From the NCBI RefSeq assembly GCF_019703855.1, contig NZ_AP024086.1, forward strand, positions 744,001 to 808,000: a stretch of 64,000 bases of DNA. The letters run 5' to 3'. Below, in pieces: positions 1-64,000 of the stretch. A program made the position numbers and the translations under genes. Position 1 is the first letter of the stretch; each line of letters starts with the position of its first letter. Source of the DNA: Desulfomarina profundi (lineage in GTDB: Bacteria; Desulfobacterota; Desulfobulbia; Desulfobulbales; Desulfocapsaceae). The notes under the pieces are model-generated. The model ran no database searches. It was not told the DNA's origin and saw only the letters and a program-made list of their open reading frames with translations.

Positions 1-558
1 ACCACGAGGACCGGCCTGCTGACACCGCCCCTGCGTGATCGTTTCGGGGTGATTCTCCGACTGGAATTTTATTCTCCAGAGGAGCTTGTCAGTATCGTGA
101 TGCGATCGGCAACTATTCTCGGAGTGAAAATAGATCAATCCGGAGCCCTGGAGCTCGGCAGGCGTTCCCGGGGAACACCGAGGATTGCCAACCGGCTGCT
201 CAGGAGGGTTCGGGACTTCGCCCAGGTGGGCAGGCATAAGGTGGTCAATGCGGAAGTTGCAGGTGAAGCGCTTAACCTGCTTGGGGTTGATCAGTACGGT
301 CTGGATGATATGGATCGTCGCATCATGCTGACTGTAATTGATAAGTTCCAGGGCGGGCCCATTGGTCTGGATACCTTGGCAACCGTGGTCTGCGAAGAGA
401 AAAATACCCTGGAGGATGTCTACGAACCGTTTCTCATCCAGTCCGGATTTTTGAAACGGACACCACGTGGGCGGGTGGCCACGGCAACCGCCTATGAACA
501 CTTCGGTAGAACCTCACCGCAGATCAGGGGAAATCAAAAGTCACTTTTTGATGAATGA
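1..558 (+). CDS. ruvB: Holliday junction helicase RuvB, 3' part (5' end outside window)
   Basis: The reading frame is open from base 1 and ends at TGA 556-558. The first visible residues include [13 protein letters not shown], the RuvB stretch between the AAA+ core and the C-terminal lid, followed by [16 protein letters not shown] (sensor 2 region) and the winged-helix domain ending in [13 protein letters not shown]. RuvB is the hexameric ATPase that drives branch migration of Holliday junctions with RuvA. Roughly 185 of about 340 residues are present; the Walker motifs lie upstream of the window. The GTG at 49 is an internal codon, not the start. The stop codon coincides with the first base of a palindromic repeat. 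Confidence 0.96.
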
Positions 559-719
559 TGATCTCGTAAAAAGTCGTTCAACGTTCTCAGATGGACTCTG
601 GAAAAACTTCGATATACAAGGCGTGGCGGTGTCGTGTAAGCGCAGGCGTACATATGGTACGTCGAGCATTGCACGATCACCCCACAACGCAGTAGATCGG
701 AGTTTTTACGAGTCCATCA
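556..719. repeat. Palindromic repeat element between ruvB and panB (about 164 bp)
   Basis: The two ends are imperfect inverted copies: the left end (556-576) carries TGATGATCTCGTAAAAAGTC and the right end (698-719), read on the minus strand, starts TGATGGACTCGTAAAAACTC. The inverted symmetry continues inward (around AAAAACTTCGAT and its partner near 693-706, then GTGTCGTG against CACGATCAC), so the whole stretch could fold into one long hairpin with its tip near 640-660. It begins on the ruvB stop codon and ends 23 bases before panB. No coding capacity is evident. It resembles the small non-autonomous elements common in sulfate reducers; the family is not assigned. Confidence 0.7.
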
Positions 720-742
720 TGAATAAGGAAAGGGAGAGTACT

Positions 743-1573
743 ATGGGAAGGTCGGTGACTGAAATTCGGGCGATGAAAGCTGAAAAGAAAAAAATAACCG
801 TGCTGACCGCCTATGATGCGGCAATGGCCCGTCTTTTGAGCGATTGCGGAGTGGATGCCCTGCTTGTCGGGGATTCTCTCGGTATGGTTGTTCTGGGATA
901 TGACTCCACTGTTCCGGTGACCATGGATGAGATGATTCATCACGCCAAAGCGGTTCGTCGCGGTGCGCCTGACACCTTTATTATCGGTGACATGCCTTAC
1001 GGTTCCTATCAGACGGGGGTGAGGGATGCCGTTTTGAACGGTATACGATTTATCAAGGATGCCGGTTGTGATGCGGTCAAGCTTGAAGGCGGTGTTTCCG
1101 TATGTCCTGTAGTCAAAGGGCTTGTTGAAGCCGGAGTGTCTGTCATGGGACATATCGGGCTTACACCTCAGAGTGCCGGTCAACTGGGTGGCTACAAGGT
1201 CCAGGGGCGTGGGCTTGATGACGCCAGGAGAATGCTATACGAAGCAAGAGCACTGGAGGAAGCCGGAGTCTTTTCCATGGTGATTGAATGTGTACCGGAC
1301 AGCCTGGTCAAGGTGATCACCGAATCGGTTTCTGTTCCGACCATCGGTATCGGGGCGGGAATTCACTGTGACGGCCAGGTTCTGGTGACCCATGATCTGG
1401 TGGGGATGTTTGAGAAGTTTACCCCGAAATTCGTCAAAAAATATGCCAATCTTTCTCCGCTGATCAAGGAGGCTGTGACAGCGTTTCATGATGAAGTGAG
1501 GGCTGAAAAGTATCCCGAGGAAGAGCACAGTTTTACCAGTAAGGTGGATTATCGTCAGTTACTCGATGAGTAA
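743..1573 (+). CDS. panB: 3-methyl-2-oxobutanoate hydroxymethyltransferase
   Basis: PanB transfers a hydroxymethyl group from 5,10-methylene-tetrahydrofolate to 2-oxoisovalerate, giving ketopantoate, the first committed step to pantothenate and coenzyme A. The 276-residue length fits the family. Visible motifs: ITVLTAYDAAMARL near the N-terminus, the metal-binding VGDSLGMV and GDMPYGSY, DAVKLEGG, GHIGLTPQS, and PTIGIGAG with DGQVLV near the C-terminus. The ATG at 743 is chosen because AAGGAAAGGGAG lies just upstream and homologues begin near this point; upstream in-frame ATGs fall within the palindromic repeat or ruvB. The gene stands alone, followed by a strong hairpin terminator. Confidence 0.96.
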   Translation: MGRSVTEIRAMKAEKKKITVLTAYDAAMARLLSDCGVDALLVGDSLGMVVLGYDSTVPVTMDEMIHHAKAVRRGAPDTFIIGDMPYGSYQTGVRDAVLNGIRFIKDAGCDAVKLEGGVSVCPVVKGLVEAGVSVMGHIGLTPQSAGQLGGYKVQGRGLDDARRMLYEARALEEAGVFSMVIECVPDSLVKVITESVSVPTIGIGAGIHCDGQVLVTHDLVGMFEKFTPKFVKKYANLSPLIKEAVTAFHDEVRAEKYPEEEHSFTSKVDYRQLLDE

Positions 1574-1577
1574 CCGT

Positions 1578-1640
1578 GGTGGTGTAAAGTGGGGTATTAT
1601 TCTTGCCCCACTTTACACCACCCTGTTTTTTTCTGTTTTT
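1578..1640 (+). terminator. Rho-independent terminator of panB whose stem carries MraZ-box sequence
   Basis: A perfect 17-bp stem (1578-1594 with 1606-1622, loop of 11) is followed by a T-rich run from 1625. The stem sequence GGTGGTGTAAAGTGGGG is the same core as the first two MraZ boxes in front of mraZ at 1888-1902. Termination is inferred from the hairpin plus T-tract; binding by MraZ is a possibility only. Confidence 0.85.
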
Positions 1641-1846
1641 CTCCTCTGTTATACCTTTCCTTAAAATCCTTCAATAACAGCGTCTTAGAGGTAGATGCAG
1701 GGAAACTGTTTGTTGGGCAGTTGTGACGGTTTTTTTGCTGCTTTCTACCATATATTGTGTATCTGTCCAGGTGCATATCCTTTATATTGTGTTTTCCCTC
1801 TTCGTGTTATTGCTCTTATCCTCCTGAAGTTCCACAAGTTTTTTTC

Positions 1847-1875
1847 TTGACACATTCATGTGCCCTGTTATAAAA
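1847..1875 (+). promoter_or_regulatory. Sigma-70-like promoter of the division cluster
   Basis: TTGACA at 1847-1852 is followed after 16-17 bases by TATAAA/ATAAAA at 1869-1875. The predicted start of transcription (about 1882) lies immediately before the MraZ boxes, the arrangement seen at mraZ promoters elsewhere. No other convincing promoter was seen in the 373-base gap between panB and mraZ. Confidence 0.7.
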
Positions 1876-1885
1876 GATAAGGTAG

Positions 1886-1933
1886 TGGTGGTGTAAAGTG
1901 GGTTGTAGTCCCTATTTGTGGTGTTGAGTGGCA
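1886..1933 (+). promoter_or_regulatory. MraZ-box array, TGG repeats with 10-nt period
   Basis: TGG triplets occur at 1889, 1899, 1919 and 1929 (TGGTG, TGGGT, TGGTG, TGGCA), exactly 10 nt apart, with the 1909 position occupied by TCC. Known E. coli MraZ sites are TGGG-type repeats spaced by 5 nt, giving the same 10-nt period. The last box abuts the AAGGAG ribosome-binding site (1933-1938) of mraZ, so binding could block both transcription and translation. This is a candidate autoregulatory operator. Confidence 0.7.
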
Positions 1934-1946
1934 AGGAGAAACTTCG

Positions 1947-2402
1947 GTGATCAGGAATCGTTTTCGTGGCAGTTCGGATCATGTTCTGGACAACAAGGGA
2001 AGGTTGAACTTTCCTGCCCGGTTTCGTGATGTGTTGCGGAATCGTGAGTCCGAAATACTGATTCTTGCTCCCTGGAAGAGATATCTCCGTGTTTATCCAA
2101 TCGCCGACTGGGAAGCCCTTGAGGAAAAGATATGGAATGAGGGACCAACCGGAGATCTCAACGAAACGTTTGTCCGTTACCTGATGAGGAATCTGGAGGA
2201 GTGCACTCTGGACAAACAGGGGCGGATTCGTATTCCCCAGAATCTGAAGCAGGCTGTTGGTCTTGACAAGGAAGTGACCCTGTCCGGAATGAGAAACTGG
2301 GTGGAGATATGGGACCGGGATGCACTCCTGGTCGACAACGCCCAGGCTGAGGAAAATTTCGAAAAATACGAAAATCAGGTTCGAAAACTCGGTTCGTATT
2401 GA
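1947..2402 (+). CDS. mraZ: Transcriptional regulator MraZ
   Basis: MraZ is a ring-forming DNA-binding repressor of the division and wall cluster, built from two SpoVT/AbrB-like beta barrels. Each half carries the expected DxxGR-type turn: LDNKGRLNFPARFRD (residues about 13-27) and LDKQGRIRIPQNL (about 91-103). The 151-residue length is normal. The start is GTG at 1947, seven or eight bases after AAGGAG; the upstream array of TGG repeats is the likely target of the protein itself. The stop codon overlaps the rsmH start (TGATG), indicating translational coupling. Confidence 0.96.
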   Translation: MIRNRFRGSSDHVLDNKGRLNFPARFRDVLRNRESEILILAPWKRYLRVYPIADWEALEEKIWNEGPTGDLNETFVRYLMRNLEECTLDKQGRIRIPQNLKQAVGLDKEVTLSGMRNWVEIWDRDALLVDNAQAEENFEKYENQVRKLGSY

Positions 2403-3301
2403 TGACTGCAGATACCAGGGAAAAGGCAATCCATACCTCGGTTCTTCTGGCGGAAACCATGGAGTATCTCCAGCCTGTTTCGGGCGGCGTTTACATGGAC
2501 GGCACTCTGGGCCTGGGCGGTCACAGTGAAGCGATTCTTGAAAAATCGGCTCCCGATGGGAGGGTCATAGGTTTTGAATGGGATGAAAGTGCCATTGAAA
2601 AAGCCGAAAGAAGGTTGGCGATCTATGGTGACAGGCTGCAGATAGTGAGAAGGAATTTTGCAGAGATCGGGGAAGGACTGGAAGAAGCTGGTGTTGAAGC
2701 GGTTGATGGCCTGTTGATTGATGTGGGGCTGTCTTCGCTGCAGCTTGATATGGGAAATCGGGGGTTCAGTTTCCAGCGCGATGAAGTGCTCGATATGAGA
2801 ATGGACAACAGGAGGAGTGTAACAGCCGAATCTATTCTTGCAGACTGCACCCGGGAAGAGCTGGCCGATATTTTTTTTTATTACGGCGAAGAGCGGCAGG
2901 CAAGACCCATCGCCGCAGCCATAATGGAAAACAGAAAACAGGAACCGATCAGGACAACAAAGCAGCTTGTGTCAATTATTTCAAAGGCTGTTCCCAGGCG
3001 GTTTCATCCCGGCAGGATTCATGTGGCCACCAAAGTTTTCCAGGCCCTTCGGATAGCGGTGAATACTGAACTGGAAAACCTGGCCCAAATCCTTGACGAC
3101 GGGGTTGACTGGTTAAAACCGGAAGCCAGGTTTTGTGTGATCTCTTTTCATTCTCTGGAGGATCGAATTGTAAAAAGAAAATTCAGGGAAAATCCGGAAT
3201 TGGAGGTTGTCACGTCAAAAGCAGTTTTGCCATCCCGTGATGAAATCCTTGGAAACAGCAGGTCGCGCAGTGCGCGCCTGAGGGTGGCGAAGAAAAAATA
3301 G
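2402..3301 (+). CDS. rsmH: 16S rRNA (cytosine(1402)-N(4))-methyltransferase
   Basis: RsmH (MraW) methylates N4 of C1402 in the ribosomal P site using S-adenosylmethionine. The protein of 299 residues shows HTSVLLAETMEYL at the N-terminus, the SAM-binding DGTLGLGGHSEAIL, DGLLIDVGLSSLQLD, the RGFSFQRDEVLDMRMD segment, and RFCVISFHSLEDRIVK with a basic C-terminal tail. The ATG at 2402 overlaps the mraZ stop by one base. A TTG three bases upstream is the only alternative. Confidence 0.97.
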   Translation: MTADTREKAIHTSVLLAETMEYLQPVSGGVYMDGTLGLGGHSEAILEKSAPDGRVIGFEWDESAIEKAERRLAIYGDRLQIVRRNFAEIGEGLEEAGVEAVDGLLIDVGLSSLQLDMGNRGFSFQRDEVLDMRMDNRRSVTAESILADCTREELADIFFYYGEERQARPIAAAIMENRKQEPIRTTKQLVSIISKAVPRRFHPGRIHVATKVFQALRIAVNTELENLAQILDDGVDWLKPEARFCVISFHSLEDRIVKRKFRENPELEVVTSKAVLPSRDEILGNSRSRSARLRVAKKK

Positions 3302-3325
3302 CAGCAGGAAGCCGGGAGGAAGAAC

Positions 3326-3718
3326 ATGAATATTCAAAATCCAGTACAGCCATATATACGTCCCCGTGTACAGAGTGGTGCAGGACAATACTCCGGATCC
3401 CGTAAAAAGGGGGGCGTTGTCGATTCAGTAGTATGGAAACCGGTGGTGAAGATCCTGCTGTTCTTTCTGGTCCCTGTTGTTGCTGTAAATATTTTCCTTG
3501 GAGCCTCAATCAGAGATACTGACAGGTCAATTTCAGTTGCAGAGAATAAAAAGTATGAATTGAGACTTGAAAATTTCAGACTGAAGGAAGACCGGGATTT
3601 CCTGAGAAGCACAGAGCAGATTGAGCGTATGGCCGGGGAAAAGCTTTCCCTGTATAAACCGAAAGGGCAGGTAGTTAAGTACAACACCAGGAAGGGGACA
3701 TTTTCCGCTGTATTTTAA
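3326..3718 (+). CDS. ftsL: Cell division protein FtsL-like
   Basis: A bitopic inner-membrane protein of 130 residues. A cytoplasmic N-terminus of about 36 residues precedes one membrane helix (VVKILLFFLVPVVAVNIFL), followed by a periplasmic coiled-coil-like stretch rich in E, K and L (residues about 62-105). Sequence similarity to any FtsL is weak, as is usual; the call rests on topology, size and position between rsmH and ftsI. FtsL forms a complex with FtsB and FtsQ that activates septal wall synthesis. A GGGAGGA ribosome-binding site precedes the ATG at 3326. Confidence 0.8.
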   Translation: MNIQNPVQPYIRPRVQSGAGQYSGSRKKGGVVDSVVWKPVVKILLFFLVPVVAVNIFLGASIRDTDRSISVAENKKYELRLENFRLKEDRDFLRSTEQIERMAGEKLSLYKPKGQVVKYNTRKGTFSAVF

Positions 3719-3819
3719 CCCGACATACGGGATTCATCCTGTTTTTCCGCCGCTTTTAAAAGTTTCTCCAGGGGGGGAGCGGGCGGAAACTGTTTCATCA
3801 GGACGATGAGAGAGAGAAT

Positions 3820-5696
3820 ATGGTCAGACAGTCCCGCCTGCGAGTGCAGAAAAAGAGAAAAAAGAGATGGATTCTTCTTGGTTTTCTTCTCGTGGCAGGG
3901 ATTGGAGCGGTTTTCTGGAAATATATTCCGGACAGTGGTCTGGTCGAGTCGGCAAAACAACTGTTTTCTACAGTAAAATCTACATTTCCACCCACGGAAA
4001 TCCCACGCGGTACGGTTTTTGGCAGGAACCTGAAGCAGGTTGCTGTTACCCTGGAGAGAGTCTCAGTGTATGCGCGAATTAAAGAAATAAAATCAATTCC
4101 GGAAACAGTGAAGGAGCTGGGGGCAGTTTTTCACGTTCAGCCGGATGTTCTGAAGGCGAAGCTGGAGAGTGGTGCCTTAAGAGTATGGATTTCTGAGGAT
4201 ATCAGCCAGGAGCAGGAAGTTGCTCTGAAAACCAGACATCTCCCTGGAGTCTATCTTCAGCGGGAGCAGAAACGATTTTACCCGGCTGGTGAACAGGCCG
4301 GTCATCTTCTTGGTTACGTGGAGAATAATATCGGTCTTGCAGGCGTCGAATTTTTTTACGACAGGCTGCTTGCCGGTGATACTGTGGAAGGCGGGGAAAC
4401 GGCATGGGACGTCCTCTTGATCTGGTTCTCACGGTTGACTTTAAAATTCAGCAAATCCTTGAGACCCTGGTTTCCCGGATAGCCGGGCGAAGGCCCGGAT
4501 GCAGGGTTGGTGCCTGGCTGATGGAGCGAGAAACCGGTGAACTGGTGGGTGGTGCACAGTACCCGGGATTTGACCCGAATCGGTTTATCCGGTATTCCCA
4601 GGATATTCTGGAAAACCAGATGCTTGTGCCCATGGTTATACCCCGTCGGTTTCGGATTCTTCTACGGGATGCTGCCAATCTTCTCGGATCACGGGAGATG
4701 GGAAATACTCTTCCATGGTCTGTTTCCTCAATCGGAATGAACCTGGGATTTCAATTACGGCTCTGGAACTGGCTGGGGTTGACGGACGAGTGGTATACCG
4801 ATTTTTCCCTGTATAAAGAGGGGGAAAAAACTCAAGCCGTTACTATGAAATTGTTCAGGCAGGTCGCGGAGCAGCAATATGGCTTGGTCCCGGAATCAAC
4901 AACTCCTCTGAAACTGTTCACCGGATTGACGGAGCTGTTCAGCAATGGCACAGCCATACGACCCCATGCCGTTGGCGCGGTGGTGGATACTGTTTCCGGA
5001 GAAAAATTTCCCCTGCCGGTTTATCGTGGAGAATTTGATTCCGTTTCGGAAACAATAAACAGCAGCTCAAAGGAGATGGAGCGGCTGTTGAAAAGCATGG
5101 CAACTCCCGGATCTTCCGGCACGCTCTATTTCAGTGACAGGGATCTTCTGGTTAATTCCGGTCCGGATGGAGGGTTTCAGGACGAGGAACTGCTTTTTGC
5201 TCTGATACCGGCGGATACTGTGCCCCTGGCGATGCTGGTGACTGTCAGTTCACCTGTCCTGTTGCCTGAAAAGAAAGAGAAGAAATCCCCTTTGCTGGTG
5301 GAGTTGGTTGATCGTGTCGTTGATCGCATTTCCGTCCTGCAGCAGGTGGCAAAAAATGTGGCCGATGTGGTGGAGCCAGAACTGACAGGTGAGGGGAATT
5401 ATCCATTTGGTAAAGAGAACTCCGGGTTTTTGGGCAGAAGAAATAAAAAACGCACGGATCAGCAGGTGAAACCGGGTGTAATGCCGAACCTGGAAGGTTT
5501 GAGTCTCAGGCGAAGTTTCCAGTTGCTGCAGCATAAAAAATTGAAAATACACTTCAGGGGAACGGGCAGGGTTGTTTCCCAGAAACCTGTTGCCGGAACA
5601 TCACTGAAAGGGGTTTCGGAGTGTGTCCTTGTTCTGGCGGCAAGGCCGAATCATTCAAATAACAACGAAACACCGGGGCGCGATGAACACAGGTAA
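3820..5696 (+). CDS. ftsI: FtsI/PBP-like division protein without transpeptidase motifs; apparent frameshift at 4393-4396
   Basis: By position this is the septal class B penicillin-binding protein. Reading needs a frame change: adding one G to GGGG at 4393-4396 joins the two halves (EGGGNGMGRPLDLVLTVD) into 625 residues. Domains: a basic N-terminus, a membrane helix at about 18-36, a PBP dimerisation-type domain with GHLLGYVEN and GLAGVEFFYDRLL, a transpeptidase-like domain from about 200, and a C-terminal PASTA domain (MPNLEGLSLRRSFQLL to VLVL). The fold markers are kept (GAWLMERETGELVGGAQYP; TPLKLFTGLTELFSNGTAIR), but the place of the SxxK motif reads PRRFR (about 275-279), no SxN is visible, and the KTG position reads NSG (about 446). 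It should therefore be a non-catalytic scaffold unless the domain is misaligned. The two-gene alternative (second start ATG 4404) would leave the second part without an export signal. Confidence 0.75.
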
Positions 5697-8600
5697 CACT
5701 CCTTCACCTCAGCTGCCGCTGCAGTCACTGCTGAAAGGTATTCAATACCGGGTCGGCACTGATAAGGATGCGAGAATAATTGAGAGAACGGTCATCAGCG
5801 GGGTTACTTCCGATTCCAGAAAGGCTGCTCCCGGAATGTTGTTTGTTGCCTTGGATGGATCCCGTTTTGATGGCCACGACTTTATCGTCGCGGCAATAGA
5901 AAACGGCTGTATTGCTGTTCTCTGTGAAAAAGGTCGGGCGGGGACTTACCGGCAGATTGGCCGGGGATTCTGATGGAAGTTGAGGACAGCAGCAGGGCAT
6001 ATGGTCTTGTGGCTGCCAATTATTTTGGGAATCCCGCAGATCAGTTGACACTAATCGGAGTGACGGGGACCAACGGTAAAACAACGGTGGCCTACCTTCT
6101 GGAAAGCGTTCTTCTTGAGGCCGGTTACAAGGTGGGGGTGATCGGAACAGTCAACAACAGGTACAGTGGTGATAATGGAAAATCGGTGATTCTGGAGACA
6201 CGATTTACAACACCGGAAGCCATGGTGCTGCAGAAGGTATTGCGGGAAATGGCGGACAACGGTGTCAGTTTCGTGATCATGGAAGTTTCTTCCCATGCCC
6301 TGAGTCAGAAAAGAATAAGCAATATTCGCTTCAGGACTGCGGCATTTACTAATCTCTCCAGGGATCATCTCGATTATCACAAAGATATGAAAGAGTATTT
6401 TGAAGCGAAACTCAGTCTTTTCCGGGAACATCTGGAAGATGAGGGGATCGCGGTACTTCCGGGGAAATCCTGGGTTGAGAGGGAAGCCGACCTTTATGGA
6501 GAGCTGGTGCGCACCTGCGAAGACAATTGTGGAAAGAATGTGTATTGGGGGGACGGTGAAAAGGACGATGTTCGATTGATCGGTTTTAGAACTAGGCTGG
6601 AGGAAACATTGATGGATCTGATACTTGCCGGTAACCCCGTAAAGTTAAAATCAAAACTTGTGGGTGGTTTCAATATGGATAACGTTCTCACCACCTGCGG
6701 ACTCTGTCATGCCCTCGAGATTGACCCGGACAGTGTCCGCAGGGGGCTGATGAAATCCACAGGTGCTCCCGGAAGGCTGGAGCGGGTCATGGACCGTGCT
6801 GAAGACCCTCTGGATGGGCCTGTTGTCCTGGTGGATTATGCCCATACACCCGATGCGCTGGAACATGTACTGGAAACAGTGGCTGCTTTGCCCCATGGAG
6901 AACTTTTCTGTGTTTTTGGTTGCGGTGGAGATCGCGACAATGGCAAGCGCCCCCTGATGGGTGAGATTGCCTGTCGTTTCAGTGATGTTGTCCTGATTAC
7001 CGACGACAATCCGAGAACGGAAGACCCGGAACTGATTGTGAAGCAGATTCTTGAAGGGACGGAGGAAAGCGGTCTTGAGCCCAGGGAACAGGCGTGGTTG
7101 GGAGAAAGACAGCGTGGAGATCGCGGAATTGTTGTGGAAAGGGACAGGAGGAAGGCGATCCGTCTGGCGATAACCTCGGCAGGACCCGAGGATGTAGTGC
7201 TCATTGCAGGGAAAGGGCATGAAACCTATCAGCTCAGTCTCAGGGGGAGGCAGTTCTTTGATGACAGGCTGGAGGCGGAAAATATCCTTTCTTCGTGGAC
7301 ACCATTGAGAGTAGCCAGGGGTGCCAGGGGAAAACTACGGTCTGCCGGTGTAAGGCCGGGTCTGCTGGGGCCGGTCTCAACAGATTCGAGGCAAATGCCG
7401 GAAAACGGTATCTTTGTGGCCCTGAAAGGTGAACATTTTGATGGCCACCGGTTTGTTGACCAGGTCCTTGAAAAAAAATGCGGTTGCCTTGTCCTGGAAA
7501 AAGGGGCTCCTGTGCCGGAACCCACGGTTGTTCCCGTTATACGGGTTGAGGACACAGCAAGGGCCCTGGGCGATCTGGCGGCTTATCGAAGAAGACAGGT
7601 GAGCAGGCTGTGCGAGCAGACGGTTATCGGAATTACCGGCAGTTGCGGGAAGACCACGGTCAAGGAGATGGTCAGTGCTATTCTCAAGAGGAAATGGCCG
7701 GCTGGACCGAACCATACGGAAAACAGTGTACTGAAAACAAAAGGAAATTTTAATAATCTGATAGGATTGCCGCTGTCGCTCCTGCCCCTTGACCTGAACC
7801 ACCGGGCTGCAGTCCTGGAAATGGGGATGAACCAGCCGGGAGAACTGCGGCGATTGGTGGAAATAGCCGATCCGGATATAAGCTGTATTATCAATGTCCA
7901 CGGTGCTCACCTGGAAAAACTGGGAAGCCTGGAAGGTGTTGCCAGGGCGAAGGAGGAACTTTTTGCGGGAACCCGCAGTGACGGTATCCTGGTTGTCAAT
8001 CTTGATGATCCCCTGGTAAGAAAATTATCGGCGAAGTATGGGCAGCGGAAGATAGGTTTCAGCGTATCCGGTCAGGTTGCAGGCGCGCAGCCGGATTTGT
8101 GGACTTCTGATATCAATCTTGAAGACAAGGGTGTTATCACCTTTACCCTGCACTGTGGGACTGAGCAGGAGGATATCCATCTCTACACCTTGGGAGAACA
8201 TAATGTCGGCAACAGCTTGGCGGCTGCGGCAATTGCGAAAGCGGCGGGGGCGGGACTGTCTGAAATAGCAGCCGGTCTTGCAGATTTCAGGGCTCCGGAC
8301 AGACGCATGGAGATACTGAAAACCGCAGGCGGCTACGGGCTGCTCAATGACACCTATAATGCAAATCCGGCTTCCATGGCGACAGGATTGAAAACTCTCA
8401 GGCAGGCGGCGGGAAGATGTGCAGTGGCGGTTCTTGGAGATATGCTTGAACTCGGAGAGAGTGCTGCAGAAGCCCATTTTGAGCTGGGAAGACTTGTCGC
8501 GGAGCTGGATATTGACCATGTTGCGGTCCTCGGGGAATTCAGGGATGAAGTGCGAAAGGGAGCTTTATCCGGTGGAATGGCGGAAGATGCTATAAAAGTT

Positions 8601-8737
8601 TTTGTAGAAAAAAAAGAAGCTGTGGCCTGGGTTGAGAAATTGACCGATGAAAAAAAACTGGGACCGGGGACCTGCTGCTGGTGAAGGCTTCCCGTGGTCT
8701 GCGATTTGAAACTATTGTTGAGAAGCTGGCTGTTTAA
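5683..8737 (+). CDS. murE-murF: Fused MurE-MurF ligase; two apparent single-G frameshifts
   Basis: One polypeptide of about 1018 residues joins the two consecutive Mur ligases. The MurE half (about 1-535) adds meso-diaminopimelate to UDP-MurNAc-L-Ala-D-Glu: ATP loop GVTGTNGKTTVAYLL, KRISNIRF region, and DNPR, the signature for meso-DAP. Its end (GKGHETYQ, FFDDRLEAE) runs without a stop into the MurF half: VSTDSRQMPENGIFVAL, ATP loop GITGSCGKTTVKEM, LLNDTYNANPASM, and finally GDLLLVKASRGLRFE. MurF adds D-Ala-D-Ala. Frame is lost at GGGG 5940-5943 (repair gives RAGDLPADWPGILMEVED) and at GGGG 8666-8669 (repair restores the MurF C-terminus). The start ATG 5683 overlaps the end of ftsI by 14 bases. 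Confidence 0.92.
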
Positions 8738-8767
8738 CTGATTACGAGGTTCTTGAGAGTATAAACG

Positions 8768-9847
8768 ATGCTGTATCATTTTCTCTATCCATTGCACACG
8801 GTCTTTACCGGGTTCAATGTTTTTCGATATATTACCTTTCGTGCAATCGGCGGAGCGGTAACAGCTTTTTTGATTGTTCTTTTCCTGGGGCCTGTTTTCA
8901 TCAGGACAATGCAGCGGTTCCAGATCGGACAGGTCATCAGAGATGATGGACCGGAAACCCACCTGGCCAAAAAGGGTGTACCCACCATGGGAGGGGTTCT
9001 GATTCTCTTTGGAATTACCCTGGCCACTCTTTTATGGGCACGGCTGGACAATGTCCTTGTATGGCTCGGTCTCTTTATCATCCTGTTCTATGGCATGATT
9101 GGTTATATCGACGACTACCGGAAAGTAAAAAAACAGAATTCCAAGGGACTGAGTGCAAAGGGAAAACTGATTCTGCAGGTTATCGGTGGAGGAGTGGTCG
9201 GTCTGTTCATGTATTACCATCCGGGGTTTGATGGTCATTTGAGCCTGCCGTTCTTTAAAAATATTCATCCGGATCTTGGCTGGTTTTATGTGGTGTTTGC
9301 CATTGTGGTGATTGTTGGAGCCTCAAATGCTGTCAACCTGACTGATGGCCTGGATGGTCTGGCGGCCGGTCCAACCATCGTGACTGCGGCAGTTTACCTG
9401 GTTTTTTCCTACCTGGCCGGTCATGTTGTGCTGGCGGAATACCTTCGTCTGCCTTATGTGGCGGGCAGTGGGGAACTGGCGATTTTCTGCGGTGGGATTT
9501 TCGGTGGCTGCCTGGGGTTTCTCTGGTTCAATGCCTATCCCGCCCAGATGTTCATGGGTGACGTTGGCTCCCTGGCCCTGGGGGGTGCTCTCGGTTCCAT
9601 CGCCATTATTATCAAACAGGAGTTCCTGCTGGCAATTGTCGGAGGAATTTTCGTGATGGAGGCCCTCTCCGTCATCATGCAGGTTGGATACTTTAAGATG
9701 ACCAGGGGAAAACGGATTTTTCTCATGGCCCCGTTTCATCATCATTTTGAGAAAAAGGGCTGGCATGAGACAAAGGTGGTGGTCAGATTCTGGATTGTTT
9801 CCATTATTCTGGGTCTTTTTGCCATTGCTACCCTGAAACTCCGCTGA
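8768..9847 (+). CDS. mraY: Phospho-N-acetylmuramoyl-pentapeptide-transferase
   Basis: MraY transfers phospho-MurNAc-pentapeptide to undecaprenyl phosphate, making lipid I in the inner membrane. The 359-residue polytopic protein shows the family motifs: KKGVPTMGGVLIL, GYIDDYRKV (catalytic Asp pair), NAVNLTDGLDGLA, GFLWFNAYPAQMFMGDVGSLALG, and the C-terminal FLMAPFHHHFEKKGW with the histidine cluster. About ten hydrophobic segments alternate along the sequence. It follows the murE-murF fusion by 30 bases. Confidence 0.98.
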   Translation: MLYHFLYPLHTVFTGFNVFRYITFRAIGGAVTAFLIVLFLGPVFIRTMQRFQIGQVIRDDGPETHLAKKGVPTMGGVLILFGITLATLLWARLDNVLVWLGLFIILFYGMIGYIDDYRKVKKQNSKGLSAKGKLILQVIGGGVVGLFMYYHPGFDGHLSLPFFKNIHPDLGWFYVVFAIVVIVGASNAVNLTDGLDGLAAGPTIVTAAVYLVFSYLAGHVVLAEYLRLPYVAGSGELAIFCGGIFGGCLGFLWFNAYPAQMFMGDVGSLALGGALGSIAIIIKQEFLLAIVGGIFVMEALSVIMQVGYFKMTRGKRIFLMAPFHHHFEKKGWHETKVVVRFWIVSIILGLFAIATLKLR

Positions 9848-9881
9848 CACCGTGCCGGATGGATTGAAAGAGAAGAGAGCC

Positions 9882-11264
9882 ATGAGCGGGATTCTGAAAA
9901 TAAATGCCGGACAGAAAGTAGCCATAACAGGCCTCGGCATTTCTGGAAAAAGTGCTGTGAAATACTGCCTGAAAAAAGGTGCTGAAGTGTTTGTTTCAGA
10001 CATCAGGGAGCCGCAGAAGTTCCTGCTGGAAGAAGGGGATTTTTTACAGGAAAACAGGGTAGAGTGGGAAGCCGGCGGACACAGCTTTGATTTTCTTTCC
10101 AGAGCAGAAATTATCATTCCCAGTCCCGGAGTGGATCTTGCTGTACCTCTCTTTGAAAAACTCAGGACAAAAGGGTGCGTGATTGCAGGGGAGCTCGCCT
10201 TTGCAGGCTCTGTACAAAGGCCCGTGGTGGCTATCACCGGGACAAACGGCAAGACAACAGTGACCACACTTACCGGACAGCTCTTGCAGGAAGCGGGGAA
10301 AAAGGTATTCGTCGGTGGCAATATAGGGATTTCTCTTTTTGATTATCTTCTGGAACCGGAGGAGTATGACATTCTGGTACTCGAAGTGTCGAGTTTTCAA
10401 CTGGAGAGTGGTGGAGACTTCGCGCCTGATGTGGCAGTGCTTCTGAATGTCAGCCCGGATCACATGGACAGGCATGGCAGTTTTGAAAATTATCTTCGGG
10501 CAAAGATGAATATTTTTATCCACCAGGACAAGAGGGACACGGCTATTGTCAACGGTGACTGTCCAGATTGCATGAAAATTCCGGCGACCTGCGGTGCAAA
10601 CCAGGTTCTGTTTGGCAGGAAGGCAGAACATACCATAAGAATTTCCGGGAAAAACATAATTTTCCCATTTCATGGTGAAGAAGAACAGTATAGCCTGAAA
10701 AATTCTTCTCTCGGTGATGAAACAGGTCTGTATAACTGTTGTCCCGCCATTTTCGCCGCAAGAATTACCGGCAGCAGTCCGGCGCAGGTTCAGCGGGGTT
10801 TGGATACGTTTGCACCCCTTGAACATCGCATGGAACTGGTGGCAGAGGTGGATGGTATCAGGTTTTTTAATGACTCAAAGGCGACCAATACCGGAGCAGT
10901 TATTGCAGCACTGGAACAGATGGGAAAAAAATCAACGGTTCTCATTCTCGGTGGTCGTGACAAGGGAGATGATTACCGCCTCCTGACTGTTGCTGTAGCG
11001 GAAAAGGTCAAGGCCGTAGTTTTGATTGGAGAGGCGGCACCGCTTATTCGCGCGGCCCTGGGTGCAGAGGTTGTCAGCACGAAAGCTGCCTCCATGGAGG
11101 ATGCGGTGAACAAGGCACTGGAATACGCAGAGAGTGGAGACGTGATTCTTCTCTCTCCAGCCTGTGCCAGTTTTGATATGTTTGAAAGCTATGGGCAACG
11201 GGGAAGACTGTTTAAAAAAACGGTCCTCACCCTGGCCGGTATTTCTGAACAGGCACGGATATAA
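9882..11264 (+). CDS. murD: UDP-N-acetylmuramoyl-L-alanine:D-glutamate ligase
   Basis: MurD adds D-glutamate to UDP-MurNAc-L-alanine in the cytoplasm. Motifs in order: AITGLGISGKSAVKYCL, IIPSPGVDL, the ATP loop VAITGTNGKTTVTTL, EVSSFQLE, LLNVSPDHMDRH, PLEHRMELV, FFNDSKATNTGAV, ILGGRDKGDDY and LLSPACASFDMFESYGQRG. Start ATG 9882 follows the purine-rich AAAGAGAAGAGAG; a GTG at 9852 would add ten unsupported residues. The protein has about 460 residues. The next gene is murG; the ftsW gene that usually separates them is absent. Confidence 0.97.
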   Translation: MSGILKINAGQKVAITGLGISGKSAVKYCLKKGAEVFVSDIREPQKFLLEEGDFLQENRVEWEAGGHSFDFLSRAEIIIPSPGVDLAVPLFEKLRTKGCVIAGELAFAGSVQRPVVAITGTNGKTTVTTLTGQLLQEAGKKVFVGGNIGISLFDYLLEPEEYDILVLEVSSFQLESGGDFAPDVAVLLNVSPDHMDRHGSFENYLRAKMNIFIHQDKRDTAIVNGDCPDCMKIPATCGANQVLFGRKAEHTIRISGKNIIFPFHGEEEQYSLKNSSLGDETGLYNCCPAIFAARITGSSPAQVQRGLDTFAPLEHRMELVAEVDGIRFFNDSKATNTGAVIAALEQMGKKSTVLILGGRDKGDDYRLLTVAVAEKVKAVVLIGEAAPLIRAALGAEVVSTKAASMEDAVNKALEYAESGDVILLSPACASFDMFESYGQRGRLFKKTVLTLAGISEQARI

Positions 11265-11326
11265 CAGACAATGAAACAGTTCTCATATTGGAGACTTGCA
11301 TATCAGGAAGAGGGGAGGCGTGTCGG

Positions 11327-12445
11327 ATGAGGAAGAGCAGAAAACCGATACGATTACTGTTGACCGGTGGTGGTACCGGTGGACATCTCTTTCCGGCCAT
11401 TGCCACGGCCCAGGAATTTAAAAGACAACTGCCGGGTACTGAAGTTCTGTTTGTCGGTACCAGGAGGAAGATGGACAGCGGCAGCCTGGAAGCTTATGGT
11501 TTTACCAGCAGGTCCATCCTCAGTTACGGTGTGAAAGGGAAAAATATAGTTCAGCTGGTAAAGGCTCTGGCGGCCCTTCCTCTTTCCTATGTCCAGGCCG
11601 TAAGGATTCTGCGTGAATTTAAACCGGATATTGTGTTCGGAGTCGGTGGATATGTAACCGGGCCGGTTGTTGCAGCGGCAAAGAGTATCGGTATTCCCAC
11701 CATAATCCATGAACAGAATTCCGTTCCCGGCCTTGCCAACAGAAAGTTGGGAAAAATAGTGGACCGGATATGTCTTTCTCTGCCGGGAAGTGCTGAATAT
11801 TTTCCAAAAGATAAAACGGTACATACCGGGAACCCGGTGCGCAAAAAAATTCTCGATCTGTATAAAAAAAACAGTTCCGTCAAAGAGAACAGAAAAAAAC
11901 CAACAATGCTGGTCCTGGGTGGCAGCCAGGGGGCCAGTGGGGTAAACAGGCTGGTCATGGAGGCCTTTCTTGATCCAGAATATAGTCTGTCAACCAGGAT
12001 TCACCTCATTCACCAGACGGGTGAAAAGGATCTGAAAATGGTTATTGACGGTTACAGGGAGGCCGGGGTGAGGGTCAATGTCAAACCGTTTTTCACAAAG
12101 ATGGAGAAAGTGTATGAACGGGCCGATTTCCTGGTTTCCAGGGCCGGGGCAACAACCCTGTCGGAAATTGCGGTACTGGGAAAACCGGCTATTCTTATCC
12201 CTTACCCCTACGCAGCCGATGATCACCAGACCAGGAATGCGGAGTTTTATGTTCAAGGTGGCGGAGCGATGATGTTCCAGGAAAAGGAGCTGACTGGTCG
12301 ATTTCTTGCGGAACGTATTGTGGAACTGGTGGCGGATGAGAGAAAACTGGAAATAATGGGCCAGGCCATGAGAAAGATGTCCTGGCCGGATGCCCCGGAA
12401 AAGATAGTGGCCTGCTGTCTGGAACTGATAAGTGAGCAACAATAG
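11327..12445 (+). CDS. murG: UDP-GlcNAc:lipid I N-acetylglucosaminyltransferase
   Basis: MurG converts lipid I to lipid II at the cytoplasmic face of the membrane. It is a GT-B fold enzyme of about 372 residues with the donor/acceptor glycine-rich loop LTGGGTGGHLFPA, GVGGYVTGPV, IIHEQNSVPGLANR, LVLGGSQGA, and the UDP-GlcNAc binding SRAGATTLSEIAVLGKPAILIPYPYAADDHQ. Start ATG 11327 is preceded by AGGGGAGG. It lies 62 bases after murD and its product acts directly on the MraY product. Confidence 0.98.
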   Translation: MRKSRKPIRLLLTGGGTGGHLFPAIATAQEFKRQLPGTEVLFVGTRRKMDSGSLEAYGFTSRSILSYGVKGKNIVQLVKALAALPLSYVQAVRILREFKPDIVFGVGGYVTGPVVAAAKSIGIPTIIHEQNSVPGLANRKLGKIVDRICLSLPGSAEYFPKDKTVHTGNPVRKKILDLYKKNSSVKENRKKPTMLVLGGSQGASGVNRLVMEAFLDPEYSLSTRIHLIHQTGEKDLKMVIDGYREAGVRVNVKPFFTKMEKVYERADFLVSRAGATTLSEIAVLGKPAILIPYPYAADDHQTRNAEFYVQGGGAMMFQEKELTGRFLAERIVELVADERKLEIMGQAMRKMSWPDAPEKIVACCLELISEQQ

Positions 12446-12448
12446 ACT

Positions 12449-13822
12449 ATGCATCGGAAAACAAAACATATTCATTTTGTCGGTATCGGCGGTATCGGCA
12501 TGAGCGGCATCGCCGAACTGCTTCTGAACCTCGGTTACAGGGTCTCCGGGTCGGATCTGAACAGTTCAGCGATTACAGAAAAGCTGGAGAGCCTGGGGGG
12601 TGTGATTTACCAGGGGCACAGCAGCGAATGGATAAAAGGCGCCGATGTGGTTGTCACCTCTTCCGCAATTTCGCATGATAATCCGGAAGTTACCAGGGCT
12701 CGGGAAACACATGTCCCTGTCATCCAGCGGGCGGAAATGCTGGCGGAACTGATGCGTCTGCAGAAATACGGTATTGCCATAGCCGGCAGTCACGGTAAGA
12801 CGTCTACCACCGCCATGGTCAGCTGGATGCTGGCCAATGCAGGGCTTGATCCGACGGTTGTTATCGGTGGAAAGGTTGACGCGCTCGGAGGAAATGCCAA
12901 ACTGGGCCAGGGGGATTTCCTGGTGGCGGAAGCCGATGAAAGTGACGGTTCCTTTCTGAAACTTTCGCCGGTACTGGAGGTGGTCACAAATATAGACCTG
13001 GAGCACCTGGACTACTATCGGGATATTGATCACATCAAGGAAACTTTCCTGGACTTTATCGACAAGGTACCGTTTTACGGGGCGGTCATAGTCTGTCTTG
13101 ATGATGAGAATGTGGCAGATATTCTGCCGAAAATCAGTAAAAGGGTTATCACTTACGGTATGACCCCCCAGGCAGATGTCTATGGAGATAACCTGTCTTA
13201 CCGGGATGGCAGGGTGCATTTTGATGTCAGGTACGACGGTGGGAAACTGGGGGAATTGTCCATTGCCCCACCGGGAAATCACAATGTGTACAACAGCCTT
13301 GCCGCGGTGTGCGTGGGTCTTGAACTGCAGATGGATTTCACGGAAATTCAGGCGGGGCTGGAAAGTTTTGCCGGGGTACAGCGGCGAATGCAGAAAAAGG
13401 GGGAGATCGCGGGAATTACCGTGGTTGATGATTATGGTCATCATCCCACCGAGATACGGGCAACCCTGTCGGCAATCAAGCAGGCGTGGCCAGACAAAAG
13501 GCTTGTGGTGCTTTTTCAGCCCCACAGGTACACGAGGACCAGGGCCCTGTTTAAAGAATTTCAGACCTGCTTCCATCTGGCGGATCTCCTGGTTATGACG
13601 GAAATATACGCGGCCAGTGAAAAACCTCTTGAGGGGATTTCGGGAGAAAAACTGCTTGAGGCCACGAGAAAACATGGCCAGAAACATGTGCTGTATATAA
13701 AGGATGTCGGCACCATGGCTCAAGAGTTGATCCCCCATCTGCAGAAAGGTGACTTGGTATTGACCCTTGGGGCGGGCAATATAGTGAATGTCGGGGAGGA
13801 ACTGCTTACAGCCCTTGGCTGA
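12449..13822 (+). CDS. murC: UDP-N-acetylmuramate:L-alanine ligase
   Basis: MurC performs the first amino-acid addition to UDP-MurNAc. The 457-residue protein shows [17 protein letters not shown], the ATP loop [69 protein letters not shown] and [13 protein letters not shown], all expected of the family. A run of six G within the gene (12595-12600) is intact here, unlike other runs in the window. The start is three bases after the murG stop. Confidence 0.98.
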
Positions 13823-13884
13823 TTTCTGATGTGTACTCTGATGGATTGACCTTGGGTGAAGTGAGAACTATGTGGGAGGAGACC

Positions 13885-14807
13885 ATGAACAGTTTCCAGA
13901 AAAAGACACTTGTCGCTCTTGTTTCACACCCGGTGAAGTGGGAGTGCATGATGAGTATCTACACATCCTTTTCCATTGGAGGTCCGGCGGAAGCAATTGT
14001 TACGGTTGATCGCGCGGATGAACTTGTTCCTCTGCTGAAATTTCTGAAAAAAGAGGAGATCATATGGCGTGTTATCGGCCGCGGTACAAATCTTCTGGTG
14101 GCTGACCGGGGATTCCCCGGTGTGATTATCCTCCTTGGCAGGGAGTTTCAGTCCATCTCAGGCTGTATTGACAGGGAAGAGAACATGGTTCTTGTCAGGG
14201 CGGGGGCCGGTTGCAGTCTTGGCAGGTTTTCGCTGAACTGTATGGAAAAGGGGCTGGCGGGAATTGAGTTCGCAGGGGGATCCCGGGCAGTGTCGGCGGT
14301 GCGGTTATCATGAACGCCGGTGCTTGGGGTGAGGACATCAGTTCCATTGTCCAAAGCATATCCCTGACTTCGGCTGAAGGCGAGAAAACATTGGAACGCG
14401 ACGATCTCCATTTTGAATACCGCTGCTGGAAAGAGTACAGCGATATTTCCGGCGGCTCCGTTATCAGTGAGGTCACGTTTCTGCTGAGACGCGAGGACCC
14501 GGAAAAAATTCGCACCCGCTGCCGTCTGCTGCAGGAAAAGCGACGGAAAATCCAGCCGAACAGCTTTGCCAATGCCGGATCCTTCTTTAAAAATCCGGAA
14601 AATGACAGTGCCGGCAGACTGATAGAGGCCAGTGGTTTCAAGGGAGTACGGGTAGGTGATGCCATGGTGTCGGAAAAACATGCTAATTTTCTCGTAAATT
14701 GCGGGAAAGCCACAGCTGGAGATGTTCTGAATCTGATGAACAGGATCCAGAAAAAGGTCAAAGAGGACAGCGGGATTGAGTTGCAGCCGGAGGTTCATTT
14801 TATCTGA
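13885..14807 (+). CDS. murB: UDP-N-acetylenolpyruvoylglucosamine reductase; apparent single-G frameshift
   Basis: MurB is the FAD-dependent enzyme that reduces UDP-GlcNAc-enolpyruvate to UDP-MurNAc with NADPH. Visible motifs: YTSFSIGGPAEAIV, VIGRGTNLLVADRGFPGVII, GIEFA, then after the shift IPGSVGGAVIMNAGAWG, FEYRCWKEYSD, RKIQPNSFANAGSFFKNPE (catalytic Ser and FAD contacts), AGRLIEASGFKG and HANFLVN. The frame breaks at GGGGG 14275-14279; one more G gives AGGIPGSVGGAV, the conserved text. Length is 307 residues when repaired. Start ATG 13885 follows GGGAGGAGA; upstream in-frame starts at 13831 and 13870 are less well placed. Confidence 0.93.
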
Positions 14808-14861
14808 ACCTCAACCCTGCACTTCAGCAATAAAGTCGAATTTGAACCAGGGGGAAAAGCG

Positions 14862-15875
14862 GTGTTCGCTTTTATAAAAAGAAAATACCTGTCCGCAGTG
14901 AAGAGAAAGAAAGCCGGGGGAACAGTGCGGACTGATGAGCTTCGTATTAAAGGCGTCCCCGGAAGAAGCGGCGAAATCCCGAACCGAAAGGGAACCATAC
15001 GATCATGGATGAACAAAAGGGCTGTTAAACGGAAAAAGACAACTGCTTACGGTGCGGTAACCAATGCCGGAAAACCGCGACGAAAAAAAAGCAGGTATGT
15101 GGTTGTCCTGGCAGTTATTCCTCTCCTGGTTGCCGCCGGCTGGTTCGGCAGTGGTTTTTTAGTGGACTGTCTTTCGGAAATCTCTTTTTTTCAGGTGGAA
15201 AAACTTGTTTTTTCCGGAAACAGTGTCGTTACCGATAATCAGCTTCGTGAGCTCTCCGGGATAATTGTTCACCGGACAAGCCTGTTGGGACTGGACGGGG
15301 ACAGGGTAAAAAAACGGCTGTTGGAAAATCCCCATATTGCCTCTGTCAGTCTGAAGAAAAAATGGCCGGATTCCCTGGAAATAACAGTCAGGGAACATGA
15401 ACCTGTCGCCATCCTGCAGAGAAGCGTGTCCGGTTCTGACAGGCTTGTCTATATAGATAAGAAAGGGGTACCTTTTCTTGATGTACCTGTGGGCGGAGAT
15501 GTTGATTATCCTGTTATTACCGGTGTGGAGGAAATAGATGATGCAGGAAAGCGGCAGAGCGCTTTTGAAAACATCTTGACTCTGCTGAAGTTTGTCAGGA
15601 AAAATGATCCGCATCTGCCTGTTCATTCAGTTTCCGAAGTTCATGTTGACAGGAACGGGGAAATGGTGGTTTACCTGGTGGAATATCCGTTTCCAATTTA
15701 CTTTGGAAATGGTAACACTAGGGACACTGAAAAGAAATATTCTAACCTGGTCAGGTGTCTCAAGTATCTGTACAGTAACCGGAACAGGGATGAACGCGTC
15801 GCCGGAATTGAATATATCCGGATGGACTATTTAAAAGACAAGGTACTCGTTTCGAGAGCCAATCAGGTTAACTGA
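14862..15875 (+). CDS. ftsQ: Cell division protein FtsQ
   Basis: A bitopic membrane protein of 337 residues. A long, very basic cytoplasmic N-terminus (residues 1-79, many K and R) is followed by one membrane helix (YVVVLAVIPLLVAAGWFGSGF) and a periplasmic POTRA domain beginning ISFFQVEKLVFSGNSVV, then the FtsQ beta domain with KWPDSLEITVREHEPVAIL. FtsQ links early and late division proteins through FtsL and FtsB. Start GTG 14862 follows GGGGGAAAAG. The N-terminal basic region is longer than in E. coli FtsQ. Confidence 0.92.
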   Translation: MFAFIKRKYLSAVKRKKAGGTVRTDELRIKGVPGRSGEIPNRKGTIRSWMNKRAVKRKKTTAYGAVTNAGKPRRKKSRYVVVLAVIPLLVAAGWFGSGFLVDCLSEISFFQVEKLVFSGNSVVTDNQLRELSGIIVHRTSLLGLDGDRVKKRLLENPHIASVSLKKKWPDSLEITVREHEPVAILQRSVSGSDRLVYIDKKGVPFLDVPVGGDVDYPVITGVEEIDDAGKRQSAFENILTLLKFVRKNDPHLPVHSVSEVHVDRNGEMVVYLVEYPFPIYFGNGNTRDTEKKYSNLVRCLKYLYSNRNRDERVAGIEYIRMDYLKDKVLVSRANQVN

Positions 15876-15877
15876 GA

Positions 15878-17164
15878 ATGAAAGGGAAGAACAGGGAAAT
15901 AATACAAGCTGAAGAAGACGTTTCCCAGGAGGAATACGCTGATGATGTCAGTCGGGAACCTGGAGAACTGGTGGTCGGGCTCGATATCGGTACGACTAAG
16001 GTTTGCTGTGTCGTCGGCGAGGTCTTTGATGGAAACATTGAAATAATCGGGGTTGGTACGGCACCGTCGGTGGGATTGAAAAAGGGTGTTGTTGTCAATA
16101 TAGAAAGTACCGTGCGGTCAATCCAGCAGGCTGTGGCCCTGGCTGAGGAGGACGCTCAGTGTGATCTGCGTTCCGTCTATGTCTACGTGGGCATTGCCGG
16201 AAATCATATCAAGGGGTTCAACAGTCCCGGTATTCTAGCCATCAATGACAGGGAAATTCAACAATCTGATATAGATGAGGTCATTGTTGCTGCCAGAACC
16301 GTGAAGATTTCCGAGAACCAGAGGGTAATCCATGTCATGCCCCAGGAGTTCATGGTGGATGATCATACCGGTATCCAGAATCCGGTGGGGATGACCGGAG
16401 TGAGACTGGTAACCAATGTTCATATTGTCACGGCAGATCTTGGCGCGGTGCATAATCTTGTAACCTGCTGCAACAAGGCAGGGCTTGATGTGGCGGAACT
16501 GGTGCTGGAATCCATTGCCTCTGCAAATGCCGTGTTGAGCATGGATGAAATGGAACTGGGAGTGGCTCTCATTGATATTGGTGGGGGAACAACGGATCTG
16601 GCCGTATTCTGTGACGGCACAATCCGGCACACCTTCGAGATTGGCCTGGGTGGACATAATCTCACTAATGATATTTCTGTTGGTCTGCGGACTCCACTGC
16701 AGGAAGCTGAGAGGCTGAAAGAGGATTTCGGTGGGGCAATATCCTCTATTATAAAACCGAACCTGGTGGTGGATGTGCCCACGGTCGGGGACAGGGAGCC
16801 GAGAAAGGTGACCCAGAAAGTTCTGGTGGATATTCTTGAGGCCCGCATTGTTGAAATCCTGGAAATGATGAACTCGGAACTGATTGCGTCCGGTCAGAAA
16901 AACAAGATCAACGGTGGAGTGGTCATTACGGGTGGTACGGCTCTGCTTGCAAACCTCGTGGAACTTGCAGAACAGATTTTTGATCTGCCGGTGAGAATAG
17001 GATATCCCACCGGCATAACAGGACGGATTGATGAACTGTACAGTCCACGTTGTACTACAGGAGTTGGTCTTGTCATGTATGGAAGGGACCTGAACCGGGA
17101 CGGTAAACGTGAGAATCGGACCATGGTTGGTAAGGTCAAGGGCTGGCTGAAAAAAATTATGTAA
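15878..17164 (+). CDS. ftsA: Cell division protein FtsA
   Basis: FtsA is the actin-like ATPase that tethers FtsZ to the membrane. In the 428-residue protein the phosphate-1 loop is LVVGLDIGTTKVCCVVGE, the phosphate-2 loop is VALIDIGGGTTDLAVF, and the adenosine motif is NGGVVITGGTALLANLVELA; the SHS2 (1C) insert includes VIHVMPQEFMVDD. The last residues (GKVKGWLKKIM) form the expected amphipathic membrane-targeting helix. The gene begins two bases after ftsQ. Confidence 0.98.
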   Translation: MKGKNREIIQAEEDVSQEEYADDVSREPGELVVGLDIGTTKVCCVVGEVFDGNIEIIGVGTAPSVGLKKGVVVNIESTVRSIQQAVALAEEDAQCDLRSVYVYVGIAGNHIKGFNSPGILAINDREIQQSDIDEVIVAARTVKISENQRVIHVMPQEFMVDDHTGIQNPVGMTGVRLVTNVHIVTADLGAVHNLVTCCNKAGLDVAELVLESIASANAVLSMDEMELGVALIDIGGGTTDLAVFCDGTIRHTFEIGLGGHNLTNDISVGLRTPLQEAERLKEDFGGAISSIIKPNLVVDVPTVGDREPRKVTQKVLVDILEARIVEILEMMNSELIASGQKNKINGGVVITGGTALLANLVELAEQIFDLPVRIGYPTGITGRIDELYSPRCTTGVGLVMYGRDLNRDGKRENRTMVGKVKGWLKKIM

Positions 17165-17165
17165 A

Positions 17166-17246
17166 TGCAGGATTTAGGTTTCAGGAGAGTTCAGCAGATG
17201 CTATATTGTTTTGTTAAGAAATAATCAGTAATACATAAATCCTGCA
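17166..17246. repeat. Inverted repeat in the ftsA-ftsZ gap
   Basis: TGCAGGATTTA at 17166-17176 is repeated as its exact reverse complement at 17236-17246, with 59 bases between. It begins just after the ftsA stop and lies in the leader of ftsZ. There is no T-run after the second arm, so it does not look like a standard terminator; an RNA structure or protein site that sets ftsZ level is possible. Confidence 0.5.
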
Positions 17247-17363
17247 GTTGGCAGTTTTGGAGTCTACGCTGCCTGCCGGAGATGCGAACCATCACGGGCG
17301 CAGAGGCTGGATTGAGGTAATAAATTTGTCAGAAGCATGGAAAGTAACAGTCAGGGGGTAGAT

Positions 17364-18584
17364 ATGGGGTTCAGGATGGCTGAATCAGAAGGTGTTGCGG
17401 TAGTGAAAGTTATTGGTGTAGGTGGGGGTGGAGGTAATGCCATCAATACCATGGTTACCAATAGGCTGCAGGGAGTTGAGTTTATCGCGGCCAACACCGA
17501 CAAGCAGGCTTTGAACCAGTCGAAAGCTGATATCTGTCTTCAGATAGGGCCGGGTATAACCAAGGGACTTGGCGCAGGTGCCGATCCGGAAACCGGGGGC
17601 CTTGCGGCCCTGGAGTCTCTGGAGGAAATCAAGGATGCGCTGAAAGGAAGTGACATGGTTTTTGTCACCGCCGGACTCGGCGGAGGAACGGGTACCGGTG
17701 GTGCACCGGTTGTGGCCAAGGCCAGTAAGGAACTTGGTGCCCTGACTGTGGCGGTTGTCACCAGGCCATTTAGTTTCGAAGGAAAGCTTCGTGCCAGAAA
17801 TGCCGAAGAAGGATGGCAGGAGCTGCAGAAATATGCGGACACCATTATCACCGTGCCCAATGACAGGTTACTCTCCATCATGAAGAAAAACAGCAAGCTG
17901 GCGGAGATGCTGTCCATGGCGGATACCGTTCTTCTGGAGGCTGTCAAGGGAATCACAGATCTTATCAACGTGCCTGGTCTTATTAACGCTGATTTTGCTG
18001 ATCTGCGCACGGTCATGCGGGAAGTTGGTCCCGCAGTTATGGGTTCGGGTCGGGCATCAGGAGAGAACCGGGCCATTGAAGCTGCAACGAGAGCCATTGA
18101 CAACCAGCTTCTTGAAGATTTTGGCATTGAAGGGGCCCGGGGCCTCCTTATTAATATTTCCGCCTCAGAGGAAAGCTTTGCCATGTCTGAATTCATGGAG
18201 GCTTCAGCCCTTATCCAGGAGAAGGTTGACGATGACGCCCGGGTGGTTATCGGTGCGCTCTACGACGATGCCCTGGGTGATGAACTGCATGTAACCGTCA
18301 TCGCCACCGGAGTTGGGGATGTCCTCGGCAGTAAAAAGACCATTAATCCTGTGGAGGATCATATTAAAAAAAAGGATGTCCATAAGGAGCCAAAAAAAAT
18401 AACCAAAGGGGCTCCAGCGACTCCTAATATTCATCCCAGGGTAACTCCTCTTCCCGGTTCAAATTTTGACATGTTTGACAATATCGGATCCTCCGGCAGC
18501 GGAGAAGGGAGAAAGGGGGACTCCAGGGTCATGGACGAGGATAATCTGGAAATTCCCGCGTATCTGCGTAGAAATGCCAATTAA
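17364..18584 (+). CDS. ftsZ: Cell division protein FtsZ
   Basis: FtsZ is the tubulin-like GTPase that forms the Z ring. Motifs: VVKVIGVGGGGGNAINTM, FIAANTDKQAL, the GTP signature GLGGGTGTGGAPVVA (residues about 96-110), RPFSFEGKLR, NDRLL, and DFADLRTVM (T7 loop). After a linker the C-terminus reads DEDNLEIPAYLRRN, the conserved peptide that binds FtsA. Start ATG 17364 sits five bases after AGGGGG; an in-frame ATG at 17337 has no close ribosome-binding site. About 406 residues. Confidence 0.98.
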   Translation: MGFRMAESEGVAVVKVIGVGGGGGNAINTMVTNRLQGVEFIAANTDKQALNQSKADICLQIGPGITKGLGAGADPETGGLAALESLEEIKDALKGSDMVFVTAGLGGGTGTGGAPVVAKASKELGALTVAVVTRPFSFEGKLRARNAEEGWQELQKYADTIITVPNDRLLSIMKKNSKLAEMLSMADTVLLEAVKGITDLINVPGLINADFADLRTVMREVGPAVMGSGRASGENRAIEAATRAIDNQLLEDFGIEGARGLLINISASEESFAMSEFMEASALIQEKVDDDARVVIGALYDDALGDELHVTVIATGVGDVLGSKKTINPVEDHIKKKDVHKEPKKITKGAPATPNIHPRVTPLPGSNFDMFDNIGSSGSGEGRKGDSRVMDEDNLEIPAYLRRNAN

Positions 18585-18726
18585 AGCATTTTTCATGAAC
18601 ATTCAACCTGTGAGTGATCTGGGAGGCTGCAGATTCGGGCAGGTGTGACTGGCCGCTGGTAAGTGGAGCGTAGCGGAAACTCCGATAGCTCCTCTATGCG
18701 AACAGTCGCGACCGTACGAATATGTA

Positions 18727-20559
18727 TTGATCCTGATTACTTATGGTCAGGCTCCTGTGCAGGAGGTCGCTATCAAGAGAAAAAAACAGGCGTCCGGAAG
18801 TGACGGGAGCAGGAGAGATGTTTTACTGGAGCAGGAAAGAGGCAGCTTTCTCAAGAAATGGACGGGCCTTCGTCCCATTGCTCTGCTCTATCCTAACAGG
18901 TACAGGGTTGGTATGTCCAGCCTTGGCTTCCAGCTTGTCTATTCACTGCTGAATAACCTCGAATCCATAGTTTGTGAGCGTTTTTTCCTGCCGGAAAACG
19001 GTGAACGTTTTCTCTCCATCGAGTCCGGCCGAGAACTGGACCAGTTTCCCCTTGTCTATATTTCCATAAGTTTCGAGCACGATTATCTCCACCTGGTGGA
19101 AATGCTGCTCCAAGGTGGAATTGCACCTCTGGCGGCGGATCGTGATGAACAAGTCTCACCCGGCTCTCCCCTGGTTGTCTGCGGCGGTGTGGCCACTTTC
19201 ATGAATCCAGAGCCCCTGGCACCGTTTGTAGATCTCTTTTTCATTGGAGAGGCGGAGCCCCTGCTGGAAAAAGTGACCGATTTTCTGCTGGACCATTTTC
19301 CCGACTCCTCAAGGCAGGATCTTCTCTACAATCTCTGCAGGAAGCATGAGGGGTGTTATGCTCCCGCCCTCTATACACCGGAGTATGATGACAGCGGCAG
19401 GCTTGCAGCCCATCGCCCGGAACCTGGTCTGGTCCCGACAATCAAGAAAATCTTTCAGGAGCAGTGTTCAAAAGCATCCCACTCGCAGCTTCTTACCCCG
19501 GAAGCTGAATTTTCCGATCTCTTTCTCACGGAACTGGGTCGTGGCTGTTCCCGCGGATGTCGTTTCTGTGCGGCCGGATATATTTACCGGCCTCCAAGGC
19601 TCTGGGACGCTGACGCGGTTATCGCCGGAATCGAGGAAAGAAACCGGGAAATATCACGGGTCGGCCTGCTCGGCATGGAGATGGCAGACGCCATGGAGCT
19701 GGATACCCTGTCAGATTATCTGCAGGAAAGCGGTTGTGCTCTGTCTTTTTCCTCCCTGCGTGCCGACAGGTTATCCGGGCCGCTTCTTGAGCTGCTCTCG
19801 GAGAGTGGCCTGAAAAGCGTGGCTATAGCTCCTGACGGCTGTTCAGAGAGGCTGAGGAAGGTGATCAACAAGGGACTGGACGAACAGGATCTCCTCCTGG
19901 CCGCCGAACGACTGGTTGACGCCGGTATCTATAAGCTCAAGTTGTACCTGATGATCGGCCTGCCCTCGGAAACCCTGGAGGATCTGGACGAGGCTATCGA
20001 ACTCCTGGCGAAAATAAAGAATAAAACTGATCTCATTGGTCGAAGGCGCGGGAGGCTGTGCGATATCACTATCTCCATCAACTGTTTTACTCCAAAAGCC
20101 TGGACGCCTTTTCAGTTCCATGCCTTCGGGGTCAGCAGTCGGCTGGAGAGTGGAGAAACGCGACCGGCAGGAGAAGTGGTAGCCGGGCTGAAGAAAAAAT
20201 TGAAGTATCTGAAGAAAGGGTTTAAAAAATATGCAAATGTCCACGTCAACCACGATAAGCCGGATAACGTGCTCTTCCAGGCGGTTCTGGCCAGAGGGGA
20301 TCGGCGGGTGGCGGATATGCTGCTGGAAATGGCCCGCAATCGGACACCCTGGAAGCAGGCAATGAAACAGGCAGGGCTTTCTCCGGAGCAGTATGCGGTG
20401 CGGGGATATGGAGAAAAGGACTATTTCCCCTGGTCCATTATTGATCACTCCATCAAACAGAGTTTTCTCTGGAAGGAATATCAAAAGAGTTTTACCGCAA
20501 AAAGCAGTGTGCCCTGCAATACGGAAAAATGCAGGTTGTGTGGAGTATGCAATGGCTGA
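18727..20559 (+). CDS. B12-binding-domain radical SAM protein (YgiQ-like N-terminus type)
   Basis: A protein of about 600 residues with an N-terminal B12-binding-like region (RPIALLYPNRYRVGMSSLG, VYISISFEHDYLHL, PLVVCGGVATFMNPEPLAPF) and a radical SAM core with GRGCSRGCRFCAAGYIYRPPR, a CX3CX2C cluster site. The C-terminal tail CNTEKCRLCGVCNG suggests a second metal site. This resembles the conserved family found near DUF2344 proteins, whose reaction is not established; no DUF2344 gene is adjacent here. The start is uncertain: TTG 18727 is the first in-frame start and has no clear ribosome-binding site. The 3' end overlaps the histidine kinase by eight bases. Confidence 0.85.
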   Translation: MILITYGQAPVQEVAIKRKKQASGSDGSRRDVLLEQERGSFLKKWTGLRPIALLYPNRYRVGMSSLGFQLVYSLLNNLESIVCERFFLPENGERFLSIESGRELDQFPLVYISISFEHDYLHLVEMLLQGGIAPLAADRDEQVSPGSPLVVCGGVATFMNPEPLAPFVDLFFIGEAEPLLEKVTDFLLDHFPDSSRQDLLYNLCRKHEGCYAPALYTPEYDDSGRLAAHRPEPGLVPTIKKIFQEQCSKASHSQLLTPEAEFSDLFLTELGRGCSRGCRFCAAGYIYRPPRLWDADAVIAGIEERNREISRVGLLGMEMADAMELDTLSDYLQESGCALSFSSLRADRLSGPLLELLSESGLKSVAIAPDGCSERLRKVINKGLDEQDLLLAAERLVDAGIYKLKLYLMIGLPSETLEDLDEAIELLAKIKNKTDLIGRRRGRLCDITISINCFTPKAWTPFQFHAFGVSSRLESGETRPAGEVVAGLKKKLKYLKKGFKKYANVHVNHDKPDNVLFQAVLARGDRRVADMLLEMARNRTPWKQAMKQAGLSPEQYAVRGYGEKDYFPWSIIDHSIKQSFLWKEYQKSFTAKSSVPCNTEKCRLCGVCNG

Positions 20560-22015
20560 AAAATTACCCTCACCAGAAAATCTCGACTCCATCCGGAAAC
20601 GGGAACTTGAAGCAGGGCTGAAGCCGTTCAAACTTGTCAAGTATTTTACCTTTTCCAGCCTGTTTGTGATCCTGGTCTTCACCCTTTTCCTCTCCTGGAT
20701 TATTTCCAATAATGCCAGGGAAGTCATGATGGAACAGAACGAGGAATATTCACTGCTGCTTGCAGAAAATCTCAATCAGCAGGTATTCAGGCGTTTTGTT
20801 CTGCCTGCTGTTGTCCGTTATGGAGGTATCGCCCTCAGTAATCCGGAGCAGTTCGAGCTGCTGGATTCCATAATTCGCGGGGTTATCCAGGGTCTGAAAA
20901 TTGACTCCGTCACCATTTATGATTCCAGTGTCAATATTATTTCCTATTCCACCGTTCCCGGCCTGGTCGGGAAAAAAAACCTGGGAGGAGAGGAGTATAA
21001 AAAGGCATTGAAGGGCACTTCCAATTCGCGGCTTTTCTACAGTGGTACGGTCTTCAGCCTGCTCCATATCGGCAATGATGTTCAGTGTGAGCTGAAAACC
21101 TTTATTCCCTTTCGCCAAGTTCGTCAGGATGGGGAAGGGGGAGACCTGATTATGGGCGTAATTGAGATCGAAAAAGATCTTTCCCGCAGTTATGCCAATA
21201 TTATAAGATTACAGGGCCGTATCATTATCGTTTCCAGTGTGGTCATGGCGATCCTTTTCCTGGTTCTGCGCAGTATTGTTTTCAGGGCCGGGGAGATCAT
21301 GGAAAAGAGGACTCTTGAAAGACTCCGTCTTGAAGAAAAGCTGAGCCAAAGTGAGAGGCTTGCTCATCTTGGAAAAATGGTTGCCACTGTATCCCATGAA
21401 ATCAAAAGTCCCCTGGGAATTGTACGCAGTACGGCTGAAATTCTCGCGAAGCGGATCGAAAAACTGGCCCCTGGCAATGAGCATCTGGCAAAGATTATTG
21501 TGGAGGAAACTATTCGGCTCAACGCCATCGTCGTTGAGTTTCTGGATTTTGCCAGGCCCCAGAAGATGGATTTCAGGGAGGACGATCTCAACCAGGTAGT
21601 CAAGAAGGTGCTTGATTTTGTCTCCTCGGAGCTGAAGCGAAAATGCATTGAGTTGATTACGGACCTGGCTCCCGACCTAAAACCCTGTTTACTGGACAGG
21701 GATCTGTTTTACAGGGCACTTCTCAATGTATTTATAAACGCCATCCAGGCCACGGAGGAAGGTGGCAGCATTCAGGTGGCCACGTCAATGGAAAAGGATA
21801 AGGTTCGTTTTTCCATCAGGGACACCGGCAGAGGTATTGAAGAAGAAAAATTGAAGATGGTTTTTGAACCATTTTTCACGGACAAGAACAAGGGCACCGG
21901 ACTTGGCCTGGCCATAACGAAAAATATTATTGAAAGTCACGGCGGAGAAATACACGTGGAGAGTGAGATTGGAAAAGGAACGACATTCATTATCGATATC
22001 CCGGCGGCCACCTGA
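20552..22015 (+). CDS. Membrane sensor histidine kinase
   Basis: A protein of about 487 residues with an N-terminal membrane helix (residues about 29-52, FTFSSLFVILVFTLFLSWII), a periplasmic sensory stretch of about 170 residues resembling a Cache-type domain (DSVTIYDSSVNIISYS), a second helix (IIIVSSVVMAILFLVLRSIVF), then HisKA with VSHEIKSPLGIVRSTAEIL (phosphorylated His) and HATPase_c with NVFINAIQATEEGG, DTGRGIEEEKL and GTGLGLAITKNII. No response regulator gene lies next to it. Start ATG 20552 overlaps the radical SAM gene, so the two are probably co-transcribed. Signal unknown. Confidence 0.9.
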   Translation: MAEKLPSPENLDSIRKRELEAGLKPFKLVKYFTFSSLFVILVFTLFLSWIISNNAREVMMEQNEEYSLLLAENLNQQVFRRFVLPAVVRYGGIALSNPEQFELLDSIIRGVIQGLKIDSVTIYDSSVNIISYSTVPGLVGKKNLGGEEYKKALKGTSNSRLFYSGTVFSLLHIGNDVQCELKTFIPFRQVRQDGEGGDLIMGVIEIEKDLSRSYANIIRLQGRIIIVSSVVMAILFLVLRSIVFRAGEIMEKRTLERLRLEEKLSQSERLAHLGKMVATVSHEIKSPLGIVRSTAEILAKRIEKLAPGNEHLAKIIVEETIRLNAIVVEFLDFARPQKMDFREDDLNQVVKKVLDFVSSELKRKCIELITDLAPDLKPCLLDRDLFYRALLNVFINAIQATEEGGSIQVATSMEKDKVRFSIRDTGRGIEEEKLKMVFEPFFTDKNKGTGLGLAITKNIIESHGGEIHVESEIGKGTTFIIDIPAAT

Positions 22016-22622
22016 TATTCTCCGTGTTGAGGCCCTTCGGTTCCTTGATAACGGCCCCTACAGTTTTGATATCAGGAGCGGGGAATGTGTCGGCCTGAGC
22101 GGACCGTCGGGTGTGGGCAAAACCCAGCTCCTTCGTGCCATGACGGATCTGATTGAACACCAGGGCAGGGTGCTGCTGGATGATGTTCCGGCGGATGATG
22201 TGCCCGCACCGGCATGGCGCTCGATGGTGACCATGATTCCGGCCGAATCAGCCTGGTGGTACGAGCTGGTGGGGGATCATTTCCCAAGGGAAATGGGGAA
22301 AGATGAGGCCAAAGCATTGCTGGCCAACGTCGGTTTTGGACCTGATGTGTTCAACTGGCAGACAAACAGGCTGTCCACCGGGGAAAAACAGCGCCTGGCC
22401 CTGCTCCGGGGATTATGTCACGGGCCGGGGGTATTGCTGCTGGATGAGCCCTGCTCCGCCCTGGACAGTAAGCATACAATTCTGGTGGAAGATTTTATCC
22501 TCAGCCACCAGAAGGAACATGGCACGGTAATCCTCTGGGTCAGTCATGATCCGGAGCAGTTGCAGCGGGTTGCCTCAAAAGTGTTTGTCATGGAAAAAAA
22601 GAGTCTTCTGGAATCAACCTGA
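21963..22622 (+). CDS. fetA: ABC transporter ATP-binding protein, FetA (YbbL) type
   Basis: An ABC ATPase of about 219 residues: Walker A GPSGVGKTQLL, signature LSTGEKQRLALLRGL, Walker B VLLLDEPCSALDS, and switch His WVSHDPEQL. The following gene is an unmistakable FetB/UPF0014 permease, so the pair is FetAB, linked in E. coli to iron export and oxidative-stress resistance. The start is uncertain because the gene overlaps the kinase: GTG 21963 and TTG 21969 are candidates, with GTGGAGAG just upstream. The Q-loop and other motifs are intact. Confidence 0.85.
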   Translation: MRLEKERHSLSISRRPPDILRVEALRFLDNGPYSFDIRSGECVGLSGPSGVGKTQLLRAMTDLIEHQGRVLLDDVPADDVPAPAWRSMVTMIPAESAWWYELVGDHFPREMGKDEAKALLANVGFGPDVFNWQTNRLSTGEKQRLALLRGLCHGPGVLLLDEPCSALDSKHTILVEDFILSHQKEHGTVILWVSHDPEQLQRVASKVFVMEKKSLLEST

Positions 22623-22624
22623 CT

Positions 22625-23452
22625 ATGAATGTAATAGCACTCAGCGCATGGGACCTTGGCATGGCGGCTGCCCTGGTCTGTCTGTTGTCTCTTCTCAGCC
22701 TGCTCCTCAGCCTCGGCCTGGAAAGGAAAATCATCTTTTTTGGCTGCCGCATGACGGTCCAGCTCCTGATTATCGGGTTTATCCTGCGTTTTCTCTTTGC
22801 CGACGCCCGGTTTCCCATCATCATGCTGATGTCCATGGTCATGCTGTTTGCGGCCGGCCGCGAGGTTGCTGCCCGCCAGAAGAGACGAATGAAGGGCTGG
22901 AAAGGATATGGAATCGGCATCGGAGCCATGTTTGTCTCCTCCTTTTCAGTTGCCTTTCTCGCCCTCCTGGTAATAATAGGTGTGAAGCCCTGGTACACTC
23001 CCCAGTATGCAATCCCTCTGCTCGGTATGCTGCTTGGCAATACAATGACAGGTATCGCTCTTGCCCTTGATCGGCTGACGGATCAGTTTCACAGAGAGAG
23101 AAATGTCGTGGAACAGAGGTTGCTTCTCGGCCAGACCTGGAAGGAGGCTTCCAGCGATATTCGCAGGGACTGCATGCGCACCGGTATGGTACCGATCATC
23201 AATTCCATGGCGGCTGCCGGGCTGGTCAGTCTGCCGGGTATGATGACGGGGCAGATCCTGGGAGGAACCCCGCCGGTGGAGGCGGTAAAATACCAGATTC
23301 TGATCATGTTTCTGATTGCCGCCGGAACCGGTTTCGGTGTCATCAGTGCCATCTGGATGTCGGGTCATTATCTTTTTGACAAACGCCATCGCCTCTGTCT
23401 CGACAGGCTGACCGGGTTCGGCAGCGAGAACGGACAGGGACGTTTTGATTAA
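22625..23452 (+). CDS. fetB: ABC transporter permease, FetB (YbbM, UPF0014) family
   Basis: A 275-residue polytopic membrane protein with about seven hydrophobic segments. Family marks include MTVQLLIIGFILRFLF, PQYAIPLLGMLLGNTMTGIALAL, ALDRL, TWKEASSDIRRDCMRTGMVPIINSMAAAGLVSLPGMMTGQIL (split here across the family's longest conserved block) and VKYQILIMFLIAAG. It begins two bases after fetA. Together they form a membrane exporter believed to move iron; the substrate here is inferred from the family. Confidence 0.93.
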   Translation: MNVIALSAWDLGMAAALVCLLSLLSLLLSLGLERKIIFFGCRMTVQLLIIGFILRFLFADARFPIIMLMSMVMLFAAGREVAARQKRRMKGWKGYGIGIGAMFVSSFSVAFLALLVIIGVKPWYTPQYAIPLLGMLLGNTMTGIALALDRLTDQFHRERNVVEQRLLLGQTWKEASSDIRRDCMRTGMVPIINSMAAAGLVSLPGMMTGQILGGTPPVEAVKYQILIMFLIAAGTGFGVISAIWMSGHYLFDKRHRLCLDRLTGFGSENGQGRFD

Positions 23453-23479
23453 TTGTTCATTTTTTAGATGGAGTGCAAG

Positions 23480-25207
23480 ATGGGAAAAAAAGTTCTAATA
23501 ATAGGTGGTGTTGCGGCTGGACCAAAGGCAGCCTGCAGGATAAAACGGCTGCTGGCCGATGCGGAAGTGACCATGGTCGATCAGGATAATCTGATCTCCT
23601 ATGGAGGGTGTGGGATTCCCTATTATGTCTCCGGAGATGTCTCCGATGAAAAGGAGCTGCGGTCGACAAGTTATCATATGCTCAGGGACAAAAAGTATTT
23701 TGAGAAGGCCAAGGGTGTGACGACCCTGACCTCCACCCGGGCTCTCTCCATTAACCGCGGGGAGAAGACAGTCACGGTCGAGAACCTGAAAAATGGTGAA
23801 AAGCAGGATCTTCCCTATGATGTCCTCTTGCTGGCAACGGGCAGTCGCCCGTTTACCCTGCCAATTCCCGGCAATGATGCCGATGGGGTTTTTACAGTCA
23901 GTGATATCCATAAAGCGGTGGAGATCAAGGAGAGAATTGCCAGGGGAAAGGTGGAAAAAGCAGTGGTCATCGGCGGTGGTGCCATTGGTATTGAAATGGC
24001 CGAGGCCTTTGCAGATCTCTGGGGCGTGGAAACAGCCATAGTTGAATTTATGGATCAGCTTCTGCCCCGAATAGTCAGCCGGACTCTCTCCACGATCCTT
24101 GAAAAACATCTGAGGGATAACAATGTGGATGTTTTTCTCGGTGAAGCAGCAGAGGAAATAGTGACGGAGGATGGCAAGGTTGTGGGAGTCAGGACTGCCA
24201 AGAGAAACCTTGAGGCTGATATTGTTATTATGGCAGTGGGTGTCCGGCCGAGGTCGGAGCTGGCCAGGGAAGCGGGGCTCCATGTTTCAGACGGCGGTGC
24301 CATTGTGGTCAACGAGAGACTGCAGACCTCCGACCCTGATATTTACGGGGCTGGAGACTGCATAGAAATCCCCCATCTCGTTTCCGGAAGGAAATTTTTC
24401 GCCCCGTTCGGGTCCATGGCAAACAAGCAGGGCAGGGTAGCTGCCGACAATATGGCAGGGCAGGTCTCCATCTTTAAAGGTGGTGTGGGGTCTTTCATTC
24501 TCAAGGCCTTTGAAATGTCCATCGGTTCCACCGGTCTGAGCTTGGAGACGGCTCTGGCGGAGGGCTTTGACGCCGAGGTGTCGCTGACATCTCCAGCGGA
24601 CCGGGCCCATTTTTACCCCACCCAGTCCATCATGTGCCTGGAGATGATTTTTGATCGAAAAACCAGGCGTGTTCTCGGGTTCCAGGGGGTCGGCTCTACC
24701 AGCGACGGTCTGCTGGCCCGGCTGGATGCGGCGGCAGTGGCCCTGTGCGGTAATGCGGTAATAGACGACTTCAGTAATATGGAAATGGCCTATTCCCCTC
24801 CTTTTTCCAGTGCCATTGATCCGATCAACGCCGCTGCCTACGTGGCGGATAATCTCTGCGAAGGTCGGATGAGACAGATTACCATGGACTCGTTCTATGC
24901 CTTCATGGCAGATCGTTCCCTGGAGCCGGACTGGCTGGTTCTTGATGTCCGTCATGTCAAACAGGCCACTCCTCTTGTGGAAAAATTCGGTGAGTCCCTG
25001 TGGATTTCATTGCCCTACGATGAGATCCGCGAGCGCTACAATGAACTGCCAACCGACAAGACCTTGATCATTTTCTGTAACGCTGGAACGCGCTCTTTTG
25101 AGATCCAGGTTTTTCTCGATGCCATGGGACTGACCAACAACTTGGTCCTGCCCGGCGGTTACAATGTGATAAAACGCATGGGAGCAGACTGGTTACCGGA
25201 GAGCTAG
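23480..25207 (+). CDS. CoA-disulfide reductase-like flavoprotein with C-terminal rhodanese domain
   Basis: A 575-residue pyridine-nucleotide disulfide oxidoreductase. Domains: FAD-binding VLIIGGVAAGPKAAC, the redox-active single cysteine in ISYGGCGIPYYVSGD (about residue 43), NAD(P)H-binding AVVIGGGAIGIEMAEAF, second FAD motif IYGAGDCIEI, a dimerisation domain, and a C-terminal rhodanese domain (WLVLDVRHVKQ, active Cys in IIFCNAGTRS). CoADR-rhodanese fusions act as NAD(P)H-dependent persulfide or polysulfide reductases in sulfur-metabolising bacteria; that role is inferred here. Start ATG 23480 is preceded by GGAG; an ATG at 23468 is less well placed. The stop codon TAG is the first base of a repeat element. 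Confidence 0.9.
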   Translation: MGKKVLIIGGVAAGPKAACRIKRLLADAEVTMVDQDNLISYGGCGIPYYVSGDVSDEKELRSTSYHMLRDKKYFEKAKGVTTLTSTRALSINRGEKTVTVENLKNGEKQDLPYDVLLLATGSRPFTLPIPGNDADGVFTVSDIHKAVEIKERIARGKVEKAVVIGGGAIGIEMAEAFADLWGVETAIVEFMDQLLPRIVSRTLSTILEKHLRDNNVDVFLGEAAEEIVTEDGKVVGVRTAKRNLEADIVIMAVGVRPRSELAREAGLHVSDGGAIVVNERLQTSDPDIYGAGDCIEIPHLVSGRKFFAPFGSMANKQGRVAADNMAGQVSIFKGGVGSFILKAFEMSIGSTGLSLETALAEGFDAEVSLTSPADRAHFYPTQSIMCLEMIFDRKTRRVLGFQGVGSTSDGLLARLDAAAVALCGNAVIDDFSNMEMAYSPPFSSAIDPINAAAYVADNLCEGRMRQITMDSFYAFMADRSLEPDWLVLDVRHVKQATPLVEKFGESLWISLPYDEIRERYNELPTDKTLIIFCNAGTRSFEIQVFLDAMGLTNNLVLPGGYNVIKRMGADWLPES

Positions 25208-25429
25208 CCCGCATTTCTCATGAACATTGTGTCAATTTTAAGCACAACTATTGAACACAAATAATAAGACAATTATCAGTGATTGAGAAAAATGTACACA
25301 ATGTTCACCTAAGGTCAGTCCAGGCGACGCCATCTTCTACAGTATTTTTGCAATAAATATAGATCACTATAATTCACTGCAAAAAACTTTGAACCTGACG
25401 TCACCTGAACTGATGAGAAATGCGGGCTA
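25205..25429. mobile_element. MITE-like inverted-repeat element, copy A (about 225 bp)
   Basis: Bounded by perfect 17-bp inverted repeats TAGCCCGCATTTCTCAT (25205-25221 and, inverted, 25413-25429). Inside are nested inverted repeats: GAACATTGTGT near 25222 with ACACAATGTTC near 25293, and a TTTTTGCA/TGCAAAAAA pair in the right half. There is no open frame of useful size. Copies B (40159-40383, opposite orientation, similar throughout), C (41051-41304) and a partial D (39909-39998) lie in the same window. The left end provides the stop of the preceding flavoprotein; the right end encodes the last residues and stop of the phosphoesterase. No transposase is present, so the family is unassigned. 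Confidence 0.8.
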
Positions 25430-26279
25430 ACCCGCAGCTCTCCCAGGAAATCTGTTCGGGTGTTACGGTGAATATGGTATATCGAGGGGCAGGAGAAAGA
25501 AGCGGTGGAACGGTGAAATAATTGACTCCCCTGAGTTCGCAGTAATGGAGGCCAATATGCCGGTGGCCGGAAATGGCGATCGGCGTGGCCCTTCTATTTT
25601 TTTCCAGCACCGTTTGCACATCTCTGGCATTATCGATACGGTACCATTTTTTTGTCTCGTCTTCACGGTCTGTGGGAATCCAGTGGATCAGGCCGTGATG
25701 TATAAATACCAGGTTCACCTGGTCGGCGTGGGAGGAGAGCTGGGTGTCGAGCCAGTCGAGCTGCTCTGCCGGCAGGATGCCGCCCCATTTCTCTCTTTCA
25801 TGGGGCAGACAACCATCCAGCGCCAGCAGGCGCAGGCCCGGCGCCACTTGTTTTGCGTAAAAAGGGGTTTTCAACCCGTCATAACCAAATCCTGTGAAAA
25901 AACTGATAAAATCATCAGGCTCCAGGTAACGGGTTCCTGTTTTTCTCTTTTCAGGATCAGCAGGCCGAAAATCATGGTTGCCCCTGAGAACGCAGACTTC
26001 AGTTTTCAGACTGCCCAGAACTTCTCGAACAGCTCTTGCATTTTCAACTTCACCGTCCCGAAGAAGATCACCATTGAACACGACAAAGTTCAGTTCTTCG
26101 GTCTGATTCAGTTTTTTAATCGCCCATTCAAGGTATTCAATGCCTTTTTCACTGGTATCCACATGACAATCAGCGATCACGCCAAACCTGACCGGCTGAA
26201 AGACTGTTTTTGCTGAACCTGTCAGTGGCAGGCAACCCTTGTCCAGGGCCCGAATGGTGTCCTTATCGGCAGCTGGCAT
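25401..26279 (-). CDS. Calcineurin-like metallophosphoesterase
   Basis: A 292-residue cytoplasmic protein with the metal-binding motifs in order: FGVIADCHVD, FNGDLLRDGE, LRGNHDFRP, LVFIHHGLIHW and ISGHRHIGLHYCE. These give the two-metal site of the calcineurin superfamily; the substrate is unknown. The start is the ATG at 26279, eight bases after the upstream rhodanese gene on the same strand, so the two are likely co-transcribed. The last residues (ARISHQFR and stop) are encoded by the terminal repeat of element A, so the native C-terminus has been replaced or extended by the insertion. Confidence 0.88.
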   Translation of the reverse strand: MPAADKDTIRALDKGCLPLTGSAKTVFQPVRFGVIADCHVDTSEKGIEYLEWAIKKLNQTEELNFVVFNGDLLRDGEVENARAVREVLGSLKTEVCVLRGNHDFRPADPEKRKTGTRYLEPDDFISFFTGFGYDGLKTPFYAKQVAPGLRLLALDGCLPHEREKWGGILPAEQLDWLDTQLSSHADQVNLVFIHHGLIHWIPTDREDETKKWYRIDNARDVQTVLEKNRRATPIAISGHRHIGLHYCELRGVNYFTVPPLLSPAPRYTIFTVTPEQISWESCGLARISHQFR

Positions 26280-26287
26280 CTGTAGTG

Positions 26288-26812
26288 CTACTCTTCATCA
26301 ATATAGGGATCTTTTTTCTCAAAAGCTTCAGGTTTCAAGGTGAACTCGCCATGCCTGTTGTATACCGGATATCCGGCAACAACCCATCCCCTGAAAGCAT
26401 CAGATATATTGGTGACATTCGTGTAACCCATTTCGGTAAGTCGGTGGGTTGCAAAAGCCGAGCGGGCCCCTGTCCTGCAGTAAACATAAATTCGCGCACC
26501 CGGATCCTGGATTCTGTTGGGAACTATCCATTCAATCAACCCCCGGTTGATATGAATTGCTCCGGGAAGGTGGGCAGCATTGTATTCCTTTTCGGTGCGA
26601 ACATCGAGAAGGACAAAATCCTGCCCCCTGTCCATGATCTTTTTAAACTCGACGGCATTGACATGGGGCTGGTTCTGTTTGATTGGTTTCCACAATTTTA
26701 CTACATTTTGCCTGATCTGTTCAATGCTTGTCGCGGCTGCAGCGGAAAGAGGAATGGAAAGGGATAACAGGATACAGAAAAAAAAGAAGGGAAAAGAGTT
26801 TTTTGTCTTCAA
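26288..26812 (-). CDS. Exported rhodanese-domain protein
   Basis: A 174-residue protein with a Sec signal sequence (KTKNSFPFFFFCILLSLS to AAAA) and one rhodanese domain: FVLLDVRTEKEYNAAHLPGAIHI and the active-site loop VYCRTGARSAF, followed by GYTNVTNISDAFRGWV. It probably carries sulfane sulfur in the periplasm; the partner is unknown. The start is taken as TTG 26812, because AGGGAGG lies six bases upstream and the signal peptide begins there; in-frame ATGs further upstream lack ribosome-binding sites. It heads a two-gene unit with the metallophosphoesterase. Confidence 0.88.
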   Translation of the reverse strand: MKTKNSFPFFFFCILLSLSIPLSAAAATSIEQIRQNVVKLWKPIKQNQPHVNAVEFKKIMDRGQDFVLLDVRTEKEYNAAHLPGAIHINRGLIEWIVPNRIQDPGARIYVYCRTGARSAFATHRLTEMGYTNVTNISDAFRGWVVAGYPVYNRHGEFTLKPEAFEKKDPYIDEE

Positions 26813-27121
26813 GGTAACCTCCCTGGGTTGAGTGGATTTAAACGAAAAACTATCCATTGTGCCTATCCCTGTCAACATTGGGTATCTCACAAGGATTTGA
26901 ACCGTGTTCAGGCTTTTTGGAGCGATTGGCTGAAAAATGCTTCAGTTCAATTAGACAAAGCTGTTTTTTTTATGATATTATTTTCTGGAAAGAATAATTA
27001 ATAACGCTCTTTTGCGATTGTGAACCCAAGGATCCGAAAAACCCGGCTTCAATTTAACAGGGAGCAGGTTGAGGATATTCGGGTTGAAGGGCATGGAACT
27101 CAGGAAACAGGTGGAGCTGAT

Positions 27122-28744
27122 ATGGTTGATTTAAACCCTCAACATATGATTGATGAGGTCAAGGATAATATAAAAACCGGGGATGCGCTGAAGACAAGGC
27201 TTGTTCTGGAGCAGATTGAGCATGTCGATGAAAAGACAAAGAAAACGCTGATCTATCTTCTTTCCAGGGCCGAGTTGGATTTTTCAATCCCCCTCTTTCT
27301 CTACCTGTTGACTGAAAAGGTGGAGGTTGCCGATGAAATGCCCATTATCCGGGAAACTTTTCTCAGCCAACTTCTGGCCTATCCGGAAAAGCTGCTCGAA
27401 TTTCTGGCTTCTCCGGATATAGGGGATAAGACTGAGCTGATCAAGGTGGTGGGGGAACTCAAGTTCGAAGAGGCGACTCCGATCCTTCTGGACATGGTTG
27501 CGGAATCGGAAGATGAGGCCCAGATCCTGCTGATTATAGAGACGTTGGGTCAGATCGGTGATCCCGAGGCCATCAACACACTGACCGACTATCTCTATGC
27601 CGCCAACCGTGAACTGATAATGGCGGCTGTGCAGTCTCTCGGCCAGGTGGGAACCCCTACGGCCATGCACCGGCTGGCTGAACGGATGGGAACGGACAAT
27701 GAGATAGATTTTCTGATTCTCTCCATCTTTTCTGAAGTGCAGGACCAGATTTCTCTTGAAAAGCTCAATGACACCATCCGCTCCAAATATGCCCATATGC
27801 GGACCTATGCCAAGCAGAAACTGGTGGAGATCGGACCGAAATCAGTGCCGTACCTGATAGAGAATCTGCTCCACGATGACCCGGATTTTCTCATTCATAC
27901 CTTGAATGTGCTGGGGGAAATCGCCGATGAGTCCGCCATTGTTCCCATAAGAAAACTGCTCTCCAATGAACCGAAGAGCGCCAATGTGCGTTTTGCCGCC
28001 TACGAGGCCCTGGCACTTCTTCCTCTCAAGAAAGGTGCCTATACCCTGACTGCTGGTTTAACGGATGTGGAGGACCATGTCTGTGTGGCGGCGGCCAGGG
28101 CCATTGACCGGAATTTTTCACCGATCCTCGGGGCGGGTATTAAAAACCTGTTGCGGGGACCGGAAGAGGAGGCCCGGCATATAGCAAAAATCATTGTCAA
28201 TGCCCAGGTGGACAATGTCTTTATGAACCTGGCAGACGACGAGATCTTTCAGGAACTGGCGCTGATTTATCTGCCCCATACCCATAAGGATATCCGGGAG
28301 CATTACCACAAGCTGCTGCTGGATGCCGGGAAAAATGAATTCGCCAGAAAACTGGTGGGTGAAGATGAGGCCGGAGTCAGGCCGAAGGTCGTGGCTGTTG
28401 ATGATTCCAGGATGATCCTCAATATTTACAAGGCCACCCTCCATGAACTGGGGTACGATCCCATTCTTTTCGAGTTTCCGGCATCAGCCCTGGAATGGCT
28501 GGAGACGGAAAAACCATTGATGGTGCTGACCGATCTGAACATGCCGGCAATTACCGGAGTACAGCTGACTGAAAAGATCAGGGAAAAATACTCTGCGAAG
28601 CTCCTGCCGATTATTATGGTAACTACCCAGAATGAGGCGCAGGATAATGAGGCCGCTTACGCGGCTGGAGTCAATTCCATCCTCCACAAGCCATTCAATG
28701 CCAAGACTCTCGGTGCGGCTATGGAAGATGCATTGAAGCAATAA
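27122..28744 (+). CDS. HEAT-repeat protein with C-terminal response-regulator receiver domain
   Basis: About 540 residues. Most of the protein (residues about 60-400) is a chain of HEAT/PBS-lyase-like helical repeats, with recurrent text such as ATPILLDMVAESEDEAQ, IGDPEAINTLTDYL, GTPTAMHRLAERM and ESAIVPIRKLL. The last 120 residues are a receiver domain: VVAVDDSRMIL, phospho-acceptor Asp in MVLTDLNMPAITG, IIMVTTQ and ILHKPF. There is no DNA-binding output. A phosphorylation-controlled scaffold is the likely role. Start ATG 27122 follows GGTGGAG; a GTG at 27020 would add 34 residues. Its 3' end overlaps the convergent PHP gene by 26 bases. Confidence 0.85.
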   Translation: MVDLNPQHMIDEVKDNIKTGDALKTRLVLEQIEHVDEKTKKTLIYLLSRAELDFSIPLFLYLLTEKVEVADEMPIIRETFLSQLLAYPEKLLEFLASPDIGDKTELIKVVGELKFEEATPILLDMVAESEDEAQILLIIETLGQIGDPEAINTLTDYLYAANRELIMAAVQSLGQVGTPTAMHRLAERMGTDNEIDFLILSIFSEVQDQISLEKLNDTIRSKYAHMRTYAKQKLVEIGPKSVPYLIENLLHDDPDFLIHTLNVLGEIADESAIVPIRKLLSNEPKSANVRFAAYEALALLPLKKGAYTLTAGLTDVEDHVCVAAARAIDRNFSPILGAGIKNLLRGPEEEARHIAKIIVNAQVDNVFMNLADDEIFQELALIYLPHTHKDIREHYHKLLLDAGKNEFARKLVGEDEAGVRPKVVAVDDSRMILNIYKATLHELGYDPILFEFPASALEWLETEKPLMVLTDLNMPAITGVQLTEKIREKYSAKLLPIIMVTTQNEAQDNEAAYAAGVNSILHKPFNAKTLGAAMEDALKQ

Positions 28745-29534
28745 GGTTCTTCATTGTATTGAAATGGGCTCCCACTGTTTTCGGCCTGTGGGAGTCCGAG
28801 CCGAGAACCAGCGGTATTTTCCTGGAAACTGCCATTTCCAGAATCGTGCGGGCAGGAAACTGTTCTCCCCTGATGGTCATCCCGGATGTATTCAGTTCCA
28901 GGGCCATGCCCTGTTCCTTCACCCTGTCAAGCAGGTGTTCTATTCTGTCCATCTGGTTGTGGGTGGGGTGGATATCAGGCAGGAACCTCATTGCAGCGTC
29001 CAGGTGGCAGAGTATTGTGCCGGGCAGGGTTTGAACTGCTTCAAGAAGAGATTCGAAATAGAGAGTCAGGATTTCTTCTCTTTCGTACAGGGCCATCTTT
29101 TCAACACTCTCTTTCTTGCGACTGAACAGATTCAGGTGTTCTTTACTGTCTTTCATTTTCACGAAATGACAGGAAATGCCGATTTCGGCCCACTGGCGGC
29201 TCTTTAGACGTGAGAGCAGCTGTTGCGCGGCGGCGGGGTTATACCCGCATTCCACTCCCAAGCCGATTTCAATTCGTCCCCTGTATTTTTCCTGCAGTCG
29301 TCTGCCTTCCTTGAAAAAGAGGTCAAAATCGTCTTCAGACAGCCAGGTGCAATGCGCAGCGCTGATCTCCTCTTCCATGTGTTCGAGAAAGACCAGGCCG
29401 TCGAGGTTCTGCTCGATGGCCGCCAGGACATACTCTTCCATCTCTCCGGTCGCGTGGCCGCAAAAAGAAGTGTGAACATGACGATCAGTTTTATAATCCA
29501 GTGGGAGTTTCTTCTCAGGATGGTTTGTTGTCAT
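28719..29534 (-). CDS. PHP-domain phosphatase, histidinol-phosphatase (HisK) type
   Basis: A 271-residue PHP protein. Metal-binding motifs: TDRHVHTSFCGHATG at the N-terminus, GLVFLEHME, GLGVECGYN, ISCHFVK, ILCHLDAAMRF, ALELNTSG and LVLGSDSHRPKTVGAHF at the C-terminus. This order fits the HisK-type histidinol phosphatase that forms histidinol, but no other his gene is nearby, so another phosphate ester is possible. It follows a small unknown gene by nine bases on the same strand. Confidence 0.82.
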   Translation of the reverse strand: MTTNHPEKKLPLDYKTDRHVHTSFCGHATGEMEEYVLAAIEQNLDGLVFLEHMEEEISAAHCTWLSEDDFDLFFKEGRRLQEKYRGRIEIGLGVECGYNPAAAQQLLSRLKSRQWAEIGISCHFVKMKDSKEHLNLFSRKKESVEKMALYEREEILTLYFESLLEAVQTLPGTILCHLDAAMRFLPDIHPTHNQMDRIEHLLDRVKEQGMALELNTSGMTIRGEQFPARTILEMAVSRKIPLVLGSDSHRPKTVGAHFNTMKNLIASMHLP

Positions 29535-29543
29535 GAAGGGTTT

Positions 29544-29738
29544 TCAGGCATTGCCCCTGGGGAAAAAATGGAGAACACCGTCAATTTCAGAAGTGTCACA
29601 GACATGGCCGAGCTCCATTTCCAGATCAAGATATTCCTCTATACCTTCAATCTTCAGTGAAAGAGCAGGGCCATCCGGCAGATGATAGACAACGGTACTG
29701 ACGGATGAGAGGTCTATGGGAGGAGAAAACAATTTCAT
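29544..29738 (-). CDS. Small hypothetical protein
   Basis: An open frame of 64 residues directly upstream of, and nine bases from, the PHP phosphatase on the same strand. It starts MKLFSPPIDLSS and is mildly acidic, with no signal peptide, helix or known motif visible. The tight spacing suggests co-transcription; function unknown. Confidence 0.4.
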   Translation of the reverse strand: MKLFSPPIDLSSVSTVVYHLPDGPALSLKIEGIEEYLDLEMELGHVCDTSEIDGVLHFFPRGNA

Positions 29739-30136
29739 GCAGTGTAATCCTTCATGGTGGGTTCACCATCAATATATCTTTTATTTCCTGTTCAGTATCA
29801 ATGGACAGAAGCAGGGTACTCCGAAATGATATGACATATACGCATTATTGATCAAAACTGCAAGAAAATAAAGGGTATCCTTCTACGGCCGCACGAAGAG
29901 TAGGAAAAATGGGAAAAATACATTTATCAGAAAGCACGATTTTCAGATAAAGCCATGGTCGAACCGTTGGGTGGCGGGTACTGTTTTAAATTGTTTACAC
30001 TTTGAGCAGGGAAGTTTAATATACACAGCTTGTGGGGAAATGGTGGACCCTTCCATGTAATCCATAATGGAGAACTTGAAATGCAGGGTGCCCGGGTGGG
30101 TACCGACATTTTTTATATATTTGACAAGGTGATGGA
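29739..30136. other. Non-coding gap between divergent genes
   Basis: A 398-base AT-rich stretch between the minus-strand small gene/PHP unit and the plus-strand cysteine-cluster gene; it should hold both promoters. A possible plus-strand promoter is TTTACA followed, 18 bases later, by AATATA near 29995-30025. No RNA gene or repeat was recognised. Confidence 0.3.
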
Positions 30137-31102
30137 ATGACAGAGAAGAAAAGTGCAAAGGAGAAGACTATTTTCGGCAAGGAAAAGAACCCCTCCTCGA
30201 TTGAACCCAAGAAACTGAGCCTGGACAGCTACTTGAAATTCCGCTGTCATCCGGGTGTAAAATGCTTTACGGCATGTTGCGGCGGCATCAAGATCGTGCT
30301 GACCCCTTACGACATCCTGAAACTGACACAACGGCTCGAAATTCCGGCCCATGAATTTCTGCAGAAATATACCCAGCCGACCTATCTGGAAAAAACCGAT
30401 ATGCCCGGAGTAATGATTAAACTGCGGGAAGATGATAATAAATGTCCCTTTGTCACTCCGGACGGTTGCACGGTCTATTCGGACAGGCCCACCGCCTGCA
30501 GATATTATCCTGTGGGAATGGCTGACTTTCATGAAGGCGGCAGTCGGGACAGTGACGGCAACGAAAATACATCAGCTGAAGAGAAATTTTTCTTCATTGT
30601 CCGTGAGGACCATTGCAAGGGTTTTGAAGAGGATAAAGAATGGACCATACGGGAGTGGCGTGCCGACCAGGGCGTTGATGTTCGTGATGAAATGAACAAG
30701 GAGTGGCTGCGGTTGGTGATGCGGCGAAAATCTTTCGGTATCCAGGCGAGTCTCTCGGAGCAGGCAAAGCGCATGTTCTTTATGGCCTCAACCGACCTTG
30801 CAACTTTCAGGAAGTTTATTTTCGAGAGCACCTTCCTTGAAATTTATGAACTGGACGAAGAGACCCTCAAAAAAATTAAGGAAGATGACGTGGAACTCAT
30901 GCTCTTTTCCTTTAAATATCTGGCTGCAACGCTTTTCGGCGCCAAGGGGTTGAAGATGCGCCCTGAAAAAGTAAAAGAGAAGGTGGAGCAGATGAAGAAA
31001 CGCCAGGATGAGGCTGTAATACAGTCTGTAAAGGAATACGAAGAGCTGAAGACAGAAATAAAAAAGGCTAAGGCTGATACCGGAGTAGTTGAAAAGAAGT
31101 AA
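30137..31102 (+). CDS. YkgJ-family cysteine-cluster protein
   Basis: A 321-residue protein with the CxxCxxxxCC-type metal cluster of the YkgJ (DUF/UPF0153) family: FRCHPGVKCFTACCGG near residues 35-50 and CPFVTPDGCTVYSDRPTACRYYPVG near 98-122. The cysteines probably hold a zinc or iron-sulfur centre; the reaction is unknown. The C-terminal 70 residues are strongly charged and helical (coiled-coil-like, rich in K and E). Start ATG 30137 follows AAGGTGATGG. The gene ends at a bidirectional terminator shared with nifJ. Confidence 0.82.
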   Translation: MTEKKSAKEKTIFGKEKNPSSIEPKKLSLDSYLKFRCHPGVKCFTACCGGIKIVLTPYDILKLTQRLEIPAHEFLQKYTQPTYLEKTDMPGVMIKLREDDNKCPFVTPDGCTVYSDRPTACRYYPVGMADFHEGGSRDSDGNENTSAEEKFFFIVREDHCKGFEEDKEWTIREWRADQGVDVRDEMNKEWLRLVMRRKSFGIQASLSEQAKRMFFMASTDLATFRKFIFESTFLEIYELDEETLKKIKEDDVELMLFSFKYLAATLFGAKGLKMRPEKVKEKVEQMKKRQDEAVIQSVKEYEELKTEIKKAKADTGVVEKK

Positions 31103-31140
31103 CCCGTATTTCATACCGTTTGAACACGGAAGACGGCAAA

Positions 31141-31180
31141 GAAAAAGGCCGGGTGGTTGTGAAACCATCCGGCCTTTTTC
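31141..31180. terminator. Bidirectional terminator between the YkgJ-like gene and nifJ
   Basis: An 18-bp stem (31141-31158 with 31163-31180, one G-T mismatch) has A-rich 5' and T-rich 3' flanks (GAAAAAGGCCGG ... CCGGCCTTTTTC), so it can act on both converging transcripts. Confidence 0.85.
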
Positions 31181-31233
31181 TGTTTTACCTCACAGTTCTA
31201 TCCCGCGTTTTTCAACCGGGGCTATCCCGTGGG

Positions 31234-34200
31234 CTATTCTTCTTCCTTTTCAGGTTCCAGGGCAGCAGCCAGGCTCTTGATAAATCTCCAGCTCTTGGTC
31301 ACGTCCTTCTGGGATTCGGCCATCAGCTCATCTGCCTTCTTGGGATTAACCCGCTTGAGGAGACGATAACGGTTTTCACCGAGTGCGTATTCCTCAAAAC
31401 TGATGGTGGGTTCCTTGGAATCAATGATCAACGGGTTTTTGCCCTGGGCTTCCAGGTCAGGATTGTACCTGTACAGGGTCCAGTGACCACAGGCAACCGC
31501 CTTCTTCTGCTGCTCAAGTCCCAGTGCCATATTGATACCGTGGTTGATGCAGTGGGCGTAGGCGATAATCAGGGACGGTCCGTCATAGGCTTCAGCCTCG
31601 GCGATGGCCTTGATGGCCTGGGCCGGATTGGCGCCGATACTGATCTGTGCCACGTAGACATTGCCGTAGGTGGCAAAGATCATACCCATGTTTTTCTTGG
31701 GCATTTTCTTGCCGCTGGAGGCAAACTGAGCGGTTGCCGCCCGCGGGGTGGACTTGGACATCTGGCCGCCGGTATTGGAATACACCTCGGTGTCGAGAAC
31801 AAGAATATTGACATTTTCACCGGAGGCGAGGACGTGGTCAACACCACCATAACCGATATCATAGGCCCATCCGTCACCACCAAAGGCCCATACCGATTTC
31901 TTCACCAGGTAGTCGGCGAGATAGATGAGGCGCTTGGCGCGGATATCCGCGGTTTTTTCCAGGATTGCTTTCAGCTCTGCAACACGGGCACGCTGTGCTT
32001 CGATATCCACCTGGGTAACCTGCTCTGCCTCAAGAATGGCTTTCGCAGTATCTTCTGCAACCAGACCAGCTTCAACAACACTGTTTAACAGTTCATCCGC
32101 CTGCAGTGTCAGTTTGTTGACGGTGGTACGCATTCCTGCACTGAATTCTGCGCCATCCTCAAAAAGAGAATTAGCCCAGGTGGGCCCACGGCCGTCTTCC
32201 CGTTTACAGTAGGGGGTGGTGGGCAGGTTGCCACCGTAGATGGAGGAACAGCCTGTGGCATTACCGATATACATTCTGTCACCAAACAGTTGGGAGACAA
32301 GCTTGATATAAGGGGTCTCACCACAACCGGCACAGGCGCCTGAGAACTCGAACAGGGGCCGTTTCAGCTGACTGCCTTTCACCGTGGCGACATTGATATC
32401 AGCCGGATTAATCTCGGGCAGGGAGAGGAAATAGTCCACATTGGCGGACTGAACTTCCTTCAGTTCCTCGCTGTTGGGGATCATCTCCAGGGCCTTGGTT
32501 TTGGCCGGGCAGACACTGACGCAAAGGGTGCAGCCACAGCAGTCTTCGGAAAAGATTTGCAGGGCAAATTTTTGTCCTTTAAAGGCTTTTCCGACGGCAT
32601 CTTTTGACAAAAAGCTTTCGGGCGCGTCCTTTAACTCGGGAACAATCTTGATTCTGTTTGCAGCATGGGGACAGACCAGGGCGCACTGTCCACACTGGAT
32701 ACAGTTATCAGGAATCCATCTTGGAACGGAAACAGCGATATTACGTTTTTCGTACTGGGTTGTTCCCGTGGGCCAGGTACCATCCGCCGGTATCTGGGAA
32801 ACCTTGAGTTCCGTACCTTTTCCTTCAATGATCTTCGCCGTGACTTCCTTGACGAAATCCGTTGCGGTCTCGGGAACGGCCGGTGGAATTTCATGGCCGT
32901 CAACCTTGTCTCCGAGGGGAACTTCGACGATATTTTTAACGGCACCGTCAACGGCGTCGTAGTTCATCTGGACAACCTTGTCGCCTTTCTTGCCGTAGGT
33001 TTTCTTGATGGCGTCCTTGATGGCCTTGATGGCCTCTTCTTCGGTGAGAATGCCGGAGATCAGGAAAAACGCGGTCTGCATGATCATGTTGATCCGGGCA
33101 CCGAGCCCGAGGGCCAGGCCGAGAGAGATGGCATCAATAATATAGAACTTGGCCTTCTTGGCAATCAGATCCTGCTGAACCTTCTTGGGCAGATGTTCCC
33201 ACACCGTATCCTTGTCATAACTTGTGGTGAGCAGGAAGGTGCCGCCCTCTTCCAGGTTGCAGAGCATGTCAACCATGTCAAGGAAGGTGAAGTTATGGCA
33301 GGCGATGAAATTGGCCTTGTTGATCAGGTAGGGTGCAACCACCGGGTTCTTGCCGAAACGGAGATGACTGGTGGTAATGGAACCTGATTTCTTGGAGTCG
33401 TATACAAAATATCCCTGGGCGGAGTTATCGGTTTCGGTTCCGATAATCTTGATGGTGTTTTTGTTCGCTCCGACAGTACCGTCTGAGCCGAGGCCGTAGA
33501 ACATGGCCCGGTAGACATCGTCGCCCTCGATATTATAGGAAGGATCGTAGTCGAGGCTGGAGAAGGTCACGTCATCATTCGGTCCCACGCAGAACTTGTG
33601 CTTGGGAGCCATGGCTGTCATGTTATCGAATACGGCCTTGACCATGGCCGGTGTGAATTCGGCGGAACCCAGTCCATAGCGTCCGGCGAGAATAATCGGC
33701 GGATAGATGGAGCTGTTGGTTTCGATGGCCTCACCAACCGCCGCGCGAACGTCGAGGTAGAGTGGGTCACCCGATGCTCCCGGTTCCTTGGTTCTGTCAA
33801 GCACGGTAATACGCTCAACCGTGGACGGCAGGGCATTGACCATGGCCTTGCAGTCAAAGGGGCGATAGAGGCGGACGATGACCATACCCACTTTTTCTCC
33901 CTGGGCAACCAGGTGATCAATAGTGGCGGCAACGGTTTCGCAACCCGAAGCCATCATGACGACGACATTTTCCGCATCCGGGGCACCGTGGTAGTCAAAG
34001 AGATGGTATTGTCGACCAGTGATAGACGCGAACTTGTTCATGGTTTCCTGGACAATTGAGGGAACCGCGTTGTAATACTTGTTGACCGTTTCCCGGCCGG
34101 TGAAGTAAACATCCGGGTTCTGGGCGGTTCCGCGAATGACTGGATTGTCAGGGGAGAGAGCACGTTTTCGATGTTCGAAAACGAGTTCTTCGTCTATCAT

Positions 34201-34779
34201 TTCCCGCATGTCATCCTGGGTCAGCTCTTCAATCTTCTGGATCTCGTGGGAAGTCCGGAACCCGTCGAAGAAATGAACGAAGGGAATACGCGAGGCCAGG
34301 GTGGCCTGGGTCGAGATCAGGGCCATGTCCATGGCTTCCTGAACATTCTGGGAGCAGAGCATACCCCAGCCGGTCTGCCTGGCGGAGTAGATGTCGGAGT
34401 GGTCTCCAAAGATGGAAAGACCCTGGCAGGCAATGGCCCGTGCCGTCACGTGGAAAACGGTGGGGGTCAGCTCGCCGGCAATTTTATACATATTGGGGAT
34501 CATCAGCAGCAGACCCTGGGATGCCGTAAAGGTGGTACAGAGAGCACCCGTGGTCAGTGAACCGTGAATGGAACCGGCAACACCTGCCTCGGATTGCATC
34601 TGGTTGACAACGGGAGTTGTTCCCCAGATATTCTTCTGCAGGGCAGCCGATTTCTGATCTGCTTCCGCGGCCAGCGGAGTAGATGGAGTAATGGGATACA
34701 GCGTGATCACTTCACTGGTGGCGTAGGCGACGTGGGTGCAAGCCTGGTTGCCGTCTATGGTTACCATCTTTCGCGACAT
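31234..34779 (-). CDS. nifJ: Pyruvate:ferredoxin (flavodoxin) oxidoreductase
   Basis: A single-chain PFOR of 1181 residues that oxidises pyruvate to acetyl-CoA and CO2 and reduces ferredoxin, a core anaerobic enzyme. Domain order: domain I with YPITPSTPLAAEAD (pyruvate site), domain II, the gamma-type domain III (GRYGLGSAEF onward), two 4Fe-4S motifs CIQCGQCALVCPHAA and CCGCTLCVSVCPAKT, then the TPP domain with SGACAGCGETPYIKL, GNATGCSSIYGG, and FGGDGWAYDIGYGG, and VYSNTGGQMSKSTPRAA. Start ATG 34779 follows a strong AAAGGAGATAAAAT. It is monocistronic. Confidence 0.98.
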   Translation of the reverse strand: MSRKMVTIDGNQACTHVAYATSEVITLYPITPSTPLAAEADQKSAALQKNIWGTTPVVNQMQSEAGVAGSIHGSLTTGALCTTFTASQGLLLMIPNMYKIAGELTPTVFHVTARAIACQGLSIFGDHSDIYSARQTGWGMLCSQNVQEAMDMALISTQATLASRIPFVHFFDGFRTSHEIQKIEELTQDDMREMIDEELVFEHRKRALSPDNPVIRGTAQNPDVYFTGRETVNKYYNAVPSIVQETMNKFASITGRQYHLFDYHGAPDAENVVVMMASGCETVAATIDHLVAQGEKVGMVIVRLYRPFDCKAMVNALPSTVERITVLDRTKEPGASGDPLYLDVRAAVGEAIETNSSIYPPIILAGRYGLGSAEFTPAMVKAVFDNMTAMAPKHKFCVGPNDDVTFSSLDYDPSYNIEGDDVYRAMFYGLGSDGTVGANKNTIKIIGTETDNSAQGYFVYDSKKSGSITTSHLRFGKNPVVAPYLINKANFIACHNFTFLDMVDMLCNLEEGGTFLLTTSYDKDTVWEHLPKKVQQDLIAKKAKFYIIDAISLGLALGLGARINMIMQTAFFLISGILTEEEAIKAIKDAIKKTYGKKGDKVVQMNYDAVDGAVKNIVEVPLGDKVDGHEIPPAVPETATDFVKEVTAKIIEGKGTELKVSQIPADGTWPTGTTQYEKRNIAVSVPRWIPDNCIQCGQCALVCPHAANRIKIVPELKDAPESFLSKDAVGKAFKGQKFALQIFSEDCCGCTLCVSVCPAKTKALEMIPNSEELKEVQSANVDYFLSLPEINPADINVATVKGSQLKRPLFEFSGACAGCGETPYIKLVSQLFGDRMYIGNATGCSSIYGGNLPTTPYCKREDGRGPTWANSLFEDGAEFSAGMRTTVNKLTLQADELLNSVVEAGLVAEDTAKAILEAEQVTQVDIEAQRARVAELKAILEKTADIRAKRLIYLADYLVKKSVWAFGGDGWAYDIGYGGVDHVLASGENVNILVLDTEVYSNTGGQMSKSTPRAATAQFASSGKKMPKKNMGMIFATYGNVYVAQISIGANPAQAIKAIAEAEAYDGPSLIIAYAHCINHGINMALGLEQQKKAVACGHWTLYRYNPDLEAQGKNPLIIDSKEPTISFEEYALGENRYRLLKRVNPKKADELMAESQKDVTKSWRFIKSLAAALEPEKEEE

Positions 34780-35191
34780 GATTTTATCTCCTTTGTTGTG
34801 ACTGTTGATGTATGCCTGTTGTATAAAAAACCTGCGAGATTTTAATGTCCGGAATCCTGAAATTGCATTTTTTGCTGTCTGCAACGACGGATTTAGGTTA
34901 AATATCTAACCCGGCAGGGGGTGAATAGTAACAAAACCGTGACGGATTCAGGTGCATGTCCTGCCATGGAAGCAATATCGAGTGATAATAGTACAAGACA
35001 CACAGAATTACAACTGTTTCAGAGTCGCTACTATAGGCGATTTCAGGCGGCTCTGCAATGGAATGGCAATGAGAAATGTTGATTGGTTACATCAGTAAAA
35101 CAAATCGTAACCTTTTGACTTTGTGTGCCGGCAGTATACCGGCTTCCTCAAGAGGGGTGAAGAGAACTGCAGGATTGAGGTGAGAGATTTA
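34780..35191. other. Non-coding gap between nifJ and pabB-pabC
   Basis: A 412-base region that should hold the divergent promoters of nifJ and the pab gene. Small inverted repeats are visible (GGTTACnnnGTAACC-like arms near 35082 and 35106; GCCGGCAGTATACCGGC near 35128-35144). No RNA gene or riboswitch could be recognised. Confidence 0.3.
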
Positions 35192-37161
35192 ATGTCGGGA
35201 GCTGGACAGATGTATACCATTCAGAAACCTTTACTGGAAAAACTGCTGGAATACCTGGGTGAAAGGGGCGATTTTGTCTTTCTGGACACATCACGACCGG
35301 ATGAGGAAAATCACCGATCCATACTCTTTACCGAGCCGCTTGACAGGAAAGTGTGCAGATTCGGGGATGATCCCGTGTGTTACCTGCGGGAGCTGCAGGG
35401 GCACTGGAAGAGGGATATTACCTGGCGGGCTGGCTCGGTTATGAATTCGGGGCCATCCTCGAAGCCGATATAGATGTGGAGAAAAAGCCTCGCAGCCGGG
35501 GAGCCGACCTGCTGGCTGACTTCGGTGTTTTCAGAAAGCCCTGTCTGTTTGACCATCTCACGGGAGAGCACGATCTGCCCACTGTCGAGTCCCCGACAGT
35601 AAATGAGGCCGGCTACACTGTCACCAATCTCCGTTCCAGCATGGAGCAGGATGAGTTCGTCCGGGCCCTGGGCAGGGTGCGGGAATATATCGGGGCCGGG
35701 GATACTTACCAGGTCAATTACACCATGAAGCTGCACTTTGACTTCGAAGGGTCGCCGGAAAAACTCTACCTGGATCTGCGCCGCAACCAGTCGGTTGCCT
35801 ATGGCGCCTATATCCGCAGCGGCGAGGAGAGAATGCTCTCTTTTTCTCCTGAGCTTTTTTTCAGAAAAGATCCCACCCGTATCACCGTCCGGCCCATGAA
35901 AGGCACGGCGAAAAGGGGCAGGAATAGAGCGGAAGAAAAAAGTTACGCCGATTATCTCCATCACGACGGTAAAAACAGGAGTGAAAACGTGATGATTGTT
36001 GACCTGCTGCGCAATGACCTTGCCCGGCTGGTTCACGGATATGGCCGCAGCTCGGTGGATACCGATTCTCTCTTCGATGTGGAATCCTACGAATCCCTGC
36101 TGCAGATGACTTCAACGGTTCGTGCCCGCACCTCTGATTTTGCCATGGGAAAAATCAGCCTGGTGGATCTGTTCAAAGCTCTTTTCCCCTGCGGTTCCAT
36201 CACCGGTGCGCCGAAGATCCGTACCATGGAGATAATCGATGAGCTGGAAAAAGAGCAGCGCGGGGTATACACCGGTGCCATCGGTTACCTGGCTCCGGAT
36301 ATGACCGGGGCCTTCAATGTGCCCATCCGCACTGTCCGGCTCTGGCGGAACAGTGGAGAGATGGGGATCGGTGCCGGAATCACCTATGATTCCGATCCGG
36401 AGGATGAATGGAGAGAATCCCTGCTCAAGGGCCGTTTTCTGACCCATTCCCAACCGGATTTCTCTCTCTTTGAAACCATGCTCTGGCAGCCGGAAAGCGG
36501 TTTCCTGCTCCTTGAGGAACATCTGGCCCGGCTGGCCTTGAGTGCCGGATTTTTTAAATTTTCTTTTCATGGGGAAATCATTCGGGACCGGCTGCAGGAA
36601 ACAGCGGCGACCTTTGATGATTCCACCTGCAGAAGGGTCAGGCTGGTGCTGAAAAAGGATGGCCGAATCGACATAACCCAGGCCGAATGTGAGGCGCCCC
36701 GCAGAACATCCCTGCCTTCCCTCCCGGTACAGGAAGACGGCCTGGCGTCAGTTGCTTTTTCCGATACGGTAATCAATTCGGAAAAAATCTGGTTCTATCA
36801 TAAGACTACCCACAGGGAGATTTTTGACACGGCTTATAAAAACGCGGGAGAAAGGGGCTGTTTCGACCTGCTCTTCTGCAATGAAAAAGATGAAGTGACT
36901 GAAGGGAGTATCACCAATCTGGTTCTTTATGACGGGGACCGTTACCTGACTCCTCCCCTTTCCTGCGGCCTGCTGGATGGTGTGATGCGGAAAAAGCTTC
37001 TTGCCGATACCTCGGTGAAGTTGCGGGAGAAAATCATCACAAGGGAAATGGTACGCAAAGCCGAAGCACTCTTTGTCTGCAATTCAGTCCGGGGTGTAGT
37101 GCAGGTACGACTGGTGGAAGACTCCAAGGTCAATGAACAAGCCCGTCATCTTCGGGGCTGA
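35192..37161 (+). CDS. pabB-pabC: Fused aminodeoxychorismate synthase component I / 4-amino-4-deoxychorismate lyase; apparent single-G frameshift
   Basis: About 656 residues after repair. The PabB half makes 4-amino-4-deoxychorismate (chorismate-binding motifs: YQVNYTMKL, FSPELFFR, RPMKGTAKRGRN, MIVDLLRNDLARL, LFPCGSITGAPKIRTMEII, RGVYTGAIGYL). The PabC half, a class IV PLP lyase, follows (FETMLWQPESGFLLLEEHLARL, FYHKTTHREIFDTA, EVTEGSITNLVL, CGLLDGVMRKKLL) and releases pyruvate to give p-aminobenzoate for folate. Frame is lost at GGGG 35398-35401; one more G gives LQGALEEGYYLAGWLGYEFG. Start ATG 35192 follows GAGGTGAGAG; ATG 35210 is possible. Its 3' end overlaps a convergent gene by 32 bases. 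Confidence 0.92.
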
Positions 37162-37639
37162 TCTGTACCGGGGCGATGATGAGGTTGTGTTCCTCTCCCA
37201 GAATTCTGACCAGGGTCATGAAGGTGGAAGGCAGGGGTATTTCACGATCCTCATCCAGAATACCGAATTCCTTTGCCGCAACAAGAATCGGGGAGCTGTC
37301 CTCTCCCTCCTGATGGTCACAGAGCACCTGGATCCTGAGAGCGTCGGTTATTCTCGGACAGAGACGGGGCAGTTCATCCTTTAAGCCGAGGAGCTCTTGT
37401 TCAATGATTCCCCACTGCTCCTTTCGGAAATGGGCAAATTTTTCCGCGGGATTCCGGGTGCCAAACAGTTCATTGGTGATGGAGCCGGTCAGCATGGAAA
37501 GAAACTGCTCTTCCTTCTCGGGATATTTCCGGGTCAGTACGGTTTTCAGTTCCTTGAAAAGAACCATCTGGACGACAGCTACCCCTTCACGCAGGACAGC
37601 AATGAGTTGTGATTTCTTTTCCGGGTTGTTTTTTGACAT
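37130..37639 (-). CDS. Conserved-looking hypothetical protein
   Basis: A 169-residue soluble protein of unknown function, mostly helical by composition (LKTVLTRKYPEKEEQFLSML, FRKEQWGIIEQELLGL), ending DDGLVH. No motif recognised. Start ATG 37639 (MSKNNPEKK) is chosen over an upstream in-frame ATG at 37711. It lies 52 bases downstream of the DUF493 gene on the same strand and overlaps the end of pabB-pabC. Confidence 0.6.
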   Translation of the reverse strand: MSKNNPEKKSQLIAVLREGVAVVQMVLFKELKTVLTRKYPEKEEQFLSMLTGSITNELFGTRNPAEKFAHFRKEQWGIIEQELLGLKDELPRLCPRITDALRIQVLCDHQEGEDSSPILVAAKEFGILDEDREIPLPSTFMTLVRILGEEHNLIIAPVQISPEDDGLVH

Positions 37640-37691
37640 ATCTGAAGAGTTTGGGCTGAAGACCATATTCGGGCAGCCTCCTGGAGAGGTA

Positions 37692-37961
37692 CTAGAGAAC
37701 CAGCTTAACAACCGGGCTGGCTTTCAGGGATTCATAGATTGCCAGCCTGCTTTCTTCACTGTGAACCGTCAGTTCGGCGTTCAGGCTGTGATATTTTCCG
37801 CCGGAACTGGAATGGGAGTGGCTGATTGTTACGGACAGGGTTCCACAGGCGTCAAGGATGGCGTCTTTCAGCAGGGAACAGTCCTGACCGATCACCTTAT
37901 ATACCCAGGAACAGGGGTATTCAATTTCAGGTCGTCGAGGTTCTTTGCAGGGTGTTTTCAT
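37692..37961 (-). CDS. DUF493 (YbeD/UPF0250) family protein
   Basis: An 89-residue protein with the family text EYPCSWVYKVIGQD, ISHSHSSSGGKYHSLNAELTV and SEESRLAIYESLKASPVVKLVL, covering nearly the whole domain. The family has a ferredoxin-like (ACT-like) fold and is thought to be regulatory; in E. coli ybeD sits near lipB. No lipoylation gene is adjacent here. It likely heads a two-gene unit with the unknown gene at 37130-37639. Confidence 0.88.
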   Translation of the reverse strand: MKTPCKEPRRPEIEYPCSWVYKVIGQDCSLLKDAILDACGTLSVTISHSHSSSGGKYHSLNAELTVHSEESRLAIYESLKASPVVKLVL

Positions 37962-38317
37962 TTACTTTATCCCTGATCACTTACCTTCTTTCTGCAGTCG
38001 GCAGGTTGAAAGGTTGAACACAATGCTGCTGACTGCAGAAGGGTAAAAAAATCATTATAATTTGAGTTTCAGCTCTCATAAATAATGACTGGTCTTTCAG
38101 CCGTCAAGGGAAAAAGAAGATGGGCCTGACTCGTGATGGAAGTTTTCCATTGTTTCCGTCATTTCATGAGTCTGCCCGACCTTTTGTTTGATTTTTCTGA
38201 TATCCCGAATGTATACTGTTATCAGTAAAATTCGAGGTCGTTAGGGATTCTGGTAATCGTACCATATCTTCAGGTTGGTTGGATTTCCTGGGAGATCAGC
38301 CAGTGTTAAGGAGTATT
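37962..38317. other. Non-coding gap with a long inverted repeat
   Basis: A 356-base gap between divergent genes. A 15-bp inverted repeat with one mismatch, TTCTGCAGTCGGCAG at 37990-38004 and CTGCTGACTGCAGAA at 38026-38040, lies just upstream of the DUF493 gene. The rest is AT-rich and should include the kinase promoter. Nothing else was recognised. Confidence 0.4.
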
Positions 38318-39864
38318 ATGTCGGATAAGCTGAAATTCATCGATAAAAATGAACTGGAAGCTGCACTGCGCGAAAGTGAAGCCCAGAAACAGGCCATAAC
38401 CGATGGATTTACCGGCGTGATGATCTATTTTGACCGCAACCATCGGGCTCACTGGTTGAACAGGACGGTGGAGGAGCGGTACCCGAATTCCCGCGGCAAA
38501 CGCTGTCACGAGATTTTTTGCATCAAGACCTCATCATGTAAAGACTGTGCCTATCAGCGGAGCATCAAGACAGGGCGGATAGAGACGAGTACCATAGAAA
38601 CCGGTCTGATGGGGATAGACGGGCAGGAGGTTGTTTTCGAAATCACCTGTTCTCCTGTTAAAATCAGACCGGGTGAGGTTTCCGGCCTGATTGTCATTGC
38701 CCAGAATGTGACTGAACAGTACCGGCTTGAAAAGCAGTTGCGCCACACCCAGAAAATGGAGGCTATCGGCACTCTGGCAGGTGGTGTGGCCCACGATTTC
38801 AACAATGTGTTGACACCCATCATGGGTATACCGAGATAATCCGCCTGAAGATGAAAAGGGATAATGCCGTAGATCCCGCCGTTTTTTCCTACCTGGATGA
38901 AATTCTCAAAGCGGCCAAAAGGGCCAAATCGCTGGTGGAGCAGGTATTGACTTTTTCCCGCTCAAGCGAGATGAAAGAGAAACTGCTGCATATTCATCCC
39001 ATCGTCAAAGAGGTGATGAAGCTGATGCGGGTGACCCTGCCCAGTACAATCGTCATTGTCGAAGAGGTGAATGAAAACTGTGGACGGCTGCTTGTGGATC
39101 CGGTCAAGCTGCACCAGGTGCTGATCAACCTCTGCACAAACTCGGCTCACGCCATGGAGGGAATGCATGGGGTGCTTACCGTCAAGCTTGACGAGGCGGA
39201 GACGAGCAAGGATGGCAGGGAGTGGCTGGAACTCAGTGTCAGCGATACCGGCACCGGCATTGACGAGGAAATCATTGATCGGATTTTCGAGCCCTATTTT
39301 ACCACCAAGGAAAAAACCTACGGTACCGGCATGGGGCTGGCTATGGTCCATGGCATCATCAACCGTCAGGGTGGTTATATCAAGGTGGAGAGTGAAAAGG
39401 GCAAGGGCACTACCTTTCGCGTTTTTCTGCCGCTGGCGGACAAGGTTGACCCGATCGAGCGGGTGATGCACACCGGTGAGCTGCCCAGCGGGGTGGGGCG
39501 TATCCTGCTGGTTGATGACGACAGCCAGGTCGTTCAGGTTACAGGAGAGATCCTGCGCTCCCTGGGATATACCGTGGTCGGCACGGTTTCCGCCATGGAA
39601 GCGGTGGATAAATTTGCCGGAGAGTCGGATAAATTTGATCTTGTTATAACAGACCTGACCATGCCGGAACTGACAGGGCTTGAGGTGAGCCGGAAAATAA
39701 AGAAACTTCGTTCCGATATCCCTGTTGTTCTCTTTACCGGCTATTCGGACCAGGTTTCAAAAGACGCGGCCATGGAAGCCGGAGTGAATGAGTACTGCAT
39801 GAAGCCGGTGTCCATGCGCAATCTTTCCGTTGTTGTGGACAAACTGCTCAATTCGCTGGGATAA
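38318..39864 (+). CDS. PAS hybrid histidine kinase with receiver domain; apparent single-G frameshift
   Basis: About 515 residues after repair, with no membrane segment. A PAS domain (residues about 15-130) contains the cysteine-rich [15 protein letters not shown], a likely redox or metal site seen in other sulfate-reducer sensors. HisKA follows ([16 protein letters not shown], His phospho-site), then HATPase_c ([32 protein letters not shown]) and a receiver ([10 protein letters not shown], Asp in [21 protein letters not shown]). The frame breaks at GGG 38824-38826; adding one G gives [15 protein letters not shown]. Start ATG 38318 follows AAGGAG. Confidence 0.88.
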
Positions 39865-39908
39865 AACCGGGTAAGTATTTTCTTGTTGTATCAACCATTG
39901 TGAGAGCC

Positions 39909-39998
39909 ATAACCCGCATTTCTTAACAGCTTGGGCGGCGTCAGGTTTAAAGTTCCCGGAGTCTTCGCTTACCTGGTAGTAAATTATAAACGAATATT
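39909..39998. repeat. Partial copy D of the inverted-repeat element
   Basis: Begins ATAACCCGCATTTCTTAACAG and shares the right-end sequence with copy C (GGCGTCAG, then AGTTCCCGGAGTCTTCGCTT). The other half is missing: sequence passes into the downstream side of hepT. It appears to be a decayed solo end. Confidence 0.6.
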
Positions 39999-40021
39999 CA
40001 CTTCAGAAAAAAGGTCATCCA

Positions 40022-40625
40022 TCACCTCTCTTCCGAGATATCTGCAATAATTTTCTGTAGAGTTTCAATTAATTCAGGAATCTTGTTTTCACACACCCAG
40101 TATATTTCTTCAGCGTCAATATCAAAATAATGATGTGAAATAATATCTCTCATGCCCTTAGCCCGCATTTCTCATCAGTTCAGGCGGCGTCAGCTTCAAA
40201 GTTCTCGACAATAAATTATAGTTACCTATATTTATTGTCGATATACTGCAGAAGATGGCGTCGCCTGGACTGACCTTGGGGGAACATTGTGTAAATTTTG
40301 TTCAATTACTGAAAGTTGACTAATTATTTGTATTCTACAGTTATTCTCAAAATTGACACAATGTTCATGAGAAATGCGGGTTAGCACCTTTCCAGTCCAC
40401 TTGAGGGTATGCCTTTAACAATGTACTGTCTGTTATTTTATCAATTTTTTTCAGACTTTCCCCAATTGCAATCAATAACATACAAATGGCATCAAGTTTT
40501 TCCAATCCTCTTTCGCTGTTTGTGAAAAAGTCTACAGAGTCAACAGTTTCAAAACGTTTACTCACCCGTTTACTCGCTTCCAGTATTTGCCTGAGAATAT
40601 CAAGAAGCATATTATGATCAAACAT
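40022..40625 (-). pseudogene. hepT: HepT-like (DUF86, HEPN) toxin interrupted by element B
   Basis: Two pieces on the minus strand make one HEPN protein. The N-terminal piece (from ATG 40625, MFDHNMLLDILRQIL to PQVDWKG) runs into element B and ends within it (ANPHFS, stop at 40365-40367). After the element, 40157-40022 resumes exactly where a HepT should: MRDIISHHYFDIDAEEIYWV to QKIIADI, with stop at 40022-40024. The element thus falls between DWKG and the R-x4-H-x-Y motif (RDIISHHY) of the RNase site, removing the active site from the translated product. It overlaps the 3' end of mntA. The intact protein would be the toxin of an mntA/hepT module. Confidence 0.85.
40159..40383. mobile_element. 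MITE-like inverted-repeat element, copy B, inserted in hepT
   Basis: Ends TAGCCCGCATTTCTCAT (40159-40175) and the matching inverted ATGAGAAATGCGGGTTA (40367-40383). In reverse orientation it aligns with copy A along its whole length, including the nested GAACATTGTGT/ACACAATGTTC arms and the central GTCAGTCCAGGCGACGCCAT. It interrupts hepT. A clear target duplication could not be defined; two or three bases of GG may be repeated. Confidence 0.85.
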
Positions 40626-40908
40626 AGAGCGCCTCTTTCTCAATTCTCCGCTGTAAGCTCGGATTCATTTTTTTACGTAGTCGGACAATATCTACAGAAA
40701 GGTGGAGTTCTTTTTGTAAATCATCTTTGATGTGGACGATATTAAATAAGTTTGGAGTCTCAGTTTGTAGAACAATATCAATATCACTCGAAACGGTTTG
40801 TTCATTTCTTGCAAAAGAACCGAATATGCCCAGTGCCACAAGTCCATATTTTTCTTTATTTAATTTTTTATATTTTCTTAGTATTTTTAATACTTCATCT
40901 CTATTCAT
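40618..40908 (-). CDS. mntA: MntA-type nucleotidyltransferase antitoxin
   Basis: A 96-residue minimal nucleotidyltransferase. The catalytic motif is GIFGSFARNEQTVSSDIDIVL (GSx10DxD) and a third acidic strand is in LSVDIVRL. In characterised modules the MntA protein neutralises the HepT HEPN RNase by AMPylating a tyrosine of its RX4HXY motif. Here the antitoxin is intact while the toxin is interrupted. The 3' end overlaps the start of hepT by eight or more bases. Confidence 0.88.
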   Translation of the reverse strand: MNRDEVLKILRKYKKLNKEKYGLVALGIFGSFARNEQTVSSDIDIVLQTETPNLFNIVHIKDDLQKELHLSVDIVRLRKKMNPSLQRRIEKEALYV

Positions 40909-41050
40909 GGATTACACCTTCCTTGGGCCGGATTGGGTGGTTTCGGCATTGAACCGCAGAAAATTCTGATAATTCAAGAAAATGCCCCAGGAACATAGAG
41001 TACATTGGGATGTGTGGTTTTGAGGCTTGGGGACTGGCCGTGTTATCTTG

Positions 41051-41304
41051 CTAACCCACATTTCTCATCAGTTCAGGCAGCGTCAGGTTCAAAGTTCCCG
41101 GAGTCTTCGCTTACCGAACAGTAAATAATAGTGACCTATATATACTTCATTTAACTCCCGAAGACAAACGTTTCTACCTGCCCGTATTTTCATTTTGGAC
41201 TTTAAAAAAAAGAGAAATTTTGCTCAATCACTGAGAGTTGGTTAATTATTTGTATCCTGCAGTTATTCTCAAAATTAACATAAATGTTCACGAGAAATGC
41301 GGGG
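41051..41304. mobile_element. MITE-like inverted-repeat element, copy C
   Basis: Starts CTAACCCACATTTCTCATCAG and ends CGAGAAATGCGGGG, so the terminal repeats have begun to diverge. It shares AGTTCCCGGAGTCTTCGCTTA with copy D and the left-half sequence (AATAACTGCAGGATACAAAT on the reverse strand) with copies A and B. The middle differs and is about 30 bases longer. Its end supplies the last codons (PHFS and stop) of the TM2 gene. Confidence 0.75.
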
Positions 41305-41698
41305 AGCCGTTGATCAGGCTTATCTGGTCATTGAGGGTCCACAGGTCATAAATATAACCCAGGCCGAACAATCCCATCGTTACGAGGTAAATCAGGCCGC
41401 TGATCCATTTTCCCATGTACATCCTGTGGATGCCGAACAGACCCAGAAAAACCAGGAGCAGCCAGGCGACGGAATAGTCTACTTCTCCCCTGATAAAACG
41501 GATGTCCGCCTGTTCGCTCATGGTCGGAATAAGAAAGAGATCAACAATCCAGCCGATAAAAAAGAGGCCGAGGGTAAAGAAATAGATGGTACCGCTGATC
41601 TGTTTTCCGTAGTAGAAACGATGGGCCCCCAGAAAGCCGAAAATCCAGAGCAGGTAGCCAATGACAACCGAATGGGTTGGTTCTGTCTGTCGGTGCAT
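41288..41698 (-). CDS. TM2-domain membrane protein
   Basis: A 136-residue membrane protein with two TM2 domains. Each has the pattern of two helices around a G-x-HR-x-Y turn: LLWIFGFLGAHRFYYGKQISG then LGLFFIGWIVDLFLIP; and LLLVFLGLFGIHRMYMGKWISG then MGLFGLGYIYDLWTL. Function unknown; often encoded near envelope genes. It starts four bases after nagZ on the same strand. The C-terminal PHFS and stop are contributed by element C. Confidence 0.85.
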   Translation of the reverse strand: MHRQTEPTHSVVIGYLLWIFGFLGAHRFYYGKQISGTIYFFTLGLFFIGWIVDLFLIPTMSEQADIRFIRGEVDYSVAWLLLVFLGLFGIHRMYMGKWISGLIYLVTMGLFGLGYIYDLWTLNDQISLINGSPHFS

Positions 41699-41702
41699 GA
41701 TG

Positions 41703-42734
41703 TTATTCCTTTATCAATTGTTTTAACGTTAGAACCCGGCTCAGCGCGTCCTCGATCCGTGTTTCTGTCAATTTTCCGTCTTCAAGATCCCTGACAATTC
41801 TGTCCCTCAATTTGACAAAGATCTGCGGGTCATGTTCCAGATTGTTCCCGATGATAACCAGGTCGGCCCCGGCACCAATGGCCATGGAGCAGGCTTCGGG
41901 CAGTCCGTGGCGGTCGGTGATGGCGCGCATCTGCATGTCATCAGTGACGACCACACCCCTGAAGCCCAGTTCACCTTTGAGTTTTCTGCTGATCAGCGGG
42001 GCCGAAAGAGTGGCTGGAAGTTCAGAATCCATCCCCCTGTGAAAGAGATGGGCAATCATCACAGCTTCATCAAAACCTGCCTCAATGCAGTTGGCAAAAG
42101 GCTGCAGTTCTTTTTCTTCCCAGCTTTCGCTGATGTCCACAAAACCAAGGTGCGAGTCGTCTTTTGAACTGCCGTGACCGGGGAAATGTTTCAGGCAGGA
42201 GAGAACACCGCAGTCCCGATGCTCCCTGCACCAGGCCAGGCAATGTCGAAAAACCGTCTCCGGGTTTCTGCCAAAACTTCGTCCATAACGGCCGATGATG
42301 GGATTATCAGCAAAGAGATCAAGATCAGCCACCGGAGCAAGATTAAAATTAATGCCGAGACTGCGCAGGGCGCTGGCTGTCCTGCGCGCGGCCTGCCTTG
42401 TCTGCTCAACTCCTTTTTCTCCCAGGACAGTAGCAGCCGGAATATCGGGAAAATCTTCCAGCCGGGCCAGCCTGCTGACCCGGCCCCCTTCCTGGTCAAC
42501 AGCTATCAGCAGGTCGCCTGCCATTTCCCGCAATTTTCCGGTCAGCTCCTGAACCTGGCTGGCGGAGACAATATTATTGGTTGTCAGTTTTTTAGCGAGC
42601 AGTCTGTCAAAAAGGATCACGCCGCCAAGATTTTCTTCAATAATATCTTCTGCTATGGGATGAAAAGCTGAAATGGAAGCGCCTTCAAAGCCGACAATAA
42701 AGAGCTGCCCGATTCTGTCTTTTAAAGATGTCAT
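41703..42734 (-). CDS. nagZ: Beta-N-acetylhexosaminidase, NagZ-type (GH3)
   Basis: A 343-residue glycoside hydrolase family 3 enzyme: IGQLFIVGFEG, AVDQEGGRVSRL, GINFNLAPVADL, GRYGRSFGRNP, the His/Asp loop LKHFPGHGSSKDDSHLGF, and the nucleophile Asp in GVVVTDDMQMRAI. NagZ releases N-acetylglucosamine from recycled muropeptides in the cytoplasm. No signal peptide is seen, which fits NagZ rather than an exported beta-glucosidase. It heads a two-gene unit with the TM2 protein. Confidence 0.93.
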   Translation of the reverse strand: MTSLKDRIGQLFIVGFEGASISAFHPIAEDIIEENLGGVILFDRLLAKKLTTNNIVSASQVQELTGKLREMAGDLLIAVDQEGGRVSRLARLEDFPDIPAATVLGEKGVEQTRQAARRTASALRSLGINFNLAPVADLDLFADNPIIGRYGRSFGRNPETVFRHCLAWCREHRDCGVLSCLKHFPGHGSSKDDSHLGFVDISESWEEKELQPFANCIEAGFDEAVMIAHLFHRGMDSELPATLSAPLISRKLKGELGFRGVVVTDDMQMRAITDRHGLPEACSMAIGAGADLVIIGNNLEHDPQIFVKLRDRIVRDLEDGKLTETRIEDALSRVLTLKQLIKE

Positions 42735-42823
42735 TGTTTTTCCGGGTTACTTTTTTGAGATTAACCAGAGGTAAAATGAGTCCTGTTATCCAATTTGTCA
42801 AAGATTATCTGCGGTTGTTGTTG

Positions 42824-42839
42824 TGTCAGAATTATGACA
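42824..42839. promoter_or_regulatory. Palindrome upstream of a sigma-54-like promoter
   Basis: TGTCA-N6-TGACA about 120 bases before the promoter at 42957. Position and symmetry suit a binding site for an enhancer-binding activator; a second A/T-rich palindromic stretch (TAATATATTA) lies near 42921-42930. Inference only. Confidence 0.35.
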
Positions 42840-42956
42840 TCATACTTTTTTTATGATTGCTTAACCTGTGTAAATAGCGTCCAGGGAATTGATAAAACCA
42901 TGTAACATGTTGTAATAACATAATATATTATGTCACGGTTGAGCGGTGTGTATTAT

Positions 42957-42974
42957 TTGGCACGAAAACTGCAA
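42957..42974 (+). promoter_or_regulatory. Sigma-54-type (-24/-12) promoter before the diguanylate cyclase
   Basis: TTGGCACGAAAACTGCAA matches the consensus TTGGCACG-N4-TTGCA with one change (CTGC for TTGC), and the GG and GC elements are separated by the required 10 bases. It lies about 105 bases upstream of the diguanylate cyclase start, in a 346-base gap with no other gene. Confidence 0.65.
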
Positions 42975-43080
42975 GAATAAAAATTGAAAAATGAGGTAAA
43001 GATTTCCAACCTCTTGACGATAAGAATATTATTACTGATGAACATTCTTGGTAAAAGTATTTAGTGTAAGGAACACGCTC

Positions 43081-44094
43081 ATGACTATCTCGACAAAAGA
43101 ACCTGATTTTACAGCACCTCGCCAGAACCTGGTTGAGATTGAAAAGGTTATGGTTGAGCTGGATTATCTGAAAAGGCAGTCGGAACGACTCGACCTGATC
43201 AATCAGCTGCACGGCAGGATGGCCGGAGTGCTCAGCCTGACCGGTATGATTGAAGCCTATTCCGTCTGGTTGATGCCGCTCATCAGTCATGAACTCATAG
43301 GATATAATAACAGCGCACGTCAAAAACGTCACCTCTTCTGCTCCGGTCATGGCCCCCACAGGCGTAAGACAATCGCCTTTGCCGAAAGACTGATAAACGG
43401 CGAAGTCCAGTTCGATAAACCCTATATTAACGAAAACGGGCATTTCGCCTATAAATGGGTTTTCGAGACCATGGAAGACGCGGGAATCCTGCTGATTCTC
43501 AAAAAAGGCATGGAACTGAGCGAGGATGAAATGGACCTCCTCAACCACTCCCTGGAAATACTGGCGGAATCCCTTCAGCGCGGCCTGGAGTACGAGGAAC
43601 TGTTTGAACGGGCCAGTAACGATCCGTTGACCGGTCTGTCCAACCGCAGGGTCTTTGACGAGCGCATTGGCGGTATGATGGACAGCGCCAACAGGTATAA
43701 CAACCCCCTCACCATGATAGCCATGGACCTGGATAAGTTTAAAGCAATTAACGACAATCTCGGCCACCAGGCGGGGGATGATGTGCTGGTTTCCGTGGCC
43801 AACGTTCTCAGCAGCGCGGTCCGCTCCACGGATCTTCTGGTACGGTTCGGCGGTGATGAATTTGTCCTGGTTCTGGACAACACAGATCTGAAAAGCGCGC
43901 GAGTCTTGGCGGAACGTCTCTGCAGCGCTGTCAATGATCTCGATGTCTGGGCCGATGATAACACCAGGCTCGGCGTCAGTATTGGTCTTGCGGAATTAAA
44001 GAAAGGTGAATCCCTCAAGGAGTGGATGGAACGGGCCGATGATATTCTCTATCACGCCAAGGCACAGGGTCGCTCCAGGGTGGCCCATAAATAG
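43081..44094 (+). CDS. Diguanylate cyclase with N-terminal sensory region
   Basis: A 337-residue soluble protein. The first 170 residues form a non-membrane sensory region without a recognised domain. The C-terminal GGDEF domain is complete: DPLTGLSNRRVFDERI, MDLDKFKAINDNLGHQAGD, RFGGDEFVLVLD as the active loop, and SIGLAELKKGESL. RSTD lies five residues before the GGDEF block, an I-site for product inhibition by c-di-GMP. The start is ATG 43081. An upstream sigma-54-like promoter and a strong downstream terminator suggest a single-gene unit under alternative sigma control. Confidence 0.92.
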   Translation: MTISTKEPDFTAPRQNLVEIEKVMVELDYLKRQSERLDLINQLHGRMAGVLSLTGMIEAYSVWLMPLISHELIGYNNSARQKRHLFCSGHGPHRRKTIAFAERLINGEVQFDKPYINENGHFAYKWVFETMEDAGILLILKKGMELSEDEMDLLNHSLEILAESLQRGLEYEELFERASNDPLTGLSNRRVFDERIGGMMDSANRYNNPLTMIAMDLDKFKAINDNLGHQAGDDVLVSVANVLSSAVRSTDLLVRFGGDEFVLVLDNTDLKSARVLAERLCSAVNDLDVWADDNTRLGVSIGLAELKKGESLKEWMERADDILYHAKAQGRSRVAHK

Positions 44095-44125
44095 AAAGAA
44101 ACAAAAAATCATTTCCTCCCCAAAG

Positions 44126-44184
44126 CAGTAAGTGAAAAAGAAAAGGGGCCGGATTTTCCGGCCCCTTTTCTTTTTCACTTACTG
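44126..44184. terminator. Strong bidirectional terminator after the diguanylate cyclase
   Basis: A perfect 27-bp inverted repeat (44126-44152 with 44158-44184, loop of five). Each arm has a GC-rich core GGGGCCGG flanked by A/T runs, so it can end transcription from both sides. Confidence 0.9.
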
Positions 44185-44255
44185 GTCACAGGATTTGTAA
44201 CTCTTTGTTTTTATCTACCTTACTCAATCGATGATAGTTTATTAATTTCCCATTT

Positions 44256-44354
44256 TCACACAATTTCCTGCATAATCTCCCGGAGAGCATTTGTAGTATC
44301 GCGGGTGGTAGAGCAATTATATTTGGACAACATCCGCTCGACAGCTTCGTTCAT
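44256..44354 (-). pseudogene. N-terminal fragment of an AbiEii-type nucleotidyltransferase toxin
   Basis: On the minus strand, ATG 44354 opens a 32-residue frame, MNEAVERMLSKYNC then TTNALREIMQEIV, ending at TGA 44256-44258. This matches the start of AbiEii-like toxins (which continue with the ALLGL and GGTALR motifs), but everything after about residue 32 is gone. The start overlaps the stop of the upstream 72-residue frame, as in an abiE operon. Treated as a remnant. Confidence 0.5.
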
Positions 44355-44569
44355 TTTTGCCTTTCCGTTGTCTTTTTTTGCAGTCTCCCTATAAATTTTG
44401 CAAGCAGACTCGCCTTTCTTGAACGGTATCCTTTTCCATATTGATCAATTTTCTTACAATTCATTTGAGCTAAATCAGAGAGTTCCATACGGAAGGTGAA
44501 GTTGGAGAACGGGACACATCCCTGCTGACGTTCTGCACGAAGAGTGCTTTGATGATTTTTTTTCGGCAA
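44351..44569 (-). CDS. Short hypothetical frame upstream of the AbiEii remnant
   Basis: A 72-residue, very basic frame (MPKKNHQSTLRAE to KKTTERQK) whose stop overlaps the ATG of the AbiEii fragment. By position it could be the remains of the AbiEi-like antitoxin, but no winged-helix motif is visible. Possibly a decayed gene. Confidence 0.3.
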   Translation of the reverse strand: MPKKNHQSTLRAERQQGCVPFSNFTFRMELSDLAQMNCKKIDQYGKGYRSRKASLLAKFIGRLQKKTTERQK

Positions 44570-44582
44570 GATGTCCAGTAGC

Positions 44583-44629
44583 CGTTCGAACTATTCTGCC
44601 CCAAACATTCTACCGTCCATCATCATTCC
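44583..44629. repeat. Direct repeat 1 flanking two toxin-antitoxin modules
   Basis: A 47-base sequence beginning CGTTCGAACTATTCTG and ending CATCATCATTCC is repeated in the same orientation at 46233-46279 with four mismatches. The two copies enclose the Phd/RelE and BrnTA modules. Confidence 0.75.
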
Positions 44630-44712
44630 AATTTCAACTTGATGTGTACTGTGAAAAGTATTATAAATAGTATTATTGCTATATGATTTTAAATTCGAAA
44701 ATGAGGTTTATT

Positions 44713-44964
44713 ATGAATACTATCACAGCAAATCAGCTTAAAACAAGGGGAGTTTCAATCATCCAGGACAATCTTTTAAAAGATCAGGAACTGGTGATTA
44801 CAGTCCGTGGTAAAGAAAAATTTGTTGTAATGGATATGAAACATTATAATTATCTACGCGAATGTGAACTCGATGCAGCATTGCACCAGGCAAAAGCTGA
44901 TTATCAATCTGAAAACTATATCACGGAAACTGTTGATGCCCATATCAAAAGAATTAAACAATGA
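44713..44964 (+). CDS. Phd/YefM-type antitoxin
   Basis: An 83-residue protein with the Phd/YefM N-terminal DNA-binding fold: NTITANQLKTRGVSIIQDNL and ELVITVRGKEKFVVMDMKHYNYL, then a charged C-terminal tail that would wrap the toxin. Start ATG 44713 follows GAGG; an ATG at 44683 is less likely. Direct AGTATTA repeats upstream (near 44657-44676) may form its operator. The stop overlaps the toxin start (ATGA). Confidence 0.85.
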   Translation: MNTITANQLKTRGVSIIQDNLLKDQELVITVRGKEKFVVMDMKHYNYLRECELDAALHQAKADYQSENYITETVDAHIKRIKQ

Positions 44965-45236
44965 CTTACAACCTCATTTATACAAATAGTTATATTAAAC
45001 GGGCATCAAAATTTGTAAAAAAACATCCTGATTTAATATCCCAATATGAAAAAACACTAAAGCTCCTGGAAATTGATCCGAATCATCCTTCTTTACGGCT
45101 CCATTCATTAAAAGGAAAATTAAAAAATCTTCATTCGGTTTCCATTAATGTTTCCTATAGAATTACGCTTGAATTCATTATTATTAAAAAAGAAATTATT
45201 CTGGTAAATGTTGGACGTCATGATGAGGTGTATTAG
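44961..45236 (+). CDS. RelE/ParE-superfamily toxin
   Basis: A 91-residue protein with the RelE-type fold: SYIKRASKFVKKHPDLISQYEKTLKLL, HSLKGKLKNLHSVSIN and VSYRITLEFIIIKKEIILVNVGRHDEVY. The motif pattern (R in SYRI, final GRHDEVY) is that of ribosome-dependent mRNA endonucleases of the YafQ/RelE group; ParE-like action is possible. It overlaps the antitoxin gene by four bases and is intact. Confidence 0.85.
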   Translation: MTYNLIYTNSYIKRASKFVKKHPDLISQYEKTLKLLEIDPNHPSLRLHSLKGKLKNLHSVSINVSYRITLEFIIIKKEIILVNVGRHDEVY

Positions 45237-45630
45237 CGCAATCATCTGCTAAGTAAAGTGGCTACCTTGAAAAATTGCTTTTTCGCCCGACCTCTGCGTC
45301 ACAGGAAAATGAAAAATGCTCACATATGACTAATATGCTGCGCTTTTTAATTTGAATGAATTTATAAAACAGGCTCTTACCGAAAAATTACAGCGTTGTG
45401 AAATGTAGCCCAGTGTCTGTCCAGAAATGAGATTTTTTATGGGCGCAGTATAATATCATGCTCAATATTTCCGGGTCCAAACTGAAAGGAAGAGTTGTTC
45501 TCTGATTTTTCAGGCATTATTACCTCTGAGCCCTGGTAATATTAATCTGTAGGGGTGCAAAAACACTCATAGTTCCCACGCTCCGACGTGGGAACTATGC
45601 TGTCGAAATTCCAATGTTGAATTGATACAA
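45237..45630. other. Non-coding gap with a palindromic repeat
   Basis: A 394-base gap between the RelE-like toxin and brnA. It holds a 13-bp hairpin (45568-45580 with 45587-45599; arms CATAGTTCCCACG and CGTGGGAACTATG) related to the hairpin at 46271-46302. Upstream is a stretch with GCTCACATATGACTAATATG that resembles decayed repeat DNA. No gene seen. Confidence 0.5.
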
Positions 45631-45885
45631 TTATGGTGGCATACAATCGACTTGTTCTGCAACTTTTTTCGTTGCAGAGACCCATTTAAGCCTTAGTTTT
45701 TTTTGAGCATGAGCACAATCTTGAAGATACAGATTGATTAGATTTTGATATGGAATTCCTGTTTCTTCAGCAAGATTCTTAAAGTAAGAGATAACATCTA
45801 CTCCCAAACGTAGAGTAACTTGCTTTTTTAAATGTTTTGCATAAGGATTTTTGACCGAATTGGAAAAATCATATTCTTTTTTCAT
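45631..45885 (-). CDS. brnA: BrnA-type ribbon-helix-helix antitoxin
   Basis: An 84-residue protein following a BrnT toxin with a four-base overlap. The central KKQVTLRLGVDVISYFKNLAEETGIPYQNLINLYL is a ribbon-helix-helix (CopG-like) DNA-binding segment as in BrnA (DUF4415-like). The protein should bind BrnT and repress the shared promoter, where a 22-bp palindrome lies. The tail is basic and ends QVDCMPP. Confidence 0.85.
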   Translation of the reverse strand: MKKEYDFSNSVKNPYAKHLKKQVTLRLGVDVISYFKNLAEETGIPYQNLINLYLQDCAHAQKKLRLKWVSATKKVAEQVDCMPP

Positions 45886-46178
45886 AGCAGGAAACTCTCG
45901 TATTGTTTTTGTTCTTTTTTGGTTGCTTTTCTGGCAGAAATTATTCTTATTATTTGTTCGCTACTGCCACGGCAACAGTGCACAACAACCAGTGCCCGCA
46001 TAGCACTACTCAACCCAAGTAGAATGAAACGGTCTTCATCTGAAGAATGATCCGAATCATAGATCATGCGGCCATTAGCATCAAAAAAGACAGTCTGTGC
46101 CTCTTCGAACGAAATTTTATGTTTTTTAAAATTGGCTTGAGATTTCTTTTCATCCCATTCAAATGATATCGTTTTCAT
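45882..46178 (-). CDS. brnT: BrnT-type toxin
   Basis: A 98-residue protein with the BrnT (DUF497) hallmarks: SFEWDEKKSQANFKKHKISFEEA, VFFDANGRMIYDSDHS, EDRFILLGLS, VVVHCCRG, and IRIISARKATKKEQKQYE. BrnT is a RelE-fold RNase that blocks translation until bound by BrnA. Toxin precedes antitoxin, the normal order for this module. The start ATG 46178 is only two bases from a long palindrome. Confidence 0.92.
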   Translation of the reverse strand: MKTISFEWDEKKSQANFKKHKISFEEAQTVFFDANGRMIYDSDHSSDEDRFILLGLSSAMRALVVVHCCRGSSEQIIRIISARKATKKEQKQYESFLL

Positions 46179-46180
46179 AA

Positions 46181-46202
46181 TTATATTATAATTATAATAT
46201 AA
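46181..46202 (-). promoter_or_regulatory. 22-bp palindrome at the brnTA start
   Basis: A perfect, purely A/T palindrome of 22 bases begins two bases upstream of the brnT ATG. It would cover the ribosome-binding region and probably the -10 element, and is the natural candidate operator for BrnA. No separate ribosome-binding site is visible. Confidence 0.6.
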
Positions 46203-46232
46203 TTCTGCCGCAAGTTTTGTTTTTGAGCAGAA

Positions 46233-46279
46233 CGTTCGAACTAATCTGTCCCAAGCATTCTACCGCCCATCATCATTCC
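46233..46279. repeat. Direct repeat 2 flanking two toxin-antitoxin modules
   Basis: The second copy of the 47-base repeat (91 percent identical to 44583-44629). Its last nine bases form the first arm of the hairpin at 46271-46302, while the first copy lacks the hairpin. Confidence 0.75.
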
Positions 46280-46302
46280 CACGCTCCAGCGTGGGAATGA
46301 TG
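46271..46302. repeat. REP-like hairpin
   Basis: A 15-bp perfect stem with a two-base loop (arms CATCATTCCCACGCT and AGCGTGGGAATGATG). TTCCCACGCT-type palindromes are widespread REP-like sequences in proteobacteria. A relative lies at 45568-45599. Confidence 0.7.
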
Positions 46303-46481
46303 TATTTTGGAAACGAAGCAATTTTAATTTGCTGCCACTCAACCGGAGATAAAAAGAGAATACTATCCTGAAGGGCAAGCAACAGGTCGAAACCAACAGA
46401 CAAAAAGCAGCATGATGGGATTACCTTGCAGTGACACGGAACGATTATATGCCCGGGAACGGGTAACTCACTGATGATACA

Positions 46482-46613
46482 ATGGAGACAGCCGCCATCC
46501 AAGGAGAGGTTCTTCGCCGCAGTTCTGTCCGGGTCTCTATCGGTAAACGCTTTGGGCTTCCGGTTGAACGTGAAGACCGGGACGAAATGGCCGACGGCTT
46601 TGAGGGGATGTGA
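46482..46613 (+). CDS. Possible small protein or gene remnant
   Basis: A 43-codon frame (METAAIQGEVLRRSSVRVSI to ADGFEGM) with plausible codon use but no ribosome-binding site and no recognised domain. The surrounding 46203-46617 region otherwise contains only repeats. It may be the end of a lost gene. Confidence 0.2.
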   Translation: METAAIQGEVLRRSSVRVSIGKRFGLPVEREDRDEMADGFEGM

Positions 46614-46617
46614 CTGT

Positions 46618-47010
46618 TTACTTCAGCTCAATTACAATCGGAATAACATGAAGTGAGCCGGAACGCTGCTCGGTGTACCCCAGTTTCCAGTCCCCGCACT
46701 CTGCTTCATCTCCCAGGAGCTTGTCAATTTCCTGTACCAGTTTATTTACACCTATGATCGGGTGGCGCGAAAAAACCTGGGGCAGCCCCTGGGTCAGGTT
46801 ACAGGCCAGGCAGCAGCCGGGTCGTTCATGGAGGAGCAGTTCCATTGTCAATTTTTTGTCATCCGCTCCCCCGTAGGCCAGTTCAATGTCGTAGGCGCCT
46901 TCATTTGCGTCACCGAAAAGGGCCTCAAAAAACTCATCTGTTCTTTCCTTCGGAAAAAGCTTTAATAGAGTTTCTCCTGTGAATATTTCCTTGAATCTCT
47001 CTGTGCTCAT
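46618..47010 (-). CDS. Conserved hypothetical protein
   Basis: A 130-residue soluble acidic protein. Text such as FKEIFTGETLLKLFP, DEFFEALFGDANEGAYDIEL, LLLHERPGCCLACNLTQGLPQVFSRHPIIGV looks strongly conserved, and I associate it with a small family in sulfate and sulfur reducers, of unknown function. The CCLAC cluster might bind metal. Start ATG 47010 (MSTERF) follows GGAGACAACAG. Divergent from the helicase gene. Confidence 0.7.
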   Translation of the reverse strand: MSTERFKEIFTGETLLKLFPKERTDEFFEALFGDANEGAYDIELAYGGADDKKLTMELLLHERPGCCLACNLTQGLPQVFSRHPIIGVNKLVQEIDKLLGDEAECGDWKLGYTEQRSGSLHVIPIVIELK

Positions 47011-47171
47011 AGCTGTTGTCTCCATACAAAATGGTGCTGAAATTTTGCAGCTACTATACCCACCCCTTTCTTTTTGTCAAGCCATGTACGTTCCCTTCCC
47101 GCCTGCCTTGCAACCCATATGGGCCTGTGGTAAACTGGGCGCCGTTTTTAACCTCGGAGACAGGAATATTT

Positions 47172-49319
47172 ATGACAGCAGTCAATCTCGACCAGCTCAA
47201 CGAACCGCAGTACACGGCGGTAACAACCACCGAAGGGCCGGTGCTGGTTATCGCGGGAGCCGGAAGCGGCAAAACCAGGACCCTGGTGTACCGGGTGGCC
47301 CATCTGATAGAGCGGGGAGTCGCTCCGGAATCCATTCTCCTGCTTACCTTTACCAGAAAGGCCAGCCAGGAGATGCTCTGGCGGGCGGGAAGGCTGCTCA
47401 ACGATACATGCAGCCGGGTGGTTGGCGGTACCTTCCACGGGGTTGCCAATATGCTTCTCCGGCGTTTCGGGGCTGAGCTGGGTTTCGGCTCCTCCTTTAC
47501 CATCATTGACCGGGCAGACGCGGAAGGGATTGTCAATCTCTTGAAATCTTCCCTTGGTCTGGGGAAACGGGACAAGCGCTTTCCCTCAAAGCGGGCCATC
47601 ATCAACATGATCAGCGGCTCGGTCAACAAGTCCATCGACCTGGAAGATCTTGTCCTTGAACAGTACAGCCATCTCAGCGACCACCTGGAGGAAATTCTTC
47701 AGCTGCAGAAACACTATGGAGAGTTCAAGTTCGACCACGGCCTCATGGACTACGACGACCTGCTGGTGAACTGGAAACGGCTCCTTTCCGAGTCACCCGC
47801 CGCCCGCGACGAAATATCCGGACGTTTCAGATATATCATGGTGGACGAATACCAGGACACCAATCTCGTCCAGGCGGACATCATTCGCGGTCTTGCCCAC
47901 AACCATGAGAACGTGATGGTGGTGGGGGACGATTCCCAGTCTATCTACTCCTTTCGGGGCGCCGATTTCTACAATATCATGCGTTTTCCGAAAGAATTTG
48001 AAAATACAAAAATAATTAAACTGGAAGAAAACTACCGCTCCACCCAGCCCATCCTTTCGCTGACCAACGATATTATCAGGAACGCGGAGGAAAAATATAC
48101 AAAAACCCTGTTTACCTCCATCGAAGGGGATATCCTGCCAAAACTCTACGTGGCCAAAAACGAAGGTGACGAGGCGGCCTTTATCGTCAAAACCATTCGT
48201 AAACTCGAAAGCCGGGGTGTTGCCCTTGAAAATATAGCAGTCCTCTTCCGCTCCGGTTTTCATTCCTATAAGCTTGAGATGGAACTGGCGGTGGAGAATA
48301 TTGATTTTGAAAAGCGGGGCGGGCTGAAGCTGACGGAATCGGCCCATATGAAGGATGTACTGGCCTTTCTGCGGATCCTGGTCAATCCCAGGGACAACCT
48401 CTCCTGGAACCGGATTTTTCTCCAGCTTGACAAGGTGGGGCCCAAGACCGCTCAGAAGATTACAGCCTTTATCTCCGCCGCAGCCGATCCCTACCTGGCC
48501 CTGCCCGAATACCCCGCCGGAAAAACGTGGAAGGACTCGTTTAACAACCTGGTGGAACTGATTCGGGAACTGCTGTCCGGGAACCAGGCACCTTCCGTGC
48601 TCTTCGAACAGGTTCTGGCCTACTATTTACCGATTTTTTATGAACTGTACGCCGATGACTATCCCAAACGACAGAAGGACCTGGACCAGCTTGGTGCCAT
48701 CATGAAGGAATATGATGACCTCCAGGCCTTTATCGACGATACAACCCTTGATCCGCCCGAAAACACCGGAACGGATGATGATATCCGGCGGCTGGTATTA
48801 TCCACCATCCATTCCTCCAAGGGACTGGAATTTGAAGCAGTTTTTATTATCGGTCTTGCGGAAGGGCGTTTTCCCCATAGTTCTTCGGGGTTCGGCGGCC
48901 AGTGGGAGGAAGAGAGAAGACTGCTCTACGTGGCAGCCACCAGGGCGAAAAAATATCTTTACCTTTCCTATCCCCGCCAGTTAATGGGCCGGGACAGGCG
49001 GTTTTCATTTGCCCCCATGTCACCGTTCCTGGCGGAGCTTGGCGGTGGACTTTACCAGAAAATTGACAGCGCTTCTTGTTCGTCGGACTACAGGACCGGC
49101 CGGTTTTCCGGTAAACCTCCCACCGGAAAGAAAACGGTACGTAAGACGGTTCGTAAACTGAAAATGTCTGATTTTTCCGTGGGCTGCAAGGTGGAGCACC
49201 CGTTTTTTGGTACAGGCAGTGTCAAAAAACTCTCGGGCTCCAGGTCACTGGATGTGCTTTTTGACCGCCATGGCCTGAAAACGCTGCACCTGGACTACGC
49301 CAAATTGAAAATAAAATAA
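47172..49319 (+). CDS. UvrD/Rep/PcrA-family DNA helicase
   Basis: A superfamily 1A helicase of 715 residues. Motifs: LNEPQYTAVTTTEGPVLVIAGAGSGKTRTL (Q motif and Walker A, split by a few bases of text), LLLTFTRKASQEML (Ia), MVDEYQDTN (II), VVGDDSQSIYSFRGA (III), LEENYRSTQPIL (IV), STIHSSKGLEFEAVFIIGL (V) and ERRLLYVAATRAKKYLYLSYP (VI). The C-terminal end has the PcrA-like tail GCKVEHPFFGTGSV. It unwinds DNA in repair or replication restart. Start ATG 47172 is supported by homology; the upstream frame is not conserved-looking. Confidence 0.94.
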   Translation: MTAVNLDQLNEPQYTAVTTTEGPVLVIAGAGSGKTRTLVYRVAHLIERGVAPESILLLTFTRKASQEMLWRAGRLLNDTCSRVVGGTFHGVANMLLRRFGAELGFGSSFTIIDRADAEGIVNLLKSSLGLGKRDKRFPSKRAIINMISGSVNKSIDLEDLVLEQYSHLSDHLEEILQLQKHYGEFKFDHGLMDYDDLLVNWKRLLSESPAARDEISGRFRYIMVDEYQDTNLVQADIIRGLAHNHENVMVVGDDSQSIYSFRGADFYNIMRFPKEFENTKIIKLEENYRSTQPILSLTNDIIRNAEEKYTKTLFTSIEGDILPKLYVAKNEGDEAAFIVKTIRKLESRGVALENIAVLFRSGFHSYKLEMELAVENIDFEKRGGLKLTESAHMKDVLAFLRILVNPRDNLSWNRIFLQLDKVGPKTAQKITAFISAAADPYLALPEYPAGKTWKDSFNNLVELIRELLSGNQAPSVLFEQVLAYYLPIFYELYADDYPKRQKDLDQLGAIMKEYDDLQAFIDDTTLDPPENTGTDDDIRRLVLSTIHSSKGLEFEAVFIIGLAEGRFPHSSSGFGGQWEEERRLLYVAATRAKKYLYLSYPRQLMGRDRRFSFAPMSPFLAELGGGLYQKIDSASCSSDYRTGRFSGKPPTGKKTVRKTVRKLKMSDFSVGCKVEHPFFGTGSVKKLSGSRSLDVLFDRHGLKTLHLDYAKLKIK

Positions 49320-49336
49320 TTCGTTAAACTGGTAAA

Positions 49337-50701
49337 ATGAATATGACCTATGACGAGGTGCAGGACCACCTCGATAAACTGCAGATGCACAAGATCAAGC
49401 TTGGCCTGGACGCCATGCGCTCCTTTCTGGACAGGGTCGGCAGACCCGAGCAGAAGCTGAACTGCATCCATATCGCAGGGACTAATGGAAAAGGTTCCGT
49501 CTGTGCGGCTCTGGCGGAGGTGCTTGGTCGCTGTGGATACAGGGTGGGTGTCTATACTTCTCCCCATCTCAGTTCCGTGCGGGAGCGGTTTCGTATTGGC
49601 GACAGCTATATCAGCCGGGAGGATTTTGCGGCTCTTGGTTCCCGGATCTGTGCGGTGCTGGGAGAGGACAAAATCACCTATTTCGAGTTCACCACCGCCC
49701 TGGGTCTTCTCTGGTTTGAGCAGTCCGGGGTTGACCTGGTTCTTCTGGAAACCGGCCTTGGCGGCAGGCTTGACGCCACCAATGTCGTTACTCCTCTGGT
49801 GTCTGTCATAACCAGTATCAGCATGGACCATGAGCTCTACCTGGGCGACAGTCTGACGGCGGTTGCCGGAGAAAAGGCGGGCATAATCAAGGAAAACATC
49901 CCGGTGGTTTCAGGAGCGACCCACCCGGAGGCCGCGGCTGTTATCCGCCGGGTCTGCAAAGAGAAAAACGCCCCTTTCTACCAGCTTTGTCAAGATTTTG
50001 ACTGCGGGGAAAATGATGATAATACATGGAGTTGGCTGGGTGGAGAGCGCTTTGGCAGCCGCAAAATAGAAGGGCTGACCTGCGCCCACCAAAGCCTGGT
50101 CCACAAGGAGAACGATGCCTTGGCCATTGGTGTGCTTAATATATTGCAAGATATTGATTATAAAATAGATTTTGATAAACTCAGAGAGGGGCTGGCCGCC
50201 GTGCGGTGGCCCGGCAGGATGGAATATTTCGAACTGCCATTTCCTGCCGGAAAGAGGGGAAAAAAGGGGTCGGGAAACGGGTTGGAGATACGTCGTTATC
50301 TCCTTGACGGCGCGCATAATCCCGCCGGTGTCAAAAATCTGGCACTTACCCTGAAAGAAAAATTTTCCTATGAAAAACTGATCTGTATCTGGGGTTCAAT
50401 GGCCGACAAGGATCTCACCTCCACCCTGGCTGCCATTGTTCCCCTGGCGGACGAACTGATCTTTACCCAGCCGGAAGGGGAGCGCTCCGCGACTGTGGAG
50501 CATATCAGCTCTTTTCTTCCCGAAGACGAGGGAATCATCTATAACTGTATCAGTGACGGTGAAGAGGCCCTTGAATTTGCGGCCCTGCGTGCCACGGGAA
50601 AAGACCTGATTGTGATCGGTGGCTCCCTCTATCTTGTCGGAGCCATGCGCACCATGCTGCTTGGGGAGCTGGTGGAGGATAACCTGTTACAAATACGATG
50701 A
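49337..50701 (+). CDS. folC: Dihydrofolate synthase/folylpolyglutamate synthase
   Basis: A 454-residue Mur-ligase-like enzyme that adds glutamate to dihydropteroate and to folates. Motifs: IHIAGTNGKGSVCAALAE (P-loop), SPHLSSVRERFRIG, LLETGLGGRLDATNV, ITSISMDHELYLGDSL, AGEKAGIIKENIPVV, WPGRMEY, LLDGAHNPAG and IWGSMADKDL. It fits with the pabB-pabC fusion elsewhere in the window as part of folate synthesis. It follows the helicase by 17 bases, so co-transcription is likely. Confidence 0.95.
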   Translation: MNMTYDEVQDHLDKLQMHKIKLGLDAMRSFLDRVGRPEQKLNCIHIAGTNGKGSVCAALAEVLGRCGYRVGVYTSPHLSSVRERFRIGDSYISREDFAALGSRICAVLGEDKITYFEFTTALGLLWFEQSGVDLVLLETGLGGRLDATNVVTPLVSVITSISMDHELYLGDSLTAVAGEKAGIIKENIPVVSGATHPEAAAVIRRVCKEKNAPFYQLCQDFDCGENDDNTWSWLGGERFGSRKIEGLTCAHQSLVHKENDALAIGVLNILQDIDYKIDFDKLREGLAAVRWPGRMEYFELPFPAGKRGKKGSGNGLEIRRYLLDGAHNPAGVKNLALTLKEKFSYEKLICIWGSMADKDLTSTLAAIVPLADELIFTQPEGERSATVEHISSFLPEDEGIIYNCISDGEEALEFAALRATGKDLIVIGGSLYLVGAMRTMLLGELVEDNLLQIR

Positions 50702-50750
50702 TTGATACAACGAAGTTGCCTGCCCTGTGATCAGTTGCTGTGGAGGATTG

Positions 50751-51050
50751 ATGGAATTTTTTGATTTTGATGCCCCGGACGAGGCCCAGATTCGCCTGGA
50801 AAAGAACAAGGCCAGGGATCTGCGCAAAACCCGCTGGTGGCAGCAGAAAACCGCCTCCGGCATCTGCCATTACTGCGGCCGGAAAACGCCTTTCAAGGAG
50901 ATAACCATGGACCATGTCGTGCCCCTGTCGCGGGGCGGAAAGTCCACCAGGAACAATCTTGTCCCCGCCTGCAAGACCTGCAACAGCAGAAAGAAAAGCA
51001 TGCTTCCCCTGGAATGGGACGAATATCTGGAAAAAATCAGCAAGGACTGA
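50751..51050 (+). CDS. HNH endonuclease-domain protein
   Basis: A 99-residue protein with a complete HNH domain: two zinc-binding CxxC pairs (CHYCGRK and CKTCNSRK) around ITMDHVVPLSRGG and NNLVPAC. The first 30 residues are charged and helical. The family includes stand-alone nucleases of unknown role. Start ATG 50751 follows TGGAGG; 49 bases after folC. Confidence 0.88.
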   Translation: MEFFDFDAPDEAQIRLEKNKARDLRKTRWWQQKTASGICHYCGRKTPFKEITMDHVVPLSRGGKSTRNNLVPACKTCNSRKKSMLPLEWDEYLEKISKD

Positions 51051-51125
51051 CAGGTTTTCTATTTACTCCGACACACATTTCAAGTATCTTGTGCTCCGTA
51101 TTTCATCACAGTTTGATTTCCCCTT

Positions 51126-51202
51126 GGGCGGGTAGCTCAGCTGGATAGAGTGTTGGCCTCCGAAGCCAAAGGCCGCGGGTTCGAATCCCGCCCCGCCCAC
51201 CA
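51126..51202 (+). tRNA. tRNA-Arg (anticodon CCG)
   Basis: A full cloverleaf with encoded CCA: acceptor GGGCGGG with CCCGCCC, D-arm TAGCTCAGCTGGATAGAG, anticodon arm TTGGC-CTCCGAA-GCCAA (anticodon CCG, reads CGG), and T-arm with GGTTCGAATCC. Single tRNA gene between the HNH gene and the convergent helix-hairpin-helix gene. Confidence 0.97.
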
Positions 51203-51216
51203 GTATTATCTTTTTT

Positions 51217-51558
51217 TTACTCCTGGCCGGTGGTCAGAAGGGGCATGATCTTTTCCAGCAGGCTGGCATCTATGCCGTCGATATTGGCAAGATCTTTTAT
51301 ACTTGCAAAGGCTCCGTGTGCCTCACGGTAGGCGGCAATCGCCTGGCCGATCTGGGGCCCGATACCCGGAATCTGGGAGAGGGCGTCAACACTGGCTGTA
51401 TTGATATTGATCTTTTCCATAAGGCCCGCATCGCTGGCAATATTGGTCAGCATGGAGGCCGCCTTGCCGGGGTCAGTAGCGGAGGAAAGGGACGGGGTAA
51501 GCAGGATGGTCGCGGCAAAAAGTAAAATCGCTCCAGTAAAAAATCGGTGTGTCTTCAT
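51217..51558 (-). CDS. Exported helix-hairpin-helix protein (ComEA-like)
   Basis: A 113-residue protein with a Sec signal sequence (MKTHRFFTGAILLFAATILL to SSA) and a C-terminal double helix-hairpin-helix domain: ININTASVDALSQIPGIGPQIGQAIAAYREAHG and FASIKDLANIDGIDASLLEKI, each broken here by natural family spacing. Like ComEA it may bind double-stranded DNA in the periplasm, perhaps for uptake. No other competence gene is adjacent. Confidence 0.88.
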   Translation of the reverse strand: MKTHRFFTGAILLFAATILLTPSLSSATDPGKAASMLTNIASDAGLMEKININTASVDALSQIPGIGPQIGQAIAAYREAHGAFASIKDLANIDGIDASLLEKIMPLLTTGQE

Positions 51559-51726
51559 AATGTATTACTCCGGATAGAATGGTGGACGGTTGAGAGTAAA
51601 AAAAAATGCTCCGGTCGCATGCCGGATAACCCGGATAAGATATGCGGGATAGGAAAAACATTGGTGATTTTTCAGGAAAACACAAGAATTCGTGAGAAAG
51701 ATTACCGAATCTTTATGTGATGGAAA

Positions 51727-53166
51727 TTATCGTCCGCCACCAATGGTCACTTCACGGACCGTGAGCAGCAGCAGTTTCAGATCAAGACGCAGGGACCAAT
51801 TGTCTATATACTCCAGGTCCATGTTCATCCACTGCTCAAAGGAGATATCATTTCTGCCGCTGACCTGCCAGATACAGGTCATACCGGGTTTCATAGAGAG
51901 GCGGCGTCGCTGCCAGAGCTTGTAACTTTCCACCTCGGAGGGAATGGGCGGACGCGGCCCCACCAGGCTCATTTCCCCTTTCAGGACATTAAAGAGCTGG
52001 GGCAGTTCGTCAAGGCTTGTCTTGCGCAGAAAGGCTCCAATCATGGTGATGCGCGGATCTTTCTTTATCTTGAATACCGGGCCGTCCACCTCGTTTTCTT
52101 CCAGCAGCTTCTCCTTTAACGCCTCCGCATTCACCACCATGGTTCTGAACTTATGGAGCTGGAACCTGCGACCATTTAACCCCGATCGCTCCTGGGAGAA
52201 AAATACCGGCCCCCTGGAACTGCACTTGATGACAAGGGCAATGCCGCAGAAAACAGGAGAAAGCAGGATAACCCCGACCAGGGCACCCAGGTAATCAATA
52301 AAGGCTTTTATCAGCAGTTCATTGGTGGATTTGGGTGCGGAGGAAAGGGCCAGGGTCGTTACACCGAGGAAATCCTCAATATTGACCTTGGCGGTCTGGG
52401 GATAATACTTGATGGAGTTGATCTGAAAGTCAGGCAGCACCCGCACGTTTTTGCCCATCTCTTCGGCAAAATAGATATACTCATGAACATTGTGTATCTT
52501 TTTTAAGGGAATACCGAAAACCACTTCGTCTATGGTCTCGTGCTCCAGCAAGTCTCGAAACCGTTCCATGGTGCCGATAATTTTAACAGACTCATACACC
52601 CTGTCCCCAACCAGTTCCGCCTGATCTTCAGTTTCCAGACACCCCCTTATCCGGTAGCCTGAACCACGCCGCCGCCGAATCGCCTTGATAAAGTCCAAAG
52701 CCCGCTGGCGCGAACCGATGACCAGAATAGAACGGGTGTTGTAATCCCTGGCCCGTGAGCGGGCAAGAATTTTATACACCACTGTTTTAAAGAAAGCCAG
52801 AGCCACAAACGAGTAGGAGAAGAACAGACCAACCAGCAACCGGCTGACAGCCTCCATATGCATGATATAGGCAAGAAAGACAATCCCGGCAGTACCCGTC
52901 AGAGTCGCCTTGAAGACACGGTACAATACCTTTCGCAACGAATGCCGTCGATACGGCTCATAGGCTCCGAAAAGCCGCAGACTGATATGAAAGGAGATAA
53001 CAGCCAGCAGAAGAAGCATGCGATAGCTGGTATCCATGCCCAGCACACCAAGATCTTCGGAAAACCCGAGCCTGGTGCCATAGGCCGCAATAAAACAGCC
53101 CGCAACAATTACCAGATCAAAAGCCTGATGAACCGCCAGTATTATTCCGCTTTGCCTTCTTAACAT
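51727..53166 (-). CDS. Initiating sugar transferase (polyprenyl glycosylphosphotransferase)
   Basis: A 479-residue membrane protein. N-terminal half: four or five membrane helices followed by a CoA-binding-like nucleotide domain (SILVIGSRQRALDFIKAI). C-terminal half: the bacterial sugar transferase domain with a further helix (IDYLGALVGVILLSPVF), QERSGLNGRRFQLHKFRTM, TSLDELPQLFNVLKGEMSLVGPRPP and CIWQVSGRNDISFEQW. Such enzymes load the first sugar-1-phosphate on undecaprenyl phosphate. It is divergent from the polysaccharide genes that follow, and should start the same repeat unit. Confidence 0.93.
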   Translation of the reverse strand: MLRRQSGIILAVHQAFDLVIVAGCFIAAYGTRLGFSEDLGVLGMDTSYRMLLLLAVISFHISLRLFGAYEPYRRHSLRKVLYRVFKATLTGTAGIVFLAYIMHMEAVSRLLVGLFFSYSFVALAFFKTVVYKILARSRARDYNTRSILVIGSRQRALDFIKAIRRRRGSGYRIRGCLETEDQAELVGDRVYESVKIIGTMERFRDLLEHETIDEVVFGIPLKKIHNVHEYIYFAEEMGKNVRVLPDFQINSIKYYPQTAKVNIEDFLGVTTLALSSAPKSTNELLIKAFIDYLGALVGVILLSPVFCGIALVIKCSSRGPVFFSQERSGLNGRRFQLHKFRTMVVNAEALKEKLLEENEVDGPVFKIKKDPRITMIGAFLRKTSLDELPQLFNVLKGEMSLVGPRPPIPSEVESYKLWQRRRLSMKPGMTCIWQVSGRNDISFEQWMNMDLEYIDNWSLRLDLKLLLLTVREVTIGGGR

Positions 53167-53573
53167 CTTTTGCCCGCTTTTCCACTTGCGTAAAAATTTT
53201 TTTAAACCTGTTTACAACAAATACTCCTGACTTATGAAGTGATTCGAGGGAATCTACAACAAATGGAAGAGGTTGTAAGTAGGTAGAAATACCTAGCTTG
53301 ACAATGGTGTGACTATAACTGTTTGATATGTTATAAAGAATCGGATTAGTTTTTTTTATCTTTTTCCTGACAACTGTTTTTCAGGTGATTTTATCCAATC
53401 TCTTTCAAAAAATCTTTTTGAAAATAGGTATTTCTACCCATTTATTTTTATTTTCAAACAGGCTATTTTGTAAATTTTTTGGGCTTCTGTAAGCGCAACA
53501 ACTGTATTGTTGTCAGAATGTCGGTTGTTTTTTTGTTTCGTTTTCATTCCAATAATTGACCTAAAATTTTTAG
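53167..53573. other. AT-rich divergent promoter region of the polysaccharide cluster
   Basis: A 407-base intergenic stretch with no gene. It contains poly-T/A blocks, a TTGACA (53298-53303) next to the first of two AGGTA-N4-TACC palindromes, and the second palindrome at 53426. Promoters for the sugar transferase and the flippase must both lie here. Confidence 0.5.
53281..53439. promoter_or_regulatory. Pair of inverted AGGTAGAAATACCT sites
   Basis: AGGTAGAAATACCT at 53281-53294 is itself a palindrome (AGGTA-GAAA-TACCT). Its inverted copy, AGGTATTTCTACCC, lies at 53426-53439. They bracket 131 bases between divergent transcripts. The simplest reading is two binding sites for one regulator; the alternative is terminal repeats of a 159-base element. 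Confidence 0.45.
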
Positions 53574-54820
53574 ATGTCTTATTTGTTTCTTAAAAAATAT
53601 AGCCATGTCAACTGGGCTTTGGCCGATCAGGCCATGGTAAGCGGCGTCAATTTTCTGACCGGGATACTTTTTGCCAGATACTTGGGCCTTGAGGAATACG
53701 GCAGGTTCACATTGGTATGGATGGCCGTGCTTTTTTGTAACAGTTTCCAGCAGGCAGGCATCATTGCGCCGATGATGTCAATCGGCCCAAAACAGACCCC
53801 GGAAGAAGAACCTGGCTATTATGGTGCTGTTTGTGTGCAGCAGGTTGTCTGGTCTATGGGCTGCTCACTCTTGCTCTGGTTAGGGGTGCGCCTTTCTTAT
53901 GTCTTTTATCCGCAATGGCAGATAGAAAATCTGGCCTGTCCTCTTGCTGTTACGTTACTTGCCTGGCAGTTGCAGGATTTTCTGCGCCGGTATTTCTTTG
54001 TCCGCAACCAGGGGGAATGGCATTTTTCAATGATGCCATCAGTTATCTTGGCCAGATAACCCTGCTGGTTGTACTGTTTCGATTTACAGCAGCAAATACC
54101 GCCCGTGTGCTGTGGTTGATAGCCGGTACTTCCTCCCTTGCCGTAATGGCATGTCTGTTCAAACTGGACCGCTTCTCCTTGAGCAGAACAACTCTTCTTA
54201 CCGTGAGTCGCAAGCACTGGATTTTTTCCCGCTGGCTGCTGGCAGCGGCACTGATGCAGTGGACATCAGGAAATTATTTTATAATTGGTGCTGGAAGTAT
54301 TCTTGGGCCGGCATCTGCTGGGGCGTTAAAAGCATCGCAAAATATCATGGGGATCTCCCACATCATTTTTCAGGGAATGGAAAATATAGTTCCTGCCCGG
54401 GCAAGTTACTGTTACCATCAGGGCGGTTGGGCAAAGCTGTTTACATACTTGAAAAAAGTAACTGGATGGGGTGGTGCCTTTACCGCTATTATCGTATTGC
54501 TGGCGATTGTATTTCCTTCATTTTGGATGGGTACTCTCTATGGCAGTGAATACGAAGCGTATAGTTATGTATTGCAGTGGTATGGAGGCATTTATATTTT
54601 AATTTTTTTAGGGCTGCCACTCCGGGCTGGTCTTCGGGCAATGGAGTATTCAAAGCCAATTTTTATTTCATACTGTTTAATGACAGTGTTCACAGCAGCA
54701 ACAGCCAACTTTTTCATAAGAAAATTTGGCTTAACAGGGGCCACAGCGGGAATTTTTGCAACGCAAATGATATGCCAGACCAATCTTGCATATGCGCTCT
54801 GGCGAAAAAAAGATAAGTAA
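53574..54820 (+). CDS. Polysaccharide flippase, Wzx/MATE-like; apparent single-G frameshift
   Basis: About 415 residues after repair, with roughly 12 hydrophobic segments. The N-terminus (YSHVNWALADQAMVSGVNFLTGILFARYLGLEEYGRF) is typical of Wzx-type exporters. The frame is lost in GGGGG 54011-54015: adding one G gives RNQGGMAFFNDAISYLGQITLLV, joining two long frames that otherwise overlap. Later text: LLAAALMQWTSGNYFIIGAG, LGPASAGALKASQNIMG, GLPLRAGLRAMEYSKPIF. It should move lipid-linked repeat units to the periplasm. Confidence 0.85.
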
Positions 54821-54824
54821 TTCA

Positions 54825-55949
54825 ATGAAAATCATACATATCCTAAAAGGAAAGGCCAACCCAAACACTATGAATGGTGTTAATAAAGTTGTCCACAACC
54901 TGGCGACAGAACAACTTCGTTTAGGGCTTGATGTTGAGGTCTGGGGTATTACTGCAACACCATCTATAATAAAACACCAACACAATTATCCGTTACGATT
55001 ATTCCCCGCTTGTTTGAGCCGTTTCGGTCTTGCTGGTTCATTATGGAACGGTTTGAAAAAATTGAAAACAACGACATCACTAGTCCACCTGCACTCCGTT
55101 TTTCTGCCTGAACTGTATAGTGTGAGTCGACTTTTAAAACAAAGCAATATTCCCTGGGTCCTTTCACCCCACAGCGGTTATGCCCCACAAAGCACGAAAA
55201 AAAATAAGCTCATTAAATCAATCTATATGATGCTTTTTGAAAAAAAACTTATCACCGAAGCAAAAAAAATTCACGCAATAGGTGCTAGTGAAGTCGATGA
55301 TCTATTCGCCATAGATCATGATTTAGATATCGCCCTTGTTCCGAATGGGCAGGATTTTACGGGTGTGCAGTTTGAACCTGAAACATGTCCCGAACCCGCT
55401 GAACGACCGATTTTCGGATTTTGCGGCAGGCTTGCCAAAGAACATAAAGGACTTGATTTACTTATAAAAGGCTTTTCCTGTTATAAAAAAAACAAAGGCA
55501 AGGGAGAACTCTGGTTGATAGGCGATGGACCCGATAGAAGATTACTACAGGATCTGGTCCTTAAAAATCATGTACAGAACTCCGTTACTTTTCTAGGACC
55601 AATATTTGGCAATACCAAACTTAATTACTTTGCCGCGTTTGACTGTTTTGTTCACACTTCTCGTTGGGAGGGTATGCCAATGGCAGTGCTTGAAGCTGCG
55701 GCTTTGGGTAACCCATTGATTATAAGCAAAGAAACCAATATGAATGAATATGTAGAAAGATACGAGAACGGTTTTGTATTACCAGACAATACGCCAGAAA
55801 ATATCAGTAACGCGATGATTGAATTCTGTAAGATGTACTATACCGATAAAGGTAAAATTATGACGGTACAATCAAAAAGGTTAATTGAAGAAGAGTTAAA
55901 TTGGACAAATATAACAAAATCAATGGTTGAGAATTTATATTATTCATAA
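54825..55949 (+). CDS. Glycosyltransferase family 4-like
   Basis: A 374-residue GT-B enzyme: N-terminal KIIHILKGKANPNTMNGVNKVV, acceptor-side HLHSVFLPELYSVSRLL, then the GT4 C-terminal domain FGFCGRLAKEHKGLDLLIKGF, LWLIGDGPDRRLLQDL, VTFLGPI, and HTSRWEGMPMAVLEAAALGNPLIIS with the E-x7-E donor site. Start ATG 54825 lies four bases past the flippase stop. Base composition is more AT-rich than in the first half of the window. Confidence 0.9.
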   Translation: MKIIHILKGKANPNTMNGVNKVVHNLATEQLRLGLDVEVWGITATPSIIKHQHNYPLRLFPACLSRFGLAGSLWNGLKKLKTTTSLVHLHSVFLPELYSVSRLLKQSNIPWVLSPHSGYAPQSTKKNKLIKSIYMMLFEKKLITEAKKIHAIGASEVDDLFAIDHDLDIALVPNGQDFTGVQFEPETCPEPAERPIFGFCGRLAKEHKGLDLLIKGFSCYKKNKGKGELWLIGDGPDRRLLQDLVLKNHVQNSVTFLGPIFGNTKLNYFAAFDCFVHTSRWEGMPMAVLEAAALGNPLIISKETNMNEYVERYENGFVLPDNTPENISNAMIEFCKMYYTDKGKIMTVQSKRLIEEELNWTNITKSMVENLYYS

Positions 55950-55961
55950 TGAGCTGAACTA

Positions 55962-57284
55962 ATGATATTAGCTGATTTTTTTCATACTTTTATCAATCAA
56001 TTAAAGTCTGAGCGAATAGATCATTGTGTCCTGAGAAATTATGATGGTCTTCCATTCGAAAATATAGGCAATGATATTGATTTGTTGATCAACAAAGAAC
56101 ATGTTGACACTGCTATTGATATCATATTAAGTATTAACAATATAACTGTTACTAGTCTGAGTAAACGACCGTATGTGGTATCAGTTTTTATTTATGGTAT
56201 TGAATGGGGCGAAAATCGCCACGCATTGCAGCTTGATTTAGTTATTTTACTTGCTTGGAAAGGTATTTCATATCTTTCAGTTAACCAGGTACTGAAACAT
56301 TCGTTATATATTAATAATTCCGATGCATTGTTGAAAAAACCTGCTCCATTTCACGAAGCTTTAATTTCATTTTTTTCAAGTTATCTTGTAGGAGGATGGA
56401 TTAAAGATAAATATCAGGAAAATGTTCAAAAAATATTTATCCTTGAAGAACAAAATGTACTTCGTTTATTAACTGCTTTTTTGCCTCTGAAAAAAGCGGA
56501 GATTTTAATAGGAGCTGTGATTAATGACGACCGAAATCTTCTTCTATCTTTGCTCCCGTCAATCAGGCGTTATTTAATCAAAGCCCATCTATCCGATAAT
56601 CTTTTCCGATCTGCGCGAGCTATAATTACCCACTATTCCGCTGAGATGGTAATCCGCTACACTCCTTTTGTGATTGATACAATTTGTTTTCTCGGTGCAG
56701 ATGGTTCAGGGAAATCCACGGTTATTTCCGCTGTTGCCAATGAGTTACAAGGTACAACCAAAATCATTGCACACTATCACCTGAAGCCAACCTGGGGGAA
56801 ACAGGAAAATTCTTCACATCCTGTTACAAACCCTCATGCAAAACCAGCCCGTTCCGCACTATTTTCAGCAGGGAAAATCATATTTTGGTTGTTTACATAC
56901 TGGATTGACAGATTTTTTCATGGGCATAAGAACCCTACCCTTAAAATATGGGATCGCTATTATTATGATTTATTGATTGATCCAAAACGATACCGGTATG
57001 GAGCCCCAATGTGGTTTGCCAAGATGATTGGCACTTTTGTCCCAGAACCTGACTTAATAATCCTTCTTGACGCGCCTGCCGAGGTTATTTATGCCAGAAA
57101 AAAGGAAGTTCCCCTGGAGGAAACCGTACGCCAGAGAAAAGCCTACCTGGCATTTGCCCACAGCAGGAAGAATTGTATAATCATTGATACCAATAAACCT
57201 GTTGAAGAATCTGTTGCAGAGGCCTGCAAACAGATTTTAGATTACCTTGAAAGGCGGACACAGAAAAGGTTGGGTCGGTTGTGA
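55962..57284 (+). CDS. Two-domain protein: nucleotidyltransferase-like N-terminus and thymidylate-kinase-like C-terminus
   Basis: A 440-residue protein. The N-terminal part (CVLRNYDGLPFENIGNDIDLLI) resembles minimal nucleotidyltransferase folds seen in polysaccharide loci. The C-terminal part is a P-loop kinase related to thymidylate kinase: ICFLGADGSGKSTVISAVANEL, IWDRYYYDLLIDPKRYRYGAP, LIILLDAPAEVIYARKKE and TVRQRKAYLAFAH. In this setting a role in phosphorylating a sugar or carrier is more likely than dTMP. It overlaps the next gene by four bases. Substrate unknown. Confidence 0.8.
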   Translation: MILADFFHTFINQLKSERIDHCVLRNYDGLPFENIGNDIDLLINKEHVDTAIDIILSINNITVTSLSKRPYVVSVFIYGIEWGENRHALQLDLVILLAWKGISYLSVNQVLKHSLYINNSDALLKKPAPFHEALISFFSSYLVGGWIKDKYQENVQKIFILEEQNVLRLLTAFLPLKKAEILIGAVINDDRNLLLSLLPSIRRYLIKAHLSDNLFRSARAIITHYSAEMVIRYTPFVIDTICFLGADGSGKSTVISAVANELQGTTKIIAHYHLKPTWGKQENSSHPVTNPHAKPARSALFSAGKIIFWLFTYWIDRFFHGHKNPTLKIWDRYYYDLLIDPKRYRYGAPMWFAKMIGTFVPEPDLIILLDAPAEVIYARKKEVPLEETVRQRKAYLAFAHSRKNCIIIDTNKPVEESVAEACKQILDYLERRTQKRLGRL

Positions 57285-58372
57285 GCCAGTTTGAATATAT
57301 TCAGACCCTTCTTAAACAGGCATTGGATGGAAAATCAGCTGTAACCTTGCCTGTCGGGTCGAAGAGTAGGAGCTTTTATTGTATTTCCGGGAACAAGGGC
57401 CCACGTTGGATTATTCCGGCAAACCCGAGTCTTGGTTTGACGGTGTTGCGAAACTGGCAACCTTATAATTTTGCTTCCAAGATGCAATGGCAGATCCTGC
57501 TAAAGCTTTACCGGTATGGTTTATTGGCCAGGATGTCCGGAATTTTGCAATTACAGGCAATGACAAAACCGGATAAACCAGAGGTTCCAGTTATATATAT
57601 AGGCACTCCGGGTTCACAGCAAAAGGCTGTGATAACAATGGTCTCCGAAGAAACTGGAGAAGCTGTTCGGGTAATAAAAACAGCAATGGCTGGAGGGGCA
57701 AGAGCATCCATTCAGCGTGAAGCAGTCGTTTTAAAGGAACTTGCTGAATCAGCTCCACATCTCAATACGCCAGTACTGTTAGAACTTGCAGCCGATGGAA
57801 CCTGGGCAAGCCAAAGTGTGATACTAGGCAGACTTTCAGGTAGAAAGCTGACACATGCACATATCAATTGGTTACTGCATCTTCCCAAAACAGAAAAAAC
57901 AACAACTCTTGATGAACAAGGCCAAAATATCCGGGAACTGATAGTAGATAATCCGTTTATGGATAAGCGAATGAAACAGTTAATGAACCGAGCTGTGGAA
58001 AAAATTATCGGCCCTACCGTCACGCTTGTCCTTGTACACGGAGATTTTGCTCCATGGAACCTGAAAATCCAGCCGGGAAAAGTTATCGCTGCTATTGACT
58101 GGGAAGAGGGAAATTTCTCTGGACTCCCCCTGTGGGATCTGTGCCACTTTTTCTATATGCAGCATTATCTTTTTCGGGGAAAAACAGCACCTGTTGTGCT
58201 ATTGCAAAACAACCCGTTGGTTGCGAGGTATCTTGAGTTAATGGAAATATCACCCGACGACCTAGCACCACTTGTTTTGATTTACCTGCTGCAAACCATA
58301 GCAGACAGGGACAGCGCGATAAGTGAGCAGTACAGAACATATCTCATCAAACAGGTGGAAACGACTGTATGA
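57281..58372 (+). CDS. Aminoglycoside-phosphotransferase-like kinase
   Basis: A 363-residue protein with a C-terminal APH/choline-kinase-type domain: AIQREAVVLKELAESAP region (written in the protein as ASIQREAVVLKELAES), catalytic loop LVLVHGDFAPWNLKI, metal site AAIDWEEGNFSGLPLWDLCHF. It probably phosphorylates a hydroxyl on a sugar or lipid carrier; antibiotic resistance is unlikely in this context. Start GTG 57281 overlaps the upstream stop; its own stop overlaps the next ATG. Confidence 0.82.
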   Translation: MSQFEYIQTLLKQALDGKSAVTLPVGSKSRSFYCISGNKGPRWIIPANPSLGLTVLRNWQPYNFASKMQWQILLKLYRYGLLARMSGILQLQAMTKPDKPEVPVIYIGTPGSQQKAVITMVSEETGEAVRVIKTAMAGGARASIQREAVVLKELAESAPHLNTPVLLELAADGTWASQSVILGRLSGRKLTHAHINWLLHLPKTEKTTTLDEQGQNIRELIVDNPFMDKRMKQLMNRAVEKIIGPTVTLVLVHGDFAPWNLKIQPGKVIAAIDWEEGNFSGLPLWDLCHFFYMQHYLFRGKTAPVVLLQNNPLVARYLELMEISPDDLAPLVLIYLLQTIADRDSAISEQYRTYLIKQVETTV

Positions 58373-59585
58373 AAATCCTTCTTTCCGCATACGCTTGTGA
58401 GCCGAACAAGGGTTCTGAACCAGGGGTGGGCTGGAACTGGGCCATTGAACTTGTCAAATTTGGGCATGATGTTCATGTCCTTACCCGGGCCAACAACAAG
58501 CCTGTCATAGATGCTTATTTTGCAGCCAACAACAAACCGAAAACGCTTCATTTCTTATATTACGACTGTCCGGTATGGATTCAACGATTTAAAAAGGAGA
58601 ATCGTGGAATTCACCTTTATTACTTACTGTGGCAGTGGGGTGCTTATCAGCTTGTCAAGCATGTTCATGCAGAAGTGAATTTTGATATGGTGCACCACAT
58701 AACTTTCGGTGTCGTACGTCAGCCAAGTTTTATGGGAGGACTTGATATACCTTTTACCTTTGGGCCTGTTGGAGGGGGGAGTCCTCACCGTGGCGATTGA
58801 GGTGTAGTTATGGAGTTAGAGGATGGTTGCTTGATGCATTAAGGGATATTTTTAATGCGTTTGTGAAAATAGATCTATTTATGAGTTATACTTTTGCTAA
58901 GGCGGATAAAATATATGTAAAAACACCAGAGTCGAAGAGGATTATACCAAAAAAATTTTGGCCAAAAACTAAAGTACTACTTGAGATAGGGATAGAGAAA
59001 AATAAATGTTATATAAGTTCAATGCAACCTCTCAATGAAGCAATGCCATTTCGTGTTTTGTTTGTCGGGCGATTTATCTATTGGAAGGGAATGCATCTTG
59101 GTATAAGAGCTTTTGCACATTTAGTTGAGAAAGTTCCCTGTGCAAGATTAACTATGGTTGGTAAAGGAAGTGATGCGGGTCGTTGGCGTAATTTATCAAA
59201 AAAAATAGGAGTTGACGCTCATGTAGAATGGATTCCCTGGATGCCTCAAGATGAACTATTACAAGTATATTCCCAACATGATGTGTTTCTCTTTCCTAGT
59301 CTTCATGACTCAAGCGGAAATGTTGTACTTGAGGCCATGGCCCATGGTTTGCCAGTAGTTTGTCTTGATCTGGGTGGGCCAGGAGTCATGGTTAATGAAA
59401 CATGTGGTCGAGTGGTTGAAACGAAAGGAATGAGTGAAAGGAAAGTGAGTCAAGCACTTGGTGATGCTTTGGTTGAGTTGTCATTTGATAGTGAGTTGTA
59501 TTCCGATTTGAAGAAAGGGGCATTGATGCGCAGCAAAGAATACCTGTGGTGTCATGTTGTAGGCCGGGCTGTAAAAAATTTGTAG
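58369..59585 (+). CDS. Glycosyltransferase family 1/4; apparent single-G frameshift
   Basis: About 405 residues after repair. N-terminus KILLSAYACEPNKGSEPGVGWNWAIELVKFGHDVHVLTR is typical of a GT4 subgroup. The frame breaks in GGGGGG 58774-58779; one more G gives GPVGGGESSPWRLRCSYGV. The C-terminal domain follows: FRVLFVGRFIYWKGMHLGIRAFAHL, LTMVGKGSDAGRW, VEWIPWMPQDELLQVYSQHDVFLFPSLHDSSGNVVLEAMAHGLPVVCLD with the E-x7-E-like donor site. The ATG overlaps the previous stop. Confidence 0.88.
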
Positions 59586-59964
59586 TTCATTAATAGGGCT
59601 CCTAGAAAAAATTGGTAGTGGTAAAAAGTAAGTGGTGGGTGTATAACGTGGGGACGTAGTTCAAGTATTGGAGGCTAATCATTATTCCAGAAACCATCAC
59701 CTACTGTTGCCGCAAATGTGGCGTAAGCGCCACATAAACCATTTCTTTTTCCCATAGCAAACAGTTGTCATAATGACTCCATAGTTACTTCAACCATGGT
59801 GGAGTCATTTTGTCCAGCAAATTTAGTCAGCAAAGTTTGTCGTACACCGTTGGTCGGTGTACCATTCTTACTGTAAATTTTGATTAGCGACAAACGGTCA
59901 GCAACTTTTATAACTGTTATCGCAATGGGTAATAAAAAAAGTTGTTATTTTATATGGTTAGTCA
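59586..59964. other. Non-coding gap with hairpins and a possible transposase scrap
   Basis: A 379-base gap inside the polysaccharide cluster. It holds a 10-bp stem (59773-59782 with 59801-59810) followed by TTTTG, a plausible terminator, and a second hairpin GTACACCG/CGGTGTAC near 59849-59869. Around 59680-59740 a short frame reads PETITYCCRKCG, reminiscent of the zinc-finger start of IS1-type transposases, but it stops at once. The gap probably marks an old insertion or gene loss. Confidence 0.4.
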
Positions 59965-61214
59965 ATGCTTACAAAAAACAAACTCATATTTATTAGCGCG
60001 TTAATTGGTTTCACTATTTTAGAGTTAAGCTTTATGAATATACCAGGGACAGAGATTGCCGGTGGGAGGGTGGGTGGGCTAGCATATGTGAAATTTTCAT
60101 CCTATATTTTTTCCTTTTTAATTTTTCTTTATTGTTTGCACCGGATTCCATCCAGAAATATTTTTATTAGCAAACCTATTTTTTGGTTTGTTAATTATTT
60201 GATCATTTCAACAGGTTCTCTTGTTCTATATAATTTGCAAACAGGTGTGGTTGATGATATAAGTTGGGCCCGCCTAATTGGCCTTTTTTTCTTTGTTCCA
60301 TATTTTTGGGTTTTGAAGTACTTGCAAACAAAAAAAATATTACAAATTGTTTACATTTCTAAACTTATCCCAATAGTTATAATTGGATTTATATATTTTA
60401 TTTCTAGGGATAGTGTTATACGGGAAATATGGATAGCTGGGCATTTAGAATCTCCACGCCTTGGAGGAATGGTCATTCCTCCGAATACATTAGGGGTATG
60501 TTAGCAATAACAATATTGCTGACCACCGTCTGTTTAGAAGGTTCTAAAAAAATTAAAGTGTTACTGGTTGGCGTGTTGAGTTTTATGTTGTATGCAACGC
60601 AATCAAGAACTGCAATGGTAGCATTGGTAGCAAGTTCGCTAATCGGGTATCTGGTCTCATTTAGGAATATTCAAGCGTACATTAAAGTTATTGTTGGATT
60701 CGTTTTGGGCATAGGTTGTTTTTATGTCATGCATGGAAGTATTACAGGATCCAGCATTCGACTTCAAGTCGGGTTGGCGACTTTCGGGGGTAGACTTGCT
60801 CTATGGGAACAGGCTTATGTCAGACTGGGTTCAAGTAGTTTTTTAAATATTCTTTTGGGGCATGGTTTTATGCTACCAAATTCTTGGTTTCATACAGGAG
60901 GACTAACGACTAACAGCCTCCATAATGGATATCTTCAAGTTCTTTTTGGGACCGGTTTGTTTGGATTTTTCGCTTATTTATTGATTTGGTATTCGTTAGT
61001 TATCGCTAAAAAACCGCCAGATACATTTAGTAATTTTGCATTTTACTCTTTGCTCTCCTTTTTGTTCATTTTTAATTTTTGTGAACTTGGTAGTTTCGTT
61101 TTGGTTAACTCCATGAGTTTAACTTTTTTGGCATTAATTGGAATATCTCTTGATACAGTATGTAACGACCCAGTAGCACAATCGAGTTATTCCAATATAA
61201 AAAACTTTAAGTGA
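59965..61214 (+). CDS. O-antigen polymerase/ligase-like membrane protein; apparent single-G frameshift
   Basis: About 416 residues after repair, with around ten hydrophobic segments. The frame is lost in GGGG 60493-60496: adding one G gives PPNTLGGMLAITILL. The latter half has the Wzy/WaaL pattern: LYATQSRTAMVALVASSLIGYL, then a periplasmic loop with ALWEQAYVRLG, NILLGHGF, TNSLHNGYLQVLFGTGLFGF. It should polymerise repeat units or ligate chains. Start ATG 59965 has no strong ribosome-binding site. Confidence 0.85.
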
Positions 61215-61229
61215 TGTCATACTCAGAAA

Positions 61230-62402
61230 ATGAAAATTCTGTTTGTTCATAATAGATACCAGTTTGCAGGCGGAGAGGATAATGTTTATAGATCTGAAAA
61301 ATATCTTTTACAGTATCGTAGCGAAGCAGTCGATTTATGCGAGGTCGATAATGATGGTGTGGTAGGGCTTGTTAGCAAGATAAAAGTTGTATTTAACATC
61401 AGTTATTCTCAAAAAAGCCGAGAACTTCTTTCTTTCGAAATTAACAATATTCAACCCGACATCGTCCACGTCCACAACTTCTTCCCCCTCCTAACTCCTT
61501 CCATCTACGATGCCTGCATTAAGGCCAATGTCCCTATCGTGCAAACCCTGCACAATTACCGTATCATCTGCCCAGGTGCCCTCCTGATGCGTAATGGAAA
61601 AATCTGTGAAAAATGTGTCACAGGCTCTCCATACCAAGCGGTATTGCACCGCTGTTACCGAAACTCTGTACCCGGCTCTTGGGCTGTAGCTCGAATGGTA
61701 GCCTTTCATCGAAAAAAAATGACCTGGCAGAATAAGGTTGATCGTTTCATTGCCCTTACACAGTTTGCCAGACAAAAATTTATCGAAGCAGGGTTCCCTG
61801 GAGAAAAAATTATTGTCAAACCCAACTTTTGTGAGGTCCCAGGAGTGAGGGATCAGACGCCAGGTATGAAGCATGGTGCGTTGTTTGTCGGCAGATTGGG
61901 CAGGGAAAAGGGGATTGCTACATTACTGGCAGCCTGGAAGATGTTGAACGTCCCTTTACGGATTGCTGGCGATGGCCCTCTTGCTTATCTGGGTACAGAA
62001 CATCGCAGCCCTAGTATCATCTTTTTAGGTCGCTTAACCAGCGAACAGGTCTATCATGAAATGTCTCAAGCCGCCTTTCTTGTTATGCCTTCAGAATGGT
62101 ATGAAACTTTTGGATTGGTAATCATAGAGGCCTATGCTCATGGTACTCCTGTTGTTGTCTCAAAGTTAGGTGCTATGGCTGAGATTATTGAGGATGGTGT
62201 TACAGGCCTTCACTTCGAGCCTGGTAATCCCCATCACCTGGCTGAAAAGGTGCAATGGATGCATGACCACCCTGAAGAATGTCGTCAGATGGGGCAAAAT
62301 GCCAGGCAGGTGTATGAAGAAAAGTATACTCCTGAAAAGAATTACGAGATGCTGATGGATGTGTATCACCAAGCCATTGAGGCGAGGAAAGTTGATAAGT
62401 AG
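61230..62402 (+). CDS. Glycosyltransferase family 4
   Basis: A 390-residue GT-B enzyme: KILFVHNRYQFAGGEDNVYRSEKYLL, IVHVHNFFPLLTPSIYDAC, VPIVQTLHNYRIICPGALLMRNGKICEKC, then ALFVGRLGREKGIATLLAAW, LRIAGDGPLA, IIFLGRLTSEQVYHEM and VMPSEWYETFGLVIIEAYAHGTPVV with the E-x7-E donor site. The CPG...CEKC region may bind metal. Base composition changes inside the gene: the first 240 bases are AT-rich, the rest more balanced. Confidence 0.92.
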   Translation: MKILFVHNRYQFAGGEDNVYRSEKYLLQYRSEAVDLCEVDNDGVVGLVSKIKVVFNISYSQKSRELLSFEINNIQPDIVHVHNFFPLLTPSIYDACIKANVPIVQTLHNYRIICPGALLMRNGKICEKCVTGSPYQAVLHRCYRNSVPGSWAVARMVAFHRKKMTWQNKVDRFIALTQFARQKFIEAGFPGEKIIVKPNFCEVPGVRDQTPGMKHGALFVGRLGREKGIATLLAAWKMLNVPLRIAGDGPLAYLGTEHRSPSIIFLGRLTSEQVYHEMSQAAFLVMPSEWYETFGLVIIEAYAHGTPVVVSKLGAMAEIIEDGVTGLHFEPGNPHHLAEKVQWMHDHPEECRQMGQNARQVYEEKYTPEKNYEMLMDVYHQAIEARKVDK

Positions 62403-62481
62403 AAGTTTGCAGTTGGCAGTTTGCAGCAGGAAGCAGGTGGTATTTTTTGTGAAGACTGCCAACTGCTTACCGCAAACTTCT
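62401..62481. repeat. Nested inverted repeat between glycosyltransferase genes
   Basis: AGAAGTTTGC (62401-62410) and AGTTGGCAGT (62411-62420) recur as exact reverse complements at 62472-62481 and 62455-62464. The arms are about 20 bp with a seven-base bulge and a loop of 34 bases. It sits on the stop codon of the preceding gene. Confidence 0.65.
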
Positions 62482-62536
62482 AACTGCATATTCCGGCAAA
62501 GCCGGTCTTCAGGAAAACACAAAATACATTGCCAAT

Positions 62537-63307
62537 ATGGAAGCGCCTTATAGAACAATATTAAAAATGCCAGTGGCAATTACTTCTTACGAGGATGCAG
62601 GTCAGCGTATATTGAAGGCAGCCAGCCAGGGTTTAGGGTGGTATGTGTGCGTAGCTAATGTGCACATGTGCATGGAGACCTTTGATATCCCTGAATTTAA
62701 AACAGTTGTAAACAATGCTGACCTTGTAGTGCCTGACGGTGTCCCTCTGGTATGGGCATTGAAAGCCCTGGGAGAAAAAACGGCGACCCAGGTACGCGGC
62801 TCAGACTTGCTTCTGCACCTTTGCCGGGAATCAGAAAAAAGTGGAATCCCAATTGGTCTCTATGGTGGTACTCCTGACAGTTTGAACGATTTTAGAAAGT
62901 TTTTAAAAAATGAATATTCAGACCTGAAAATCACTTTTTCATATTCACCCCCCTTTCGAGAGCTTACTCAAGAAGAGCAAGAAAAATATGTGAGAGAAAT
63001 CAGGGCATCAGGCTGCAGTATTCTTTTTGTCGGTATAGGCTGTCCAAAACAGGAAAAATGGATGGCTGGGCACAGAGATAAAATTCCCTGTGTTATGATT
63101 GGTGTTGGTGCTGCTTTTGATTTTTTCAGTGGAAGGAAGAAACATGCTCCCCGTTGGATGCAAAAAGCTGGATTGGAGTGGTTGTTCAGATTAGCTAGTG
63201 ACCCCAGAAGATTGTGGAAAAGGTATTTAAAACATAATCCCAGGTTCATTTATTATTTTGGCAAACAATATATAAGATATCGTTTCGGTAGAAATGAAAA
63301 GGTTTAA
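62537..63307 (+). CDS. WecG/TagA/CpsF-family glycosyltransferase
   Basis: A 256-residue GT26 enzyme: VCVANVHMCMETFDIPEFKTVVNNADLVVPDGVPLVWALKALG, VRGSDLLLHLC, GLYGGTPDSLNDF, ILFVGIGCPKQEKWMAGHRDKIP, GVGAAFDFFSGRKKHAPRWMQKAGLEWLFRLASDPRRLWKRY (read as consecutive family blocks). The active site includes the conserved Asp of VVPDGVPLV and the C-terminal basic membrane-binding tail. It adds a sugar (ManNAcA-type in the family) to a lipid-linked intermediate. Confidence 0.93.
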   Translation: MEAPYRTILKMPVAITSYEDAGQRILKAASQGLGWYVCVANVHMCMETFDIPEFKTVVNNADLVVPDGVPLVWALKALGEKTATQVRGSDLLLHLCRESEKSGIPIGLYGGTPDSLNDFRKFLKNEYSDLKITFSYSPPFRELTQEEQEKYVREIRASGCSILFVGIGCPKQEKWMAGHRDKIPCVMIGVGAAFDFFSGRKKHAPRWMQKAGLEWLFRLASDPRRLWKRYLKHNPRFIYYFGKQYIRYRFGRNEKV

Positions 63308-63324
63308 AATTTTGGATATGTGAT

Positions 63325-64000
63325 TTGAACACCAGGAAAGTCATTTCAATTTTTATTCTTCTTGTTCTATTAAGTCTTTTCACTTACCACAATGTCCCCC
63401 GTTATCTGAAAATTAGTGAACAATTTTTATTGAATAATGACTTTGTTGCCGGGGCTGTCGGATGGGAGTTGATTAAAACTGATGATGGAGAGTTGCTGGT
63501 TGATCATGGAGAAGTTGGATTGGTTGAGAAATCTCCCGATCACTCTATTCAGTTTTTTCGAGCTATTGATATGGATGGCCCGGGTGGGCAGGTTGTTTTG
63601 CAGGTAACAGCCAGATCAAAAAATATTATGGCCGGGCCAAAAGGGTGGAACAAGGGCCGGGTCATTCTTGTGCAGTATTTTGACGGGAAGCCTCAATATT
63701 ATCTGTCTCATTTGCTTATTGCTCTAGAGGGCACAACGGATTGGAAAACATATCGAAAGGTTTTTCGTCTGAATCGCGCAACCACCGAAATCAAGGTGAT
63801 CCTCCAGTTAAGCCATTGTACCGGGGAATTATACTGCAAAGATCTTTCACTTTATCGTGTCGTGGTTAATCCCGTGTACAGGGTGGTGAAGTGGCTGGTC
63901 CCTGGGGGATGGCTGCTTTTTATTTTCGTGCTTTTTCTGCCTGTTTTTAAATCATTTGTTGCCGGGAGCCGGTTGGCCGGCGGGGTTGTCCTGCTGGTGG
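63325..64000 (+). CDS. Membrane-anchored hypothetical protein, 3' end outside window
   Basis: An open frame from TTG 63325 to the end of the window (at least 225 residues). An N-terminal membrane helix (KVISIFILLVLLSLFTYHN) is followed by about 170 residues with a beta-sandwich, carbohydrate-binding-like feel (LLNNDFVAGAVGWELIKTDDG, SIQFFRAIDMDGPGGQVVLQV), and a second helix (WLLFIFVLFLPVFKSFVAG). Position suggests a role in polysaccharide export or modification. Start and function are uncertain. Confidence 0.6.
   Translation, partial: MNTRKVISIFILLVLLSLFTYHNVPRYLKISEQFLLNNDFVAGAVGWELIKTDDGELLVDHGEVGLVEKSPDHSIQFFRAIDMDGPGGQVVLQVTARSKNIMAGPKGWNKGRVILVQYFDGKPQYYLSHLLIALEGTTDWKTYRKVFRLNRATTEIKVILQLSHCTGELYCKDLSLYRVVVNPVYRVVKWLVPGGWLLFIFVLFLPVFKSFVAGSRLAGGVVLLV

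Follow-up and report, generated by a model that had tools for sequence, protein, structure and literature searches.

FtsW and FtsI are considered universally essential for making septal peptidoglycan, and C. difficile is a demonstrated exception (PMC10693644). According to the parts of the C. difficile literature used here, the class A PBP1 acts as the septal synthase and the role of the class B PBP3 is non-catalytic, i.e. it promotes septation without needing its catalytic serine (PMC10693644, PMC12539705). In B. subtilis and S. aureus the transpeptidase activity of the division PBPs is dispensable, and their structural or activating role is separable from it (cited in PMC12539705, in the portion considered here). 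Closest to the organism studied here, a 2021 paper on cable bacteria reports that zipA, ftsW and ftsN are absent from four Desulfobulbaceae genomes, i.e. Ca. Electrothrix aarhusiensis, Ca. E. marina, Desulfobulbus propionicus and D. japonicus (PMC7873302). That paper names FtsI as a recruited divisome protein; the sections of it that we draw on do not mention the FtsI active site, the extent of the phenomenon in the class, or a repeated co-loss (PMC7873302).

The window, i.e. the whole stretch of DNA that was analysed, is 64,000 nucleotides long and comes from Desulfomarina profundi, a member of the family Desulfocapsaceae in the class Desulfobulbia. It contains a dcw cluster in the order rsmH, ftsL candidate, ftsI, murE-murF, mraY, murD, murG, murC, murB, ftsQ, ftsA, ftsZ. 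Pfam or NCBIfam matches back FtsI, MurE/F, FtsQ, FtsA and FtsZ; the remaining names are those that we take the genes to have from their sequences (marked as presumed below). The features are as follows.

2399..3301, + strand: rsmH (mraW), presumed; upstream of ftsI in the loci of the class
3326..3718, + strand: ftsL candidate, by position and size only, with no Pfam or NCBIfam match
3820..4482, + strand: first frame of the ftsI homologue, carrying the N-terminal anchor and the PBP_dimer pedestal (Pfam PF03717, 5.5e-12)
4404..5696, + strand: second frame of the ftsI homologue, carrying a degenerate transpeptidase-like domain and PASTA, without SxxK or KTG (Pfam, motif tables)
5623..8684, + strand: murE-murF, by Pfam and relatives; broken near 5973
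8768..9847, + strand: mraY, presumed; served as search query
9852..11264, + strand: murD, presumed; next to murG in 60 of the 72 stretches from the class
11265..11326, + strand: murD-murG interval of 62 bases without ftsW, as read from the ORF ends
11327..12445, + strand: murG, presumed, with ATG start
12449..13822, + strand: murC, presumed
13831..14807, + strand: murB, presumed; two frames, broken at about 14313
14862..15875, + strand: ftsQ (POTRA_1 and FtsQ_DivIB_C)
15878..17164, + strand: ftsA (TIGR01174, 426 bits, over the cut-off)
17337..18584, + strand: ftsZ (TIGR00065, 389 bits, over the cut-off)

In E. coli and in the FtsW-bearing members of the phylum, ftsW lies inside the dcw cluster by murD and murG. 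A sequence-only reading of the window had reported that it is missing there, and the gene ends bear this out: murD ends with its stop codon at 11264 and murG starts with the ATG at 11327, if this ATG is taken as the start in place of the upstream TTG at 11288 chosen by the ORF lister. The same reading had called ddl absent. The gene is indeed gone from the cluster, where murC, murB and ftsQ follow one another, but it is not lost: a ddl-type gene lies elsewhere in the genome (G000:C1:319920, 189 bits), so that its absence from the cluster is ordinary relocation.

The layout of the cluster varies in other respects as well. murE and murF share a single open frame in the loci read from families f1 and f6 (L034-L091 range) and are separate in most loci of other families. 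In one genus (g35; L052, L057, L083) the cluster is split, with the break either downstream of mraY or between murD and murG. We infer that this is the cable bacteria genus; a similar interruption has been reported for cable bacteria in the part of PMC7873302 used here.

The genome is a single contig of 4,307,339 bases (4.3 Mb), and the SEDS family model PF01098 matched it once. The matching protein scores 405 bits with the RodA model TIGR02210 (cut-off 336.7) and 301 bits with the FtsW model TIGR02614, which is under that model's cut-off of 337.5, and a tree of 69 SEDS rows places it on the RodA side (support 100/99). Its gene directly follows PBP2 and three ORFs resembling mreB, mreC and mreD, which we take them to be. 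As the sole SEDS protein is a RodA adjoining PBP2, ftsW did not relocate. PBP_dimer proteins number two, the high-scoring PBP2 and the low-scoring FtsI of the dcw cluster. One of the four transpeptidase-domain matches is PBP2, and the other three belong to two class A PBPs; with all four assigned, no other class B transpeptidase was found in this genome. In other words, the genome-wide search for SEDS proteins returned RodA beside PBP2 and no FtsW beside an intact PBP, and the pair that simple relocation would predict, a clear ftsW with a motif-intact ftsI elsewhere, was looked for across the whole genome and not found. Just upstream of the mreB-like ORF lies a gene for a protein of 597 aa whose N-terminal region is ATPase-like (L248 7262-9055); its C-terminal end looks SPOR-like by eye, and it is possibly a DamX/FtsN-like septal protein.

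The same picture is seen across the class. Exactly one SEDS match was found in 151 of the 159 class genomes that are at least 90% complete, more than one in 5 and none in 3. The extra matches in four genomes (G107, G113, G143, G176) are fragments at contig ends or the two parts of one split gene, and the extra match in the fifth (G006) is a second RodA next to a second PBP2. Several match rows show one internal stop; in the row that was compared (G143, L060) the stop is the gene's own end. All 27 class rows in the SEDS tree are RodA-type (26 genomes, some of them less than 90% complete). In 60 further genomes of families f2-f15 the SEDS protein scored higher against the outgroup RodA than against the outgroup FtsW, by at least 128 bits in every case, and PBP2 was present in 58 of these 60 SEDS stretches; the best-score rule named 22 of 22 reference rows correctly. 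The SEDS protein was thus classified in 86 class genomes and is RodA-type in all, and in the other class genomes it was counted. Named relatives in the class include Desulforhopalus, Desulfopila, Desulfoprunum benzoelyticum, Desulfocapsa, Desulfofustis and Desulfosediminicola. We note that the two RodA-PBP2 pairs of G006 (L109, L118) are closely related and that the contamination of this genome is listed as 8%, so they may reflect a mixed bin.

The dcw stretches of the class agree with these counts. Both murD and murG are present in 60 of 72 stretches, and the spacing of their open frames is between -277 and +610 bases in 59 of these and 2493 bases in one. No SEDS match was found in the 72 stretches, 12 of which do not span the murD-murG interval. 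The gap in the window is therefore no local accident. In a set of 73 genomes (our genome and the class genomes that are at least 97% complete) 71 have exactly two PBP_dimer proteins; the exceptions are G006 with three and G119 with one. Relocation of ftsW is excluded by the single SEDS protein of our genome being RodA and by the RodA-only pattern of the class, and the class-wide repetition excludes an assembly gap as the cause of the missing gene. At the level of sequence, this lineage has no detectable FtsW.

The FtsI of the cluster had been read as degenerate, and the degeneration is real. In the window the PASTA match of the second frame (9.7e-05, 22.7 bits) falls just short of the Pfam cut-off, 23.2, and at E 0.001 Pfam gives no Transpeptidase match there. 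The comparison covered 71 class FtsI rows (frames longer than 220 aa; the stretches of L158 and L160 contain no FtsI, and the rows L070, L156, L159 and win_b are incomplete). SxxK is found in 0/71 rows and KTG in 0/71 at the positions that align with E. coli S307/K310 and K494-T495-G496; a KTG string does match in 5 of the 71, none of which aligns to the KTG columns. SxN at the columns of E. coli S359/N361 is retained in four rows, and its first serine in 43. The protein as a whole is kept, with 67 of the 71 rows reaching at least 500 aa in one frame; of the four shorter ones, one is the window piece, two lie near contig ends and one is a broken frame in G176. Furthermore, PBP_dimer and PASTA are kept in 45 of 45 full-length relatives, 36 of which also have a partial Transpeptidase profile match at E 0.01 or better. 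This set was obtained from 80 loci, 48 of which were taken, minus 3 with a stop in the first nine residues of the match; the 32 left out were mostly short N-terminal or partial matches, many of them to FtsI of other phyla.

The distribution of conservation along the protein is uneven. Of the 25 invariant columns in the alignment of the 45 relatives, the pedestal holds 13 and PASTA 7; the other 5 (L206, Q213, G242, P251 and W303 in L169 numbering) lie between the two. In the 25 closest pairs, which represent few lineages and do not include the window, dN/dS over the whole FtsI is 0.07-0.26. The N-terminal pedestal has the lowest dN in most pairs and the transpeptidase (TP) part the highest in most of the pairs listed; dN is well below dS in the TP part too. 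An AlphaFold2 model of the FtsI of a Desulforhopalus sp. (L169; pLDDT 78.6, pTM 0.74) resembles solved PBPs with Z 28.8-32.6 across the 50 matches listed. Among these are the division class B PBPs SpoVD (Z 32.6), PBP3 of P. aeruginosa (up to Z 30.1) and PBP1 of S. aureus (up to Z 29.9); the Z value for the FtsI of the FtsWIQBL complex 8bh1 is 29.8, and Foldseek was also run.

These sequence data show the dcw FtsI to be a pseudo-transpeptidase in which the anchor, the pedestal, the PBP fold and PASTA are kept and the catalytic serine, the lysine and KTG are gone; in the close pairs measured its gene is under purifying selection. It is like FtsI/PBP3 in its dcw position, between rsmH/ftsL and murE, in its pedestal and in its PBP fold (Z about 30), and unlike them in that SxxK and KTG are absent and no FtsW partner was found in the genome. 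PASTA domains are present in some Gram-positive division PBPs.

The open frame of ftsI is broken in the window (3820-4482 / 4404-5696). It shares this property with other genes of our genome: ftsI (3820-5696), murE (5623-8684) and murB (13831-14807) are each split between two frames, and so are a class A PBP gene (L003 1477-3362, - strand) and a gene that we take to be hemH (L248 15358-16331, - strand). ftsI, murE and murB are single frames in most relatives read. The frame breaks in our genome are probably assembly indels, and this probably holds for the ftsI break because the other genes are broken alike.

The state of FtsI follows that of FtsW in the rest of the phylum. A motif-intact FtsI, with all three motifs, was found in 28 of 28 FtsW-bearing dcw loci, nine by alignment and 19 in further loci, where the motif pattern identified 17 and missed two that were read by eye as SITK and STTK. 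This set does not include L270 (a RodA locus without a dcw cluster) or L139 and L144 (without FtsI in the stretch). Six dcw stretches outside the class lack FtsW; five of them have an FtsI homologue, with SxxK, SxN or KTG in 0/5, and no FtsI homologue was found in the sixth stretch read, which has RodA only (G258, L161, family f57). Among 20 out-of-class genomes with a single SEDS protein, 18 keep RodA and two (G366, G481) keep the dcw FtsW, and in these two FtsI is intact.

On a five-gene tree, made by a quick method with SH-aLRT support only and with composition warnings, the FtsW state changes three times, two of which are forced by the strongly supported branches, so a single origin of the loss is not supported. 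One loss covers Desulfobulbia together with families f93, f69, f35 and f81, another falls in f57, and the placement of f26 (L164) is ambiguous. In the RodA tree, by contrast, f26 groups with Desulfobulbia and further rows that lack FtsW (99/92), which would give two losses. Judging from these sequences, FtsW loss and FtsI death or absence coincide two or three times in the phylum, i.e. in few independent events. What appears to be new, in comparison with the parts of PMC7873302 used here, is the dead FtsI, its class-wide extent and the repeated co-loss; ftsW absence in four Desulfobulbaceae was already known. In the open-access literature, to which the search was confined, we recognised no report of any of these three points.

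With no ftsW and no intact ftsI elsewhere in the genome, a changed septal synthase follows, as the sequence-only reading had surmised; one SEDS protein that is RodA, a dead dcw FtsI and no other class B transpeptidase found all support it. These cells, which represent a large group of sulfur-cycling bacteria, appear to have lost FtsW, normally the builder of the dividing wall; they keep FtsI, its partner, as a conserved protein that lacks an active site, and probably divide by means of a different wall-making enzyme. The identity of the enzyme replacing FtsWI is what we infer in the following. Our preferred explanation, to which we give somewhat better than even chances, is that the pseudo-FtsI is a non-catalytic scaffold or activator, that a class A PBP is the septal synthase and that RodA-PBP2 is kept for elongation. 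FtsQ, FtsA and FtsZ are retained, which implies a working divisome, and the simplest role for an FtsI that lacks both an active site and an FtsW partner is one exerted through contacts. In this mechanism the pseudo-FtsI would still be recruited by the retained FtsQ/FtsA/FtsZ divisome and would serve, by way of its pedestal and PASTA, as a non-catalytic scaffold or an allosteric activator; the septal glycan would be polymerised and cross-linked by a bifunctional class A PBP, which the pseudo-FtsI recruits or activates; and RodA-PBP2, the sole SEDS-class B pair, would stay with MreBCD for elongation.

Enzymes of the required kind are available. At least two class A-type transglycosylase (Transgly) matches were found in each of the 73 genomes of the set, and our genome has two class A PBPs with both enzymatic domains, one of them with a broken frame. 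Class A PBPs are so common that finding them here is weak evidence for a septal role. At least 41 of the 73 class genomes have a class A PBP whose open frame is 1079-1238 aa long; the one in our genome (L005, G000:C1:2057145 region) has a frame of 1132 aa, 1092 of them read. It has strings reading as SxxK, SxN and KTG, with a very long stretch between the last two, and we regard this protein of about 1100 aa as a candidate septal synthase. In some class genomes its gene lies within about 50 kb of a PBP1a-type gene.

The comparison with C. difficile is instructive in both directions. In both cases there is no canonical FtsW/FtsI pair, and a class A PBP and RodA-PBP2 remain. C. difficile differs, in the portions of the two papers considered, in that its dcw synthases SpoVE/SpoVD serve in sporulation, FtsA is absent and the PBP3 active site is native (PMC10693644, PMC12539705). 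In Desulfobulbia, in contrast, ftsA, ftsQ and ftsZ are present, the dcw SEDS gene is gone and the dcw class B PBP itself lacks the active site, all of which is known here from sequence. The division PBPs of B. subtilis and S. aureus differ again, in that their active site is present and they activate FtsW (PMC12539705, same portion), which is missing here.

A possible, though less probable, division of labour is that RodA-PBP2 is shared by the sidewall (with MreBCD) and the septum, with the pseudo-FtsI as an adaptor to FtsQLB/FtsA. RodA-PBP2 is the only SEDS-bPBP pair left in our genome, a SEDS match occurs in 156 of the 159 class genomes, and G006, with its 8% contamination, carries two such pairs, all of which suits this explanation. 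However, no septal signature was found for RodA-PBP2 and our pair follows the mreBCD-like genes, and RodA and PBP2 of C. difficile serve elongation and not division (PMC10693644, in the part considered).

It is improbable that the TP-like domain has gained a new chemistry or ligand, e.g. stem-peptide binding, beyond a role as scaffold. The SxN remnants and the partial Transpeptidase matches make a pocket function other than acylation possible, and the five invariant residues between pedestal and PASTA, the kept fold and the low dN relative to dS in the TP part would fit it; however, 20 of the 25 invariant columns are in the pedestal or PASTA, and the TP part has the highest dN in most listed pairs. 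Very unlikely is an FtsW that is present but too divergent for PF01098 or that lies in unassembled DNA. The completeness of our genome, 95.6%, would leave some room for it, but PF01098 finds two SEDS proteins in many relatives from the phylum and more than one in only 5 of the 159 class genomes, where the extra ones are fragments or a second RodA; moreover, the death of FtsI in the same lineages fits a real loss of ftsW. Hardly credible, finally, is an FtsI that is a decaying pseudogene or an assembly artefact: the frame is broken in the window and in G176, but 67 of the 71 rows have at least 500 aa in one frame, and decay is excluded by the dN/dS of 0.07-0.26 and by the conservation of PBP_dimer and PASTA in 45/45.

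Taken as a whole, we consider it reasonably probable that Desulfobulbia and the related families have no septum-dedicated SEDS-bPBP pair, that a purely regulatory pseudo-FtsI drives a class A PBP or RodA-PBP2 instead, and that FtsW was lost two or three times, with FtsI dead or missing each time. If this is true, the lineage, which we take to be Gram-negative and non-sporulating, would provide a second, evolutionarily separate exception to the essentiality of FtsW/FtsI, in Gram-negatives, with FtsI as a dead enzyme maintained by selection. The dead FtsI would then be a natural separation-of-function experiment, in which the conserved job of FtsI is neither transpeptidation nor the activation of FtsW, and the conserved surfaces of the pseudo-FtsI may mark where this non-catalytic job is done. 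The finding would also bear on cell division in cable bacteria, and it leads to the prediction that beta-lactams directed at FtsI should not make Desulfobulbia filament.
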